From Lyngbya sp. HA4199-MV5 (GTDB lineage: Bacteria; Cyanobacteriota; Cyanobacteriia; Leptolyngbyales; Leptolyngbyaceae): DNA of 58,745 nt. The stretch is from positions 1 through 58,745 of the forward strand of contig JAHHHL010000043.1 of the NCBI GenBank assembly GCA_019359375.1. The letters run 5' to 3'. The notes under the pieces were generated by a model that worked only from the letters and a program-made list of their open reading frames with translations, was not told the origin of the DNA and did no database searches. Of the stretch, positions 1 through 58,745 are shown piece after piece. Every line of letters begins with the position of its first letter. Position 1 is the stretch's first letter. A program made the translations under genes and the position numbers.

Positions 1-239
1 CATTTGCACTGAACCAAGGACGACTCCGAGCCATGGCTTGTCCTCCTAATCTCAATCTCACCGGCTTAAATTGTATTGCCTCTCTTGAAAGAGTTAGCTT
101 AAGTTGAAACCAATGACGGTCGTTCGCTCCTAACCAAGCTGCAACATTCTCAAATCAAATTGGTATAACCTCTCGTGTAGAACTGAGTGTAAGCAATGCA
201 CGCTAGCCAACCGCTCGTGAATAAGGTAATCTCCAAAAG

Positions 240-1367
240 ATGAAGCACGTATTCTCTTTGCGGTTGGTTGGAATCGGTCTACTGCTAGCTTTGCCTGTTG
301 GAGTTGGGTGGTGGGCAGTCGATATGCTGCGCTTTCAGCAATTGGCTGGTTGTCAAGCGAGTGCAGCAACAGAAACAGTGGAGGAGGATGCGGTCGCCGC
401 GAGCTTTTACTGTGCCCAGGTCAGTGCGAGTCAGCAAACGATCGACGGTCTATCAGAAGCCATTCGTCTGGCGCGTCTGGTACCTGCTGATCATCCCTTA
501 GCCGCTCAGGGCGATCGCCTGATTGAACAGTCATCTCAAAAACTACTGGAGTTGGCTGAGACCTCTTTTCAGAGCGGCAATCTTGAAGAGGCGATTGGGA
601 TAGCGCGTCGAATTCCAGTGACGACCGGAGCCTACAAAACCGCCGATGAGCGGATTGAATCATGGCAGTCAGCGTGGGACGATGCCCAAACAATTTACAG
701 CGATGCCCAAGCGTCGGCTGAGCGTGATCAGTGGGATCAAGCCTTTGAGAAAGCGAGAGAGTTGCGGCAGCTAAGCAACCGCTATTGGAACAGCGATCGC
801 TACCAGGAGTTAGTGCAGAAGATCCAGGAAGCCAAAGAAGGGAAAGCAGCTCAGGCAAAAGCAGAACGTGAGCGCCAGAAAGACTCGGCGGCAAAATACA
901 CAGCTCAACCCGATCTGGTATCGAATTGGCAACAAGATCAAGCACGCGAGGCAGCCGCGAACCTCGATCGTGCTCGCAAGCTAGCCAGTGCTGGCACAGC
1001 AGAAGGTTTACGTGCAGCGATGGACGCAGCGGGATTGGTGCTTTACGGGACTCCTCGCTACGAAGAAGCGCAGCGATCGGTGGATCGTTGGAATCGTCAA
1101 CTGCAAGAAATGGAAGATCGTCCCTATCTCGCTCGTGCAGCACAACTGGCAAGCAAGGGTGATATGTCATCACTCCAAGCGGCGATCGCAGAAGCCAGCA
1201 ACGTCAGCTTTGGCAGCGCGCTCTACCAAGAAGCGCAGGCTAAGATTGGTCAATGGACTGACGCGATTCAAAAATTACATTCCCAAGCCTATCCTGAACG
1301 GTCTGTTAGAAACCGAATTAGCCCCGCTGATTACGTCATACCACCCGTCAAAACAACTGCTCCGTAA
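240..1367 (+). CDS. Membrane-anchored helical-repeat protein, function unknown
   Basis: I do not recognise a named function. The 375-residue protein starts with a short basic stretch and a hydrophobic segment at about residues 8-29, which is a signal anchor or uncleaved signal peptide. The remainder is hydrophilic, Ala/Gln/Glu-rich and predicted helical. It contains visible internal repeats: residues 241-290 and 295-345 share the pattern ARxLAS...LxAAxxxA...G..xYxEAQ...W, and weaker copies lie near 70-145. This resembles TPR/Sel1-like solenoids in cyanobacterial proteins often labelled 'chromosome segregation ATPase', but no ATPase motif is visible. A long antisense frame over 421-1173 is only a shadow. 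The first MITE copy begins 16 bp after the stop. Confidence 0.8.
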   Translation: MKHVFSLRLVGIGLLLALPVGVGWWAVDMLRFQQLAGCQASAATETVEEDAVAASFYCAQVSASQQTIDGLSEAIRLARLVPADHPLAAQGDRLIEQSSQKLLELAETSFQSGNLEEAIGIARRIPVTTGAYKTADERIESWQSAWDDAQTIYSDAQASAERDQWDQAFEKARELRQLSNRYWNSDRYQELVQKIQEAKEGKAAQAKAERERQKDSAAKYTAQPDLVSNWQQDQAREAAANLDRARKLASAGTAEGLRAAMDAAGLVLYGTPRYEEAQRSVDRWNRQLQEMEDRPYLARAAQLASKGDMSSLQAAIAEASNVSFGSALYQEAQAKIGQWTDAIQKLHSQAYPERSVRNRISPADYVIPPVKTTAP

Positions 1368-1382
1368 AGCGATCGTTTAACG

Positions 1383-1514
1383 CTAGGGGCTGTCATCAAT
1401 GACGGCTACACATTACTTGCAGCAAAGGTTCCAGCCCCTAGCCTTGTATGCCAAGACAGGCGCGATCATGCCGATACCGCAAGATTTTTGAGCTGAGTTG
1501 ATGACGCGCCCTAG
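1383..1514 (-). repeat. MITE-like element, copy 1 of 6
   Basis: This is a 132-bp non-coding element bounded by CTAG. Its ends are imperfect inverted repeats, CTAGGGGCTGTCATCAAT on the left and TTGATGACGCGCCCTAG on the right. An internal CCAGCCCCTAG echoes the end sequence. It lies in the opposite orientation to copies 2, 3 and 5. It fills the gap between the 3' end of the gene on its left and the 3' end of the aminotransferase gene on its right, so it may also act as a bidirectional hairpin. Confidence 0.85.
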
Positions 1515-1542
1515 CGTGAAGCCTCTAAATTGAAACGCGCTT

Positions 1543-2697
1543 TTACGCTGCGGCAAAGACGTTAGCGGCGGCGGCGACACCTGCTCCAGGGGTAAAGCTT
1601 TCGGAACCAAGTTCTTGCAAGGTTGCTTCTAAGGCACCGATCGCGGTCAAAATGTCTCGATCGCTGACAAAACCCAGATGCCCAATGCGGAAGATCTTGC
1701 CTTTGAGGTGATCTTGCCCGCCTGCGAGGATAATGTCGTACCGCTTTTTCATCACGGCGCGAATTTGCTCAGCATCAATGCGATCGGGGATCACAGACGT
1801 AATCGCTGGACTCGCTGACTGATCAGGTGCCAGTAAAGGCAAGCCCAGGGCTTTCACCGCAGCGCGAGTGGCACTTGTCAAACGCTGATGGCGAGCAAAG
1901 ATGTTTTCTAGCCCTTCTGCCTGCATCATACGAAGGGCAACCTGCAAAGCAAAAAACATATTAACGGGTGGTGTAAAGGGTGTGGTGTTCTTTGCCGCAT
2001 CTTTACGATATTTGCCTAAATCCAGGTAGTAGCGGGGTAGTTTTGCCGTTTTGTATGCTTCCCACGCTCTCGCATTGACGGTCACAAAGCCCAAGCCTGG
2101 TGGCACCATATAACCTTTTTGCGACCCAGAGGCAACAACATCCAATCCCCATGCATCAACGGGTACATTGTAAGAACCCAAACTGGTTACAGTATCCACA
2201 ATGATGAGCGCTTCACCATGCGCTTTGACATGACGGTTAATGGTTTCCAGATCGTTCAGCACACCCGTAGACGTTTCGCTATGGGTGACGATGACGGCTT
2301 TAATGGTTTTCTGGGTGTCTCCTTCTAGTGCCTCCCGAAATTTCTCTGCATCAAGCGCCTGCCCCCACTCTGCCGTAATGGGTGAAACGTTCAGACCATA
2401 GGCTTGGGCAACTTCGACCCAGCGTTCACCAAATTTGCCATTGCTGCCAACCAGCACTCGATCGCCTGGACTCAAAAAGTTAATGATGGCTGCTTCGACA
2501 GCACCTGTGCCGCTAACCGTGAGGCTCAGTACGTCATTCTGGGTTTGGTGCAGCCATTTCAACCCATCCGTGACTTCTGCCATGATTTTGGAAAAGTCGC
2601 CGCTGCGATGCCCGATCGGGTGCTTCGCCATCGCGAGTAAAACCTGTTCCGGTACCGGGGTTGGTCCCGGAATCATCAGCATCAACTTGTCGTCCAT
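1543..2697 (-). CDS. Alanine--glyoxylate / serine-type aminotransferase (class V, PLP)
   Basis: This is a 384-residue fold-type I PLP enzyme of the serine-pyruvate/alanine-glyoxylate aminotransferase family. It should transfer an amino group to glyoxylate or a similar acceptor in photorespiratory 2-phosphoglycolate metabolism. Supporting features are the N-terminal IPGPTPVPE and HRSGDF motifs, the SGTGAVEAA phosphate-binding loop, D168 in the VDTVTSLG segment, and the PLP lysine K194 in SGSQKGY. Older cyanobacterial annotations call the same family 'soluble hydrogenase 42 kDa subunit', but no hydrogenase feature is visible. I chose the start at 2697 (MDDKLMLMIPG), where family homology begins; the open frame runs 44 codons further upstream without looking conserved. 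Confidence 0.9.
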   Translation of the reverse strand: MDDKLMLMIPGPTPVPEQVLLAMAKHPIGHRSGDFSKIMAEVTDGLKWLHQTQNDVLSLTVSGTGAVEAAIINFLSPGDRVLVGSNGKFGERWVEVAQAYGLNVSPITAEWGQALDAEKFREALEGDTQKTIKAVIVTHSETSTGVLNDLETINRHVKAHGEALIIVDTVTSLGSYNVPVDAWGLDVVASGSQKGYMVPPGLGFVTVNARAWEAYKTAKLPRYYLDLGKYRKDAAKNTTPFTPPVNMFFALQVALRMMQAEGLENIFARHQRLTSATRAAVKALGLPLLAPDQSASPAITSVIPDRIDAEQIRAVMKKRYDIILAGGQDHLKGKIFRIGHLGFVSDRDILTAIGALEATLQELGSESFTPGAGVAAAANVFAAA

Positions 2698-2993
2698 GAA
2701 TGTGCCCTGAGAGTCGAGATCACCGCCCTTATTGACGGCACTTTCCAGGATGACACAATTTCTAACCTTTAAGCGAATCCTTGCAGTGGCTTCTGGATGT
2801 AAACCATTGAAAAACCAGCCTCTCGTCAATGGGCTTCATGGCTTGAAGTGTGTCACCCATTAAAGCTGTTGACAGAAGGTCGCAGTGAATTAGAGAGGTA
2901 AATGCATGACAAAACCGACACATCTTTTAAATTCTTGACTGATAGAGCGAGTAAGGGTGGAAAGAGGTTTTATACTGCTTCAGAGTCAGTGTT

Positions 2994-3083
2994 ATGACAA
3001 ACGAAAAGCCTCAGAAGCGAGAATTAAAGCACATAAATAGGCTGCGGCTAGACAAGTACGGTAAATCTATCAAGATTTCGTAA
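2994..3083 (+). CDS. Possible 29-residue basic peptide (leader or remnant)
   Basis: A short ATG-to-TAA frame encodes a Lys/Arg-rich peptide beginning MTNEKPQKRELK. A TATACT hexamer at about 2981-2986 lies close upstream, but no clear Shine-Dalgarno sequence is visible. It sits ahead of the membrane protein/TauE pair and overlaps the first TACGGTAA motif. It could be a leader peptide, a fragment of an old gene, or chance. Confidence 0.2.
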   Translation: MTNEKPQKRELKHINRLRLDKYGKSIKIS

Positions 3084-3131
3084 TTTGATCCCCGAACTGA
3101 TAAAATACGGTAAGCACACAGAATTACCGTA
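3057..3131 (+). promoter_or_regulatory. TACGGTAA operator-like repeats
   Basis: TACGGTAA occurs at 3057-3064 and again at 3106-3113. The second copy is followed after 10 bp by its exact reverse complement TTACCGTA at 3124-3131. The inverted pair ends 8 bp before the preferred ATG of the membrane protein gene. A repressor bound there would cover the translation start region of the two-gene TauE operon. The cognate regulator is not evident in the window. Confidence 0.45.
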
Positions 3132-3138
3132 CTACAAC

Positions 3139-3618
3139 ATGGAGCCTTCTAAGAAAATTAGCTCAAAGTTTCCGTCTGCATCTGAGACCTCAGAGCAGTT
3201 CAGGCTATTCGTTCTAGGAGCTGGACCGATCACACTGCGAAAGCTGCGAGGAAGCTTTTTGGTGGGGTTAGGGTACTTGCTGTCGCCACTCTGCTGGTGG
3301 AATGATCTGATTTTTAACCTGCCAGTTGCCTGGGGCGTTGGCTATTTGTTTAGCCTGCTGTCGCCCACTTACTTTTTGCCGGGAACGATCGCAGGCTACT
3401 GGCTTTCTAATCTGGTCGGTATTCTGTTGATGCAGTTTGGAGCGGTCGATGTGTTGCAAAACGCAACGAGCGATCGCAATGTAGCCAAAGAGCTTTTGAT
3501 CGGGGTAGGAACGTCAACCGCCTACACTCTTGTTGTTTTAGCGCTGTGCCACTTTAAGGTGATTGACCTCTCAACCCTTCTTCCTGGAGAGCAATTCTTA
3601 AGCTTCGGCAAGCACTAG
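3139..3618 (+). CDS. Small multi-pass membrane protein, partner of TauE/SafE gene
   Basis: This is a 159-residue protein I cannot name. After a polar N-terminus of about 35 residues there are roughly four hydrophobic segments, near residues 38-52, 58-75, 78-98 and 117-137, so it is likely an inner-membrane protein. It ends 12 bp before the TauE/SafE permease gene on the same strand, and the two almost certainly form an operon. A TTG codon at 3085 would add 18 residues. I prefer the ATG at 3139 because the TACGGTAA inverted repeat occupies the intervening DNA. Function in anion export is inferred from position only. Confidence 0.65.
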   Translation: MEPSKKISSKFPSASETSEQFRLFVLGAGPITLRKLRGSFLVGLGYLLSPLCWWNDLIFNLPVAWGVGYLFSLLSPTYFLPGTIAGYWLSNLVGILLMQFGAVDVLQNATSDRNVAKELLIGVGTSTAYTLVVLALCHFKVIDLSTLLPGEQFLSFGKH

Positions 3619-3630
3619 GAGAACGTAAAT

Positions 3631-4431
3631 ATGACAAGTGCGTTGCTCCTGGCTTCCTTGAGCTTTGTTGTGGGAACGATCGTGGGTTTGACAGGCATTG
3701 GTGGTGCCTCGCTCATTACCCCCATGTTGATTTTTGGCTTTCAAGTTCCGGTTGCTGTTGCCGTCAGCTCAGATGTCGTTGCCGCGACGTTAATGAAAGT
3801 GGTTGGCGGCTGGAAGCACTGGCAACAGAAGACGGTGGATTTGCAGGTGGTGAAGTGGTTGGCGCTGGGCAGTGTACCCGGTTCGCTCACTGGTGTTGCC
3901 GTGCTGCACCTACTCAGAGGTATTGAGCTGTTAAATCTGGATGCTCTCTTGCTGCATCTCGTTGGGTTTACTATTCTGCTAGTAACCTTCGTGGCATTGG
4001 TTCAGTTGTTGCTGTTAACCTTTGCACCGAACCTAAAATTGCCTGAACTGCCAAAGCTAGATTTGGACACCTGGCGAGGTCGATCGCTGGCAGTGGCGAT
4101 CGGGTTAAGCCTGGGCTGCGTGGTTGGTCTCACTAGCGTGTCTTCAGGCTCCATGTTTGCGCTGGTGATTATCGCTTTTTTTCAGCTTGACACTCGTAAG
4201 CTGGTCGGCACCGATATCACGCAGGCAGCTATTTTGCTTCTATTCACATCATTGGGACATCTCACGTTGGGAACGGTTGACTGGAGTTTAGTGTTTCCCA
4301 TCTGGTTGGGTTCGGTGCCAGGGGTGCTATTGGGCGCAAAGCTCTGTAAGATCGCACCTCAAAAGCCGCTCCGCTTTGTGATTTACGCTATTTTGGTGAT
4401 GGTGAGTTGGAAATTGGCAAATCAGGCGTGA
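3631..4431 (+). CDS. TauE/SafE family sulfite/anion exporter-type permease
   Basis: This 266-residue polytopic membrane protein belongs to the TauE/SafE (DUF81) family, whose members export sulfite, sulfoacetate or related organosulfur anions. The family's two-fold internal duplication is visible: GLTGIGGASLITPMLIFG near residues 19-36 and VGLTSVSSGSMFALVI near 170-185. Each begins a bundle of hydrophobic helices. AGGAGAA 7-8 bp upstream of the ATG is a good ribosome binding site. It is co-oriented with the small membrane protein 12 bp upstream and may share the TACGGTAA operator. The substrate cannot be read from sequence. Confidence 0.85.
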   Translation: MTSALLLASLSFVVGTIVGLTGIGGASLITPMLIFGFQVPVAVAVSSDVVAATLMKVVGGWKHWQQKTVDLQVVKWLALGSVPGSLTGVAVLHLLRGIELLNLDALLLHLVGFTILLVTFVALVQLLLLTFAPNLKLPELPKLDLDTWRGRSLAVAIGLSLGCVVGLTSVSSGSMFALVIIAFFQLDTRKLVGTDITQAAILLLFTSLGHLTLGTVDWSLVFPIWLGSVPGVLLGAKLCKIAPQKPLRFVIYAILVMVSWKLANQA

Positions 4432-4651
4432 GGGGAGAAGGAGAAGGTATGAGGGATGAGGAATGAAGGATAAGAAAGCTAGAGAACGTGAAATGAGTTT
4501 ATTGTGAAACTAATCTTCATCTCGGTTTGGAAGCTTGAACTAGACTTCACGTCTGGCGCATAAAGGCTAACTTCTGACTCCTGTTAATTTATTGGTAGAC
4601 GCAAGTTTTGTGGCTATGGAAGCGGTTTTAAGGGCGAGTGATTGAAGCGAT

Positions 4652-5338
4652 ATGGCTGCACTTAAAGAACCGATCGGGCGATCGCGGCACTACTGGTTAA
4701 CGCTACTCGTGGGTGTATGGTTTCCACTGCTTGTCTTTTCAGTTCTCGCTGTGACGGTGGGCTGGTATGGTGATGGGTTTTTGTGGGAAACCCCTATCTT
4801 GCAGGCGGTACATGCAACAGTGCAGCCTGAATTAGATGAGTTTGCCAGAACGTTAACGAAATTTGGCGTGTTTTGGGGTGTCTTTCCAGTCGCAACGATC
4901 ACTGGGTTGGTACTGCTTTATCAACAGCGATGGCGATCGCTGCTTTATCTAGCAATCACGCTTTTCAGCAACATCGTGATTAATCGCACTGCCAAGCTGT
5001 TTTTTCATCGAGTGCGCCCTCATTTATGGGAAGTTCCCCTCCCAGAACCAGATTATTCTTTTCCCAGTGGTCATGCCATGTCAAGTATGACGCTGGTTGC
5101 AGTGGTGGTGGTTTTGACGTGGGGGACTCGCTGGTGTGGATGGGTGTTGGTAAGCGGCAGTATCTTTGTGGTAGCGATCGCCTGGACGCGCCTGTATTTG
5201 GGCGTTCACTACCCCAGTGACATTTTGGCTGGCTGGATGCTCTCTCTAGCATGGGCGATCGCTGCTAGCCTACTCGTTCAACCAAACCAACCATTTGTTG
5301 ACCGTTCAGTGGAAAGCAACAGCCCAGATTTTTCCTAG
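4652..5338 (+). CDS. PAP2-family membrane phosphatase
   Basis: This 228-residue protein has about six transmembrane segments. It carries all three motifs of the phosphatidic acid phosphatase type 2 superfamily: KLFFHRVRP (KX6RP), SFPSGHAMSS (PSGH) and TRLYLGVHYPSDILAGW (RX5HX3D). The PSGH and second histidines form the catalytic pair. Such enzymes dephosphorylate phosphatidate, undecaprenyl diphosphate or similar lipid phosphates at the membrane face. Which substrate is used here is not decidable. The gene stands alone, about 220 bp after the TauE gene; that gap contains only GGATGAG-like repeat debris. Confidence 0.88.
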   Translation: MAALKEPIGRSRHYWLTLLVGVWFPLLVFSVLAVTVGWYGDGFLWETPILQAVHATVQPELDEFARTLTKFGVFWGVFPVATITGLVLLYQQRWRSLLYLAITLFSNIVINRTAKLFFHRVRPHLWEVPLPEPDYSFPSGHAMSSMTLVAVVVVLTWGTRWCGWVLVSGSIFVVAIAWTRLYLGVHYPSDILAGWMLSLAWAIAASLLVQPNQPFVDRSVESNSPDFS

Positions 5339-5374
5339 TGGTAAATGGATGCTACTGGTAAAACGAGACGCGGT

Positions 5375-5818
5375 CTACTCCAATAAAACGCTTCCCGTTG
5401 CTTCGAGTGCTCCGAGGGGAACCGTGAAAACATAGTAAACGACTCCTGCCCCCAAAAACAAAATGGCGAGGCTCGATAGAATGACCCAGCGATCGGGCGA
5501 TTCGTAAGTATCTTCTTCAATATGATCGCGGATGGCAAAGTAGTGTTGGGTTGAGAGCACCACTGTCAAAAGACCCACGATCGCAAAGGCAAGTCCCAAG
5601 CGCCAACCATTTCCTGGCGGCTGGGGTGCCAGCGGGGGACGCAAGAGGCGAATACGCACAATGAGCACACCGAAGCCCATTAACGCGATCGCGCTCCGCA
5701 TCCAGGACAGGTAGGTGCGTTCATTGGCTAGGTGGTCACGAATGCGATTGGGATTGCGCTTTTTGGCAACCTCGGAGGTTTCAGCCTTGTTTGTTTTGGG
5801 CTTAAAGAGCGAGAACAT
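5375..5818 (-). CDS. DUF202 family membrane protein
   Basis: A 147-residue protein (from the ATG at 5818) with the DUF202 signature RDHLANERTYLSWMR near residues 27-41. Three hydrophobic segments follow at about residues 43-58, 75-92 and 115-140, matching the usual three-helix DUF202 fold. The biochemical role of the family is unknown. An ATG at 5848 would add ten residues. I favour 5818 because GAGGG precedes it, although the spacing is short. The gene converges on the PAP2 gene with a 36-bp gap. Confidence 0.8.
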   Translation of the reverse strand: MFSLFKPKTNKAETSEVAKKRNPNRIRDHLANERTYLSWMRSAIALMGFGVLIVRIRLLRPPLAPQPPGNGWRLGLAFAIVGLLTVVLSTQHYFAIRDHIEEDTYESPDRWVILSSLAILFLGAGVVYYVFTVPLGALEATGSVLLE

Positions 5819-5917
5819 GACCCTCTGTTGTACGGGTGATTTAATCATAATGGTATACAGACAGATGGAACCAACGCCCCTTCTTTTACCACTGGAAGGG
5901 GCGTTAGCCGTTGGAGA

Positions 5918-6550
5918 TCAATCTGCTGGTGCGTTCGGTGCTTGCGCCTCAATTTCTGCTGACGTGAGGGTTGGCATTGTCCAGTTGCCTTCCCCTGCCT
6001 TAAACGTCTGGGCAATCGGTGCGTTTAGCCCAATCACACCCGTATCAGGATTGGATGTGAGAATAAGTTGAGTGCCGTCAACAACCCGAAGGGCAAGAGG
6101 TTCTGCGAGTTCCTGCCCTTGCGTATCGAATAGAGAAGAGGCAAGCTTTGTTCCACTGGGTAGATAGGCACCTTTGCAATCAAAATCATCATCTGTCACT
6201 TGCCCATCGCCCAGGTAGTAAAGCGTTGGCGGCTGGGTCGATTTTTTCGGTGAGACGTATACTGCGATCGTTTTGCCTGTTTGATTGGCACACTGCGATC
6301 GTGCGTCAGCCGTTTCCAGCACATATTTTTGAAACTGCAAGGTTGCCATCTTTTGCTGCAATTCCTCAGTAGTGAGGTTTGACTCTTCAGGATGATCCTT
6401 GGCTTTCAACAAGGCATCGATCGCCTGCGTCACAGTTGTATAGTCGGGGCTAGTCATAAATTTGCCTCGATCGGCGTTAGCAGGTTGCGCGATCGCCAGA
6501 TGCACCAAAACCATTAGTACGATCAACAGAACTTTTAAGCGTTGCATCAT
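5918..6550 (-). CDS. Secreted protein of unknown function
   Basis: A 210-residue exported protein. From the ATG at 6550 there is a textbook signal peptide, MMQRLKVLLIVLMVL through ...QPANA, cleaved after ANA at about residue 26. The mature part is soluble, has a few cysteines (QSRCAN-like region and FDCKGAY) and has no motif I can name. AAGGAAA lies about 5 bp before this start, which argues against the longer frame opened at 6628. The upstream extension overlaps two tandem 15-bp repeats (6560-6589), CTTGTTGAACGTTGA and CTTGTTGAACATTGA. Confidence 0.75.
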   Translation of the reverse strand: MMQRLKVLLIVLMVLVHLAIAQPANADRGKFMTSPDYTTVTQAIDALLKAKDHPEESNLTTEELQQKMATLQFQKYVLETADARSQCANQTGKTIAVYVSPKKSTQPPTLYYLGDGQVTDDDFDCKGAYLPSGTKLASSLFDTQGQELAEPLALRVVDGTQLILTSNPDTGVIGLNAPIAQTFKAGEGNWTMPTLTSAEIEAQAPNAPAD

Positions 6551-6559
6551 TCGATTTTC

Positions 6560-6589
6560 CTTGTTGAACGTTGACTTGTTGAACATTGA
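6560..6589. repeat. Tandem 15-bp duplication upstream of secreted-protein gene
   Basis: CTTGTTGAACGTTGA is followed directly by CTTGTTGAACATTGA, one base different. It lies just upstream of the ribosome binding site of the secreted-protein gene. Related TTGAACGTTCAA-type sequence recurs near 6890. It may be a recent slippage product or a doubled binding site. Confidence 0.6.
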
Positions 6590-6726
6590 GTGTATGGTCA
6601 TCAGTTGATGGGAAGTGAGAGAACACATTCCCTGCTGAATGCTTTGTCATAGCGATTGATGGAACGCTACGGTTCATTGCAGACAGGGTGAAAGCCTTGG
6701 GAGGTTTCCAGCAATTAAATGACCTT

Positions 6727-6775
6727 TGTAGTGCGGGCATCTTGCCCGCGGCGCGAGCGAGACGCTCCCACTACA
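6727..6775. repeat. Interspersed inverted repeat, TGTAGTG...CACTACA
   Basis: A GC-rich 49-bp segment begins TGTAGTGCGGGC and ends CCCACTACA, with GGGCATCTTGCCC as an inner hairpin. Repeats of this form are common between genes in cyanobacterial genomes. Only one copy is in this window. Confidence 0.55.
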
Positions 6776-6932
6776 GGTAAATTCTGATCTAGAAATCACC
6801 TTAAGGGTAAATGAGTGCTAGCGAAAGCCGTTGAAAGCCATTAGAGTGGAATTCATTCTTTATTGGTGAGTGTTCAATCTTGGTTGAACGTTCAAGCAGC
6901 AGCAAGACACTGAAGCAATTCAAACTAACGCG

Positions 6933-7661
6933 TTATGACACTTCTTTCTGCTCTGATTTAATTACAGAGGTGCGTCCATCGTTTCTCAGCAGCATCAGCA
7001 GTATAAGTCCACTGATGGCAAGGGTGAGTGTCGCCAAACCTCGATTCTCTAGCGTGTGGCTATCGACCAGAATCAAAATGCCTAGCCCAATGAGGACAAA
7101 CGGCACCAGTTGGTTTCCATAACGAGTCAGCGTTTCGGCAACCGCTGGCAACCGGGTGAGTTGAAAGGCACTGTAGCACCAGACTCCCACCAACGAGAAA
7201 AACACACTCAGAATCGCCGCCAGACTTTCCCAGGTGCAGTTTGCAAACAGCGGGACATAGATGCCAACATTATCGCCACCGTTGGCAAAGGTGATAGCAG
7301 CCACACTGTAAGATTGCGGCGACAGGACGCTGTCAAACCAGGGTTGTTCTGATGGTTGCGCAGTTTCTTTAGATTCCATCTGCTCCTCCACTTGACCCAG
7401 CATTCGACTCATACCAATGGCGATCGGCACAAGACCCAGCAACCCAATCCACGGACGTGGAAACAACATACTGCCGAAAAAACCAGGAAGACTCGCCAGC
7501 ACCAGTGCCCCAAAGCCAAGGTATTGCCCTGCAACAATGTGGCGACGACGAAAGGCAGCATTGACCTGTGAGAAAAATAGCAGCAAAATCACAATGTCAT
7601 CTAGATTTGTTGCGGTAAAAGCTGTGAACCCAGTCGCAAGTGCAGCCAATAACTCATTCAT
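6933..7661 (-). CDS. CadD-like cadmium resistance transporter family protein
   Basis: A 242-residue polytopic membrane protein of the cadmium resistance (CadD/Cad) transporter family. The N-terminal segment with FTATNLDDIVILLLFF and the internal AITFANGGDNVGIYVPLF contain the paired N/D residues typical of this family and the wider LysE superfamily. GAGGA lies about 8 bp upstream of the ATG. The family is linked to divalent cation tolerance, but whether this protein moves Cd2+ is unproven. No ArsR/SmtB-type regulator is adjacent, so metal control is not shown here. Confidence 0.8.
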   Translation of the reverse strand: MNELLAALATGFTAFTATNLDDIVILLLFFSQVNAAFRRRHIVAGQYLGFGALVLASLPGFFGSMLFPRPWIGLLGLVPIAIGMSRMLGQVEEQMESKETAQPSEQPWFDSVLSPQSYSVAAITFANGGDNVGIYVPLFANCTWESLAAILSVFFSLVGVWCYSAFQLTRLPAVAETLTRYGNQLVPFVLIGLGILILVDSHTLENRGLATLTLAISGLILLMLLRNDGRTSVIKSEQKEVS

Positions 7662-7759
7662 TCTACGCGTCCTCTATTGAGAAGATTTCTAGCAAGCAGA
7701 ATACCTGTAGGGGCAGGTTCGACACGAACGTGGTTGGCTGGAGGCAAAGAGACTGGCAA

Positions 7760-9268
7760 TTAATTGATTAAATCATCCTCAATTCTCACCACGTTCAAAC
7801 CAGATTGGGTAACTGCTGAGCTGTCAAACCGGGCGTGAATCGTATCAACACCCCGCTGCATGGATTGAATGACATGGGGCGATCGCAGGCGCTGCACAAT
7901 AAACCAACCACACGTAATGGCAATGTAGAGTAAGAACAGGTATGGGAAAAGATTGTAGGGTGCTTCTGGTACCGGAAACATTTCACTGCCTGGAATCCCC
8001 ACACTGCCCAGAACGGGGATCATCATGAATCCGATCGAGAGGATGGAAATCACCACATCTCTTGGGCGCAACTGATGCAGGCGATGGAGATAAATGGGAG
8101 CCGCGATCGCGATCAGCACATACACCGTCAAAAAGCCGTAGCTGCACATTGCACCCAGATAGCCCATGCTCTCAAAGAGCTTGATGCCAAACATGGACAT
8201 CACCGCAGGCACAAGAAACATCACCAGCGTACACAGCGATACGGCAATGTAGGGCGTTCGGTTGGCGGCATGTGCTGATCCCAATCGGGAATGGAACAAG
8301 CCATGCCGTGCCATCAAGAAGAAAATGCGGGCGGCTGGGTTGATGGTACCAATCACACAAGCAAAGAAACTTGCCAGCGCGCCGATCGCCACCCACTGAC
8401 CCAAAAAGCCGACCCCGTAGTGCTCTGACAAAAAGCTCAATGGCTCTTCTGAAGTGGCGATCGCCACGCCTGTCCCCTGAAATCCCATCACCTCAATAAA
8501 GGTCGTAAACGTGAAGAATAACCCTGCCAGTACAACACTTCCCATGACGGCTCTGGGAATTGTTTTCAGGGGTCTCTTTGCTTCATCACCCAGTGAAGTC
8601 GCACTCTCAAACCCTGAGAATGCAAACATCACCAACACCATGCCTGTGGCAATATGACCCGGTGTAACGCCTTGCAACGTGAGCTGTGATAAATCCAGCG
8701 CGAACCCTTTGTGAACCCAAATAATCAAGCACAGCACCGTGATTAACCCCAGCGACAAGCCTTCAATCCATAGCATGGCGATCGCCGAAAGTTGAATGTC
8801 TCGATAAGCTGTGTACCAGGCAATGCCAGCCCCGATCGCCAGCAGTGTGATGCTGGAGGGATGAATGCCTAAATGCCCAATCAATACACCGCTAAAGTTC
8901 GCAAAGCCGCATAAAACCGACATGCCTGTGAACAAATACGCCAAGACCAGACTCCAACCACAGATAACTCCTGCCGTTGGACCTAAACCTGTGACAATGT
9001 ACGAGTAAAGTGAGCCTGGAGACGCAGAGCGACTGGCAAATTGATTAATGTTGATGCTAACAAACACCAAACCTACCAAGCCAATCAAAAAGCTTAACCA
9101 GGCACCGTTTCCAGCCAACGCCACAATTAAGCCCAAATTGGAAGCAGGAATGGTGGTTGGGGCAATGACCGCAAACGATTGAGCAAGCACTTCTCCAAAC
9201 GAGAGACAGTCAGCTTTCAAACCATGAGTACTTCGCTCTGTTTGATGGAATTGAATTTCACTTGTCAT
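7760..9268 (-). CDS. APC superfamily amino acid permease
   Basis: A 502-residue transporter with about twelve hydrophobic segments and a polar N-terminus. The first helix region with SFAVIAPTTIPASNLGL and the segment MFAFSGFESATSLGDEAKRPLKTIPRAV are diagnostic of the amino acid-polyamine-organocation superfamily: the first holds the unwound-helix substrate site and the second the helix 6 signature. The substrate is probably an amino acid or amine. The gene is co-oriented with the CadD-like gene but separated by about 100 bp. Confidence 0.88.
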   Translation of the reverse strand: MTSEIQFHQTERSTHGLKADCLSFGEVLAQSFAVIAPTTIPASNLGLIVALAGNGAWLSFLIGLVGLVFVSININQFASRSASPGSLYSYIVTGLGPTAGVICGWSLVLAYLFTGMSVLCGFANFSGVLIGHLGIHPSSITLLAIGAGIAWYTAYRDIQLSAIAMLWIEGLSLGLITVLCLIIWVHKGFALDLSQLTLQGVTPGHIATGMVLVMFAFSGFESATSLGDEAKRPLKTIPRAVMGSVVLAGLFFTFTTFIEVMGFQGTGVAIATSEEPLSFLSEHYGVGFLGQWVAIGALASFFACVIGTINPAARIFFLMARHGLFHSRLGSAHAANRTPYIAVSLCTLVMFLVPAVMSMFGIKLFESMGYLGAMCSYGFLTVYVLIAIAAPIYLHRLHQLRPRDVVISILSIGFMMIPVLGSVGIPGSEMFPVPEAPYNLFPYLFLLYIAITCGWFIVQRLRSPHVIQSMQRGVDTIHARFDSSAVTQSGLNVVRIEDDLIN

Positions 9269-9304
9269 ACTGATGGCTTCTAAAGTGTGGGTTTTCTAAC
9301 CGAA

Positions 9305-9457
9305 TCAGCAGCGATCGCACCGTGCAGTCATTGTCGGTGTTGCCGTCTCTGCAAGGATCCATTGCCAGTCGATGTTTTCACTGTATGGATTCCAACCAAT
9401 AGAAGCAAATAGTATTGTTTGTCGAAACGATAAACCACGTTTATTGAATAATTCAGC
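9305..9457 (-). pseudogene. Possible gene remnant (C-terminal fragment)
   Basis: One minus-strand frame reads as protein-like for 50 codons, containing FRQTILFASIGWNPY and DWQWILAE, then a stop. No start codon fits and the frame is closed upstream, where a neighbouring frame continues. I do not recognise the family. It lies in the 538-bp gap between the permease and glycosyltransferase genes, which otherwise holds MITE copy 2. Confidence 0.3.
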
Positions 9458-9596
9458 CAGTAAGCCGCTTTTTTAAAACCTGCTTCTGGTAAGCCTCTGA
9501 GCAGGTGATGAAATATTCCGAAAAATAACAAGCCTGACTGATCGAAGCAAGCTTTTGTCAGGACATCCTGAAAGTTAGAGTTAGGACACCTAAAGG

Positions 9597-9728
9597 CTAG
9601 GGCGTGTCATCAATTCAGCCCCGAAACCTTGCGGTATTTGCATAACCACGCCCGCACCAACACACAAGACTAAGGGCTGAGACACCTGCTAAAAATGATG
9701 TGTAGTCATAATTGATGACAGCCCCTAG
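9597..9728 (+). repeat. MITE-like element, copy 2 of 6
   Basis: A 132-bp CTAG-bounded copy with left end CTAGGGCGTGTCATCAATT and right end AATTGATGACAGCCCCTAG. Its internal region GAAACCTTGCGGTAT...CTAAGGGCTG aligns with the other copies but is more diverged. It lies 78 bp beyond the 3' end of the glycosyltransferase gene. Confidence 0.85.
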
Positions 9729-9806
9729 AGAAACGGCTGCGGTTCGGCTATCACTGTTTCAACCCAATCGCTACACAAGATCTGTCAGGCAACCAGGGCA
9801 AAACAC

Positions 9807-11390
9807 TTAAGAGTTGCCGCCCCGAAAGCCATAACCTTTGACAAGATAATAGTTTTTAATCCAAATACCAAAGCGGGAAATCGCGATCGTCGTTCGTTCT
9901 GAGGTGCGATCGAACTGAGCTAGCAGTTCCGGTTTAACGGGATGCCAATCATCTGAGAGTATCAGCGCATTACGACCTTTAAACGCTGCGTCGCTGGTGT
10001 ACCAGAAATCAAATTGATCCACGCGATCGGACATTGCCATCACGTTTTTATTATTCAACTGATACGCCAGCGCTGAAGCAGAACGGTAGTCAGTCGTCGC
10101 TAAAAATGGTTCACCACTGACTGCCTCTGCCTGAGTTTTAACGACTGCTGCCACCCGATCCCACCCAAACAACATCCGCGAATCTGGATCAGTTTCTTTG
10201 TCAAATAACGCCGACAGTGGAAAGATACTGTAATGCGCAACTAGCAACGTTGCAAACAGTAACCCATAACATTGTGTAGCGAAGAAAAGAAGTTTGTGAG
10301 AAGGAGAAAAGTAAGAGTTTTGAGTTTTAAGTTTTGAGTTTTGAATAGTACTTTGCAACGTATTTCTAGAGAGATTTGAGTTTTGATTCCGCTCTGATTC
10401 TGGAACTCCTAGCTCCTGACTAAAAAACGCTGGCAGCAATGGAAACAATAACAAATACGCTGTGATATTCCAGTAATATAGTGCCGCAGAGAGGAGTGAG
10501 ATTCCCGTAAGTGTAATGCTAGAAATAATGAAGACCCAGAAAGCAACTGTTGGATAAATCGTGCGGATGCTAAGCGATCGCTCAACTCGCTTCAACCCTT
10601 GACAGAAGCCATAGCAAAGCATAGGTGAAACGAGCAAAATGGAAAACAACACAAAATTGAAAAAGGGCGAGAATCTGAGACTAAAGCTACCTGTCCCAAC
10701 GCTACGATCGACGTAATAGCGAAACGACTGAAAATCATTAGAAAGATTCCATAACACGATGGGAATGAAGGCAGAAAGTGCGATTGCTCCTGCAAAATAG
10801 AGTCGTCGATCGCACCACAGCGAACGTAACCGCTTATCGACTATCAGCGTTGCTCCAAAACCCAGGACGACAAAGACTGCATTATATTTAGACAAGATTG
10901 CTAGCGCGATCGCCCCTGCTGCACCATACAAACGCCAGCTTTCGCCCCTACTATCCGCTATGTAACCGTCAAAAAAGCGAATGAACTGATAAGCAGAAAT
11001 TAATGAAAAGGTGATCAGCAAATGATCGTGCCATGCCAGTGACAAGAATAAGAAATAGAGTGGTGATGCCAATATCAATAAAACAACTAACCAGAACAAT
11101 CGCTGATTTTTATCACCATAGAGATAGCAAATAATCTGATAGTAGGTATAGAAAAAGATCGCATTACTGAAGACATTGGGCAGCCGCAACGTGAATGTAG
11201 AGCGTCCTAAAATGGCGGTAAACAATCCTTGAATCCAGGCTGCTAATGGTGGATGATCGTAGTAAGAGAGCGCTGGATGCTGCCCCCATAGCCAGTAATA
11301 TGCCTCATCAGGGTTGGGAAAGGTTGCGAACCAAAAGATTAAACGTAGAAAGATAAAGGCAAGGAAAAACGGTAAGAGCGATCGTGGCAT
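9807..11390 (-). CDS. GT39/ArnT-like membrane glycosyltransferase with STRR insertion
   Basis: A 527-residue polytopic enzyme of the dolichyl-phosphate-mannose mannosyltransferase (PMT_2/ArnT) family. Such enzymes move sugar from a polyprenyl-phosphate donor to protein or lipid on the outer membrane face. The first extracytoplasmic loop has the conserved acidic motif NPDEAYYWLWG followed by LSYYDHPPLAAW. About ten hydrophobic segments follow, then a C-terminal soluble domain. Residues about 333-366 are a low-complexity insert ([14 protein letters not shown]) encoded by TTTTGAG-type heptanucleotide repeats, probably in a loop. I start at the ATG at 11390; the TTG two codons earlier is less likely. 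Confidence 0.87.
   Translation of the reverse strand: MPRSLLPFFLAFIFLRLIFWFATFPNPDEAYYWLWGQHPALSYYDHPPLAAWIQGLFTAILGRSTFTLRLPNVFSNAIFFYTYYQIICYLYGDKNQRLFWLVVLLILASPLYFLFLSLAWHDHLLITFSLISAYQFIRFFDGYIADSRGESWRLYGAAGAIALAILSKYNAVFVVLGFGATLIVDKRLRSLWCDRRLYFAGAIALSAFIPIVLWNLSNDFQSFRYYVDRSVGTGSFSLRFSPFFNFVLFSILLVSPMLCYGFCQGLKRVERSLSIRTIYPTVAFWVFIISSITLTGISLLSAALYYWNITAYLLLFPLLPAFFSQELGVPESERNQNSNLSRNTLQSTIQNSKLKTQNSYFSPSHKLLFFATQCYGLLFATLLVAHYSIFPLSALFDKETDPDSRMLFGWDRVAAVVKTQAEAVSGEPFLATTDYRSASALAYQLNNKNVMAMSDRVDQFDFWYTSDAAFKGRNALILSDDWHPVKPELLAQFDRTSERTTIAISRFGIWIKNYYLVKGYGFRGGNS
10315..10346. repeat. STRR heptamer tract (TTTTGAG) inside the GT39 gene
   Basis: GAGTTTTGAGTTTTAAG and a further GTTTTGAGTTTTGA form four imperfect 7-bp units within the coding sequence. 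The same heptamer recurs at 24222-24236 and 24721-24749. The tract keeps the reading frame open. Confidence 0.75.
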
Positions 11391-11558
11391 GAGCAAAAGC
11401 TTTGTTGGATTGGATCAGTTTGTCAAACTTAGACGCACAATGAATAGACATAGAGATTTAAACGTTTCGCACTAAGTTGAAGCGAAATATCTTCCTCCGA
11501 TCGATACAATTGTGAAGGGCAGTGGCTTTGCTGTGCCCTTTAGTTATGAGCCTCATGC

Positions 11559-12683
11559 ATGAATCAGTATTTTGCAACCGTGGCGCGAGGTCTAGAAACG
11601 CTGGCAGCGCAGGAGCTAGAGCAGTTGGGTGCCCATGCGGTAGAGCCAGGATTTTGTGGTGTTGCGTTTGCGGGCGATCGTACCCTGCTGTATCGCGTGA
11701 ACCTTTGGGCTAGATTACCATTCCGTATCCTCATGAAGCTGCATGAGTTTCCCTGCCAGGATGCAGAGGCTCTCTATCAGGGCATTCAGACGATCGACTG
11801 GGCGCAATATCTCACGCCTGACCTGACGTTAGCAGTCAACGCAACGGGCAAAACGGAGCAGCTTAACCATACTCATTTCACGGCGCTTCAGGTTAAACGG
11901 GCGATCGTCGAGCAGCAGCAAGAACGGACGGGCGATCGCTCCGATGTCGAACTGCAATCGCCCGATGTGCAAATCAGCGTCCATCTCGAACGCGACACCT
12001 GTACCGTCAGCCTGGATAGTTCAGGTCAAAGTTTGCACCGTCGAGGTTATCGTCCAGCCGTTGGCTCTGCACCGCTAAAGGAATCATTGGCAGCAGCGCT
12101 CATCCAGCTATCGGGTTGGCAACCAGAGCAAATGTTTTACGATCCGCTCTGTGGCTCAGGCACGTTGCCGTTAGAGGCAAGTTTGAAAGCGCTGAACATC
12201 GCGCCCGGTTTGTTCCGCGATCGCTTTGGCTTTGAAACCTGGCTTGATGCCGATCTACCTCTGCTAGAAAAGCTGATTCAAGCAGCAGAAGACAATCAGC
12301 GAGAGAGCCTTCCCGCACCCATTTGGGGCAGCGATCGCGATGAGAATGTCATTGAGCAGGCGATCGCCAATGCAACCAACTGCGGTGTATCAAACCACGT
12401 TTATTTCACGGCGATCGACCTTGAAGACGTGGCTGCACCGACAGACAGCGGTGTTTTGTTCTGCAATCCACCCTACGGCGAACGGTTGGGACGCGATAGC
12501 GACCTGGGCGCATTTTACAAACGGTTGGGCGATGTGCTGAAGCAACGCTTCAAAGGTTGGACGGCGTTTGTGCTGAGTGGCAATAAAGAACTTGCCCAGT
12601 CGATCGGGCTAAAATCGTCCCAACGGTTTGCGGTTTACAATGGCACATTGCCCTGTCAACTCATGAAGTATGAATTGTACTGA
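11559..12683 (+). CDS. THUMP-domain SAM-dependent 23S rRNA methyltransferase (RlmL-type)
   Basis: A 374-residue RNA methyltransferase of the YpsC/RlmL N-terminal family, which makes N2-methylguanosine in 23S rRNA. The N-terminal part, about residues 1-155, is a ferredoxin-like plus THUMP RNA-binding module. The C-terminal Rossmann domain has FYDPLCGSGTLPLEA for SAM binding and the catalytic motif NPPYGERL typical of amino-group methyltransferases. The RlmK half seen in the E. coli fusion is absent, as usual outside gamma-proteobacteria. The biotin ligase gene follows 88 bp downstream on the same strand. Confidence 0.88.
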   Translation: MNQYFATVARGLETLAAQELEQLGAHAVEPGFCGVAFAGDRTLLYRVNLWARLPFRILMKLHEFPCQDAEALYQGIQTIDWAQYLTPDLTLAVNATGKTEQLNHTHFTALQVKRAIVEQQQERTGDRSDVELQSPDVQISVHLERDTCTVSLDSSGQSLHRRGYRPAVGSAPLKESLAAALIQLSGWQPEQMFYDPLCGSGTLPLEASLKALNIAPGLFRDRFGFETWLDADLPLLEKLIQAAEDNQRESLPAPIWGSDRDENVIEQAIANATNCGVSNHVYFTAIDLEDVAAPTDSGVLFCNPPYGERLGRDSDLGAFYKRLGDVLKQRFKGWTAFVLSGNKELAQSIGLKSSQRFAVYNGTLPCQLMKYELY

Positions 12684-12771
12684 AGCAAACGCTCAGCGGC
12701 AGCATTGCTTAAGCACCTGCGTGAGTATGACAAGGTGTTGACCAAAGTGCATTACTTGATGGAGAATTTTC

Positions 12772-13611
12772 TTGCCAAACTCAAGCAATACCGAGCGATT
12801 GTCACACCGATCGCGTCCCCAACCCCCTTCATGGCTACACTGGCTAGACACCTGCTCCAGCACAAACACCTGGGCGATCGAGCATCTCGCTACATTACAG
12901 CATGGTGATGTGGTCTTTACACCACGGCAAACGGCTGGACGTGGTCAGCATGGGCGTATCTGGCATTCCCCCAAAGGCGTGCTGACGGCGAGTTTTATCT
13001 TAGAAAACATTCCCGTTGTGCAGTTGCCTGCTGTTAGTTTGGGCGCGGGATTAGCGGTCATTGATGCAGTTGAAGCGTTGCTACCACCCTTGCAAGGCAT
13101 GTTGCAACTGAAGTGGTCAAACGATGTATTGTTCAAGGGTCGCAAGCTAGCAGGAATCTTGTGTGAAGCGTCCGCTAACCGCAAGATGGGACGCGTTGTA
13201 GTGGGTATTGGGCTAAATTGCCATGTGGACTTTGAGCAGGCGGGATTGACCGATCGCGCGATCGGTCAGGCAATCAGTTTGCATCACGTCTCGACTACTG
13301 TGCCCGATACTCTTTTGCTGATAGAGCGCTTACGTCATCATTTGCTTCATATTGCAGGCTTGCTTCAAGCAGCGCAACCGGATTCGTTGAGCCACTCTGG
13401 TTTAAAGGCATTCCTACCCGCACTCCGTCGTCGAGATGCCTTACAGGGGCAAGACATTATCGTTGTTTTGCAGGGCGAACACATTGCAGGAAAAGCAGTC
13501 GGCATCAGCGATCGTGGGTATCTCTTATTGCAGCTTCCTGATAGTGAAGTGCGATCGTTCGTGTCAGGACACATTCTTTGGCAGCAGCGGGAATGTCGAT
13601 CGTCAGATTGA
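12772..13611 (+). CDS. birA: Biotin--[acetyl-CoA-carboxylase] ligase
   Basis: A 279-residue biotin protein ligase that forms biotinyl-AMP and biotinylates the AccB carrier protein. Diagnostic motifs are LDTCSSTNTWA, the biotin-binding loop GRGQHGRIWHSPKG, KWSNDVLFKGRKLAGIL with its catalytic lysine, and VGIGLNCH. There is no N-terminal helix-turn-helix, so it is a monofunctional ligase rather than a repressor. The start is probably TTG at 12772, preceded by GGAGAA at good spacing; no ATG fits before the first conserved motif. The partner subunit gene accD is also in this window but 27 kb away. Confidence 0.88.
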   Translation: MPNSSNTERLSHRSRPQPPSWLHWLDTCSSTNTWAIEHLATLQHGDVVFTPRQTAGRGQHGRIWHSPKGVLTASFILENIPVVQLPAVSLGAGLAVIDAVEALLPPLQGMLQLKWSNDVLFKGRKLAGILCEASANRKMGRVVVGIGLNCHVDFEQAGLTDRAIGQAISLHHVSTTVPDTLLLIERLRHHLLHIAGLLQAAQPDSLSHSGLKAFLPALRRRDALQGQDIIVVLQGEHIAGKAVGISDRGYLLLQLPDSEVRSFVSGHILWQQRECRSSD

Positions 13612-13653
13612 ATCAGGCCTGTAGCTCCAGAGCCTTAAAGAAGCTCAGAGACA

Positions 13654-13690
13654 TAAAAAAAGCCCAGACACAAATGCCTGGACTTTTTCC
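13654..13690 (+). terminator. Rho-independent terminator after birA
   Basis: AAAAAAAGCCCAG and CTGGACTTTTTCC form a stem around CACAAATG-type loop sequence. The downstream T-run fits a terminator for the plus-strand birA transcript, whose stop is about 45 bp upstream. Confidence 0.65.
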
Positions 13691-13771
13691 AATTAAATTG
13701 TATGAAAATGAACGATCGCTGCTAACACGATCAACCTCATTTCCTCAAGAGCACTCTAAATATAAAGTGCT

Positions 13772-13801
13772 CTGGCGTTACGAAAACTGGCGTTACGAGA
13801 A
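13772..13801. repeat. Tandem 15-bp duplication
   Basis: CTGGCGTTACGAAAA is followed by CTGGCGTTACGAGAA. It sits between the birA terminator and the RRM-gene terminator, next to an 8-bp stem AGAGCACT...AGTGCTCT at 13749-13773. Confidence 0.55.
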
Positions 13802-13821
13802 CTTAAGATATTCCTGAAAAA

Positions 13822-13853
13822 GTTTATACCCCCTACGATATGCGGGTATAAGC
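13822..13853 (-). terminator. Terminator of the RRM-protein gene
   Basis: On the minus strand TTATACCC pairs with GGGTATAA across a 12-base loop and is followed by a T-rich run. It is 17 bp past the RRM-gene stop. Confidence 0.65.
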
Positions 13854-13869
13854 TTTTCTGGAAATCGCC

Positions 13870-14175
13870 TTAGTTGCGCGAAAAGCTGTTGTTACGACGA
13901 CCACCGCCGCCGCCAAAGGAAGAACCCCGGTCTTCACGAGGTTTCGCTTTATTGACTTTCAAGTCACGACCCATCCACTCTGCACCGTCAAGTGCTTCGA
14001 TGGCAGCCGCTTCTTCAGCGTCGGTACCCATTTCAACGAACCCAAAGCCGCGAGGGCGACCGGTTTCACGATCGGTGGGCAATTGAACTCGCTTCACTGA
14101 ACCGTATTCTGCAAAGACAGAACTTAGATCAGCTTCTGCAACATCATAAGAGAGGTTGCCTACATAAATCGACAT
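13870..14175 (-). CDS. RRM-type RNA-binding protein (cyanobacterial Rbp family)
   Basis: A 101-residue single-RRM protein. RNP2 (IYVGNL, residues 3-8) and RNP1 (RGFGFVEM, about residues 42-49) are intact. The domain ends near residue 80 and is followed by a Gly-rich tail, SSFGGGGG, and a basic/Asn end. This is the layout of cyanobacterial Rbp proteins, which bind single-stranded RNA; several are cold-induced and some help localise photosystem mRNAs. The 5' side has an AT-rich leader of at least 100 bp with TATCAT about 135 bp upstream on the minus strand, consistent with a long UTR. A terminator follows directly. No rpsU neighbour is present. Confidence 0.92.
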   Translation of the reverse strand: MSIYVGNLSYDVAEADLSSVFAEYGSVKRVQLPTDRETGRPRGFGFVEMGTDAEEAAAIEALDGAEWMGRDLKVNKAKPREDRGSSFGGGGGRRNNSFSRN

Positions 14176-14401
14176 AGATTGGCTCCAAAATCAGAAGGTC
14201 GTAGAGAGTGAGATTTCGGAGAGAAGCCTGCCAATACAAAACGTGAAAAACTCGTCAAGACTAGAAACAAATTCTGCAACCGATTACTTATTCTCACTCG
14301 CTATGATAACACTTCCTTCAGTGTTTTCCGCCCTTAAGAGCCCCGACACTGCAACAATACTTAACATTCTATCGCCTGATCTCGATCGTCCCAGCGTGAT
14401 G

Positions 14402-14506
14402 CTACAGCCCATCGTACCGTTTGGGGTCTTTCTTCGGCTTCTTGGTGCCGTCAGACTCTTTCTTGGGCTTCTTGGATTCTTTGTTGCCCTTCTGTTCTTT
14501 TGCCAT
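14402..14506 (-). CDS. 34-residue Lys-rich small protein
   Basis: This very short gene is easily missed. From the ATG at 14506 it encodes 34 residues, starting MAKEQKGNKESKKPKKE and ending KRYDGL, with two KKPKK motifs. AAGGAG lies 5 bp upstream, an excellent ribosome binding site. Small Lys-rich MAKxQ...KKPKK proteins are common and conserved in bacteria but have no assigned function; the charge suggests nucleic-acid or ribosome association. It is on the same strand as, and between, the 68-residue protein gene and the RRM gene. Confidence 0.7.
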   Translation of the reverse strand: MAKEQKGNKESKKPKKESDGTKKPKKDPKRYDGL

Positions 14507-14552
14507 CAAGGCTCCTTATCTGTAGAACTTAGCCTAAAAAAACAGTCATCGG

Positions 14553-14759
14553 TTAGCTGGCTAAATCAACGAGGGCATCGCGTTGAAAGCGAATCACTCG
14601 TGAAAAAGAACTGCGTGAATGTTCTGACGTGGACACAGATAGCGTCACGTTATTTTGACCCGGATCAAGAATTTGCCGGACGGTGCAAATCTGCATTTTG
14701 TTATTGCAATAAGCAATGATGCGATCGCCCATTTGAATCTTTACGGCTTCAATTTTCAA
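14553..14759 (-). CDS. Conserved-looking 68-residue protein, function unknown
   Basis: A small protein of unknown function with an ordered beta-rich look: KIQMGDRIIAYCNNKMQIC followed by VRQIL and NVTLSVSTSE, which suggests a small barrel. It ends 46 bp before the Lys-rich small protein on the same strand. There is no clear Shine-Dalgarno sequence before the ATG at 14759. M10 is an alternative start. Real coding status is supported by composition and by its placement in a row of minus-strand small genes, not by recognised homology. Confidence 0.5.
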   Translation of the reverse strand: MKIEAVKIQMGDRIIAYCNNKMQICTVRQILDPGQNNVTLSVSTSEHSRSSFSRVIRFQRDALVDLAS

Positions 14760-14985
14760 TTAAGACTCAACTCTGTAATAAGTTAACTGTAGCGATTCGA
14801 TGCAAACGACTCAAACGGCTTCTACATCTGGATCTTCAGAGGCGTTTTGATGTAGACCTGGCAGGCAACGATTGCTTTCTACCACTCCTTGATGGGGAAC
14901 TTGAAAGCAATAATTTCTTTTTACTCTTTAGCACGTATGTCTGTAATTTCAACATATCACAGATTCGTTCCAGAGTCCTAATAGC

Positions 14986-16671
14986 TTATCCTTGTAAGGC
15001 GGCTAGAACGACCTTCAGCAGCCTTTTCCAGGAGGGTGCTGCTTGAAAATTTGTGAACTGCTGCGCGAGTTGCAATAAGTTGCGGTGACGGGCAAACCAA
15101 ATCGGCAGAGGGACGATCCGAAACGGTGCTCGTAGCACTGATTTTTGGGGATGGTCAAAGAGGTAGGCGTTGTGAACGACTCCGCGACCAGAAGTAATGT
15201 CTTGCAAGGAATTGTCGGGAAACGCGCCCCAGGAGAAGACAGGTAGCGAAAAAAGGACGGCAGACCAGACGTTAATGCCGATCGCCCCGTAGCGTAACTG
15301 CGCGATCGCCTCTTCTACGGCTGTTCCCAATTGCTTCTCTGTATATGGATCGACCAGAAGCGTGCAGGATAAATTGCCCCAGACCTGCTCATTCACAAAG
15401 TCGATCGCCTGCGGTAAAAAGGCTTCTGCATTGGCAGCAGGCAGGCTGACTTCTGCCAACACTCCACAAAAGGCTTCCTGGGTCAGTGCATATTCTCCTG
15501 CCTGTGCAGGTACATTTGGGATGAATGTCCAGGGGAGAGTGTCAGGTACAGTAGAGTTCCCTAACGCGATCGCCTGCGGATATCGTGCCCAAAATGCCTG
15601 GTAGCGCTCCAAGGCTCCAGGGTAATAGGCGTTGCGAGTAGGCGTTTGGGCTAACTCTTGCTGAAGCGTCTTGAGAAAAGCATCTCGCTGTGCCCAGCCG
15701 TTTGCGGTGATCACAACCTTTGCCGCTGCACAGTTAAAGCTGGCGTTGTGCGCCACCATGCCAGCAATATGTCGGGCTTGAAAGGCAAGATCTGCCTCTG
15801 ACCAATTCCCTGGCACGACAATCACTGGCGTGACGCATCCCAATTCTGACGTGATGGGTTTTGCCATCAGCGGTTGATGGGATGCTTTGCGCTCAGCCTG
15901 TTCGTCTGGTGTGTTGCCCCACACGATCGCATCATGGGTTTGATGGGAACCTGTGATGTGAATGGTTTCTACCAACGGATGCTGACAGAGATGGGCACCC
16001 AATGCTGCACCACCATAGACGATTTCGAGAAAGCCATCCTGCCGCAGCGATCGAAATGCCGTTTCCAAAATTGCTCCCATGTAAGCATTGACGGGATTCA
16101 TTTTGAGCAAGACGATCGCATCTTCGGCAAAAAGCTTGTAGAGAGCATCCAGAGGCGCGATCGACGAGACATTTCCAGCTCCCAGCACCAGCGCCAATGT
16201 CCCAGTTTCTAATTTTTGCCGATACACTCGTCCTTGCGTAGGTGGATGTTCGGGTTGCAGCCACACCTCGCCCTTGAAACTTAACCACAGTAGACGTTCC
16301 ATCAAATTGGCGGGAAAGACGTGCGCGATCGTCTGCTGGTCATACGTGCGGAGTTTGATGGGTTGGGGCTGTCCGTTTGCTTCCAGCGCCAAAATGAGCG
16401 ATCGCAGGGCGGCAACAGTGGCGGTCGGTCCCACAAACCATTCTTCTCCTGCAAGTGGACTGGTGGGATCAATGCCTTTTGCACGACAGGCAACGGTTGC
16501 CCAATCAGCGGCTACCGTCATCACATCCTCCAAGCAGCGTTGGAGATAGGTGATGCGATCGGCAAGGCTCACCTTCAGCCAACGATCCTTCTGCTGATGC
16601 AGGCGGAGGGCGATCGCATCTGCTTGCTCTAAGGACGTTTCAGCGATGGAAGGGATTGGGTCAGCAATCAT
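14986..16671 (-). CDS. Aldehyde dehydrogenase family protein
   Basis: A 561-residue NAD(P)-dependent aldehyde dehydrogenase-fold enzyme. The catalytic region reads GMVAHNASFNCAAAKVVI, with the nucleophilic Cys in the same place as in classical ALDHs. The ITSELGCVTPVIV segment carries the conserved Glu-Leu-Gly, and VETIHITGSHQTHDAIV resembles the ALDH cofactor loop. The divergence from common ALDHs, and inserts such as WGNTPDEQAERKASHQP, leave the substrate open; acyl-CoA or fatty aldehydes are possible. I start at the ATG at 16671, which gives an 80-bp divergent promoter region with the AAA+ gene. Confidence 0.82.
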   Translation of the reverse strand: MIADPIPSIAETSLEQADAIALRLHQQKDRWLKVSLADRITYLQRCLEDVMTVAADWATVACRAKGIDPTSPLAGEEWFVGPTATVAALRSLILALEANGQPQPIKLRTYDQQTIAHVFPANLMERLLWLSFKGEVWLQPEHPPTQGRVYRQKLETGTLALVLGAGNVSSIAPLDALYKLFAEDAIVLLKMNPVNAYMGAILETAFRSLRQDGFLEIVYGGAALGAHLCQHPLVETIHITGSHQTHDAIVWGNTPDEQAERKASHQPLMAKPITSELGCVTPVIVVPGNWSEADLAFQARHIAGMVAHNASFNCAAAKVVITANGWAQRDAFLKTLQQELAQTPTRNAYYPGALERYQAFWARYPQAIALGNSTVPDTLPWTFIPNVPAQAGEYALTQEAFCGVLAEVSLPAANAEAFLPQAIDFVNEQVWGNLSCTLLVDPYTEKQLGTAVEEAIAQLRYGAIGINVWSAVLFSLPVFSWGAFPDNSLQDITSGRGVVHNAYLFDHPQKSVLRAPFRIVPLPIWFARHRNLLQLAQQFTNFQAAPSWKRLLKVVLAALQG

Positions 16672-16751
16672 AGGAAGTGATCGCAAGTAGAATAACGACA
16701 ACGGTGCAGCGCCATTCAAGCTACCACGCTTCAGCCTCAAAGGAGATGTTT

Positions 16752-18143
16752 GTGAATCAGCGGGAAATCAAAAAAGAAGCGAACCTTCTGTACAAGACGG
16801 TGTTACCGCTTTTAGACAAAGAGGGCTTTGAAGCGTTAATCTTGACCGACCTGGCAACGATCGTGCAGCTTTGCGGGCGCAGCAATGGAGAACTTACCTC
16901 CCATGAACTGCTTGCTTTTCTGGTGATTTTTGCGCTGATTAAACAAGATAAAGACAAACTGCGGCTGGTGCTTGAAGAATGGGATCGTTCTCCACAGGCA
17001 AGACGTGATGCCGAAAAGACCACGCTAAAACTCCTGCTGGACTTAACAGCCTCTCAAAACCAGATCCCACAGTTAGCATTACCGTCGGTGCTCAACGCGC
17101 TTGATCAGGAAAAGGGCACTCGCTATCTAGAGTCTGTGGTGAATGCGATTTACCGCTTTGCTCAGGTCATGATCAAAGCCAATGGCACCGTAACGATGCA
17201 AGAAATGGAGGCACTGTCGCACATCTGGCAACTGCTCCACACCTATCGTCCTGTTGAAACGGCGCAAGAAAGTCTACCTGATCATTTCTCACTACCTGTA
17301 CAAAACGTGGACGAGGTGTTGGGTGAATTGAATCGTCTGGTGGGCATGGAAAATATCAAAACTGAGGTGAGAACGCTGACCAATTTTTTGCGGGTACAGC
17401 AGGCACGATCGCAGCGCGGCATAGCCCGAACGCCAACCTCACTGCACTGTGTGTTTAGCGGTCCACCGGGAACCGGAAAAACCACCGTGGCGCGGCTGAT
17501 GGGCAAAATTTTCAAGGAATTGGGGTTTCTGGAGAAAGGTCATCTGGTAGAAACCGATCGCGCCGGGATGGTGGCATCCCACATTGGCGGCACGGCTGAG
17601 AAGGTGAATGCCCTGGTGAATTCAGCGCTGGATGGGGTGCTGTTTGTGGATGAAGCCTATGCGTTAAAACCGCCCAACTCGACCCAGGATTTTGGGCAGG
17701 AAGCGATCGATGTGTTAATTAAACGCATGGAGGACTATCGCAATCGTTTAGTGGTCATCGTAGCGGGCTATACCGACGAAATGGAAACGTTTATTGAATC
17801 AAATCCAGGGTTGAAATCACGCTTTAACCGCTACTTTTACTTCAAAGACTACACACCGGATGAACTGCTTGCCATCTTTCAAAAGTTGTGTCGTGATGGT
17901 CACTTCAAGCCGACTGAGGCGACCAATCAAGCGCTGTATACGTTGCTCAACACCCTGTACGATCGTCGCGATCGCACCTTTGGCAACGCTCGCTTAGTGC
18001 GAAATCTCTTTGAGAAAACCATTGAACAGCAAGCCAATCGTCTGGCAGTCATCTCAACCCTGACGGATGAGGTCTTAACCACGCTTGAGCCTGACGATCT
18101 GCCGCCGTTAGAAACGGTGCTTCCCAGAGAAACAGAGGCATAG
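16752..18143 (+). CDS. TerB-like / AAA+ ATPase (CbbX-SpoVK class)
   Basis: A 463-residue protein in two parts. Residues 1-185 are helical and resemble a TerB-like/tellurite-resistance fold. Residues 200-445 form an AAA+ module of the CbbX/CfxQ/SpoVK class, with Walker A GPPGTGKTT near 237, Walker B GVLFVDEA near 296, sensor/arginine-finger region NPGLKSRFNRYF and a C-terminal lid. Related proteins remodel clients such as Rubisco, but this one is not next to Rubisco genes and the client is unknown. The start is probably GTG at 16752: AAAGGAG sits 6 bp ahead of it, while the ATG at 16746 abuts the Shine-Dalgarno sequence. It is divergent from the aldehyde dehydrogenase gene. Confidence 0.85.
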   Translation: MNQREIKKEANLLYKTVLPLLDKEGFEALILTDLATIVQLCGRSNGELTSHELLAFLVIFALIKQDKDKLRLVLEEWDRSPQARRDAEKTTLKLLLDLTASQNQIPQLALPSVLNALDQEKGTRYLESVVNAIYRFAQVMIKANGTVTMQEMEALSHIWQLLHTYRPVETAQESLPDHFSLPVQNVDEVLGELNRLVGMENIKTEVRTLTNFLRVQQARSQRGIARTPTSLHCVFSGPPGTGKTTVARLMGKIFKELGFLEKGHLVETDRAGMVASHIGGTAEKVNALVNSALDGVLFVDEAYALKPPNSTQDFGQEAIDVLIKRMEDYRNRLVVIVAGYTDEMETFIESNPGLKSRFNRYFYFKDYTPDELLAIFQKLCRDGHFKPTEATNQALYTLLNTLYDRRDRTFGNARLVRNLFEKTIEQQANRLAVISTLTDEVLTTLEPDDLPPLETVLPRETEA

Positions 18144-18167
18144 AAACAGAGGCGTAAGCATTCTGCT

Positions 18168-18239
18168 GTAGGGGCTTAGCGTTCGGCAGTAGACTCTGCG
18201 GTTAATGCAGCAATCTTCAACCAAATGCTAAGCCCCTAC
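18168..18239. repeat. 72-bp inverted repeat element GTAGGGGCTTAGC, copy A
   Basis: It begins GTAGGGGCTTAGCGTTCGG and ends AAATGCTAAGCCCCTAC, so the ends are inverted repeats of about 15 bp. A second element with the same ends and the same 72-bp length, but a different core, is at 44761-44832. It lies between the AAA+ gene and the phoX 3' end and could terminate both. Confidence 0.75.
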
Positions 18240-18280
18240 CATTAGACGCGATCGCCTCCCCCTACACGTTCGGAGTCGCT

Positions 18281-20665
18281 CTAGACAAATTGACCGTTCG
18301 ATCGCTTACGGCGAATGCCAATCACCGATGGTTTCGGTGGTCCATCTGCCTGCCCCTGGATATTGCTAGGCCAGTTACTGCCACGCGAAACAGTACGCGT
18401 CTGATTAAACAGCGTGCCGTCCAGCGCTAAAAGCTCGATCGTGCGGCTCAGCGTGGTATTGGGCGTAAACGGACAATCTTCACCAGGGTGCTGCACGGAG
18501 ATGATCAGCGTGTCGCCAACAAAGGTAGGTCCCGTCATTTCACAACGGGTTGGACCGTAAGCAAACGGCACGATTTGCCCTGCGTGATCACCCGTCGTAG
18601 GAATATAGAACAACCAGTTATTGCCAAACACGCCCGTAAAAGCAGACACATCACCTGTTCTAGCGTGATCGATCGTGGTTTGTGTACCCGCTGCACCTGT
18701 GGCAAACCCATTGTGGGTGCCTGTAGACATATCTGTCACGCCCCAAATATTGGCGCGGTTATCAAACGCCAGATTGTCAACCGCCGCAAAACCAGCACCT
18801 GTCTCGGCTCCAGCTTCACCGCCCTGGGCAAAACGCTCCCAGCGGAACGTCGTACCTGTGCTATCAGCGCTGTCTTCAATGATTTTATAAAGACCACCCG
18901 ATTGCTGGGTGTCGTTGACCGCTGCTGCATATTTGCCCACGACGAAAATGCGAGAATCCGGGTAGCCATCGCTGCCAGGAGCACCATCCGTATAGGCAAT
19001 GAAGACTTCTCTAGGGTTCCTGGGATTGATTTCAAGGTCTTCAGGACGAGCGGTTGGAGTGCCCCCAATCAAATTAGCCGCCAGAAACGCATCGACCAGA
19101 ACAGCGCCCTGACTGGTGTAGAAGTCACTTAACGTCTTACCCTGGTAGTCTGGTAACGCGGCGCTTTCAGCCACAGCGGTGACCGTTGTGACACCGTTTG
19201 TTGTGCTGGTGAGCTGTGTGAGTGCAACAACCACAGATCCTCCATCAGTAGTCTGACCCGCAATGCCAGCGCGTCTGGGGAATCGGGTGCTACCACTTCT
19301 GAGTTTCAGCGGATCGCCAACTGTCAGTTCAGAGGGCTTCACTGGATTGGTGGGCGACGAGAGCAGCAGTGGTAGCCAGTTGCCCGTGCCATCAGCATTG
19401 TACTTCGCAACATAGAGAGTACCGTTTTCAAGCAGCCTACTGTTGCCTTTGCTCTTAGGATTTTTGACCGTGCCTTTGCTGACAAATTTCCAGGTGTGCC
19501 CGCCCCGGCGATCGTCGCCCAAGTAAGCCACTAACTTCTTACCTGCCTGCACACGCATCGCAATGTTTTCGTGACGATAGCGCCCCAACGCTGTGTGCTT
19601 CCGAGGACGGTAGTCGGGGTTCGCTGGGTCGATTTCGACTATCCAGCCGTATTTCTCACCAACCAAACCAAACTCTGCCCCAGTTGTGCCCGTAGCGTAA
19701 CCAGTTTGAGTGCCATCAGGCTTGACATTTTCCTGCACGCCAACAAAGAACGCGCCTGTGGAACCCTGAAAATTTTCTTCAGCAGTGAGAATAGTACCCC
19801 AGGGGCTAGTGCCGCCAGAGCAGTTGTAAGCTGTGCCGATAATCTTATTACCCAACCCATCCGAGTTAATGCCTTCAAACACGTCGCTGGCAGCAGGTCC
19901 GGTGGCAACGAGATAGTTTTGATCACCCGTCTGGTAGCTCTTCGCTCCCCAACTGGTGACACTGCTATAGGCATCGGAGCGCTGACTATTGATGCCGAGA
20001 CCAGACAACCCGTGAAGACGGCGATTCTTATCATCTTTTACAACGGCAAACTTCTCTTTGCGACCATCGCGGGCAATGCGAACGATCGATCCGCCCATGT
20101 TGTACATAAACTCGCCCGAAAGTGCCCGACCCGGTGCAGTGGGGAAGCCTTCGATGACGATCGGTCCCGTTGCGACAAACGTTGCGACATCGGCAGGCGC
20201 TTCAGGCGCAAAAGGAGAAATGGGGAAGCTATTGTATTCGTGGTTGACCCAAAGGTAGCCATCGTTCCGACCTTCGATCGACACAAAGCCTGTGTAATCG
20301 TTGTTGTACCCAAAATAATCTTCTGAGTTAGGAAAGACACGATCGCCCCAACTGATAATGACATAGCGCTCATACTCAGGTGGCACAACAACGTCATCTA
20401 AAGGAATGAAGGCACCAAGATTAGGCGTTGGTGCGGCTGGTAGCACACTGCCCTGACCAAAGCCAGTGGCTAAAAAGCTACCTTGCTGCTGATAGATCGG
20501 CAACGGATGCGGTAAGCGTACTGGCGTAAACGTGAGGGAGGCTGCTTCAGCGATGCTGGCATTGCCACCGCCAAAAAGCTTGTGACTCACGACTGGTTCT
20601 AAAGCGGTAGCAGCAGCCGTACTCCCGAAGAAAACCAGTAGTTGTCGGCGCGAAAAATTAGGCAT
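18281..20665 (-). CDS. phoX: PhoX-type alkaline phosphatase, Tat-exported
   Basis: A 794-residue phosphatase of the PhoX/DUF839 family, which releases phosphate from organic esters outside the cytoplasm using Ca/Fe. The N-terminus MPNFSRRQLLVFFG is a twin-arginine signal. Family features include YNNDYTGFVSIEGRNDGYLWVNHEY, WGTILTAEENFQG, HTALGRYRHENIAM and PEDLEINPRNPREVFIAYTD, where the metal-binding acidic residues lie. The GTG at 20677 would add four residues; the ATG at 20665 directly precedes the Tat motif. A Pho-box-like sequence at 21025-21055 suggests PhoB (SphR) control. Confidence 0.93.
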   Translation of the reverse strand: MPNFSRRQLLVFFGSTAAATALEPVVSHKLFGGGNASIAEAASLTFTPVRLPHPLPIYQQQGSFLATGFGQGSVLPAAPTPNLGAFIPLDDVVVPPEYERYVIISWGDRVFPNSEDYFGYNNDYTGFVSIEGRNDGYLWVNHEYNSFPISPFAPEAPADVATFVATGPIVIEGFPTAPGRALSGEFMYNMGGSIVRIARDGRKEKFAVVKDDKNRRLHGLSGLGINSQRSDAYSSVTSWGAKSYQTGDQNYLVATGPAASDVFEGINSDGLGNKIIGTAYNCSGGTSPWGTILTAEENFQGSTGAFFVGVQENVKPDGTQTGYATGTTGAEFGLVGEKYGWIVEIDPANPDYRPRKHTALGRYRHENIAMRVQAGKKLVAYLGDDRRGGHTWKFVSKGTVKNPKSKGNSRLLENGTLYVAKYNADGTGNWLPLLLSSPTNPVKPSELTVGDPLKLRSGSTRFPRRAGIAGQTTDGGSVVVALTQLTSTTNGVTTVTAVAESAALPDYQGKTLSDFYTSQGAVLVDAFLAANLIGGTPTARPEDLEINPRNPREVFIAYTDGAPGSDGYPDSRIFVVGKYAAAVNDTQQSGGLYKIIEDSADSTGTTFRWERFAQGGEAGAETGAGFAAVDNLAFDNRANIWGVTDMSTGTHNGFATGAAGTQTTIDHARTGDVSAFTGVFGNNWLFYIPTTGDHAGQIVPFAYGPTRCEMTGPTFVGDTLIISVQHPGEDCPFTPNTTLSRTIELLALDGTLFNQTRTVSRGSNWPSNIQGQADGPPKPSVIGIRRKRSNGQFV

Positions 20666-21024
20666 AAAACACCCCACTGAAGGAAGTAATGAACTTTAAG
20701 AATGCACCCCTGGCAGCGCTCAATTCCCGGCAAAGGTTGCTCGCGTAGAACGATCGCGTCCGCTTCAGGACACAAGAGAAGCGATCCCAGCCGGTGCTCT
20801 ACAGTATTGACGTTACTGAACGCACACAAAAAGACAGCGCTAGACAACACTTTCAAAGCAGAAAGTACGCCATTGCACTGAATGTTAGATTTCGCTCGCG
20901 CCAGAAAACATGAGCGATCGCGTTTACACTGCTGGCTCTCATGAAGGCGGTTTCGTCGCCGTGTTTTTACGAGCAAACTGCATCAAGAGAGACAAACTAA
21001 TACCTTTACAACCGTATCCCTGTC
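20666..21024. other. Long phoX leader region, no gene seen
   Basis: About 360 bp separate the Pho-box-like sequence from the phoX start. I see no convincing gene; a minus-strand frame across 20599-20976 lacks coding character. If transcription starts near the box, the mRNA would carry an untranslated leader of about 300 bases. Confidence 0.4.
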
Positions 21025-21055
21025 ACATTAAGGTTGGTTAATATCAGGGTTAATA
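21025..21055 (-). promoter_or_regulatory. phoX: Pho-box-like tandem repeats upstream of phoX
   Basis: On the minus strand TATTAACC, TATTAACC and CTTAATGT follow one another at 12- and 11-bp spacing. The cyanobacterial Pho box is tandem CTTAACCT-type octamers at 11-bp spacing. Position upstream of a phosphatase gene supports binding by the phosphate-starvation regulator. It is about 360 bp from the start codon. Confidence 0.55.
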
Positions 21056-21329
21056 CTGAACTCGGTAAACTGAAGCGCTTTGTTTAAGGACGATCGCGCT
21101 GGTTCCTCAGCATTTTCCCTGATGTCGTACTGTCAGTGTTGATCATGACTGCACACGCGTATTTATCTTGAGCCGCTTTAGACAGAAGACAAGATGAGTT
21201 CTCAGTCTAGTGAATTGGGTTTAGAGTATCGGGTGTAGGGTATAGGGCTGATCGACTGACAAAAGTCTTGAAAGGCTGGTCGCTTCGTTGCTCACCCGCC
21301 CGTGATTCAAATCCGGGCTAAGGGTGCGA

Positions 21330-21413
21330 AACCCGTTAAAACGGGTTGTAAGACGCTCCTAGTCCTCTTGAGAGGACTTCCTGCCATTAGCCCGCACTTT
21401 AGTGCAGGGCGGG
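21330..21413. repeat. Three-hairpin structured repeat element
   Basis: Three consecutive stems occur: AACCCGTTAAAACGGGTT at 21330-21347, AGTCCTCTTGAGAGGACT at 21361-21378, and CCCGCACTTTAGTGCAGGGC starting at 21391. Sequence like this is, to my memory, scattered between genes of many cyanobacteria. It could be a mobile-element end or a structured RNA. No transposase or TnpB gene adjoins it here. Confidence 0.55.
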
Positions 21414-21542
21414 TTCAAGTACTCGCTCAAAGATTTGTCAGTCAACCAGGGGTACAGGGTGTGGTGAATGCACATGGAAAAACGCTGAAAGGCGATGCAG
21501 CAACCGCATCCAACGGCAACTCCTAGCCCACGATCAAGCGTT

Positions 21543-22217
21543 TCAAGTTTCAATGGCAAATGCTTCTGAGTCAATTCCATGATTGACCCAACGGTCAGCT
21601 TCCCTTGCAGAAGTCATGGCTGGCGGTACTCGCAATGCATGAATATGATGGGTGCTGGGACAGGTCATTTTGAGCAAGACGATCGGCTCGACATCTGCTT
21701 CAGCCTCAATCTTTAGCAGTGTATATTCTCGCCACGAATCGAGTGCAACTGCCTGTAATTCTTGGCAGATTCTCGTGTAGCCAATGCCCTGAATTAAAAC
21801 GCGCCGCAGTTCGGCATTCTGTTCTTTGAGAATCCATTTTGCTCGCCATAAATGAGGATGGACTTTGCCATATTTTTCTGGCAAGGCAACATCACGGTAG
21901 AAGTACAAACTGTAGCCATCAGCAAACTGAATGGCAGGTTCACCTTTGGCATGAAGGCGATTTTCAGAATCGAACCGAAGGACGCGAGGGCGATCGCACA
22001 CAATACATAGCTTCTCGAATGGCATAATCCACCAGCCGCATTCCTGCACCAAATCTCGTAACGCTTGCCAGTGAAGTTCACGACAGTCGCAGCCTAAAGC
22101 TGAGAAGCAATAATCCAGATAGCAAGCTTCCTGACTATATTGCTCAGAAAGTGAGACAAGATGCTCATCAATTTTATAGAACTCTGTTTTTTTCAACAAA
22201 AAGCGCCAATGATTCAT
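21543..22217 (-). CDS. DUF6745 protein, C-terminal part of a gene split by TAG
   Basis: The 224-residue frame carries the C-terminal core of DUF6745: VCDRPRVLRFDSENRLHAKG, AIQFADGYSLY, YTRICQELQA and MTCPSTHHIHALRVPP. It is not complete. The same frame stays open with coding character for 66 codons upstream of this ATG (22218-22415, including VNQFDEDWLCRGKFDLAF) until a TAG at 22416-22418. That TAG is also the stop of the upstream gene in the same frame, which carries the DUF6745 N-terminus. A weak AGGG precedes the ATG at 22217, so a separate product is possible. Most likely it is one 462-codon gene broken by a nonsense codon. Family function is unknown. Confidence 0.75.
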   Translation of the reverse strand: MNHWRFLLKKTEFYKIDEHLVSLSEQYSQEACYLDYCFSALGCDCRELHWQALRDLVQECGWWIMPFEKLCIVCDRPRVLRFDSENRLHAKGEPAIQFADGYSLYFYRDVALPEKYGKVHPHLWRAKWILKEQNAELRRVLIQGIGYTRICQELQAVALDSWREYTLLKIEAEADVEPIVLLKMTCPSTHHIHALRVPPAMTSAREADRWVNHGIDSEAFAIET

Positions 22218-22415
22218 GCTCGTCCCTAAATCGAGCGAAACCTGTCTAACGATCGCGGCTCTTACACCTCTCAGTTGCCGAGTAAACGCAAGATCAAACT
22301 TCCCTCTGCACAGCCAATCTTCATCAAACTGATTAACAATTTGTTGTCGGAGAAAATCACTATTTTTTTGAATATAGTAGGTGTCAAAAAATACTCTAAT
22401 TCGGTTGTTTAAAAG

Positions 22416-22931
22416 CTACTCAAGATTGTGGCGGCTGTATAAATTTTCAAACAAAATGAGGAGTGATACTCCGATTACTAGAGATAGAATGAGCCAGGGG
22501 AAAATGAATAAAACCGACAAACAATAGAAAGTTTTAATAAATACATATAGCGGGGCTGGTATAGCTTCTTTGAGGCTTTCCCTCAATGCTGATTCTAGTT
22601 TATTTATGGGATCAAGAAAAAGAGCTAGTGGCTTTTCCAGAAGCCAGGAAGAGAATATATTTACAGCTTTATGTAGTCTGATTATGCGTCTCAGAGGGGG
22701 CGAAGATTTTAATAAGTTTAAGTCATCGCTACAGGCTGCATAGAGGCTGGGAAAGAATAGGATATCGGGCTGATTCAGCCCATACATCGAATAGATGTTT
22801 CTGACTGCATCGCCTGCTTTTTGTGGATCGATCGGTTCAGTTGAAAGCGCAATTTGTCGCCATTTCTCGCAATACACCGGAATTAGTGCTTTTTGCTCAG
22901 GCGTGATTTTGATGATTTTCTTTTTAGCCAT
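22416..22931 (-). CDS. DUF6745 protein, N-terminal part of a gene split by TAG
   Basis: This 171-residue frame begins MAKKKIIKITPEQKALIPVY and continues CEKWRQIALSTEPIDPQKAG, the N-terminal signature of DUF6745 proteins. Residues about 125-165 are unusually hydrophobic (FIKTFYCLSVLFIFPWLILS) and could form one or two membrane helices. The frame ends at TAG (22416-22418), and the DUF6745 protein continues in the same frame immediately after it. The sum, 171 + 1 + 66 + 224 residues, matches the usual family length from memory. It is either a recent pseudogene, a split gene or a readthrough case. Confidence 0.75.
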   Translation of the reverse strand: MAKKKIIKITPEQKALIPVYCEKWRQIALSTEPIDPQKAGDAVRNIYSMYGLNQPDILFFPSLYAACSDDLNLLKSSPPLRRIIRLHKAVNIFSSWLLEKPLALFLDPINKLESALRESLKEAIPAPLYVFIKTFYCLSVLFIFPWLILSLVIGVSLLILFENLYSRHNLE

Positions 22932-22971
22932 TGCTTCACTTGCTGAAGTGCCCCTGGCTAGTATTCACTGC

Positions 22972-25900
22972 TTAAGACGGTTTCACAACATTTAGCGGTA
23001 AGCCATACCCACCACCGCCAGGGGTCTCAATGACAAAGGTATCGCCGGGTTGCATGGTGGCTTCGGCTTTACTGCCTAAAGGCTCGATCGTGCCATCGGC
23101 TCGTTCTACCCAATTGCGTCCCACTGTTCCAGCCGCGCCGCCTTCTAGACCAAAGGGGGGTACCGATCGATGCCCAGACAAAATTGCAGCCGTCATCGAT
23201 TCACGAAAGCGAAGGCGACGAATTACGCCATTACCACCGTGATGCAACCCTGCTCCACCGCTGCCAGAACGGATGGCAAAGTTTTCTAGCAACACCGGAA
23301 AGCGCCATTCCAAGACTTCTGGATCGGTGAGGCGTGAATTGGTCATGTGGGTCTGCACCGCATCCGTACCGTCAAATGTTGCCCCTGCGCCTGATCCACC
23401 ACAAATCGTTTCGTAATACTGGTAGCGATCGTTGCCAAAGGTGAAATTGTTCATCGTGCCCTGCGACGCTGCCATCACGTTCAAGGCTCCGTACAGTGCA
23501 TCGGTGACAACCTGCGACGTTTCCACATTGCCCGCTACGACTGCGGCTGGATAGCGCGGATTGAGCATACACCCGTCAGGAATAATGATGTTCAACGGCT
23601 TCAGACAGCCTGCATTGAGCGGAATATCGTCATCGACCAAACTCCGAAAGACATAAAGGACAGCCGCTTTACATACCGCCACCGGAGCGTTGAAGTTATT
23701 AGGCTGCTGGGGTGAGGTACCTGTGAAGTCGATCGTGGCGCTGCGAGTGGGGCGATCGATCCTTACCGTCACCGCAATCTGGCTCCCATCATCCATCGGG
23801 TACGTGAAGCTGCCATCCGTCAACACATCAATCACCCGACGCACCGATTCTTCCGCATTGTTCTGCACAGACTGCATATATGCCTGCACAGTCTCCAAAC
23901 CATAGTGCTGCACCATCTTGTGAAGTTCCTGCACACCGCGTTCATTTGCCGCAATTTGTGCCTGCAAATCCGCGACGTTCTGTGATGGATTACGAACTGG
24001 ATGATCGCCTGTCGTCAGTAACTCCAGCAGTTCCCGCTCACGAAACTGCCCCTGCTCCACCAGTTGAACATTGTCGATGAGAATTCCTTCCTGCACGATC
24101 GACACACTATTCGGCGGCATCGATCCCGGTGAAATGCCCCCAATATCGGCGTGATGTCCGCGAGAGGCGAGGAAGAAGAGGGGAGTGGGGAGTGGGGAGT
24201 AGGGAGTAGGGGAGAGCTTTGAGTTTTGAGTTAGCGATAGTCTTTGTTCCTCGTTTTCCTCTCTTACTTCCCCTGCTGCTTCTGCCTCCCCTGCTCCCTT
24301 GCTCTCAACTTCTGCCTTCTGCCTTCTGCCTCCTGCCTTCTGCCTCCTCTCGTCAAACACTGGCGTAATCACCGTCACATCGGGCAAATGCGTCCCGCCG
24401 TTGTAGGGATTGTTGAGGACATAGACATCACCGGGTTTCAATGTGCTGCCGTGAGTAGCGATGAGCGACTGCACGCTTTCACTCATGGAGCCGAGATGGA
24501 CGGGGATATGAGGCGCATTAGCAACCAATTGTCCATGTTGGTCAAACACAGCGCAGGAGAAATCGAGCCGCTCTTTGATGTTGACGGAGTAACTGGTGTT
24601 TTGCAGCGTAAAACCCATCTGCTCCGCGATCGCCATGAAGAGGTGGTTGAAGATTTCGAGCAAAACCGGATCTGGGGAGTAGGGAGTGGGGAGTGGGGAG
24701 TGGGTTAAAGAGAGAGAGTTAAGAGTTTTGAGTTTTGAGTTTTGAGTTGAAACTTTTCCCCATTCCGTCTGCTTCCTCTGCTCCTGCCTCCTGCCTCCCG
24801 ACTCCCGACTCCTGCCTCCTGCCTCCTGCCTTAAAATTAGATGTCCCCGCTCCGTCAACTCCGCCTGCCATCCAGGTGCAATCACATTCGTACCTGTGGA
24901 TTCGATGATGAGGGCGGGGCTGGAAATGCGATCGCCCGGAAGCAGATGTTCGCGCTGAAAGACAGGGGTGGCTTGCCAAGAATCGGTTACATAGGTTTGA
25001 ACGGCAGTGATCGGCTCTAGAGGATCTGTGCGAGTAGCTGTGAGTATGGGTTCATCGATCGTGCTGGTGGTGCCGATCGCTTCCACAGAAACGGCTTCAA
25101 CCACCAGTGCTTTATTTTCAGCAATGAAACCGTAGCGCTGACGGTGTGCCTGCTCAAAAGCGGTAATCATCGCATTGACATCACCAAAATTGACGATCAG
25201 CGCAGAATCGGTGCCTTGATAGCGCAAATGAGCTTTGGGCAAAACCTGCATTTGTGTGTCGAGAATGCCCTGCTGAAGCAATTCGGCTTTTGCGTCTGCG
25301 ATAAGGGTTGTAAGAGTCTGTTCAAGCTGTGGCAGCAATGTTTGGCTTAAGGGGCTTTCGATCGCCCGTTCACGCATCACACGCACATCTGCTAAGCCCA
25401 TACCGTAGGCAGACAAAACGCCTGCAAAGGGATGTAAGAAGATTTGCTGCATCCCTAGCGTGTCGGCGATCGCGCAGGCGTGTTGCCCTCCCGCACCCCC
25501 AAAACAGCAAAGTGTGTACTCGCTGACATCGTAGCCACGCTGCACAGAGATTTTTTTGATCGCGCTTGCCATTTTTTCGACGGCGATCGTCAGGAACCCT
25601 TGAGCCACTTGTTCGGGCGATCGGACATCACCTGTTGCAGTTTGAATGCTCGCAGCTAACTCACTAAATTTTTGCTGTACTACCGTGACATCCAGCGGCA
25701 AATTGCCATCCACCCCAAACACTTTCGGGAAAAACGCTGCTTGCAGATTGCCCAACATCACATTGCAATCCGTCACCGTCAGCGAACCACCATTGCGGTA
25801 ACAGGCAGGGCCCGGATTTGCCCCCGCCGATTCTGGACCTACCCGATAGCGTGACCCATCGAAATGCAAAAGCGAACCGCCACCCGCCGCCACGGTATGA

Positions 25901-27042
25901 ATCGACATCATTGGTGCTCGCAGCCGCACGCCAGCCACTTCGGTCTCAAATTCCCGTTCGTATTCACCTGCGTAATGGGCGACATCTGTAGACGTGCCAC
26001 CCATGTCGAAGCTAATAATCTTCTCTAGCCCAGCCAGCTTACTCGTTTGTACTGCTCCTACAATGCCTCCAGCCGGACCCGATAGAATGCTGTCCTTCCC
26101 CTGGAACGATCGAGCATCCGTGAGTCCCCCGTTGGATTGCATGAAGAGGAGTTGGGGTATGGGGTGTGGGGTATGGGGTGTAGGGTGTGGGGTGTAGGGA
26201 TATTTTCCTGCTCCCTCTGCGTCTCTGCGTCTCTGCGGTTTTCTATCTTCCCCTGCTCTCCCTGCTTCCCCCGCTCCCTCTGCTCCCCCTTCCCCCCAAC
26301 TCCCAATTTCCGACTCCCGACTCCCTCCCAATTCCCCACTCACCTGCTCCACATAACGCCGCAAAATCGGTGACAGATACGCATCCACAACGGTCGTATC
26401 GCCTCGACTAATGAGCTTCATGAGAGGGCTAACTTCATGAGAAACAGAAACCTGGGTAAAACCGATCGCCCGTGCCATTGCAGCTACTTTCTGCTCATGG
26501 TCAGGATACCGATACCCATGCATAAACGCGATCGCACAGGCTCGAATCCCTTCCTCATAAGCGTTTTGTAGCGCTGCCATGAGTGCCGCTTCAGTGCTGG
26601 CAGCGATCGGAATCAGCTCCTCTCCCTGAGCGCTATACCGTTCTTCAACTTCAATCACCCGTTCATAAAGCATTTCGGGCAGCACGATGCGACGCGCAAA
26701 AATGTTAGGACGATTCTGGTAGCCGATTCGCAGCGCGTCCCGAAAGCCTTTGGTGATTACCAGCACCACGCGATCGCCCTTCCGTTCCAGCAAGGCATTG
26801 GTGGCAACGGTAGTGCCCATTTTAATCGCGGCGATTTGCTCAGTAGGAATGGGTGCATCGGCGGCAAGCCCCAGAATGTCTCGAATGCCCTGCATAGAAG
26901 CATCCCGGTAGCGCGAGGGGTTTTCAGACAGCAGTTTGTGTACCGTCAGGCTTCCGTCTGGTCTACGCGCCACGATGTCTGTAAAGGTGCCACCGCGATC
27001 GATCCAAAACTGCCAGCGTTTGTTTGCCGTGTTCATGGTCAT
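22972..27042 (-). CDS. Hydantoinase/5-oxoprolinase A+B fusion with three STRR inserts
   Basis: A 1356-residue ATP-dependent lactamase of the 5-oxoprolinase/N-methylhydantoinase class, which opens 5-oxoproline or hydantoin rings. The A half (about 1-735) begins [19 protein letters not shown], has [19 protein letters not shown] and the actin-like [14 protein letters not shown]. The B half (about 785-1356) contains [34 protein letters not shown] and GGGGYG. Three low-complexity inserts, at about residues 235-298, 735-788 and 897-955, are encoded by heptanucleotide repeats; the second sits on the A/B junction and the third interrupts conserved B sequence. All keep frame. A divergent LysR gene probably controls it. 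Start at ATG 27042, with AGG 5 bp ahead. Confidence 0.9.
24178..24355. repeat. STRR block inside the hydantoinase B half
   Basis: Tandem heptamers occur within coding DNA: GGGGAGT units at 24180-24205, TTTTGAG units near 24222, then CTTCTGC/CTCCTGC units to 24350. It encodes about 59 in-frame residues rich in Gly, Arg, Gln, Ser and Pro. Confidence 0.85.
24676..24836. repeat. STRR block at the hydantoinase A/B junction
   Basis: GGGGAGT units at 24678-24702, TTTTGAG units at 24725-24750 and CTCCTGC/CTCCCGA units at 24782-24830. It encodes the linker with [11 protein letters not shown] and [13 protein letters not shown]. Confidence 0.85.
26148..26345. repeat. STRR block inside the hydantoinase A half
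   Basis: GGGGTGT/GGGGTAT heptamers at 26154-26200, then TCTGCGT and CCCTGCT units, and CTCCCAA/CTCCCGA units to 26345. It encodes an in-frame insert including [15 protein letters not shown] just before the conserved LLFMQSNGG. Confidence 0.85.
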
Positions 27043-27124
27043 AGCTGCCTACCTGTTACGAGCGGTTGTTCACGACAATAGAAGCAGCTCAGTATATTTT
27101 CAATAGTCATTTAAGCAATATATT

Positions 27125-27140
27125 ATATCTTTGAAGATAT
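27125..27140. promoter_or_regulatory. LysR-type palindrome in divergent promoter
   Basis: ATATCTTTGAAGATAT, with arms ATATCTT and AAGATAT, lies in the 149-bp gap between the hydantoinase and LysR genes. It has the size and symmetry of a LysR-family box and is a likely site for the adjacent regulator. Confidence 0.5.
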
Positions 27141-27191
27141 ACTAATCAGGTTCCATCGACTGATCACCTGAATACAGCGGGCAACGCAGCA

Positions 27192-28124
27192 ATGGATCTT
27201 CTTTACCTCAGCAGCATTGAACTTCGCCAAATTTGTTACTTTTTAGCCATTGTTGAAGCCGATAACAACTTCAGCAATGCAGCAGAATACCTGCAAATCG
27301 AACAACCCCCACTCAGTCAACGCATTCGATCGCTCGAAAAAAGGCTGAAAATTGAGCTGTTCGATCGCACACGGCGACCGCTAAAACTAACAGAAGCCGG
27401 GAAAGTTTTTGAGACAGAAACAAGGCAAGCATTAATAAGCCTTGAGCGAGCCATTACCCAAGCCAAACGAGCCAATCGTGGTGAATTGGGTTTTTTATCG
27501 GTTGGCATTGCCAGCTCAATTGCTAATACAATGCTGCCAGATCTTTTGCAGACATTTTGCGATCGCTATCCAGCCGTAGAAGTAGAATTACGCGAACTTA
27601 CTGCCGATCAGCAGCTTCAGGAATTACGCGAAAGCCGTCTGAACGTTGGTTTTGAAGTCTTTTCTAATCTTTCCGCACAGGATCTTCACTTAACAAGCTT
27701 ACCCCTTGTAAATGAGTCGCTAGTCGTTGCGCTGCCAGAAAAGCATCCACTTGCTACCCAAGAACAAGTTCTCTTAAGCGCTTTAGCAACGGAAGCATTG
27801 ATTTTGCCATCCGTTGATGCCTTTCCCTTCTACAAAGAGTTTATTAATTGTTGTGAACAAGCAGGCTTTCAACCCAACATTGTTCAGAATGCAAAAGCAA
27901 CTTGGATGTTGACAATTCTCAGTTTGGTAGTAGCTGGAGTGGGTCTGGCTATTCTGCCTAGCAATGTCCAAAACCTTCAGCGTCAGGGCATTGTTTATCG
28001 AACCATTCAAGATGCCAAACTGACCAGACAGGTTTCTGCCTTGTGGCGACAAGATGACTCATCCATTTCGCTGCGCGAGTTTTTGAAGGTGATTCAGGAA
28101 GTGTCTAGCAGAACAAGTCTGTAG
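27192..28124 (+). CDS. LysR-family transcriptional regulator
   Basis: A 310-residue LysR-type regulator. The winged helix-turn-helix spans about residues 8-67, with NFSNAAEYLQIEQPPLSQRIRSLEKRL as the recognition region and LFDRTRRPLKLTEAG as the wing. The effector-binding domain follows from about 95, with GFLSVGIASS and AGVGLAILPS. It is transcribed away from the hydantoinase fusion, the classic arrangement in which a LysR protein controls its divergent neighbour; the AT-rich palindrome at 27125-27140 lies between them. The inducer could be a hydantoin, 5-oxoproline or related compound; this is inferred from context. Confidence 0.92.
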   Translation: MDLLYLSSIELRQICYFLAIVEADNNFSNAAEYLQIEQPPLSQRIRSLEKRLKIELFDRTRRPLKLTEAGKVFETETRQALISLERAITQAKRANRGELGFLSVGIASSIANTMLPDLLQTFCDRYPAVEVELRELTADQQLQELRESRLNVGFEVFSNLSAQDLHLTSLPLVNESLVVALPEKHPLATQEQVLLSALATEALILPSVDAFPFYKEFINCCEQAGFQPNIVQNAKATWMLTILSLVVAGVGLAILPSNVQNLQRQGIVYRTIQDAKLTRQVSALWRQDDSSISLREFLKVIQEVSSRTSL

Positions 28125-28202
28125 CGAAGGTTAACCGCCCATTTTCGGGCTGAAACCCTGTCATCCGTTAAGATACAGTCAGTACGATTCGGTGAAATCA
28201 GC

Positions 28203-28910
28203 ATGGTACAGTACGACCCGCGAAGCTGTTTGCCCTCATCAGCCGAACTACCCGATTCGGACGATACGCCTGTGGATAATGAGCTGCAAAACCTTATTCC
28301 CAATCTGCTGCAAGCGATTTTGGCACTGGCATGGAGCGATCGCACCGATTGGTTCTTCGGCATCGATATGGGCATCTACTACGCACCCAGTCAGCCGCCG
28401 ATCGTGCCCGATGGCTTTCTCAGCCTGGGAGTCGATCGCTTTGTGGATGAAGAAGGACGCTTAAGCTACGTGCTATGGGAAGAAGATGGCATCGCACCCA
28501 CTCTGGCATTAGAAGTCGTCTCCAAAACCTACGGTGGCGAATACGAGCAGAAAAAGTTCGATTACGCTCAACTCGGCATTCTGTATTACGTCATCTATGT
28601 GCCCAGCCGTCGCTATCGACGGAAGCGTTTGCCGCTGGAAGTCTATCGGTTGGTTAATGGAGCATACGTCTTGCAACCCAACGATCGCGTGTGGCTCCCC
28701 GAAATTGGACTGGCAATTGGTCGTGAGCGGGGCACCTACTGCGGTCGCACCCGTGAGTGGCTGTACTGGTATGACCAGCAAGGAAACCGCTTACTCACGC
28801 CAGAAGAGTTGGCAATGAGGGAAGGGCAACGTGCCGATGCATCTCAGCAGCGTGCCGATCGTCTTGCTGAACGGTTGCGATCGCTGGGAATCGATCCCGA
28901 CGACGTTTAG
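28203..28910 (+). CDS. Uma2-family (DUF820) restriction-endonuclease-fold protein
   Basis: A 235-residue member of the Uma2/DUF820 family, a PD-(D/E)XK nuclease fold greatly expanded in cyanobacteria. The core is visible as VPDGFLSLG, with the acidic residue, then TLALEVVSKTYGGEYEQKKFDYAQLGILYYVIY, with the E-x-K-type pair and helix. The C-terminus, REGQRADASQQRADRLAERLRSLG, is the usual coiled tail. The biological role is unsettled; many copies are linked to transposon domestication. No partner gene is obvious here. Confidence 0.88.
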   Translation: MVQYDPRSCLPSSAELPDSDDTPVDNELQNLIPNLLQAILALAWSDRTDWFFGIDMGIYYAPSQPPIVPDGFLSLGVDRFVDEEGRLSYVLWEEDGIAPTLALEVVSKTYGGEYEQKKFDYAQLGILYYVIYVPSRRYRRKRLPLEVYRLVNGAYVLQPNDRVWLPEIGLAIGRERGTYCGRTREWLYWYDQQGNRLLTPEELAMREGQRADASQQRADRLAERLRSLGIDPDDV

Positions 28911-29064
28911 GTTGTGATCCAACAAAGCATCTTGAGCTGAGTCAAAATCTACCGCATGGCGTAGAGCAGAGAGAAACTCTCAGCTTTGAGAAAGTAGGCT
29001 TATGCGCTTTCTCAGAGTAGATTAGAGAAAAGTAGGTAGAAAAAGGTCTGCTGAGTGGTAACTG

Positions 29065-29664
29065 ATGGCTGTAACCGTTCGAGACGATCGCCTTGCTCGT
29101 AGCGTTATGTTTCTCTGTGTCGGCGCGGCACTGGTGCTATTGGGCATTCAGTGGCTAGCTCAGGCATCGAATTCTCAGAGTATCACCAGCAAGCCAGCGG
29201 TCAAAGCGCAGACAGCCCAGAGACATCACCGCGACGCAACGGGCAAGCAGGCGACACCTGCAACCACGGATAAGCATGAAACGAAGCTCGTGCTTGATCT
29301 TAGCGATCGCCAGGTCTCCGTCTATCGCAACCAGCAGCGTGTGACCAGCTACCCGGTTGCGATCGGGCAAGCTGGTTGGGAAACGCCCAGTGGCTCCTTT
29401 CGCGTCCTGGAAATGCAGCGAGATCCAAAGTGGCAGCACCCAATCACGGGCGAAGTTATTCCCACCAGTCCTGCTAACCCGCTCGGTAAGCGCTGGATCG
29501 GTTTCTTGCATGATGGACGGGCACAAATCGGGTTCCACGGCACAAACCAGGAAGAGCTGATTGGGCAAGCAGTTTCCCACGGCTGTGTCCGCATGCGTAA
29601 TCGAGATGTCGTCGCGTTGTACGATCAGATTTCGCTCGGAACCTCGGTAGAAGTGCGTCCTTGA
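29065..29664 (+). CDS. L,D-transpeptidase (YkuD domain)
   Basis: A 199-residue peptidoglycan cross-linking or lipoprotein-anchoring enzyme. A hydrophobic segment at about residues 14-32 anchors it or serves as signal peptide. A low-complexity linker follows, then the YkuD domain from about residue 75. The catalytic motif SHGCVRMRN is intact with H172 and C174, preceded by GFHGTN. AIGQAGWETPSGSFRVL is the conserved domain start. It acts in the periplasm. The gene appears monocistronic. A stem TGAGAAAG...CTTTCTCA lies at 28987-29014 upstream. Confidence 0.9.
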   Translation: MAVTVRDDRLARSVMFLCVGAALVLLGIQWLAQASNSQSITSKPAVKAQTAQRHHRDATGKQATPATTDKHETKLVLDLSDRQVSVYRNQQRVTSYPVAIGQAGWETPSGSFRVLEMQRDPKWQHPITGEVIPTSPANPLGKRWIGFLHDGRAQIGFHGTNQEELIGQAVSHGCVRMRNRDVVALYDQISLGTSVEVRP

Positions 29665-29952
29665 AGGCGCTATAAAGCAAGCCTTCTGTTGACGCACCAT
29701 AGTGGTTCCCAACCCAGTGAGGTGCAGTCGCAAAGAGGTAGAAGGCAGAAGGAAGGAGGCGCACAAGTTCCTTTTTACCTTAAAACCTCAGCCTTTGTAG
29801 CGCACTCAACCGAGAACCTCTGCAAGTCCGCAACAGATGCTCAGTCAGCGGACATGATTGCGGAACAGGCTGAAGGCTAGAAGCTATCAGCCGTCAACTT
29901 TGAGAGTTTGTTCGTTTAATTAAGAATTTAACTCAAACACTGGGGCGTTTCG
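29665..29952. other. Intergenic stretch without a recognised gene
   Basis: Between the transpeptidase gene and MITE copy 3 I see a short GAAGGCAGAAGGA STRR fragment near 29741 and no supported gene. A short plus-strand frame at 29689-29880 has no coding character. Confidence 0.4.
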
Positions 29953-30082
29953 CTAGGGCGCGTCATCAATTAGCCCCAAAATCTTGCAGTATCAGCATTG
30001 TCGCGCCCGCCCAAACATACAAGCTAGGGGCTGGAACCCTTGCTTCAAGTCATGTGCAGTCGTAATTGATGACAGCCCCTAG
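29953..30082 (+). repeat. MITE-like element, copy 3 of 6, overlapping a stop codon
   Basis: A 130-bp copy with left end CTAGGGCGCGTCATCAATTA and right end TAATTGATGACAGCCCCTAG; this copy best shows the 20-bp imperfect terminal inverted repeats. Its terminal CTAG (30079-30082) contains the TAG stop codon of the ComFB-like gene on the minus strand. Confidence 0.88.
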
Positions 30083-30630
30083 AGCGGTGCTCCTGTCTGA
30101 GGTTCAAAGTTGGGTGCATAAGCTTGTAAGAGCGTACTCACTTGCGTCAAGATTTCATCACCAGAGTTTTTGCCAAGCGCTTGCCGTTCTGGGAAGAATT
30201 CTGGACGATCGAGGTTACGAGCGATCGCTTCACCCACCTGCTGAGCAATCAAGCCCTGAAGTTCTTCTTTGGCTCGTTGCCGCTGATAAGTCGCGCCTTC
30301 TTCAGTGGTGGCATAGAGGGGTGGTAGACGGTTTAGTGCATAGGCGGCAATATCGCCCAGATCCAGAGTGCGATCGCTGGTGGCTTCAATCTCCGCCACG
30401 CGAGCAATCGCTTCCGTTAGCACCAGTTCTTCCATGACGTTGATGAACTGCTTTCGAGGCACCGCCACAACTTCTCCAGTGAGTAATGCCCCCATGAGTC
30501 GATCGAGGGACATGTACTCTTCGATCGACAATTCTGAAGCGGTGTCGCAGATTCTACCCACTTCTGCTTCCATCGCTGGAGTCAAGTAGCCATCTTGTAG
30601 CGCTTGCTCCACAATCTTTTCAATACTCAT
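30079..30630 (-). CDS. ComFB-like late competence family protein
   Basis: A 183-residue cyanobacterial protein. The central part, KQFINVMEELVLTEAIARVAEIEATSDRTLDLGDIAAYALNRLPPLYATTEEG cut here into its key motifs (VMEELV, DLGDIAAYALNRLPP, YATTEEG), matches the ComFB family named after a Bacillus competence gene; recent work places ComFB proteins among cyclic-di-AMP or di-GMP receptors. It is soluble and mostly helical. The stop codon TAG lies in the terminal CTAG of MITE copy 3, so the C-terminus may have been set by that insertion. Confidence 0.8.
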   Translation of the reverse strand: MSIEKIVEQALQDGYLTPAMEAEVGRICDTASELSIEEYMSLDRLMGALLTGEVVAVPRKQFINVMEELVLTEAIARVAEIEATSDRTLDLGDIAAYALNRLPPLYATTEEGATYQRQRAKEELQGLIAQQVGEAIARNLDRPEFFPERQALGKNSGDEILTQVSTLLQAYAPNFEPQTGAPL

Positions 30631-30751
30631 AATGCTCTAAACTCCGCAGCGCCGTTATTCGACAATTTGCTTTAAATCACGAGTTGCCTTGAATAATCTT
30701 GCCCCAGAATGCCCGTTCAGTATCAGCATAAACGTGCCTTCAAACATAAAG

Positions 30752-31696
30752 TTACTCAAACCCTTTGGTGCGCCAGGGACTTGGATCAACAGACTGACCA
30801 TTCACATATAAGCCCCAGTGCAGGTGAGGTCCCGTAGCAGCGCCCGTTGCACCCACGGCACCAATGACTTGCCCCGCCTTCACCATATCGCCTTCTTTCA
30901 CTAAAATGCGGCTCAGGTGCAGAAAGATGCTTTCGACCCCTTGCCCATGATCAATGCCAACACAGTTGCCATGAATCACAAAGCCTTTTGACTCCTGCCC
31001 GACCAGCGAAACGCGCCCTGCGGCTGGTGCAACGACCGGAGAACCGTAAGCCCCTGCGTAGTCTACCCCGCGATGGTAGTAGTCACTAGCAAATTTGCCG
31101 TTGTAATAGCGACGTACCCCGTAGATGGTGGTGATGGGTCCTGCGTTCGGTTTGAGAAAGGGTCCATTCCAAAACTTTTGGGGTGTCACGAGCTTTTTGA
31201 ATGCATCGACTCGATTGAATTCAAAGTCTGACAGGTCCTGATCTTTACCAGGAGGCAACCAGATGGATTGAGTGGGGAATTTACGCCCCCAGAGTTGCAG
31301 CACACGCCGATCGGTCTCATTACTACTTTTTACCAGTAACGTTAGCGTGCCAGGTTTATCCAAAGGGGTGGTGGGCAGCAGTGCGCGAAAACGACTGCCA
31401 GATGGAAACGAGGTGTAGGTTCGGTTGCCCAGGGTGACAATGGGTGCGCTATCGCCAGAAGCCTCTGTAATGGTGACAGAAAGGGTATCGCCTAGCTGCG
31501 GATTTGTTGGCGTGACTTGCACTTGAAGCGCTGTCGCAGGGAATACCACGCCGGTCGCTGCCCCGATCGCCAAAGACAGCGTGACTGCGAGCGATCGCCC
31601 TCCACCTTGAATAAGCTGCCATACCTGCTTGAAAAAGCACGGGGATCGCATCGCATCGGGTTGAGTTTGATTCATACCTGGCACATTAAGGTTCAT
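30752..31696 (-). CDS. M23-family peptidoglycan endopeptidase
   Basis: A 314-residue (from the ATG at 31696) exported LytM-type metallopeptidase that cleaves peptide cross-links in peptidoglycan. The catalytic domain contains YYHRGVDYAGAYGSPVVAPA with the zinc His and Asp, and ATGPHLHWGLYVNG with the HxH zinc motif. The N-terminus holds a hydrophobic signal segment ending near ATALQV, followed by an Ig-like region. The start is uncertain: the frame opens at a TTG (31768), and ATGs occur at 31714, 31696 and 31675. A TATACT -10-like hexamer at about 31722-31727 on this strand suggests transcription begins downstream of the TTG. Confidence 0.87.
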   Translation of the reverse strand: MNLNVPGMNQTQPDAMRSPCFFKQVWQLIQGGGRSLAVTLSLAIGAATGVVFPATALQVQVTPTNPQLGDTLSVTITEASGDSAPIVTLGNRTYTSFPSGSRFRALLPTTPLDKPGTLTLLVKSSNETDRRVLQLWGRKFPTQSIWLPPGKDQDLSDFEFNRVDAFKKLVTPQKFWNGPFLKPNAGPITTIYGVRRYYNGKFASDYYHRGVDYAGAYGSPVVAPAAGRVSLVGQESKGFVIHGNCVGIDHGQGVESIFLHLSRILVKEGDMVKAGQVIGAVGATGAATGPHLHWGLYVNGQSVDPSPWRTKGFE

Positions 31697-31982
31697 GGCT
31701 GGCAACGCGTGCATTACTGGCAGTATAGAATAGCGTTCCTCGCTTCTTGTTTCCAGGGCAACACGCAAGATTCAGGATACAGCCCAGCGCGCAGCAAAAA
31801 ATGTCGGGAGCTAGAAACGGCTGCATTCGTTCAAACCCCGCGACCAGAACCCATAAAAATGGGCAGGAGCGGTTGCTGCCGCGATCGTGCTCTCATAATC
31901 CTCAAACATCCCCCACTGACTCCCAAAAGTTTGTATTCTTAAAATGAGAGCGATCGATACGTTTTTTAATATTTGAGTTGCC

Positions 31983-34313
31983 GTGCAAGAAGATTTCAGG
32001 CTGATTGTTGATTTAGTCACGGTACTGGCTGCTGCTGCTGCTGGAGGCATTCTGGCGGCTGTATTGCGGCAACCCATTCTGTTGGGCTATTTGCTGGCAG
32101 GCATGATCGTTGGACCAGCCGGATTGGGGCTGATCAAAGAACTGATCCAGGTCGAAACGCTGGCGCAGTTTGGCGTGGCGTTTCTACTCTTTGCCCTGGG
32201 CGTAGAGTTTTCATTCTCAGAATTGAAAAAGGTGAAGGGGATCAGTCTGGGTGGTGGTGGGTTGCAGATTGTTCTGACGATCGCCATTACCGCTCTGGTG
32301 TCCATCGGCATGGGGTGGGTAACTTCCCCAGCGCAGGGGGTCTTTTTGGGTGCCATTCTTTCGCTGTCGTCAACGGCTGTGGTGCTGAAGTGCCTCATGG
32401 AGCGCAACGAAACAGCAACGCCTCACGGACAGGTCATGCTGGGCATTCTGGTGGTGCAAGATCTGGCATTGGGTGTAATGTTGGCTGTCTTGCCTGCCCT
32501 TGACAAACCTGTGGAAGAAGTGGGTCTGGCGATCGGGTGGGCACTTCTGCAAACAGGGCTGCTGGGTTTGGGAGCCGTCATTGCAGGCATTTGGGTGATC
32601 CCGCCTTTACTGCGGTTGCTGGCACGCACCGAAAGTCGAGAACTCTTCTTGCTGGGTGTGGTGGCAATTTGTCTAGGGATTGCGTTGCTGACAGAGCACC
32701 TGGGCTTGTCGATCGAGATGGGAGCTTTTGTCGCGGGTCTCATGATTTCGGAGGTGGAATACGCTGACCAAACGCTTGATTATGTCGAGCCATTGCGAGA
32801 CATTTTTGCCTGCCTGTTTTTCGCCGCGATCGGGATGCTCATCGATCCCTTCTTTTTATGGAACAACCTGGAGCTGATTTTGGGGCTGGTTGCTCTGGTC
32901 TTTGTAGGCAAGTTTTTGATCGTGACTCCTCTCGTGATGCTGTTCCGCTACCCGCTTAAAACGGCGCTCATTACAGGCTTGGGGCTGGCACAGATTGGCG
33001 AATTCTCCTTTGTGCTGGCAAGCGAGGGGCAAAAACTGGGATTGGTTTCGCGTCGCGTCTATCTGCTAATTCTGGGGACAACAGCCGTCACGCTGGTGCT
33101 GACCCCGTTTATCCTCCGACTCATTCCGCAACTGTTTACGTGGGCAGAATCACTCCCCTGGCTGAAAGCCTACCTGGAGCGCACAGATGTAGCCCTGGCA
33201 GTTGCAGACGAGTTGCCGACCCAAAATCATGTGGTTGTCTGTGGGTATGGGCAGGTTGGACGAAACATCGTGCAGCTTTTACGCGAACACAGCTATCCCG
33301 TAATCGTGATTGATCAATCGGAGAGCCGGATTCAAGAAGTCCGAGAAGCTGGCATTGCCTACATCTACGGCAACGCTGCCAGCCTGAATGTGCTGGAAAA
33401 AGCAGGCGTACAGTCCGCCCAGGGCATGGCGATCGCGCTGCCTGATCCGATGAGCACCCGCCTCTGCATCAAGCGATCGCTGGAACTAGCACCTGATCTA
33501 GACGTGGTAGTGCGGGCAAACCAGGACAAAGATATTGAATTGCTGTATCAACTGGGCGCAAAAGAGGTGGTGCAGCCAGAGTTTGAAGCCAGCTTAGAGC
33601 TGTCATCGCATTTACTCACGGGCATTGGTTTACCGCTGCCAGTCATCCAGCGAGAAGTGCAGCAAATTCGCAACTCTCACTATTTAGATTTGCGCTCTAA
33701 GAAACCGTCTTACCAGGTGTCACGGGAACTCAAAGAAGCCACCCAGGATATGAATAATCGCTGGTATCCCTTGCCGCAGGTCTCACCGCTGATTGGCATG
33801 ACGGTAGAGGAGACAGACTTGCGTCGCCTGACGGGTGTGAGCCTGATGGCGATTCAGCGAGCTGATGGTGAAGAGATCGACTACCCCGATTTAAAAACCA
33901 TGCTACAGACGGGCGATCGCCTACTGGTCATCGGAGAAGCGGCTGAACTAGCAGCTTTTGATGAACTCGCGAAAGGTGAAGCGGCAATTCCGACAGAAAA
34001 TGCGTCCTGTCAGTGGTTACTGGTGCCTGAAACCAGCCCTGTTGTAGGTAAAACCTTGTCTGAACTGCACATCCGGCGGCAGTTTGGTGTACTCATTCAA
34101 GCTATTCGTCGAGAAGGCAAGTTTATTCGCTTTCCTGATGGAGCCAGTGATTTACAGGTGGGCGATCGCTTGCTGCTCTGCGGTGGTCTCTACGCATTGA
34201 ACCAGGCGAGTCATTGGATCGTGCCAGAGTCAGAAGCGACATCACTGCGATCGCTCACGATCGCAGCCGTATCGGTTAGTGATGCCACCCGTGATCCTCT
34301 ATCGATCGACTAA
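31983..34313 (+). CDS. KefB/CPA2-type cation:proton antiporter with RCK domains
   Basis: A 776-residue monovalent cation:H+ antiporter-2 family protein. The N-terminal 385 residues form about twelve transmembrane helices (LLGYLLAGMIVGPAGLG near 34; SSTAVVLKCL). The RCK/TrkA-N domain starts at about residue 415 with VVVCGYGQVGRN, a Rossmann nucleotide-binding glycine motif. Two TrkA-C domains follow at about 590-660 and 675-750. It should exchange K+ or Na+ for protons under nucleotide or ligand control. The start is GTG at 31983; no upstream ATG is in frame. The gene ends 127 bp before tRNA-Lys on the opposite strand. Confidence 0.92.
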   Translation: MQEDFRLIVDLVTVLAAAAAGGILAAVLRQPILLGYLLAGMIVGPAGLGLIKELIQVETLAQFGVAFLLFALGVEFSFSELKKVKGISLGGGGLQIVLTIAITALVSIGMGWVTSPAQGVFLGAILSLSSTAVVLKCLMERNETATPHGQVMLGILVVQDLALGVMLAVLPALDKPVEEVGLAIGWALLQTGLLGLGAVIAGIWVIPPLLRLLARTESRELFLLGVVAICLGIALLTEHLGLSIEMGAFVAGLMISEVEYADQTLDYVEPLRDIFACLFFAAIGMLIDPFFLWNNLELILGLVALVFVGKFLIVTPLVMLFRYPLKTALITGLGLAQIGEFSFVLASEGQKLGLVSRRVYLLILGTTAVTLVLTPFILRLIPQLFTWAESLPWLKAYLERTDVALAVADELPTQNHVVVCGYGQVGRNIVQLLREHSYPVIVIDQSESRIQEVREAGIAYIYGNAASLNVLEKAGVQSAQGMAIALPDPMSTRLCIKRSLELAPDLDVVVRANQDKDIELLYQLGAKEVVQPEFEASLELSSHLLTGIGLPLPVIQREVQQIRNSHYLDLRSKKPSYQVSRELKEATQDMNNRWYPLPQVSPLIGMTVEETDLRRLTGVSLMAIQRADGEEIDYPDLKTMLQTGDRLLVIGEAAELAAFDELAKGEAAIPTENASCQWLLVPETSPVVGKTLSELHIRRQFGVLIQAIRREGKFIRFPDGASDLQVGDRLLLCGGLYALNQASHWIVPESEATSLRSLTIAAVSVSDATRDPLSID

Positions 34314-34440
34314 GGCGTGGGCATCCTGGCGAGGGTGCTTAAAAGCCATGTTGCTTCTCTAAAAAGCGAACAGCCACAGTAGACCAGGCGAGTTACCCGC
34401 TGACCTTAAGCTGTTAGCCTTAGGATGCTAGCTTTAGAAA

Positions 34441-34512
34441 TGGGTTGCCCGGGATTCGAACCCGGGACCAGTCGGTTAAAAGCCGAATGCTCTACCACTG
34501 AGCTAGCAACCC
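34441..34512 (-). tRNA. tRNA-Lys (anticodon TTT)
   Basis: Read on the minus strand, GGGTTGC pairs with GCAACCC as acceptor stem. The D arm is GCTCAGTGGTAGAGC, the anticodon loop CTTTTAA gives TTT, and the T arm is CCGGGTTCGAATCCCGG. The discriminator base is A. CCA is not encoded. All arms are canonical. Confidence 0.97.
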
Positions 34513-34648
34513 TTGTGACGTGTTTACTTAAACACCGCTGTCAAACATAACACACATTTGCAGGTCACCGCCAGGAGTTGTGAGGGATTTATTTTCCGCA
34601 GGTGAAGCGACAGAACAAAACTGGAAACAGGTTTGATCGATGAATGCC

Positions 34649-35119
34649 TCAACCCATTAAGCCGGGAATCGGTTGAACGATTGCCAGAACGAGCAAGCCA
34701 ACTAAACAACTCAGTTGAATCACTAAGCTCAACAGCCGTAAGTTTGGATCAGCACCCACTATATGAATCAGGGAGTGCAACAATCGGAATGCAATATAGA
34801 CACTGACCAGTAGATTGACAACACCGCCAGATATCCCGCGTACTACCAAGAGAAAAACGACTCCTAAATACAACGGCAGATTTTCAACCAAGTTAGACTG
34901 AACTCGAAATAATCGCCAAAGCAAGCTGTCATCGTCGATCGCCCCGAATTCTTTGGAGCTACCGCCTGCTGCTAAATGTCGTATTCTCAAGACAAGCAAG
35001 AGCACCACAACGGCGATCGTCCAGAGTATGAAAATGACCAATCCCCACAGCGGCACTGTCATAGGGAGGATGGCTATTTTTGCGGCGATCGCAAGACCTG
35101 CACGTTGCTCAATTTGCAT
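34649..35119 (-). CDS. MAPEG-family membrane protein
   Basis: A 156-residue protein with four hydrophobic segments, at about residues 23-45, 78-95, 97-115 and 127-147. It carries the MAPEG signature: RVQSNLVENLPLYL after the first helix and AFRLLHSLIHIVG later. The superfamily covers membrane-associated glutathione transferases and eicosanoid enzymes; bacterial members mostly lack a proven substrate. GGAGAAGGAAG directly ahead of the ATG is a strong ribosome binding site. The AraC-family regulator gene lies next, upstream on the same strand, which might reflect control. Confidence 0.85.
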   Translation of the reverse strand: MQIEQRAGLAIAAKIAILPMTVPLWGLVIFILWTIAVVVLLLVLRIRHLAAGGSSKEFGAIDDDSLLWRLFRVQSNLVENLPLYLGVVFLLVVRGISGGVVNLLVSVYIAFRLLHSLIHIVGADPNLRLLSLVIQLSCLVGLLVLAIVQPIPGLMG

Positions 35120-35248
35120 CTTCCTTCTCCAAGAGAGTCTGCTCCTACTGTAAGCAGGTAGTGCATGAGACCTCTAGAAAAAAGTTGCGAAGCGTTGGGA
35201 TCTTATTGCGATCTTTTGGAACTTATTAACGTCAATCACAGAGCATCG

Positions 35249-36169
35249 TTAGAAACCCGATCGGGCTTGCAGGAGTTGCCTGGGTGTCGCACCCATCACG
35301 CGTTTGAAGCATCGAGTGAAGTGGCTTTGATCACAAAAGCCTGTTTGGGCTGCAATTTCGACGAGGCTCAACTCACTATGTTGCAGCAGGTGTTTTGCTT
35401 GAGTTAACCGACACTGCAAAATGTATTGGTGAGGCGTGATTGCCATGCTTTGCTTAAACAGCCGTAAGAAGTGATAAGGGCTGAGTTGAGCGATCGCCGC
35501 AAGCGTATCTAATTTCAAATCTTGATGTAAATGCTCGTTGATATACTCTTTCACCAGAGCTAATTTGCTTTGAGATAAACCATTTGCATAGCTGGAGAGT
35601 TTGGGTCGAGTGGCACAATAATTTCGCAGTAAATGAACCGCTAGGGCTGTTTTCAAACTATCGATTAGCAAATGACTCCCCATCTCTCCTCCTGCCACTT
35701 CTCCCTTGAGAGTCAACAAGATCTCTTGTATGAACCTGTCCGACTTGCTCATAAACTGGGGCAGCAATTCAATCTGATCAGGATTGACCCAGTCCTGTCC
35801 AACGCGCTTTAGAAGGGTTGGTTCAAGTGCCAGCACCATAAATTGAGCTGGAGTATCCCAACTACAGGAGTGGGTCGCTCCGGCTGGAATCATGGCAATC
35901 GCTCCAGCGCCTCGATTTTCCTGTAAGCGCTTGCCATCGAGCGATCGCATACCGGGTGCATTCTTATTGGATGAGTCGATTAGCCCACAAGCCAACACAT
36001 GCAGCGTGTGGTGATGCTCATCCGTTGCGAAGGCTGGTTGCTGATGCAGCTCAAAATGCAGTTCATGCCAACCCAAACTTCTTAAAACAGCAGGTTGGGG
36101 AACAAACTGATCGGATGCGCTTTTCTGGTAATAATCCAGTAGTTTGACAGACTGCTCTGGTTTGCTCAT
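35249..36169 (-). CDS. AraC-family transcriptional regulator
   Basis: A 306-residue regulator. The N-terminal 190 residues are a cupin-like sensor region (EHHHTLHVLACG). The C-terminal 100 residues hold the double helix-turn-helix of AraC/XylS proteins: LDTLAAIAQLSPYHFLRLFKQ and LVEIAAQTGFCDQSHFTRCFKRVMGATPRQ. The effector is unknown. I start at ATG 36169; the GTG one codon before is possible. The 130 bp between this gene and the MAPEG gene contain no recognisable terminator. Confidence 0.9.
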   Translation of the reverse strand: MSKPEQSVKLLDYYQKSASDQFVPQPAVLRSLGWHELHFELHQQPAFATDEHHHTLHVLACGLIDSSNKNAPGMRSLDGKRLQENRGAGAIAMIPAGATHSCSWDTPAQFMVLALEPTLLKRVGQDWVNPDQIELLPQFMSKSDRFIQEILLTLKGEVAGGEMGSHLLIDSLKTALAVHLLRNYCATRPKLSSYANGLSQSKLALVKEYINEHLHQDLKLDTLAAIAQLSPYHFLRLFKQSMAITPHQYILQCRLTQAKHLLQHSELSLVEIAAQTGFCDQSHFTRCFKRVMGATPRQLLQARSGF

Positions 36170-36386
36170 CACCTGTCACAGCTCAAGAATATTCCCATTG
36201 TGCCTAATTTCCGCCTTCTCCATTGATGCATTATGCCACCGTGGCACCAATCCATTTAAGCGCCAGTATGATCTGGGCGATGGGGCGGGAAGCGCCCAAC
36301 ACTCCCTCGCTCAGATAACCACAGCGTGTGAGGCTGCGATCGCTACAGATGAATACGGGTCGTGTTTCAAACGTGTGGTCGGCATC

Positions 36387-36416
36387 TGTAGAGACGTGAC
36401 ATGTCACGTCTCTACA
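36387..36416. repeat. Perfect 30-bp palindrome
   Basis: TGTAGAGACGTGACA followed by its reverse complement makes an uninterrupted 30-bp palindrome. GTAGAGACG-type palindromes are a frequent intergenic repeat of cyanobacteria. It lies 30 bp beyond the 3' end of the decayed IS630 transposase. Confidence 0.8.
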
Positions 36417-36446
36417 GAAATCGTGAACAACACTTCTAGTGTTGTG

Positions 36447-37290
36447 TCAATCTTTAGTTGATGGGTAAAGACGATGTAACTTTACCCGTGCATCATCCGT
36501 TGTCAAACGCCAATCAATCCAGGTTTTTTCCTGATTGCGTTGCGCTTGCCACGCTGCGACTTCAGGCTTCAAGGTGGCGAAGTCCGGGATACGACGGTCG
36601 AGACAGTGGCGAGCTAAAACACTTCATTCAATCGCTGCCATGTTGAGCCCACTGCCGTGCTTCGGGGTGTGGCAAAACTCCAGCAACTCCAAAATTCGGC
36701 GCGCTTCGGCGGGTGCAAACGCTTGGTAGAGCGATGCTGGTGCGTGGGTGTTGAGGTTGTCCTGCACCACCGTCATTTTGCGTGCCTTTGGGTCATCGCA
36801 ATCGACCAGCTGCTTCAGCAGGTGAGCATAGTCAATCGCCGTCCGTCGTTCGGTGACTTGCACTCGTCGCCACCCTGTCATCGGTTCACAGCGCCTGAAG
36901 CAGTTGGCAGTGCCATTGCGCTCCTATTCATCATCCACTCGTTCCGGTTGACCGGGACGTGCGGGCATGGGGGTTAGCGTCTCGTTGACCAGTTGTTTGC
37001 TGGCTGCATCCAGACAACCGACCGGCTAGTCCGGGTCATAGACCTGTTGCTACACGGCTAAGACTGCCTCCATCCGCCAGACAAACGCCGCGTTCTGCTC
37101 AGGCGGAATCACCCAGCACTCTTGTTTCCTGGGTTGGAGTGCGTTTTTTGAAGCACCTGACGCACGGTTGCATCACTCATCGATGCGACCTGCCCCAACG
37201 CCACCATCTGCTCTGCCAGTCAGCGCAGCGTCCAACGAGCCTGTCCTTGAGGTGCTCTATCTTATCCTCCTCACCCATCATCTAAGAATT
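36447..37290 (-). pseudogene. Decayed IS630-family transposase
   Basis: Translated pieces on the minus strand line up in order with IS630-family transposases: an N-terminal-side QVASMSDATVRQVLQKT, IPPEQNAAFVWRMEAVLAV, DAASKQLVNETLTPMP, ERNGTANCF, a DDE-region VVQDNLNTHAPASLYQAF, LEFCHTPKHGSGLN, then KPEVAAWQAQRNQEKTWIDW and a C-terminal end at 36447. Stop codons (after VLAV and after YDPD) and at least one frameshift near 36624 break it, so it is inactive. Catalytic D in VVQDN is present; the downstream E region is damaged. No clear terminal repeats were found. MITE copy 4 begins 10 bp from its 5' end. Confidence 0.85.
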
Positions 37291-37299
37291 GGAAAACCA

Positions 37300-37430
37300 C
37301 TAGGGGCTGTCATCAATGACTACTACACGTTAGTTGCAGCAATGGTTACAGCCCCTAGCATCATATGTTGGGGCGGGCGCGATCATGCTGATACCGCAGG
37401 GTTTTGAAGCTAATTGATAACACGTATCAG
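37300..37430 (-). repeat. MITE-like element, copy 4 of 6
   Basis: A 131-bp copy in the orientation of copy 1. The left end CTAGGGGCTGTCATCAAT is intact, while the right end has decayed to AATTGATAACACGTATCAG. It lies between the IS630 remnant and the petJ 3' end. Confidence 0.82.
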
Positions 37431-37468
37431 GGTTGACAGGTCGATCGCGATCGTGACAACTCAAACCC

Positions 37469-37798
37469 TTACCAACCTTTCTCAGCTTGCTCCAACACGT
37501 AGGTAGCAACATCTTCAATCTGCATCGCATTGAGCCGTCCACGAAACGAAGGCATAGCGTTTTTGCCATTCGTTACTTGAGTTTTGATCGCCTCTAACGA
37601 TGCCATGCCATATTTTTCTAGCGCTTCTTGCTTAAGCGTCTTCTTCGCCAAAATGACGTTATTACCGCCTGTGTGACAGGCGGCGCAGGTTGCATTAAAA
37701 AGTTTTGCACCGTTTGCAGCATTTGCCGCCTGTGCAGGAGAGCCTGCCAGACTCATCAAGAACACGATCGCGATCAGCGCGAACGACAGTCTCTTCAA
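37469..37798 (-). CDS. petJ: Cytochrome c6
   Basis: A 109-residue precursor of the lumenal haem protein that carries electrons from cytochrome b6f to photosystem I when plastocyanin is lacking. The signal peptide ends at AQA|AN near residue 24-25. The haem site is CAACH (C38, C41, H42) and the sixth ligand is M82 in NAMPSF. I take TTG at 37798 as start because GAGGAAA lies 6 bp before it and the signal peptide then begins MKRLSF; the ATG at 37843 would add a charged extension. It sits 237 bp downstream of plastocyanin on the same strand, separated by a terminator. Confidence 0.93.
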
Positions 37799-37981
37799 AC
37801 AGGTTTCCTCGATTTCTATAAGTTTGTCGGAACTTTTAAGCACTACAGCGCTCTGATTTTATGCCCCTGTTCCTGTGGAGAACCTTCACAAGGGTACAGC
37901 AAGTGCTTTGGTTCCAAAGCGTTTACGTTCCGGTAACAATGGTCAAGCTGTTGTGCGGCATACGGGCAGTCAATCTAAAAA

Positions 37982-38025
37982 CGAAATGGAGCCACTGCCG
38001 CATCCTGACAGGTCGCTCCATTTCG
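37982..38025 (-). terminator. Rho-independent terminator after petE
   Basis: CGAAATGGAGC and its exact complement GCTCCATTTCG form an 11-bp stem around a 22-base loop, followed on the minus strand by GTTTTTAG. It begins 10 bp past the petE stop and separates petE from petJ transcription. Confidence 0.8.
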
Positions 38026-38035
38026 CCTCAGTAAC

Positions 38036-38455
38036 TTATCCGGCAACCGTCACTTTACCGATCATCCCGGCACCCCTATGAGGAGCGCAGAAGTAAGAGT
38101 ACTCGCCAGCCGCCAAATCTTTGGGAATGGTTAACTCATAGCCTGAACCAGGAGACATTTCAAGCTGAGGATGAGAAAGGGATTTTGCCAGTGCTTTGTC
38201 CTTACCGGGAATGGCTTTGTCGTCAAAAATAACGTTGTGGGGAGGAACCTTGTTGACAACCCACTTTACAGTGTCACCGGGTTTAACCGTCACATTGGCA
38301 GGTTGGAAGACCAATAAACCGTTGTCAGCACCCATTTTAACGGTAACGGTTTCGGCAGAAGCAGGGGCAACCGACACGAAAAAGCTACCAACGACGAGCA
38401 AAGCAGCCATCAACGTCAGGCAGAGGCTTTTCGTAACAGAATTGATTGATTTCAT
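38036..38455 (-). CDS. petE: Plastocyanin
   Basis: A 139-residue precursor of the lumenal type-1 copper protein that carries electrons from cytochrome b6f to photosystem I. The signal peptide ends ASA|ETVTV at residue 34. The copper ligands are all present: H73 in PPHNVIFD, and C123, H126 and M131 in [14 protein letters not shown] start at the ATG 38455, preceded by AAGAGAG; the frame opens ten codons earlier without support. It is followed by a strong terminator, then petJ. In species with both carriers, copper normally favours petE and represses petJ. Confidence 0.96.
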
Positions 38456-38586
38456 AACTCTCTTAAGGATTAAAGCGCATAACACCTTTAGATCTTAAAC
38501 CAAATCTACGACAGCGCGTCGAAGAAACTAAATGGTTATGCAGCGAAGCTACGAGTCTTTAACAATCCGTGCGAAACCTACTGATC

Positions 38587-39075
38587 TTAAAACTCTGCGC
38601 CGCCCCAGCCCGGAGCTTTTTGAGCTGCCCTCAGCACAAAGCCAGCCAGACTTTCAATCTGGGCTTGAGACAGCCAGCTTTCGGGCACTTGCCGACACCA
38701 AAAGGTTTCTTCGGTGCCATCGTGGGTCATGGGCTGTCTTAAATACGTCACTAAATTACTGATGGTGTCACGCTGTGGTGTTGCGCTCTGCAAATCTGCC
38801 AGCGATAGTGAAACCGTTGGATCAGGTAATGTTGCACCACCTACGTGGCAATTTAGACAGTTGCGCTCAAACAACTGCTTTCCTGCCGAAAGCTCTGCTG
38901 CCGTGAATAGACGAGTCTTCCCCTGATCATCCAACACGAGTGGGATTGGCGTGGTGACATGCAAATAGCGAGTGACATATGCATCAACCGCGTAAGCGGG
39001 AGAGTCGATCGCGAACGGCAACCAAACCAAAACCGCAAGCAGGAATCCACGAACCCAGAAGAAGCAATGCTGCAT
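38587..39075 (-). CDS. psbV2: Cytochrome c550-like protein PsbV2
   Basis: A 162-residue exported c-type cytochrome paralogous to PsbV and next to it. The signal peptide ends AYA|VDAY near residue 29. The haem motif is CLNCH (C73, C76, H77). At the position of the PsbV axial histidine it has Cys127 in EETFWCRQV instead; a His/Cys-ligated haem has been reported for Thermosynechococcus PsbV2, so this substitution is expected for the family. The physiological role is not settled; partial substitution for PsbV has been suggested. AAGGAA precedes the ATG. Confidence 0.9.
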   Translation of the reverse strand: MQHCFFWVRGFLLAVLVWLPFAIDSPAYAVDAYVTRYLHVTTPIPLVLDDQGKTRLFTAAELSAGKQLFERNCLNCHVGGATLPDPTVSLSLADLQSATPQRDTISNLVTYLRQPMTHDGTEETFWCRQVPESWLSQAQIESLAGFVLRAAQKAPGWGGAEF

Positions 39076-39194
39076 GTCTTGTGTTTTCCTTCAACAAAAA
39101 AGACCTGTAGATCAAATTGTAGACTTTGGTTAAGTTTACAATGCGACACTAGAGGTCTTTTAAGGAACGTGTTGAAAGCAGTTGTATCTTGCGC

Positions 39195-39686
39195 TTAATA
39201 GTAAATTTTGCCGCCGCCCCATTTATCGCCGACCACTTTGGGCTGAAGCAGAATGTGACCCGCGATCGCGACCAGATCATCTTCGGTCAAGTTACGCATT
39301 TCGGGGAAGTTGTCTTTACTTTTGAGGCTAGGATGCACTTCTGCGATGGACTGTGCGCCGTCATAGGTGGTGGGATCTTTCATGTAGTCCACCAGGGAGT
39401 CAACGCTATTACGAGGAGGTGTTGCCAATGACAAAGACTCTGGGTCAAGCCCAACGTTTGGATCTGTCTTGGTCACACCACCCGCATGGCATTGGGCACA
39501 AGCATACTGAAACAACCGCTTGCCTTCTTTCACTTGCTTGAGGCTCAACTCAAGGGTGCCACCGTTTGCATCAAGCGGAATGGTACGAGTCGCAACGTCC
39601 AGTTCAGCCGCCGAGACGCTGCCGACAAACATCTGAAAAGCGAAGAATACAGTGGCTACAACAAGCCAGATGTACCTTTTAAGCAT
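39195..39686 (-). CDS. psbV: Photosystem II cytochrome c550
   Basis: A 163-residue precursor of the extrinsic PSII subunit that stabilises the oxygen-evolving Mn cluster on the lumenal side. The signal peptide ends VSA|AELD at residue 26-27. The haem motif is CAQCH (C63, C66, H67), and the sixth ligand H118 is in AEVHPSLKS. The C-terminus GGGKIYY is the conserved PsbV end that contacts the PSII core. AAGGAGAA precedes the ATG. It is the first gene in the minus-strand row psbV, psbV2, petE, petJ. Confidence 0.96.
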   Translation of the reverse strand: MLKRYIWLVVATVFFAFQMFVGSVSAAELDVATRTIPLDANGGTLELSLKQVKEGKRLFQYACAQCHAGGVTKTDPNVGLDPESLSLATPPRNSVDSLVDYMKDPTTYDGAQSIAEVHPSLKSKDNFPEMRNLTEDDLVAIAGHILLQPKVVGDKWGGGKIYY

Positions 39687-40067
39687 GGTTCTCCTTACTG
39701 TGGCTCAGGTATTTGGTTTATTAAGACACCGGACTCAGCCAATGACACCTGGATGCCTGAGAGTCTGCTTAAAAGCAGTTTTCTCAGTGATGTCCAGTGG
39801 TGTCCAACGTAAAAGCGTCAGGCATGGAAATGATGACCTTCACATCCGCCAAAGCTAGACGAGTCTGGGGTTTAAAATGAATTCCTTTTAGATTGTACAG
39901 GTGAAGCGTACCCTCAATAGAACGGTCAAAGTTCTTCACACGCACGGCTGTTGTTAGTACGTCGATGATATGTGCTAATGACCGCACGATCGCCACATGC
40001 CTTCGAGCCGTTCCCTGGTACCGTTGACCGCAAACCAACAACTAACAACCAACAACTGCTTCTTGCC
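39687..40067. other. Intergenic stretch between psbV and accD
   Basis: 381 bp with no supported gene. A minus-strand frame at 39784-40041 lacks a ribosome binding site and any recognised motif. CAACAAC-type heptamers lie at 40035-40060, directly after the accD stop. The psbV promoter should lie near 39700-39760. Confidence 0.4.
40035..40060. repeat. STRR heptamers (CAACAAC)
   Basis: CCAACAACTAACAACCAACA is part of an imperfect tandem 7-bp array next to the accD 3' end. The complementary TTGTTGG/TTAGTTG arrays occur at 54843-54872 and 56203-56232. Confidence 0.75.
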
Positions 40068-40997
40068 CTATGTCTCTGGAGTCGTTACCCGGAGCGGCAG
40101 ATTGTTCGTTAGGTGAATGGGCAGGTGGCTTAATGCGGTTGAGGGTTGATGCAGACGGATGAGTTGAGCGAGGGTTTTTTTCAACTGCGTCCGAGGCACG
40201 ATCGCGTCTACAAACCCATGTTCCAGCAAATATTCGGCAGTTTGAAAATCATCGGGCAGCTTTTCACGTAGCGTTTGCTCGACCACTCTGCGCCCCGCAA
40301 AGCCGATCGTCGCTTTGGGTTCTGCCAAAATCACATCGCCCAACATCGCAAAGCTAGCTGTGACTCCACCCGTTGTGGGATGAGTCAGTACGGGAATGTA
40401 GAGCAAGCGAGCCGCCCGGTGACGCTCCAACGCGCCAGAAATTTTTGCCATTTGCATCAGGCTGAGCATCCCTTCCTGCATTCTGGCTCCACCAGACGCA
40501 CAAATAATGATGACGGGGAGTCGCTCACGCGTGGCACGCTCAATCAGACGGGTCAACTTCTCGCCAACGACAGACCCCATACTGCCGCCCATAAACCGAA
40601 AGTCCATCACACCGAGTGCGACGGGCAGATCCTCAAGTTGCCCCAGCCCGGTCTGCACGGCATCCAGCAGTTTCAGCTTGTCTTGGGTTTCGCGTAATCG
40701 ATCGCCGTAGGGTTTGCGATCGCGAAACTTGAGTGGGTCAGTGGCATACAACCCTTCATCCAGTGCAATCCAGGTATTGGGATCAATGAGTTGGCGAATG
40801 CGCTCATCGCTGTACACCCGAATGTGATGGTTGCACTCCAGGCAAACCATTTGATTGGTTCGCAGGTCTTTGGTGTAAGTCAGCACACCACAGGCTTCAC
40901 ATTTTGCCCAAAGCCCATCCGCAATTTCCCGTTCTTGCCGATCTTTGCTAATCGGACCAGCTTTTTGCCGATTGGCAAACCAATCAAATAACGACAT
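40068..40997 (-). CDS. accD: Acetyl-CoA carboxylase carboxyltransferase subunit beta
   Basis: A 309-residue beta subunit of the heteromeric acetyl-CoA carboxylase carboxyltransferase, the committed step of fatty acid synthesis. The N-terminal zinc ribbon is complete (C33, C36, C52, C55). The crotonase-fold domain has [32 protein letters not shown] and [16 protein letters not shown], which form the oxyanion and CoA sites. Length and order are standard. It lies alone here, downstream of nothing obvious; birA, which supplies biotin to the complex, is elsewhere in the window. Confidence 0.96.
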
Positions 40998-41153
40998 GGT
41001 CGCGGTAGTTCCTTACTAACTCGCTACCTGCTCCATCTCTTAGCCAGAACTCTAAACGTGCGATTAGAAGTCGAACAGATAGCCTAATGTTGTTAACGCT
41101 CAGTCTTCAAGACAGCAACCAGCATTTTTAAGTTGCCGACTGATCATAGCAGG
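40998..41153. other. accD upstream region, no gene
   Basis: This stretch should hold the accD promoter on the minus strand. I see no feature I can name. The following 180 bp hold a decayed gene end, and 41337-41554 again shows nothing recognisable. Confidence 0.35.
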
Positions 41154-41336
41154 TTACTTGAGCGCTTCTGCTTTCCCCTCCAGAGCGCTTAAAAAGAGAC
41201 GTGCTGCTTGCTCATGCTTCGCCTGCACCTGGAGAGCCACAGAGCTACCCTACCCCATGTAAGGTTCGATACCGATGTCTATCAGTTGCTCTGTGATGAG
41301 GCGTGCTATGAGTACCTGCTGCAGTAACGCCGCTTC
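41154..41336 (-). pseudogene. Decayed gene end with internal stop
   Basis: One minus-strand frame reads LLQQVLIARLITEQLIDIG, then EPYMG, a TAG, and SSVALQVQAKHEQAARLFL ending ALEGKAEALK before TAA at 41154. It looks like authentic protein sequence broken by a stop, with a TGA just upstream of the readable part. The family is unknown to me. Confidence 0.4.
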
Positions 41337-41554
41337 TCACCGAAGCAAATCGTTTTATCGTGAGCCAAATGACACGATTCCCTCTGCGGCTGGCATCTTT
41401 GTCGGTTAAACCAAACTATTGCCTAAACCGATGAATGAAGAATGATCCCATACGTACCACTCCAGTATAAAGAATACGTAATGTGTTCAATGGCACGACG
41501 TTAATTTCAGCAGAACCTGGGAACCATAGAGAAAGACCAAGGTTAGTAAATGAC

Positions 41555-42610
41555 ATGAACAGCATCAAAATTTCAGGATTGGTAGGTTCCTCTGAATACG
41601 ATGCGATCGCAGACGATTCGCTAAAGGACGAAGATAACGCGGCGTGGGTAATGGAGTTAGAGCCTTGTATGCGTGATGAGTGGATTGAGCGCATTGGGTG
41701 GATTCGCCTGATCGATCGACTCGCTGAAAATGAACTGGTAGATTCTGGCAGCGCTGAATTTCGCAAGTTTTACTCCGGTTGGAAATGGCTCTTGCTCTGG
41801 GGGCGGGTGAAGTCTGGATGCGCTTACCAGGATGTCTTGACCCGGATTGCTGTTCGTTGGTTTGGTGCTTCCTCCACCCCAGTTGATCGCCTTTCGCTGT
41901 GGTCGTGGAACCGCTATTTGCAAGCGATCGCTCGTTATCATGGGCACAACCTTATTGTGGACACGCTGGCTCAGTACGAAACCATGCTCAAGGATCTGGG
42001 CGGAACCTATTTTCAGGTGCTCCCGTTTTTAGCGCAAGAGCAATGGCAGGCAGCTTGCTACTTTGGAGCGCTAGACCAGTTTTTTAATAACCTGCGCGAC
42101 ATGCAAGAAGATGCTCAACAAGGCATTTGTTATATTCCCTCAGAGGTGCTGAACCAGTTTGGGGTGACACGCGAAGAAATGATTCAGCAAACCGCTTGCC
42201 AGAATCCCGGCTACCCCAAAATGATGCAGTTTTTGCTTGATCGCTATCTTACAGAATTGCGACAAAAAGCTTACCCACTCATCATGGCAGAAGATTTGCA
42301 CCCGTCCTGGGCGATTCTACGCGATTGGTCGATGCATCGCTACCACCGGATTGAGCGCGTCTTCCGCGAGTGCAATTTTGACTACACCCAATTTCCTCAA
42401 CGCTACTGGTCTGAAGTGCAGCAAGATCTGCCCATACTCATCGCGCAAGTGCGCCAGCAGCATGGGGAGGGACATAGACCCACCAAACGTTGTCTCAACC
42501 GTAATACAGCAATGATGCCTCCAGCTCTAACGATGCTCAGCCGCAACGCTGCCAGGGTCGCTGGTACGGTTCTGAACCCTCCGTCACTTTCTGGGCAAGA
42601 ATCAAGCTAA
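41555..42610 (+). CDS. Squalene/phytoene synthase-like protein
   Basis: A 351-residue protein related to the squalene/phytoene synthase family, which condenses prenyl diphosphates head to head. The second aspartate-rich signature is clear: FGALDQFFNNLRDMQEDAQQ followed by GICYIPSEVL. The first motif is less typical, LKDEDNAAWV near residue 24-33 or the GWIRLIDRLAENEL stretch. It may therefore be a diverged or substrate-shifted member. The last 45 residues are low-complexity. I start at ATG 41555; the GTG at 41483 is a weaker choice. The next gene begins 55 bp downstream on the same strand and may be cotranscribed. Confidence 0.7.
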   Translation: MNSIKISGLVGSSEYDAIADDSLKDEDNAAWVMELEPCMRDEWIERIGWIRLIDRLAENELVDSGSAEFRKFYSGWKWLLLWGRVKSGCAYQDVLTRIAVRWFGASSTPVDRLSLWSWNRYLQAIARYHGHNLIVDTLAQYETMLKDLGGTYFQVLPFLAQEQWQAACYFGALDQFFNNLRDMQEDAQQGICYIPSEVLNQFGVTREEMIQQTACQNPGYPKMMQFLLDRYLTELRQKAYPLIMAEDLHPSWAILRDWSMHRYHRIERVFRECNFDYTQFPQRYWSEVQQDLPILIAQVRQQHGEGHRPTKRCLNRNTAMMPPALTMLSRNAARVAGTVLNPPSLSGQESS

Positions 42611-42665
42611 GAGTCTGCGTGCGGTGTATCATCCGAACAACCTTCGAGCGGCAGGATGGATGCTA

Positions 42666-43118
42666 ATGAGTCCCTCTTTAAACCAACTGCTTGGGCGCGC
42701 AGTGGCGATCGCTGCGACGGCGCATCAAGATCAGGTAGACAAAGCCAATGCGCCCTACATTTTGCATCCGCTGAGACTGATGCTGCGAGGACAAACGCCC
42801 TTAGAACAAATGGTAGCAGTGCTGCATGATGTCGTGGAAGATTCCCACTGGACGCTGGAACAATTGGCGGCTGAGGGCTTTCCCAACGAGGCGATCGTGG
42901 CATTGGATTGCCTGACGCGGCGGGCGAATGAGAGCTACGACGAGTTTATCGATCGCGTGTTGACGAATGCTTTAGCCATGCGAGTCAAGCGCTATGACCT
43001 GGAAGACAACATGACGCTCACCCGTATGACAACCCTCACGCCCAAAGACAGCGAGCGTTTACAGCGCTATCATGCCGTCTACCAACGTCTTTTACAGGCA
43101 ATGGCTGAAGAACGATAG
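42666..43118 (+). CDS. HD-domain alarmone-hydrolase-like protein (RelA/SpoT HD type)
   Basis: A 150-residue stand-alone HD-domain protein of the MESH1/SpoT hydrolase type. Metal-site elements are visible: AHQDQVDKANAPYILHPLRL with the first His pair, VAVLHDVVEDSHWT with the HD pair and ED, and KRYDLEDNM with the later Asp/Asn. No synthetase or TGS domain is present, so it is a small alarmone hydrolase candidate that removes (p)ppGpp. AGGA lies 9 bp before the ATG at 42666; ATG 42660 is an alternative. It is probably cotranscribed with the preceding synthase-like gene. Confidence 0.85.
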   Translation: MSPSLNQLLGRAVAIAATAHQDQVDKANAPYILHPLRLMLRGQTPLEQMVAVLHDVVEDSHWTLEQLAAEGFPNEAIVALDCLTRRANESYDEFIDRVLTNALAMRVKRYDLEDNMTLTRMTTLTPKDSERLQRYHAVYQRLLQAMAEER

Positions 43119-43188
43119 GAACGTGCTAATCCCTAAGAGAATCAGCCATTATCTCCTGACTCCTGACTCCCTCAACCGCGTTGACCGA

Positions 43189-44352
43189 CTACAGCAACCC
43201 GATCGCATGGAGCGGACCACGACCCATAAAGATTTCCAGCAACACCGCCAGAATTCCCAGCATGGCAAGACGACCGTTCCAGACTTCTGCCGAAATCGTC
43301 ATACCCCATTCCCACCGCTCTGGAGGATACATCTTGACCTGCTTTTCTGGATGCATGACTTGCGCCAGCTTTAAGTGAGGCGCATCTAACGCCTCTACTA
43401 CCAGATTTGCCAGATCATCGATAAAGCCGGGATGAGTGTTGAGAGCAGGAACGCGGTGGAAGTGCTCAATACCTGCTTCTTCTGCCAGTTCCCGATACTC
43501 CATGTCAATTTCTTGCAGCGTTTCAATGTGTTCTGAAACAAAGCTAATGGGTACAACGGCAAGATCTTTCACGCCCTGGTCAGCGAGTTCTTTGAGCGCG
43601 TCATCGGTGTAGGGCTGAAGCCATTCCACGGGACCCACACGGCTCTGATACGCCAGCACATGTGGATTGGATCGATTCAGCGTTTGCATGATGAGTGACA
43701 CGCAGGCTTCAATTTCGCGCTGGTAAGGATCGCCAGCTTCTTCGACGTAGCTTACAGGTACACCGTGAGCGCTGAAGAAAACGTGCACTTTGTCTGGTTC
43801 GGGGAACTGATCTAGTTCATGCGCGATCAAATCAGCCATTGCTCGAAGATAGCCAGGGCGATCGTACCAGGAGGGAATCGCCGTGTAGTCAATGTCTGCC
43901 AGGGTGGGATCTTCTTGCCAAATTTGCTCTAGCAGGCGAAAACTGGAGCCGCTCGTACTAATCGAAAAGTGAGGATAGAGGGGCAGGATGACGAGCCGAT
44001 CGACCTGATCGCGCTTGATGCGTGCGATCGCCTCCTCTGTATAGGGATGCCAGTACCGCATACCCACATAGACGTTGGCATCGTGTCCCTTCTGCTGAAG
44101 CTGTACCTGAAGCGCCTGAGCCTGTTCTTCTGTAATGCGGCGCAAGGGTGAACCACCGCCTATCTGTCGATAGTTTTCCTGAGATTTTTTAGCTCGCGTC
44201 GTTGAAATTAACCATGCAAGCGGACGTTGCATCCAGGGAAATGGCAGTCGGATGATCTCTGGATCAGAAAACAGGTTGAACAGAAAGGGACGAACATCTT
44301 CCAAATGGTCTGGTCCGCCCAGGTTTAGCAGCAATACCCCAAATCGACCCAT
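43189..44352 (-). CDS. hemH: Ferrochelatase with C-terminal HLIP/CAB-like helix
   Basis: A 387-residue ferrochelatase that inserts Fe2+ into protoporphyrin IX in the last step of haem synthesis. It starts [15 protein letters not shown], and the active-site His is in [17 protein letters not shown], with further conserved [12 protein letters not shown] and [12 protein letters not shown]. The last 45 residues carry the cyanobacterial/plastid extension: [20 protein letters not shown] followed by a hydrophobic helix. This matches the chlorophyll a/b-binding motif of high-light-inducible proteins, which anchors the enzyme at the membrane and may bind pigment. The gene converges on the HD-domain gene with a 70-bp gap. 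Confidence 0.96.
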
Positions 44353-44611
44353 AACGGCTACAGCTTTTTCGTACTCTCAGGTTTGTTACTGATTTTAACC
44401 TTATGTTTGGAGCAAGATAGCCGAGAAACCTGACGTATTGAGTTTTTCTGCCCCTATGCTTAACAGAACTTTAAACTAACTGGAGATTTGACGAGCGAGC
44501 GGTTAGATGGTGGACGGATCGAAAACTGGCAATCATACCCTGAAGAAGGCGATCGCCTAGCCAGTAAGCTAGCCATCACGGGTGAGCTAATCTCTCAGTA
44601 AGGAGAAAGTC

Positions 44612-44680
44612 ATGTGCCTTCGCTTCTACCAAGCTCATTCAGCTTCGGCACTGCTTAACTCATTGCAACTCAGCATTTAA
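44612..44680 (+). CDS. Possible 22-residue peptide with strong ribosome binding site
   Basis: AAGGAGAAAGTC precedes an ATG at ideal spacing. The frame encodes MCLRFYQAHSASALLNSLQL and two more residues before TAA. The preceding 100 bp contain short inverted repeats (GGCGATCGCC; TAGCCAGTAAGCTA) and CTAATCTCTCAGTAAGGAG, so a structured leader with a short ORF is conceivable. Nothing clearly coding follows it on this strand until 45260. Confidence 0.25.
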   Translation: MCLRFYQAHSASALLNSLQLSI

Positions 44681-44760
44681 AGCCTTGGTCGGCTGTTTCT
44701 AATGCATCTCCACACTGACTCCTGAGGATCGTGGATTAAATAACATCGGCAAAGCCAAGC

Positions 44761-44832
44761 GTAAGGGCTTAGCATTCGGCAGGTATGCTTTCAGCTAGGG
44801 CAGAGGTTTTTGCCCGAATGCTAAGCCCCTAC
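44761..44832. repeat. 72-bp inverted repeat element GTAGGGGCTTAGC, copy B
   Basis: It begins GTAAGGGCTTAGCATTCGG and ends CCGAATGCTAAGCCCCTAC, forming terminal inverted repeats of about 19 bp with one mismatch. Length equals copy A at 18168-18239, while the core differs. Confidence 0.78.
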
Positions 44833-44985
44833 AGAATTATCGGTTTTACTTTGTTCTCGTTCCTAAGGCGATTTCTACACAAGAAATGCCCCAACATCGT
44901 GCAGGTATGTTGCCCGTATCGCCAACAAGACGCTTGCACTACGGCATCAATGGGGTAGATTCTTTACGAGAAATCACCTGAGAGT

Positions 44986-45243
44986 TTAGAGGGCAAACAA
45001 TTCTCCTTTAATCAGCATCCCAACCGCTTGAGCCATGCTGTCGATCGCGCTTTCGTTGGCTCCAAAGCGCTGTGTGAGCGATCGCGCGAGGAAGTGGATG
45101 ATGTCGTCATTCTCATTTTGAAGATTACTGCTTTGAAGATCATCCTTTAGCACAACCGGGATGCCTCTGTAAGCGTAGTCTGCCTGCTTTATCGGGCTGT
45201 CGCATGGCGGTGGCGATGCGTAAAGGGGATCTATTTCAGCACT
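44986..45243 (-). pseudogene. Truncated gene end lacking a start
   Basis: A minus-strand frame between two stops reads like protein for 85 codons: IDPLYASPPPCDSPIKQADY, RGIPVVLKDDLQSS, DDIIHFLARSLTQRF and AVGMLIKGELFAL. There is no ATG in the N-terminal part; a GTG at the VVLKDD position is the only candidate. It appears to be the C-terminal remnant of a gene cut near 45240, where the next gene begins. The family is not recognised. Confidence 0.4.
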
Positions 45244-45259
45244 TTAGAGGAATTGCCTG

Positions 45260-47578
45260 ATGGCTATCATTACCGTCACCAATACACGCGACAGCGGTGC
45301 TGGATCGCTGAGAGAGGCGATCGCTCGCGCCCAGGCTGGTGACACCGTTAAATTTGCTGCCACGCTGGCGAATAAAACCATCACGTTGACGAGTGGGTAT
45401 CTTGAGATCAATAAAGCTCTGACGATTGACGGTGCTGGGGCTGCCAATCTAACCGTTAGTGGTAATAACGCTCGCCAGGTGTTTTATGTTCCCAAATTTG
45501 GCACGGTTGCGTTCAAAAACCTCACGATCGCCAATGGCAAGACGACGGGCAGTGGAGGGGCGATCCAACTGCGAGATTACGGCACTTTAACAGTCGTCAA
45601 CTGTCGGTTTAACAACAACGCAGCAGGGATTGGGGGTGCCATCAGCGTCGGGTATGGCAGTAAAGCAACTGTCCTCAACAGTCAGTTTGATGGCAATGAC
45701 GGGACGTTAACGAACTCAACCTACAGTGCAGGCGCGATCGCCACAGGTGGTTCTAGCGTTCTGACGGTGCGCGGATCGCAGTTTACCAATAACCGTGGCG
45801 TCAACGGTGGCGCGATTTACAGTCTACTGGGGGCGTTGACGATCGAAGATTCCACCTTTCTCAAAAACAGTTCTGCGGGTGCGCTCGGTGGAGGAGCCGT
45901 GTTTGCAGATGGCGCGAACCCGATCGGACCAGGCTCAACGGTGGGTGGAACGATCGCCATTCGTCGCAGTCGGGTTGAAGGCAACCAGACGAAGGGTGAG
46001 GGCGGCGGGCTTTTCTTGTATGGCTACGGGCAAGACAAGATCATCGTGGAAGACAGCGCGATCGTGGGAAATGCCGTTACCTCAAATGGGAAATACGCCA
46101 GAGGTGGCGGCTTACGCACCAATAGCAACCTGACCCTCCGCAACGTCACCGTGGCAAACAACACCGCAACCAAGCAAGGAGGCGGACTCTGGATTGACGG
46201 TGGCTACCCTGTCAACATTCTCAACAGCACCTTTTCGGGCAATCAGGTGGCGGATGATGCGGGCGGCGCAATGTTCTTGAATACGACGAAAGAAACGCCG
46301 ATCAGCATCAAGAACTCAACGATCGTCAACAACACGGCTGGACGCGCGTCTGGTGCCATGTGGCTCAACAGCAGCACTCAGGCGGTTACGCTGACTAACT
46401 CGATCGTGGCGAACAACACAGCAGGCGATCGTTATCAGCAGCAAATCGGTTATGCTCCCCGGGATGGCGGCGGCAATATTGAATTTCCGGCTCCGGGTTA
46501 TGGCAATCTTCGGGTCACCGCCAGCAGCCGCATCGTTGATCCTCGCCTTGGTTCACTGCAAACCATTAATGGAGTACTGATCCATCCCCTCCTGACAGGC
46601 AGTCCTGCTATTAATACAGGTGTGAGCGGAGCACCCACGATCGACGAACGTGGCTTCTTGCGCGACAGTAAGCCCGATGTGGGTGCCTTTGAGTTTGGCA
46701 GCACCACGCGACCTGCCCTACCGCTTCAGCTTTGGATTGATGACACGACAGGGTTAGAAGGGAATAGCGGTACGAGCGATCGCGTCTTTACCGTTTCCCT
46801 GTCTGCGGTCAGTAAAACGTCTGTTACGGTCAATTATGCGACGGCAGACGGCAATGCTAAAGCAGGTGCAGACTACGTTGCCAGGTCGGGAAAACTCACC
46901 TTTAAGCCGGGTGAAACGAGCAAGACAATCCGGGTACCTGTCATTGGCGATGCGATTCCCGAACTCAGCGAAGTGTTTTATGTCAATCTGAGTGGTGCCA
47001 CTGGTGCCAGTTTAGGCGATGGTCAGGGCGTTGGCATCATCCCGACTGACGATGGGCTACCACCCTCCATTGCGATTGATGATGTCAGCCTGACAGAACC
47101 CCGAAGCGGCACCAGTAACGCTGTCTTTACGGTGAAACTCTCTGGCGCTGGCAAAGGCAAGATTACCGTCAGCTATGCAACCGCCGACAGTACGGCGATC
47201 GCAGGACAAGACTATAAAAGCACTAAAGGAACGCTAACCTTCAACCCTGGTGAAACCACGAAAACCATTGCTGTTCCCGTTTTAAGCGGCACGCTGACAG
47301 AAGCAGATGAAACTTTCTTTGTGAATTTGAGCAATCCTAACGATGCGCGATTTGGCGATGGCAAAGGCGTTGCGACGCTCAAAAATGCTGCCACTGCTCC
47401 ACTTACTGCTAGCGCTGCTTCTACAACCCTGGCACAGTCAAATGATGCGGGTGGAAGCTGGTTCACCAGTGATTTAGCCACCGCTTCTAGCCGTGATTTG
47501 AGCGGTGTAAAAAGTACCTCGTTGACGGCTCCATTAATGCCATCGACAGCACAACCATCGAGCCAGAAGTTGCTGTAG
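45260..47578 (+). CDS. Beta-helix surface protein with two Calx-beta domains
   Basis: A 772-residue predicted surface or exported protein. Residues 1-480 form a right-handed parallel beta-helix, opening with VTNTRDSGAGSLREAI (the CSLREA-like 'choice-of-anchor Q' start) and repeating Asn-rich turns such as NNTATKQGGGLWIDGG. Two Calx-beta repeats follow at about 495-585 and 590-700; both contain VTVNYATADG/ITVSYATADS, AGxDY and LTFxPGET. The last 70 residues are Ser/Thr/Ala-rich. No N-terminal signal peptide is visible, as in many cyanobacterial proteins of this type, so the export route is unclear. No RTX nonapeptides are seen. Confidence 0.88.
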   Translation: MAIITVTNTRDSGAGSLREAIARAQAGDTVKFAATLANKTITLTSGYLEINKALTIDGAGAANLTVSGNNARQVFYVPKFGTVAFKNLTIANGKTTGSGGAIQLRDYGTLTVVNCRFNNNAAGIGGAISVGYGSKATVLNSQFDGNDGTLTNSTYSAGAIATGGSSVLTVRGSQFTNNRGVNGGAIYSLLGALTIEDSTFLKNSSAGALGGGAVFADGANPIGPGSTVGGTIAIRRSRVEGNQTKGEGGGLFLYGYGQDKIIVEDSAIVGNAVTSNGKYARGGGLRTNSNLTLRNVTVANNTATKQGGGLWIDGGYPVNILNSTFSGNQVADDAGGAMFLNTTKETPISIKNSTIVNNTAGRASGAMWLNSSTQAVTLTNSIVANNTAGDRYQQQIGYAPRDGGGNIEFPAPGYGNLRVTASSRIVDPRLGSLQTINGVLIHPLLTGSPAINTGVSGAPTIDERGFLRDSKPDVGAFEFGSTTRPALPLQLWIDDTTGLEGNSGTSDRVFTVSLSAVSKTSVTVNYATADGNAKAGADYVARSGKLTFKPGETSKTIRVPVIGDAIPELSEVFYVNLSGATGASLGDGQGVGIIPTDDGLPPSIAIDDVSLTEPRSGTSNAVFTVKLSGAGKGKITVSYATADSTAIAGQDYKSTKGTLTFNPGETTKTIAVPVLSGTLTEADETFFVNLSNPNDARFGDGKGVATLKNAATAPLTASAASTTLAQSNDAGGSWFTSDLATASSRDLSGVKSTSLTAPLMPSTAQPSSQKLL

Positions 47579-47683
47579 CGGGTTGGCGATCGAGCAACCG
47601 TTAGCAACCAACGCGCAGTTCTAATCACCAGACTGCAATCTAAAATGGGTGAGCAAGATACCGTATCATCCATTTGCCTTGCT

Positions 47684-48907
47684 ATGACGGATGCCAATGA
47701 CGCGATCGATGCTCGCATTAGCCAAACCAATCAGCGGCTAAAAGCAGCGCAAATGGGCTTTCAGATTGAGCGGCGAGGGCAGAAATTGGGACTGCGGGGA
47801 ATGTTGCCGCCGCGACCAGGCAGTTTACGCCTCAAGCCCACCCAACAACGGCTAAGTTTGGCTCTACCCGCTACGCCAGCAGGCTTGAAGCAGGCGGAAC
47901 AGACTGTAAAAGTGATCGCCGCTCAACTGATTCAAAACACCTTTGACTGGCGCAACTATGCCGATGGTGCTGGCTGGGGGCGGCTCGACCAGATGGGTTT
48001 AGCACAGCAGGTAGAAGCCTTTAAGCACCAGTTTTTTGCCGATTCGGCACGAGTCAGCCACCCTGCTTCGACGAAAACCACCTGGGAAGGGGCATACGCA
48101 CCCTATTTACGCAAGCTGGAAGCGATCGCTCAAGCGAACCCCCAACTCAGTTTTGTCGAAGCCATTTACGCCACAGTGCGCGCTACAGACGACCATTCTC
48201 GCAGTCGCCAGCTTTGCTGCACTACCTTGGGTGCGTTTGCTGATTTTTTGAAGGTAGAATTGCCGATCGACCTCAAAACCTTCTGGGGACGCTACGGGGT
48301 GAGCCAAACCCAAGCCCGCGAGTTGCCATCGGATGAGTTAATTGTTTCTACCTGGGCGACAATCCCCAATCCAAGCTGGCAGTTTGTCTATGCTGTAATG
48401 GCAACCTACGGCTTGAGAAATCACGAGGTCTTTTTCTGTGATTTCTCGGCGCTGCTGCAAGGCAACTCAGAGGCAACCATCCGTGTCCTCAACACGACCA
48501 AAACAGGCACTCATGACGTATGGCCCTTCTACCCTGAATGGGTGGAGTCTTTTAATCTGCGATCGCTCCAGCTACCCACCATCCAAACCGATCTCAGCCA
48601 AACTACCCTCCAGCGCATTGGACAGCGCGTTACCTCCCAATTCCGTCGCTACGACTTGCCCTTCTCACCGTACAACCTGCGCCACGCCTGGGCTGTCCGC
48701 ACCATCCACTTTGGCTTGCCCGACACCGTAGCAGCCCGAATGATGGGTCACTCCGTTGCCGTCCACAATCGCACCTATCACCAATGGCTCACCCACCGCG
48801 ATCAGCAACAGGCAGTAGAGACGGCGTTGAGTCGAAGTCGGCTGGTTGCGCCGGGAGGGGGTAGAAGGCAGGAGGCAGGAGGCAGGAGGCAGAAGGATGA
48901 GGGATGA
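47684..48907 (+). CDS. Tyrosine recombinase/phage-type integrase family protein
   Basis: A 407-residue tyrosine recombinase of a cyanobacterial lineage. The catalytic residues are visible: R245 in YGLRNHEVFF, the HxxR-type RHAWAVR in SPYNLRHAWAVR, the late histidine in MMGHSVAVHNRTYHQW, and the nucleophile Tyr in that same segment. The N-terminal half is helical. The last 20 residues (GGGRRQEAGGRRQKDEG) are encoded by GGCAGGA heptamers and look like an acquired tail. No attachment sites or cargo were found, so it may be a housekeeping-type or stranded recombinase. I start at ATG 47684, where family similarity begins; ATG 47645 is possible. Confidence 0.82.
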   Translation: MTDANDAIDARISQTNQRLKAAQMGFQIERRGQKLGLRGMLPPRPGSLRLKPTQQRLSLALPATPAGLKQAEQTVKVIAAQLIQNTFDWRNYADGAGWGRLDQMGLAQQVEAFKHQFFADSARVSHPASTKTTWEGAYAPYLRKLEAIAQANPQLSFVEAIYATVRATDDHSRSRQLCCTTLGAFADFLKVELPIDLKTFWGRYGVSQTQARELPSDELIVSTWATIPNPSWQFVYAVMATYGLRNHEVFFCDFSALLQGNSEATIRVLNTTKTGTHDVWPFYPEWVESFNLRSLQLPTIQTDLSQTTLQRIGQRVTSQFRRYDLPFSPYNLRHAWAVRTIHFGLPDTVAARMMGHSVAVHNRTYHQWLTHRDQQQAVETALSRSRLVAPGGGRRQEAGGRRQKDEG

Positions 48908-48935
48908 GGGATGGGGGATGAAGGATGAGGGCTAA
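48860..48935. repeat. STRR block at the integrase 3' end
   Basis: GGCAGGA units followed by GGATGAG/GGATGGG units run from the last codons of the integrase gene past its stop. The stop codon TGA lies in a GGATGAG unit. Confidence 0.82.
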
Positions 48936-49015
48936 AACTGAAGCTTTCAGTCATGCTATACATCAGCACTGATCACTGATTTACTTGTTCACTGGCAACT
49001 GCTTAAAACTCAAAA

Positions 49016-49088
49016 CCCTCCCCTGCTTCCCCTGCTTCCCCCCTTACTCCTGCCCCCTCACCCCTCACCCCTCACCCCTCACCCCTCA
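49016..49088. repeat. STRR block directly upstream of the methyltransferase ATG
   Basis: CCCTGCTTCC-type units are followed by five exact CCCCTCA heptamers at 49054-49088. The array ends six bases before the ATG at 49095 and occupies the place of the ribosome binding site; no Shine-Dalgarno sequence is present. Confidence 0.85.
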
Positions 49089-49094
49089 CCTCCT

Positions 49095-49724
49095 ATGGCA
49101 ACCATTCTTAGAGACTGGAGTTATCAATATCAGTGGGTCTACGACAGCTTTGCGCGGTTGGCAGCGTTGAGTGTGGGTGGAGAGCGACGGTTTCGGCAAT
49201 TAGCGCTGGAGGGGGTGCCGATCGCCTCTGAAACGACTGTCCTTGATCTGTGCTGTGGGAGTGGGCAAACCACGCAATTTTTGGTGACGCGATCGCATCA
49301 CGTTACCGGGCTGGATGCCTCACCGCTCTCCCTCAAGCGTGCTGAGAAAAACGTACCCCAGGCAACCTACGTCGAAGCCTTTGCAGAAACGATGCCGTTC
49401 CCGGACAATCACTTTGAGGTGGTGCATACCAGCGTGGCACTGCACGAGATGGAAGCATTGCAACTCCAGCAAATTCTAAAAGAAGTCCATCGGGTTCTCC
49501 GACCAGGCGGCTATTTTGCGTTGGTTGATTTTCACCAACCCACCAACCCGCTTTTTATACCCGGACTAACGCTATTTCTGCTGCTCTTTGAAACCGAGAC
49601 TGCCTGGGCGTTAATCAACACAGATCTTGCTGCACAGATTGAAGCAACTGGTTTTCAGCTTGTGAAGCAAACGCTTCATGCGGGTGGCAGTCTTCAGGTC
49701 ATTCAGGTGCAAAAGCCTTCCTAA
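49095..49724 (+). CDS. Class I SAM-dependent methyltransferase
   Basis: A 209-residue methyltransferase of the UbiE/Methyltransf_11 type. SAM motif I is VLDLCCGSGQTTQFL near residues 49-63, motif II VTGLDASPLSLKRA, then AFAETMPFPDNHFEVV, and LRPGGYFALVDFH after it. The hydrophobic stretch FIPGLTLFLLLFETET suggests a lipid-like or quinone substrate. The substrate is not known. The upstream region consists of CCCCTCA heptamers. The cyclo-ligase gene begins 2 bp after its stop, so they are cotranscribed. Confidence 0.87.
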   Translation: MATILRDWSYQYQWVYDSFARLAALSVGGERRFRQLALEGVPIASETTVLDLCCGSGQTTQFLVTRSHHVTGLDASPLSLKRAEKNVPQATYVEAFAETMPFPDNHFEVVHTSVALHEMEALQLQQILKEVHRVLRPGGYFALVDFHQPTNPLFIPGLTLFLLLFETETAWALINTDLAAQIEATGFQLVKQTLHAGGSLQVIQVQKPS

Positions 49725-49726
49725 AA

Positions 49727-50305
49727 ATGATGGATAAACGGGCATTAAGGAAAGATTTGCTGGCTAAACGTCAAGCGATCGCGCCTGAAGCTTGGCAAGC
49801 CAACAGTCATCAGCTTTGTGAGCATTTGCGATCGTCTCCTCTATTTATTCAGGCTCAAACGGTGCTGGCGTACTTCAGCATTCGGCAAGAGCCGGATCTT
49901 CGCGCACTGTTTGCACTGGAGAAAGTCTGGGGCTTTCCGCGCTGTATGGGTAAAACGCTGCACTGGCATACCTGGAGTCCGCAAGCATCTCTGCCATTTC
50001 GAGCGGGAGCCTATGGCATTCTCGAACCGCATCCAGACTCGCCGATATTGGCTCCAGAGCAAGTAGATTTGCTGTTGGTGCCTGCGATCGCCTGCGATCA
50101 GCGCGGCTATCGGTTAGGTTACGGTGGTGGTTTTTACGATCGCCTCTTGGCTTCCCCTGCTTGGGCAGAAAAAACCACGATCGGCATTGTGTTTGACCTG
50201 GCGTATCTGCCTGCCCTGCTAGAAGATCCGTGGGATCGACCGCTCACAGCCGTTTGTACTGAAAAAGGTCTCTTTCACTCAAGTTCTTCTGCGGGAAGTG
50301 GCTAA
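49727..50305 (+). CDS. 5-formyltetrahydrofolate cyclo-ligase
   Basis: A 192-residue enzyme converting 5-formyl-THF to 5,10-methenyl-THF with ATP, which clears a photorespiration-linked folate by-product. Family motifs are RKDLLAKRQAI at the start, AYFSIRQEPDL, and the C-terminal substrate loop LVPAIACDQRGYRLGYGGGFYDRLL. It follows the methyltransferase gene by 2 bp and uses ATG 49727 or 49730. The pair forms an operon. Confidence 0.93.
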   Translation: MMDKRALRKDLLAKRQAIAPEAWQANSHQLCEHLRSSPLFIQAQTVLAYFSIRQEPDLRALFALEKVWGFPRCMGKTLHWHTWSPQASLPFRAGAYGILEPHPDSPILAPEQVDLLLVPAIACDQRGYRLGYGGGFYDRLLASPAWAEKTTIGIVFDLAYLPALLEDPWDRPLTAVCTEKGLFHSSSSAGSG

Positions 50306-50548
50306 GTGGCGATTGCTCCGATCCCCAAAACAATTCTTGCTCACTGCTTGACAGGTGCCTTCCGTAATAGCGATACTGATTAACTGGCTGTCTATTCCTG
50401 CTCGGAACAGGTCAGGCACACAAAAAGCCTGTAAGCGAGTGATGAAGGAAGAGTTTTGAGCGTTGAGCTAAAGACGGCTTTTCTCATTCAAAACTTAGAA
50501 TTCAAAACTCTCTAAGGCTACCTGTACGGCAACTTTCAGGACGATCTC

Positions 50549-50944
50549 ATGACTACTTACGCAATTATTGAAGCGGGCGGCAAACAGATACGGGTAGAAC
50601 CCGGTCGGTTCTATGACATCAATCGCCTCCCGGCTGAACCCGATACTCAAATTACGATCGACAAAGTGCTATTCATCCAGGATGATGGCGATATTAGCGT
50701 GGGACAACCGCTGGTTGAGGGCGCAACGGTTGAAGCAACGGTAATGCAGCATCTGCGCGATCGCAAGATCATCGTTTACAAAATGCGCCCTAAGAAGAAA
50801 ACCCGCAAAAAGCAAGGGCATCGTCAAGACCTTACTCGGTTGATGATTGATAGCATTAATGTGGGTGGTTCTAGCTCCAAGGCGAGTAAAAAAGCTGCTC
50901 CAGCAAAAGAAGCTGAGCCAGCAGTAGAAGCTGACGAAGAATAA
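50549..50944 (+). CDS. rplU: 50S ribosomal protein L21
   Basis: A 131-residue large-subunit protein. It begins [17 protein letters not shown] and includes the L21 signature [19 protein letters not shown]. The last 30 residues form an Ala/Lys/Glu-rich tail ([17 protein letters not shown]), common in cyanobacterial L21. rpmA follows 110 bp downstream, the conserved bacterial order. The 243-bp gap upstream holds weak GAGTTTTGAG repeat debris near 50450-50510. Confidence 0.96.
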
Positions 50945-51054
50945 CCAATGCGATCACGCTCTGACTTTGAGCTTGGCGCGGCGGCGATCGAAGATTGATG
51001 TGAATTAGACTTCTGATAGAAGCGTCCGTTAAAAACGAAAGGCTGGGGGAAATT

Positions 51055-51348
51055 ATGGCTCACAAAAAAGGGACAGGTAGTACACGGAACGGTCGTGACT
51101 CAAATGCTCAGCGCCTCGGCGTGAAGCGCTACGGTGGGCAAACTGTGAAAGCAGGTAACATTTTGATCCGTCAACGTGGCACCAAAATTCATCCTGGTAA
51201 CAACGTTGGTCGCGGTAGTGATGACACCCTGTTTGCCCTGATCAATGGCATCGTGACATTTGAGCGCTACGGCAAAAGCAAGAAGAAAGTCAGCGTTTAT
51301 CCTGTGGCTGAAACCGTCGCCGCTTCACCCGTGGCAGTTGAAGCATAA
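51055..51348 (+). CDS. rpmA: 50S ribosomal protein L27
   Basis: A 97-residue large-subunit protein whose N-terminus reaches the peptidyl-transferase centre. It starts [20 protein letters not shown], with the L27 motif [32 protein letters not shown]-type sequence lies just upstream of the ATG. It is the second gene of the rplU-rpmA operon and is followed by a terminator. Confidence 0.97.
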
Positions 51349-51385
51349 GGTTTCGCAAAGAGTTTACTAACACTTAATTTTGTGT

Positions 51386-51437
51386 ACTCCCAGTGCTTTG
51401 TTGTCTTGTTCAGAGATAGCGAGGCATTGGGAGTTTT
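51386..51437 (+). terminator. Terminator of the rplU-rpmA operon
   Basis: ACTCCCAGTGC pairs with GCATTGGGAGT (one G-T pair), followed by TTTTGCTT. It begins 38 bp past the rpmA stop. Confidence 0.7.
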
Positions 51438-51490
51438 GCTTGAGACAAAACACCTGATCGACTGACAAAACTCATGACCCCTTATCCTGC

Positions 51491-51592
51491 TGTAGGTTGG
51501 GTTGAGCCTTGCGTAGCTTGCTTCCCGCAGGGTAAACCAACAAAATAGACTCTAACGCTGGGTTGCCGCTATCGGTACAACCCAACCTTACG
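51491..51592. repeat. Interspersed inverted repeat, TAGGTTGGGTT...AACCCAACCTTA
   Basis: The ends TGTAGGTTGGGTT and AACCCAACCTTAC are inverted repeats about 100 bp apart. An inner 22-bp segment at 51513-51534 (GTAGCTTGCTTCCCGCAGGG and two more bases) recurs exactly at 54912-54933. Confidence 0.65.
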
Positions 51593-51665
51593 AAATGGCA
51601 TTTACTTGCCGCGATCGCTTAAAGTTGAATCAATTGGCAGGCATTAACCTGTATCCATAAAGGTT

Positions 51666-51796
51666 CTAGGGAGTGTCATCAATTAGCTCCGAAACCTTGC
51701 AATATCAGCAGTGTCACGCCCGTCCCCACACACCAGGCTAGGGGCTGGAACCCTTGCTGCAAGGAATGTGTAGTACTAATTGATGACAGCCCATAG
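51666..51796 (+). repeat. MITE-like element, copy 5 of 6
   Basis: A 131-bp copy with left end CTAGGGAGTGTCATCAATTA and right end CTAATTGATGACAGCCCATAG, plus the internal CTAGGGGCTGGAACCCTTGC. It lies 113 bp upstream of the prohibitin start, the only copy clearly in a 5' region. Confidence 0.86.
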
Positions 51797-51908
51797 CATT
51801 CATTCAGCGTTAGGGAGCTGGGTCTCAAAAGCATGACGCTTATCCGCCGTAGAATCTGCCTGCCCCCATACAAGGCTTGAACATCCGCAATTTGTATGGC
51901 TAACTTGT

Positions 51909-52808
51909 ATGACTGACCTCCTAGACCCTTCCAATCAATCAAAATCGGCAGCACCAAGCATTAGCCCCTTAAAAGGCAAACTCAAAAGCCAGAAGGATGC
52001 CTATACGGCAGCAAAAGTTATCTTGCTGTTATTGCTGCTGGCTTTAGTCTCTAGCTTTTTTGTTATTGTCAACGCTGGCGAACGGGGTGTGCTGATGACC
52101 TTCGGAGAAGTGCAGGAAGCGGTTTTGGGTGAAGGCATTCATCCAGTCATCCCGCTTGTTCAAACCGTTCAAAAGCTCAGTGTGCGGGTGCAGAGCCATC
52201 AAATTACAGCAGAAGCATCCTCCAAAGATCTCCAGGATGTTTATACGGACGTTGCCCTGAATTGGCATCTTGTGCCTGAAAAAGCCAATGTTGTTTTTCA
52301 ACGCATCGGTAATGAAAGCGCGATCGTTGAAAGCATCATCAATCCAGCCGTTGAAGAAGTCTTAAAAGCGGTAATGGCGATGTATACCGCAGAGGAAATC
52401 ATCACTAAACGGGGAGACGTGAAAACAGCCGTCGATCGTGCCCTGACCGAACGCCTCACCCCTTATGACCTGGCTGTGGATGACATCTCGCTCGTCCATG
52501 TCCACTTCACCAGGCGCTTTAGTGACGCGGTAGAGGCAAAGCAAGTGGCTGAGCAAGAGGCAAAACGAGCAGAATTTGTGGCATTGAAAGCCGTGAAGGA
52601 AGCCGAAGCCAGAGTTAATTTAGCGAAAGGCGACGCAGAAGCCCAACGGTTACTGCGCGAAAACTTAACGCCTGAATTATTGCAACGACAGGCGATCGAA
52701 AAGTGGAATGGCAACCTGCCGTTTATTGTAGGTGGGGATGGCACAAAGGTACTGGATTTGAAACAGTTGATTGAAACCAGCCGCAGCCTGAATGCTCAAC
52801 CCAAGTAA
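51909..52808 (+). CDS. Prohibitin/SPFH-domain membrane protein
   Basis: A 299-residue SPFH protein. A single transmembrane segment lies at about residues 34-55, followed by the prohibitin domain beginning NAGERGVLMTFGEVQEAVLG and HPVIPLVQTV. DISLVHVHFTRRFSDAVEAK and the following charged helix with EQEAKRAEF form the typical coiled tail. Prohibitins form ring assemblies at membranes and scaffold proteases or lipids; in cyanobacteria they localise to thylakoid or plasma membrane. ATG 51909 is the start. The minus-strand coiled-coil gene converges 11 bp downstream. Confidence 0.93.
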   Translation: MTDLLDPSNQSKSAAPSISPLKGKLKSQKDAYTAAKVILLLLLLALVSSFFVIVNAGERGVLMTFGEVQEAVLGEGIHPVIPLVQTVQKLSVRVQSHQITAEASSKDLQDVYTDVALNWHLVPEKANVVFQRIGNESAIVESIINPAVEEVLKAVMAMYTAEEIITKRGDVKTAVDRALTERLTPYDLAVDDISLVHVHFTRRFSDAVEAKQVAEQEAKRAEFVALKAVKEAEARVNLAKGDAEAQRLLRENLTPELLQRQAIEKWNGNLPFIVGGDGTKVLDLKQLIETSRSLNAQPK

Positions 52809-52819
52809 GCACGACCCTG

Positions 52820-54163
52820 TTACGATCGGCGCGTTTTGTGGTTACGGCGACGCAGTAGAAAGTCTGGCAAATCGACTTTTGGCTCACGATTGAAAGCGGT
52901 TGCAGAGGGCAAACCAGGGCTACCAGGTTCTACGGTTTCTTCCGCAGCAGCCAGGAGTGCGGCAAATATGTCTGCCAGTTCAGTTGGAGGATCAGGCAAC
53001 GCCTGGTCTAAGAGTGTTTTCAGGTTAAGGACACCGTGTTGACTGCTGAAGCAGCGATCTTTCCAGTGTTGAATCGCGGTCTCATACTCGCTGGCTTGCT
53101 GCGCCTGCCGCAAGATTTGCTCTTGCATATCAGTGGTTTGGCTTTCCAGTGCTGCAATGCGGGCTTGCTGGCGATCGCGCTCTTCTTCCAATTCCTGGCA
53201 GGCATGTCTGAGCATTGCTTGAGCTGTCGTTTGCTTGGCTGCTTGAGCCTCCAATGCCACGATCTTGGCGTGGGCAGTCGCTAAGTCAGGCGTAATCGCT
53301 GATGTGTCTCCCGGCGCAGGAGTGGCTGAAGCCGCGATCGCACCCGTCGAGCGACTGTATACCGGGATTTGCTGCAAGCGAGTGAGCAATGCCTGCTGCT
53401 CTTGTAGAGTCAATTGCGCCTGCTGTAGTTCAGCTTCAAGCTGCCTGAGCACCATCTGGCGATCGTTCAGAATCAGAGAGAGCTCGTTGACGTGAACCTG
53501 TGCCTCTGTCAACCGTGCGGTTAACCGTTCAGATAGCGCTTGAGTATCAGGCAATGGCGGTTCAAGGCACGGTGGCTGAGTGGTCAAATCTGCTTGCAGA
53601 TGCACCAGGCGTTCTTCGAGCTGGTGTTGGTGCGCGTCTACCTCGGTACGATCGCTGACCATCTGAGTTTGCAATTGCTCTACCGCCTGCTGTTGCATCT
53701 GGGTGAGCGCTTCCATCGTGTGTAACAGCGCCTGTAAAGAGCGATCGCGCGTTTGCATTTCAACTAACTGAACGCTCAATGCCTGCTGCTGTTGTGCTAG
53801 CTGTAGCTTCAAGCGCCCGATCGCCTGCTGCTGAATGTTAGAAATTTCTTCTGTTGAGGCAAGCTGTGCCTCTAGAAGATGCTGATCAACAACTTGTAGC
53901 CGCATTTCACGCAGCGACGCGACTGATTGGTCAAGCGCCTGCTCCAAATGACGAATGCGTTCAATCTGCTCATGGGACACCGATCGCGCCTGCCTCAGTT
54001 CAGCCTGTAGCGTCGCTTGCTCTTGCTCCCATTGCTGGCGCTGAGCCTCTAGCGCAGCGGTACCATGACTATCCAGCAGGCTCTTATCATCGGGCAGGCT
54101 CTTATCGTCAGAGTGTCTACCCTCCGACAGCAAAGAACTATAGGCTAGATTCGGTTCAGACAC
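52820..54163 (-). CDS. Long coiled-coil protein, function unknown
   Basis: A 447-residue protein without a recognised family. Residues about 30-260 and 290-385 are Gln/Glu/Leu-rich heptad sequence, predicted as long coiled coils (for example IRHLEQALDQSVASLREM and LQQAQLTLQEQQALLTRL). The C-terminus is compact and includes LPDPPTELADIFAALLAAAE and a basic end, FLLRRRNHKTRRS. The start is GTG at 54163, six bases after GGAGG, a strong ribosome binding site. A structural or scaffolding role is only inferred. Confidence 0.78.
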   Translation of the reverse strand: MSEPNLAYSSLLSEGRHSDDKSLPDDKSLLDSHGTAALEAQRQQWEQEQATLQAELRQARSVSHEQIERIRHLEQALDQSVASLREMRLQVVDQHLLEAQLASTEEISNIQQQAIGRLKLQLAQQQQALSVQLVEMQTRDRSLQALLHTMEALTQMQQQAVEQLQTQMVSDRTEVDAHQHQLEERLVHLQADLTTQPPCLEPPLPDTQALSERLTARLTEAQVHVNELSLILNDRQMVLRQLEAELQQAQLTLQEQQALLTRLQQIPVYSRSTGAIAASATPAPGDTSAITPDLATAHAKIVALEAQAAKQTTAQAMLRHACQELEEERDRQQARIAALESQTTDMQEQILRQAQQASEYETAIQHWKDRCFSSQHGVLNLKTLLDQALPDPPTELADIFAALLAAAEETVEPGSPGLPSATAFNREPKVDLPDFLLRRRNHKTRRS

Positions 54164-54516
54164 ACAGGACCTCCCGAAAACGATGAGCCGTGCTGGTAGC
54201 GTGCCAATCTGGTATCAGGCTCCAGAGTTTAACACTTAAAGCACGTTCCTTAGCGACTTCAGCTTTCACAACTGAAGCACAAACCCTGAAGCTACCGCTG
54301 ACGATCTATCACCTCAAATTCACTACGCCGACCGCTAGATTGAATCTAAAGTAGTAGATCAGGTGCAGAATCGCCACCGTAAGCGATACCTTTGCAACAA
54401 TTTCGTCGCTGAACCCGATCGCCCCGTACCGATCTATCAAAGCCCAAGTTTAAAGACCCAAGTGCCGACAGCGTCTACTACAGCGCCTCTTGTAGAGTGC
54501 GCCTTCAACCCTCACC
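54164..54516. other. Intergenic stretch, possible SH3-like remnant
   Basis: 353 bp between two minus-strand genes. A plus-strand frame from a GTG at 54363 contains PDRPVPIYQSPSLKTQV, reminiscent of bacterial SH3-like repeats, but it lacks a ribosome binding site and runs into the antisense of the next gene. Otherwise I see nothing I can name. Confidence 0.25.
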
Positions 54517-54786
54517 CTACTCTTTTTGCATCAGCACCGCTTCAGACAAGGCTTGCTCAGGCGTAAGGTGATTGAGTGACCAACGGTACTCGATCGGCAA
54601 GTGATGGCGTTCGCAGTCTTCTTCTAATTGTTTCTGGAGCGCCAGTGCTTTGCGAAGCGTGATGATAAGCTGATGCACCTGTGCCTGTGATGGAGCCTGA
54701 CGACCCACAGCAGCCATGGTCTGCCGCTCTAAAAGCTGAAGCAGAAGCTCGTAGTGAATATGAGACGGAAGGGGAATGGGTTCCAT
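54517..54786 (-). CDS. DUF5340 family small cyanobacterial protein
   Basis: An 89-residue soluble helical protein starting MEPIPLPSHIHYELLLQLLE, which I recognise as the cyanobacterial DUF5340 family. The function is unknown. It has no membrane segment or cysteine. The C-terminal part, YRWSLNHLTPEQALSEAVLM, is also conserved-looking. It stands alone, with STRR heptamers about 55 bp upstream. Confidence 0.8.
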   Translation of the reverse strand: MEPIPLPSHIHYELLLQLLERQTMAAVGRQAPSQAQVHQLIITLRKALALQKQLEEDCERHHLPIEYRWSLNHLTPEQALSEAVLMQKE

Positions 54787-54842
54787 GAAAACTGACTACC
54801 TTATAGCGTGAATCACTGGGCAAGAGCTAAGGGTTTGTAAAG

Positions 54843-54872
54843 TAATTAGTTGTTGGTTGTTAGTTGTTAGAC
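54843..54872. repeat. STRR heptamers (TTAGTTG/TTGGTTG)
   Basis: TTAGTTGTTGGTTGTTAGTT continuing to TTAG gives four imperfect 7-bp units upstream of the DUF5340 gene. This is the complement of the 40035-40060 array. Confidence 0.8.
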
Positions 54873-55063
54873 TAACCGCTCGATTGGTGCGGCTGACTAA
54901 AAACGTTTCTTGTAGCTTGCTTCCCGCAGGGTATGCCCATTTCTGGTGCGACTGGTAGGCTTTAAGGCTATACAACTAAAAACTTAACAACGACTAAATG
55001 CCAACCTGGAGCGATGCAAGCGTCTTGGACTACACCGACATCACCACTTCCGATGAAGCGCTT

Positions 55064-55981
55064 TCAGGGAAAGCCATCCGTAGCTGAAGGGTTTACTGCT
55101 CCAGTGACAAGATTTGCCAGCGCCGCACCGGGATCGGGTTGGCGCATCAGCGCTTCGCCCACCAGCACTGCACTTGCACCAGCCGTTGAAACAACCTGTA
55201 AGTCGTCAGGTGTGTACAAACCAGATTCACTCACAACCAGGATGTCGCGCGATCGAACCTGTTCTCGACGATCGTCCAGCAAGCGTTGCGTGGTCTGCAA
55301 ATCAACCGAAAAATCCTCTAAGTTGCGGTTGTTGATGCCAATGAGGTTGACCCCATCCAGCGCCAGCACGCGATCGAGTTCCGCCAGAGTATGCACTTCC
55401 ACCAACGCCGCCATGCCGAGCGTAGACGCAATCTTGAGAAAATACTGGAGGTCTTTATCCGACAAAATCGCCGCAATCAGCAGCACGGCATCGGCACCAT
55501 TCACCCGTGCCAAGTACATTTGATAGGGGTAAATGACAAATTCTTTGCACAGCAGCGGCAACTCAGTCACCGCACGGATCTGCGCAAGGTACTCAAAGCT
55601 ACCTTGAAAGAATTTCTGATCCGTTAAGACCGAAAGGCAAGTCGCCCCACCTTGTTCGTAAGAGTGGGCGATCGCCACGGGATCAAAATCTTCCCGAATC
55701 ACGCCCTTGCTAGGAGACGCTTTTTTGACTTCAGCAATGACGGCTGGACGAGTCTTGCCATGCTGGAGTGCCTGCAAGAACGATCGAGGAGGAGGCAGAT
55801 CTTTGACTTGTTTTTGCAGCTCCAGTAGAGGCACGCGATCGCGCAGTTGAGCCACTTCAGCCTCTTTCTGCCAGACAATTTCCTCCAAAATATGACGAGG
55901 AGCCGCATCAGGAACTTTTACCTGATAGCGCAATTCCTGCACAGAAACCGCAGGATTCGGTGGGCGACGACGGATCTGCAT
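55064..55981 (-). CDS. trpC: Indole-3-glycerol-phosphate synthase
   Basis: A 305-residue TIM-barrel enzyme of tryptophan synthesis that closes the indole ring of carboxyphenylaminodeoxyribulose phosphate. Active-site motifs are [71 protein letters not shown] and the phosphate loop [10 protein letters not shown]. The N-terminal 35-residue extension ([20 protein letters not shown]) is typical of cyanobacterial TrpC. It lies 336 bp downstream of lpdA on the same strand. Confidence 0.96.
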
Positions 55982-56135
55982 CGGTTAGCTTGAACGTAAA
56001 GGGAACAGGAGGGTCGATCGAAACAATGCATGACCATTGCTCGATGCCAAGAATAGATAATGCTCTTGATAGCGTAACCTAAGTCTGGAAAGGTACGGGG
56101 AGAGAACGTATCAAAACATACGAAATTAGTGTGAT

Positions 56136-56310
56136 TTTTGAGTGAGAGGGGGGTGAGGAGTGAGGAGTGAGGAGTGAGCAGAAAAAAGAGTTTTGAGTTG
56201 AACCAGTTGTTAGTTGTTGGTTGTTGGTTGTTAGTGCATGAGCTTTTTCTGACTTCTTCTAAAAACTAAAAACTAAAAACCAACAACTATATTGCCGTCT
56301 GCCTTCTGCC
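56136..56310. repeat. Compound STRR block between lpdA and trpC
   Basis: Several arrays follow one another: GGAGTGA units at 56150-56177, TTGTTAG/TTGTTGG units at 56203-56236, CTAAAAA units at 56262-56278 and CTTCTGC units at 56297-56310. They fill most of the 336-bp gap, in which I see no gene. Confidence 0.85.
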
Positions 56311-56317
56311 TTCTCCC

Positions 56318-57751
56318 CTAATGCACCGTCACCGCTCGCTTATATGCCTCATCCAGCACTTCTGACAGTGTGGGATGAGCGTGTACCAGGAAGGCAAGAT
56401 CTTGTACTGATTGCCGTTGCGCGATCGCGTTTGCCGCTTCTTGAATCAAATCAGAGGCATGGAGACCAAAGATGTGAACGCCCAGCACTTCGCCTGTATC
56501 CTGACGGTAAATCACTTTTGCCACGCCTTCGGTTTCGCCTTCTGCGATCGCCTTCGCGTTTCCCTTAAAGTAGGTGCGAACCGCGGCAATTTCAAAGCCC
56601 TTTGCCTTGCCTTTTTCCTTTGCAGCAGGTTCGGTCAAGCCCACAAAGCCAATTTCGGGATGGGTAAAGGCAGCGGCGGGAATGCTGTGGTAGTCAACGG
56701 CACGGGGGCGATCGCAGATGTTCTCCACTGCTGCCACGCCCTGAGCTGAGGCGGCATGAGCCAGCATGAGTTTACCTGTAGCATCACCGATCGCCCAGAG
56801 ATGAGGCACGGGTTCACCATTCGATAGCACTGCCATGTGGTCATTGATGGGGATAAAGCCCGGTCGCACAGTTTCCACCCCGACGGCATCTAGCCCCAAA
56901 TCTTTGGTCAGCGGCACTCGTCCCGTCGCCACCAGGCAAGCATCAACTTCCAGGACTTCCACAGTTTCCTTGGTCTTGGCATCTGCCAGTTCAATCACCA
57001 CAGGAGAACCGGGCGTAATGCGCTTTGCCAGTACGCCAACTTTCGTTTCAATGTCGCGGGGGGTGATGAGGACGCGTTGAGCCAGCTTGGCAATATCGGG
57101 GTCAAAACCTGGCATGAGCTGATCGAGCGCTTCAATGAGGGTGATTTCGCAGCCCAGTGCGGAGTAGACATCGGCAAACTCCAGACCAATGTAACCACTA
57201 CCGACGATCGCAATCCAGGGTGGCAGCGACTCTAACCGCACGGCATCGTCGCTGGTAAAGACGGTCTTGCCATCCAGCTCAATACCAGGAGGTACAAAGG
57301 GCACGGAACCGGGTGCCAGCAGAATATCTTTTGCGGTGATGGTCTTTTCGCCGTCCTTCGTGGCAACTGAGACTTTCTGAACGCCCGCAATTTTGCCCCA
57401 GCCATGAATCGTGTCTACACCCAGCCGCTTCAGACTACCAATCAACGCCTCTCGCTGTTTGGTGACGATGCTGTTGGCATGATCGGCGATCGCCTGTCGA
57501 TCGAATGCCACATCACCTAGCTGAATGCCCAACGCTTTGAGGTGCGGTGCATCTTGCAACTCACGTACCCGTCCCGATGCTGCCAGCAGCGCTTTAGAGG
57601 GAATGCAGCCCCGATTGACGCAGGTGCCACCCATATCAGCGGCTTCAACAACGGCTGTTTTTAGCCCGCAACTGACTGCGTGGATTGCTGCTCCGTGTCC
57701 GCCAACCCCGGCTCCAATAATGACCAAATCGTAATCGAATGACTGACTCAC
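56318..57751 (-). CDS. lpdA: Dihydrolipoyl dehydrogenase (E3)
   Basis: A 477-residue FAD-dependent disulfide oxidoreductase that re-oxidises dihydrolipoamide in pyruvate dehydrogenase and glycine decarboxylase. The FAD motif [15 protein letters not shown] is at residues 11-25, the redox disulfide is in [13 protein letters not shown], the NAD motif is [11 protein letters not shown], and the C-terminal His-Glu site is [14 protein letters not shown]. The start is GTG at 57751 with AGGAGAGA in good position. The neighbouring trpC downstream is a common cyanobacterial arrangement. Confidence 0.95.
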
Positions 57752-57923
57752 GTCTCTCTCCTGGTGCAGTGATCTCTATTGTCGGTCGGAGGGGGCGATC
57801 GGACAAGGGAGGGATGAGGGATGAGGGCTAAAGGGTAGTGCTGCAAAGAAGTGTTGGCTAGCAACCCAAATCATGCCAGGACTAGCGATCGTTCCCTAAC
57901 CCTGCGCGTGGGTCAGCCGTTGT

Positions 57924-58030
57924 CTAGGGGCTGTCATCAATTACTACTACACATAAGTTGCAGCAAGGGTTCCAGCCCCTAGCCTGATGTGTTGGAACAA
58001 GTGCTTTGTGGCGGTATCAGCGTTCGGGAT
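57924..58030 (-). repeat. MITE-like element, copy 6 of 6, rearranged
   Basis: The left half is intact (CTAGGGGCTGTCATCAATTA, then GCAAGGGTTCCAGCCCCTAG). The right half is lost or rearranged: GGCGGTATCAGCGTTCGGG looks like an internal piece in reverse orientation, and no terminal repeat closes the element. Confidence 0.7.
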
Positions 58031-58036
58031 AGCCAA

Positions 58037-58070
58037 AGACCGCCGATTTCTTCAAAGAAATCGGCGGTCT
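58037..58070 (-). terminator. Long perfect hairpin, likely terminator of the downstream minus-strand gene
   Basis: AGACCGCCGATTTCTT and AAGAAATCGGCGGTCT form a 16-bp perfect stem around CA. It lies 28 bp beyond the stop of the 143-residue protein gene. GACCGCC-type palindromes of this kind recur in cyanobacterial genomes. Confidence 0.65.
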
Positions 58071-58097
58071 GAGTGGGAGTGTTTTAGGTTGATTGAC

Positions 58098-58529
58098 TCA
58101 GGCAACCGTTACGGGGGCGGCACCATTGCTAGCTGGGGCAGAAGCAGTGGGGAACGCAGTTGCTGATGGGGTTGTAGTCGTTGACGGAGCAGTCATTGTA
58201 GACCGACGGCGGTTTTTGCGCCGTGAGCCACCCGCCATTTCGTATTCCTGGCTAGCTTTGCCAAAGCGACTGCCCACACCCAGCAGCATTTTCTCTGACA
58301 TTTCTGTTGCTACCCGTTCTGCACTCTTCACATCATCGGCAAGCTTGTCGATCGCAGAGAGAGCCGTGTTATAAGCCGCTAACTTAGACCGCAGATCGTC
58401 AATTGTGGTGGTATAGGCGGCTACAGTCAGCCCGCCGCCAAAGTCTAGCTCTGGATTAATGGAACGTAAGCTTTCATTGCGTCGATCGGCTCGTTCTAGA
58501 ACAGCAGAGTTTCGTTTGGGACGTGCCAT
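58098..58529 (-). CDS. Conserved cyanobacterial small protein, function unknown
   Basis: A 143-residue protein starting MARPKRNSAVLERADRR, a start I associate with a conserved cyanobacterial family without function. The middle (residues 30-85) is helical, DDLRSKLAAYNTALSAIDK, followed by a basic GGSRRKNRRRS stretch and a Thr/Ser/Ala/Pro-rich tail. The basic ends suggest nucleic-acid contact, but this is inference. I start at ATG 58529, with GAGGTG 5 bp upstream; the longer frame from 58562 lacks support. A long hairpin follows the stop. Confidence 0.75.
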   Translation of the reverse strand: MARPKRNSAVLERADRRNESLRSINPELDFGGGLTVAAYTTTIDDLRSKLAAYNTALSAIDKLADDVKSAERVATEMSEKMLLGVGSRFGKASQEYEMAGGSRRKNRRRSTMTAPSTTTTPSATAFPTASAPASNGAAPVTVA

Positions 58530-58655
58530 GATGCACCTCATTGCTAGGGTTGATAGATTCAAGCTAACGCCAGCAGTACCTGGTTGCCCTGAGAAAAAAT
58601 TGGGAAATTGAATGTAAATAGAACTTACGCATTGACAGAAGCGCTGCGATAGGGG

Positions 58656-58745
58656 TTAAACGACAGCCAACTGAGCCAGATGGTCTTGAATGAACGCGGC
58701 AATAAGGGGATTGAATAAGTTGCGTTTCACCTCATACCAGTTGCG
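58656..58745 (-). CDS. C-terminal end of an unidentified gene, cut by the window edge
   Basis: The last 29 codons of a minus-strand gene read RNWYEVKRNLFNPLIAAFIQ, then DHLAQLAVV and TAA. The coding pattern is convincing, but too little is present to identify the family. It is upstream of, and co-oriented with, the 143-residue protein gene. Confidence 0.6.
   Translation of the reverse strand, partial: RNWYEVKRNLFNPLIAAFIQDHLAQLAVV

Follow-up and report, generated by a model that had tools for sequence, protein, structure and literature searches.

Copies of the repeat in the window and in its genome

The window, that is, the whole stretch of 58,745 nucleotides analysed here, holds six copies of a short repeat, all of which were recovered at the positions listed in an earlier note on this DNA. 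Copy 1 (1383-1514, plus strand) is complete at 132 bp and lies between two convergent open reading frames (ORFs), 16 bp past the stop codon of ORF 240-1367 (plus strand) and 28 bp ahead of the stop codon of an aminotransferase-like ORF at 1543-2829 (minus strand). Its left end, CTAGGGGCTG (1383-1392, plus strand), is complementary to an internal inverted copy, CAGCCCCTAG, at 1432-1441 (plus strand). Likewise, its right end, CGCGCCC, located inside the terminal TAG (1505-1511, plus strand), has an internal inverted copy at 1458-1464 (plus strand) that reads AGGCGCG here and GGGCGCG in the consensus. Three further copies are complete, namely copy 2 (9597-9728), copy 3 (29953-30082) and copy 5 (51666-51796), all on the minus strand, with copy 5 showing TAT in place of TAG at its left end. 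In copy 3, the left-end TAG (30079-30081, minus strand) doubles as the stop codon of a comFB-like ORF at 30630-30079 (minus strand). Finally, copy 4 (37300-37430, plus strand) has a decayed right end, and copy 6 (57924-57998, plus strand) is reduced to the left ~75 bp, the right half being lost.

The inverted ends proposed in the earlier note are borne out by the end motif CTAGGGNNNGTCATCAATT, which with up to three mismatches matches the window 10 times vs. 0.39 expected, a count reached in 0 of 100 shuffles. The note was also right that a partial copy of the left end lies inside the element, but overlooked that the right end has one as well (GGGCGCG vs. CGCGCCC). Its statement that the window lacks a transposase with these ends holds for an intact gene; yet at 12708-12809 (plus strand) there is a 34-codon remnant with resemblance to the C-terminal part of an IS5-family (IS427-type) transposase (65% identity, no ends seen).

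Two other features of the window were observed alongside the repeat. Just past the truncated copy 6, a 34-bp near-perfect, terminator-like inverted repeat, AGACCGCCGATTTCTT...AAATCGGCGGTCT (58037-58070), lies downstream of ORF 58562-58098 (minus strand). In addition, a second repeat of ~200 bp (21248-21451; 72-87% identity) has edges that look like inverted ends, CTGACAAAAGTCTT / AAGATTTGTCAG, and among the matches listed is found in many copies in four of six congeners (G001, G002, G005 and G006); it has no Rfam match up to an E-value of 1.

The genome of the window (G000) measures 6.9 Mb, and the end motif TAGGGNNNGTCATCAA, allowing one mismatch, matches its two strands 310 and 311 times vs. 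6 and 3 times for the reversed motif used as control, i.e., 621 vs. 9 matches. Within a sample of 425 kb, consisting of the window and 19 stretches picked for holding matches, 69 ends of the TAGGGNNNGTCATCAA type belong to 38 copies; extrapolated to the whole genome, this gives ~337 copies, or 2.9 per window. This number is more likely under- than overestimated, because the sampled stretches were picked for good ends. The genome-wide search suggested in the earlier note thus points to hundreds of copies, and the high density noted for the window shrinks to a mild excess, as six or more copies would be expected in a window with P = 0.07.

The anatomy of the repeat was determined from 92 distinct copies, comprising 40 from G000, 23 from each of the congeners G002 and G006, and six from other genomes. 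Extended to the model ends, the copies are 128-134 bp long, and 56 of the 92 measure exactly 131 bp. They contain no gene or coding capacity. The two ends are unequal, the left one reading CTAGGGGCTGTCATCAATTA and the right one, read inward, CTAGGGCGYGTCATCAATTA. Mean pairwise identity between copies is 85% in G000, 92% in G002 and 85% in G006, with a median identity to the nearest neighbour of 91%, 95% and 90%, respectively, and two variants, GGGCGCG...CGCGCCC and GGGCGTG...CACGCCC, occur in G000. In two species, a further right half, joined at CCCTAG, directly follows a complete copy (L147:1314-1519 in G002 and L323 on contig C48 of G000). A pair of ends 771 bp apart on contig C2 of G000 was considered as a parent insertion sequence (IS) but is actually a copy of the repeat (L031:832-1602, about 55331-56101 of the contig) split by an IS200-like insertion (Pfam Y1_Tnp, 1.2e-34).

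Spread, empty sites and target

By DNA similarity, the element was found in 8 of 58 genomes, its own included. A covariance model built from 42 copies and applied with E-values up to 1e-4, scoring at most eight matches per genome, detected the element in 51 of the 388 genomes covered from the class (again including its own), which belong to 22 of 160 genera and to nine family codes; the two weakest of these genomes, G157 and G380, are the sole matches of their families. A DNA pattern of the left half was found in at least 77 named stretches, all with cyanobacterial titles among the matches listed, and a similar pattern gave no match in viral contigs. Between congeners, copy number is very different. 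Other MITE families, mostly 130-133 bp long and in one case 165 bp, were observed in G050 (L095-L097) and G013 (L098-L101, L103 and L104), with similar ends, different interiors and no clear internal end copies.

Comparison with congeners showed clearly empty sites for three of the seven copies compared, which answers the check proposed in the earlier note. At copy 3 of the window (29953-30082), the orthologous spacer of G006 holds a single CTAG beside the same gene end. In the stretch L038, the copies at 4723 and 7891 are absent from the homologous place in G006, and the latter also from G001, G003 and G005, with junctions that are not identical to the base. The other four sites (L038:13005 and window copies 1383, 9597 and 37300) are undecidable, as their spacers are not alignable or synteny is kept on one side only. 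G002 also carries the element downstream of the gene that neighbours copy 1383; this looks like an independent insertion because its distance from the stop codon and its left neighbours differ. Copies that differ between sister species in this way could be used as markers.

CTAG bounds both ends of the element, as the earlier note had seen for copies 1-3; what is duplicated, however, is not CTAG but the TA within YTAR. A pattern search of the 388 genomes yielded 23 copies, in nine genomes, with T instead of C on the left. Their right ends were readable in 18 cases and read CCCTAG in ten, CCCTAA in seven and CCCTAC in one, the remaining five being unmatched by the pattern. Since the T on the left has no counterpart on the right, the duplication comprises TA alone within YTAR (mostly CTAR), and the 17 T-flanked copies ending in CCCTA followed by G or A rule out a duplication of 4-bp CTAG or 3-bp CTA. 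In general, C precedes the left TA in 84 of 87 copies, and the right TA is followed by G in 60 and by A in 23 of 83 copies. When both ends carry TA (79 copies), the flanking pair is C..G in 55, C..A in 21 and T..G, T..A and G..G in one each. Among the fetched copies, CTA-element-TAA was thus seen 21 times vs. once for TTA-element-TAG, from which it follows that asymmetric targets are mostly entered in one orientation.

Probable partner elements and internal end copies

A search of 30 related genomes with the end pattern found insertion sequences bearing the ends of the repeat in G047 (L090, 840 bp; L091, 829 bp) and G011 (L076, 852 bp), and a degraded one in G012 (L081). Altogether, full-length IS5-family sequences of 829-858 bp with the same ends are present in four other cyanobacterial genomes, G047, G011, G329 and G205, so that the full insertion sequence which the earlier note asked to look for was found, in genomes other than G000; in G329 and G205, the repeat and the full-length element occur in the same genome. 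Read across its two overlapping frames, the transposase of L076 matches the Pfam families DUF4096 and DDE_Tnp_1 as well as NCBIfam transpos_IS5_3 (NF033580, 6.3e-90). The partner may belong to the IS427 group; as in IS711, there are two overlapping frames and the TA of YTAR is used. Both 858-bp copies in G329 end in CTAGGGCGTGTCATCAATTAAGCC at the 3' side, and one of them begins with CTAGGGGCTGGCATCATTTAG, displaying the same difference between left and right as the repeat, the 5' end of the other having diverged. The congener G003 carries an IS 3' end with a matching terminus at a contig edge. IS5-like matches at the edges of contigs C26 and C29 were considered as partner and rejected, as they do not have these ends.

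A relative of the L076 transposase at an E-value of 1e-15 or better is encoded by 12 of 30 genomes carrying the repeat; at this threshold, none was found in the other 18, including G000, G002 and G006, and G002 and G006 nonetheless hold many copies. The G000 assembly contains no transposase with these ends and only six weak or partial matches, which include the remnant at 12708-12809 of the window and the end of contig C82. In two cases, insertion sequences lie directly at the repeat: at the end of contig C82 of G000, an IS5-type 3' end with another terminus, TAGGGCGTGTTTTAAACCC, sits exactly on the terminal TA of a copy, and in G329, the IS adjoins a copy at a common CTAG. Judged from these sequence comparisons, the repeat is most likely served by IS5-family (IS427-type) ends and would be mobilised in trans by such a transposase.

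Each end of the repeat has its own internal inverted copy ~40 nucleotides inward. Thirty-one elements, taken from 29 genomes and mostly found by a model that already contains the stems, were aligned with MAFFT; much of the interior is variable, and CAGCCCCTAG, the complement of the left end, and GGGCGYG, that of the right end, are kept across the nine family codes. Covariation was compared with 500 shuffles for pairing of each end with its internal copy (local pairing) and for pairing of the two ends. In the 42-row alignment, local pairing shows five pairs changed on both sides (reached in 8 shuffles) and nine cells with double changes (0 shuffles), whereas end-to-end pairing shows a single double change (354 shuffles). 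For the 31 elements, local pairing gives 11 double-change cells (0 shuffles) and two double-change pairs, the latter not above shuffles (122), and end-to-end pairing gives two pairs and two cells (78 shuffles). Given no structure, RNAalifold recovers exactly the 17 local pairs from the 31 elements, and from the 42 rows draws 11 of 16 pairs end to end, which is also how seven of eight single copies and the consensus fold. On a tree of 114 copies made without the stem columns, the best pair changed 8 times on one side and 10 times on the other, with only two independent contrasts on supported branches, averaging 1.8 in the same direction. These were too few for the tree test to serve as pairing evidence, and a mutual-information scan of the 92 copies was set aside as well, as its top pairs reflect subfamilies. 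Taken from the alignments, an end and its own internal copy tend to change together and the two ends do not. A role of hairpins can only be proposed, because the independent events that could be resolved are few and end-to-end folding prevails in single copies; the covariation would also arise if one protein reads both the end and its copy.

As to its origin, the repeat might have arisen simply by internal deletion from a single IS5-family element, with both halves as remains of that IS and the internal copies as functionless leftovers; we consider this unlikely, if the strongest of the rival readings. The ends common to both elements fit such an origin, as does the matching 3' terminus at the contig edge of G003, and one IS copy in G329 has a left-end variant, GGGGCTGG, with CCAGCCC (located by eye) ~50 nucleotides inward. 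Moreover, the left 50-nucleotide interior of the repeat compared with the IS 5' ends beats all 200 permutations; this test is not sharp, though, because cross comparisons also give low values where homology is unexpected (4 of 200 for IS 3' vs. left interior, 7 of 200 for IS 5' vs. right interior). The right interior, by contrast, is no closer to the IS 3' ends than permutations are (94 of 200 as high), which likewise removes the idea that the right half is a relic of the transposase 3' region, suggested by a GGGCGCG at the same distance from the end in the G329 element. Against leftovers also speak the absence of an internal copy near the ends of six full-length insertion sequences searched with 7-8-mers and the maintenance of the internal copies in nine family codes.

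Many copies lie at stop codons, and their pairing potential is conserved, raising the question of an RNA function. Open frames were examined at 226 element ends with enough flank, and at 53 of these, the element is reached by an open frame 60 or more codons long. The frame ends in phase at the TAG of the element itself in 34 cases (17 left, 17 right), the two other frames accounting for 8 and 11. For frames of at least 150 codons, 24 end at this TAG (12 left and 12 right, in 23 copies) vs. two in the others. TAA and TAG both become TAG upon insertion, because the element begins with GGG behind TA. One copy in G217 (L193:1501-1631) has the stop codon of an open frame at each end, the two frames (436 and 192 codons) being convergent. 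When frames of 150 codons are considered, 7 of 36 copies in G000 stand at a stop codon, twice the share among sites outside long frames (9.3 and 9.9%; one-sided P 0.045-0.06); at 100 codons, the excess vanishes (7 of 36 vs. 20.9 and 23.7% of sites). An enrichment of insertions at stop codons was therefore dropped, as it depends on the cut-off, and the pattern is what tolerance of harmless sites predicts.

The repeats might owe their retention mainly to a function as RNA elements at the 3' ends of genes, in stability, processing or termination, with mobility a thing of the past, but this is improbable. Besides the copies at stop codons and the conserved pairing potential, the consensus folds better than shuffles as RNA (z of -3.9 and -2.9 for the two strands). 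However, the equal use of both ends at stop codons (12 left vs. 12 right for the long frames) speaks against a strand-specific RNA role; sites empty in congeners and the very different copy numbers among them also count against this reading; Rfam has no match for copies of the repeat at gathering level, nor for copy 1 up to an E-value of 1, and no T-run was seen behind the stems.

Mobility of the IS200/IS605 type, with single-strand hairpins recognised directly and the internal CTAG as target guide, is hardly credible: the local hairpins, a left stem extending into the flanking CTA and the uneven flanks (C in 84 of 87 on the left vs. G in 60 and A in 23 on the right) would suit it, but such elements are not expected to duplicate a target and here TA stands on both sides vs. 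one YTAR in the empty site, the internal G persists in 21 of the 23 T-flanked copies (A in two), and the ends belong to a DDE-type IS5-family element. The same 21 G and two A do not support the internal CTAG as a base-pairing guide, hinted at by two cases among 114 copies in which both bases of the flanking pair had changed.

A mobile repeat and its known counterparts

The MITE-like reading of the earlier note is supported, as neither of the two results that it named as refuting turned up, and the status of the repeat as a MITE is confirmed by its ends, target, empty sites and copy number, together with the ends shared with transposase-bearing IS5-family elements. In the explanation that we hold with high confidence, it is a 131-bp non-autonomous transposon with IS5-family inverted ends (left GGGGCTGTCATCAATTA, right GGGCGYGTCATCAATTA), for which we infer mobilisation in trans and a role of the internal copies in hairpins or double reading. 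An IS5-family transposase would act in trans on the MITE ends and join the element to a TA target, whereby TA would be duplicated. The end and its internal copy may then pair as a local hairpin, or the same protein may read both, and either could help the element spread. Insertion into the TA of a stop codon would regenerate TAG, leaving the protein unchanged.

It could further be speculated that the MITE is not a recent deletion product but an old, SINE-like lineage whose internal copies are under selection and whose 131-bp body has been kept in several cyanobacterial families through successive IS5-family transposases, with ends that are non-equivalent in target choice. We offer this only tentatively and think it may well be wrong. 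Equally tentative is the accompanying view that each end folds on its own or is read twice, and that several hosts are now without an intact partner. If the internal copies are needed, this would be a non-autonomous bacterial transposon with a cis-acting fold that its autonomous partners lack. The analysis gives a name to a repeat that is very common in many filamentous cyanobacteria and ties it to a transposase family, which aids annotation and typing, and stop-regenerating ends help explain how hundreds of copies may reside in a gene-dense genome with little harm.

A literature search recognised no description of this element, which is weak evidence, most subscription journals and ISfinder being outside its scope. 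Among cyanobacteria, Nezha (cited in PMC10969869) and the 147 MITEs of Anabaena sp. 90 (PMC3542288) are alike by description as short, gene-less and mostly intergenic repeats with inverted ends, those of Anabaena sp. 90 having ends said in that account to be unlike any IS of the genome. MITEAba12, as far as its cited description goes, shares a constant length (111-114 bp), the ends of a co-resident IS and an inferred mobilisation in trans, and differs in its 9-bp duplications, another IS, weak secondary structure and restriction to one bacterial family (PMC6382973). The pneumococcal RUP and BOX elements resemble the repeat as high-copy, MITE-like sequences with secondary structure, ends like those of a resident IS and target duplications. 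Their two ends are said to hybridise to each other in the account consulted, whereas here covariation supports pairing of each end with its own internal copy (PMC3049150). A published parallel is IS711 (IS6501), described as an 842-bp element with 20-bp imperfect inverted repeats and two overlapping frames, which duplicates the TA of YTAR and has a reported preference for short palindromic repeats, Bru-RS (PMC2266754). Its host belongs to another bacterial phylum, and Bru-RS are not described there as carrying internal end copies (PMC2266754). In the genomes analysed here, two IS copies, on contig C82 of G000 and in G329, adjoin MITE ends at a shared TA.
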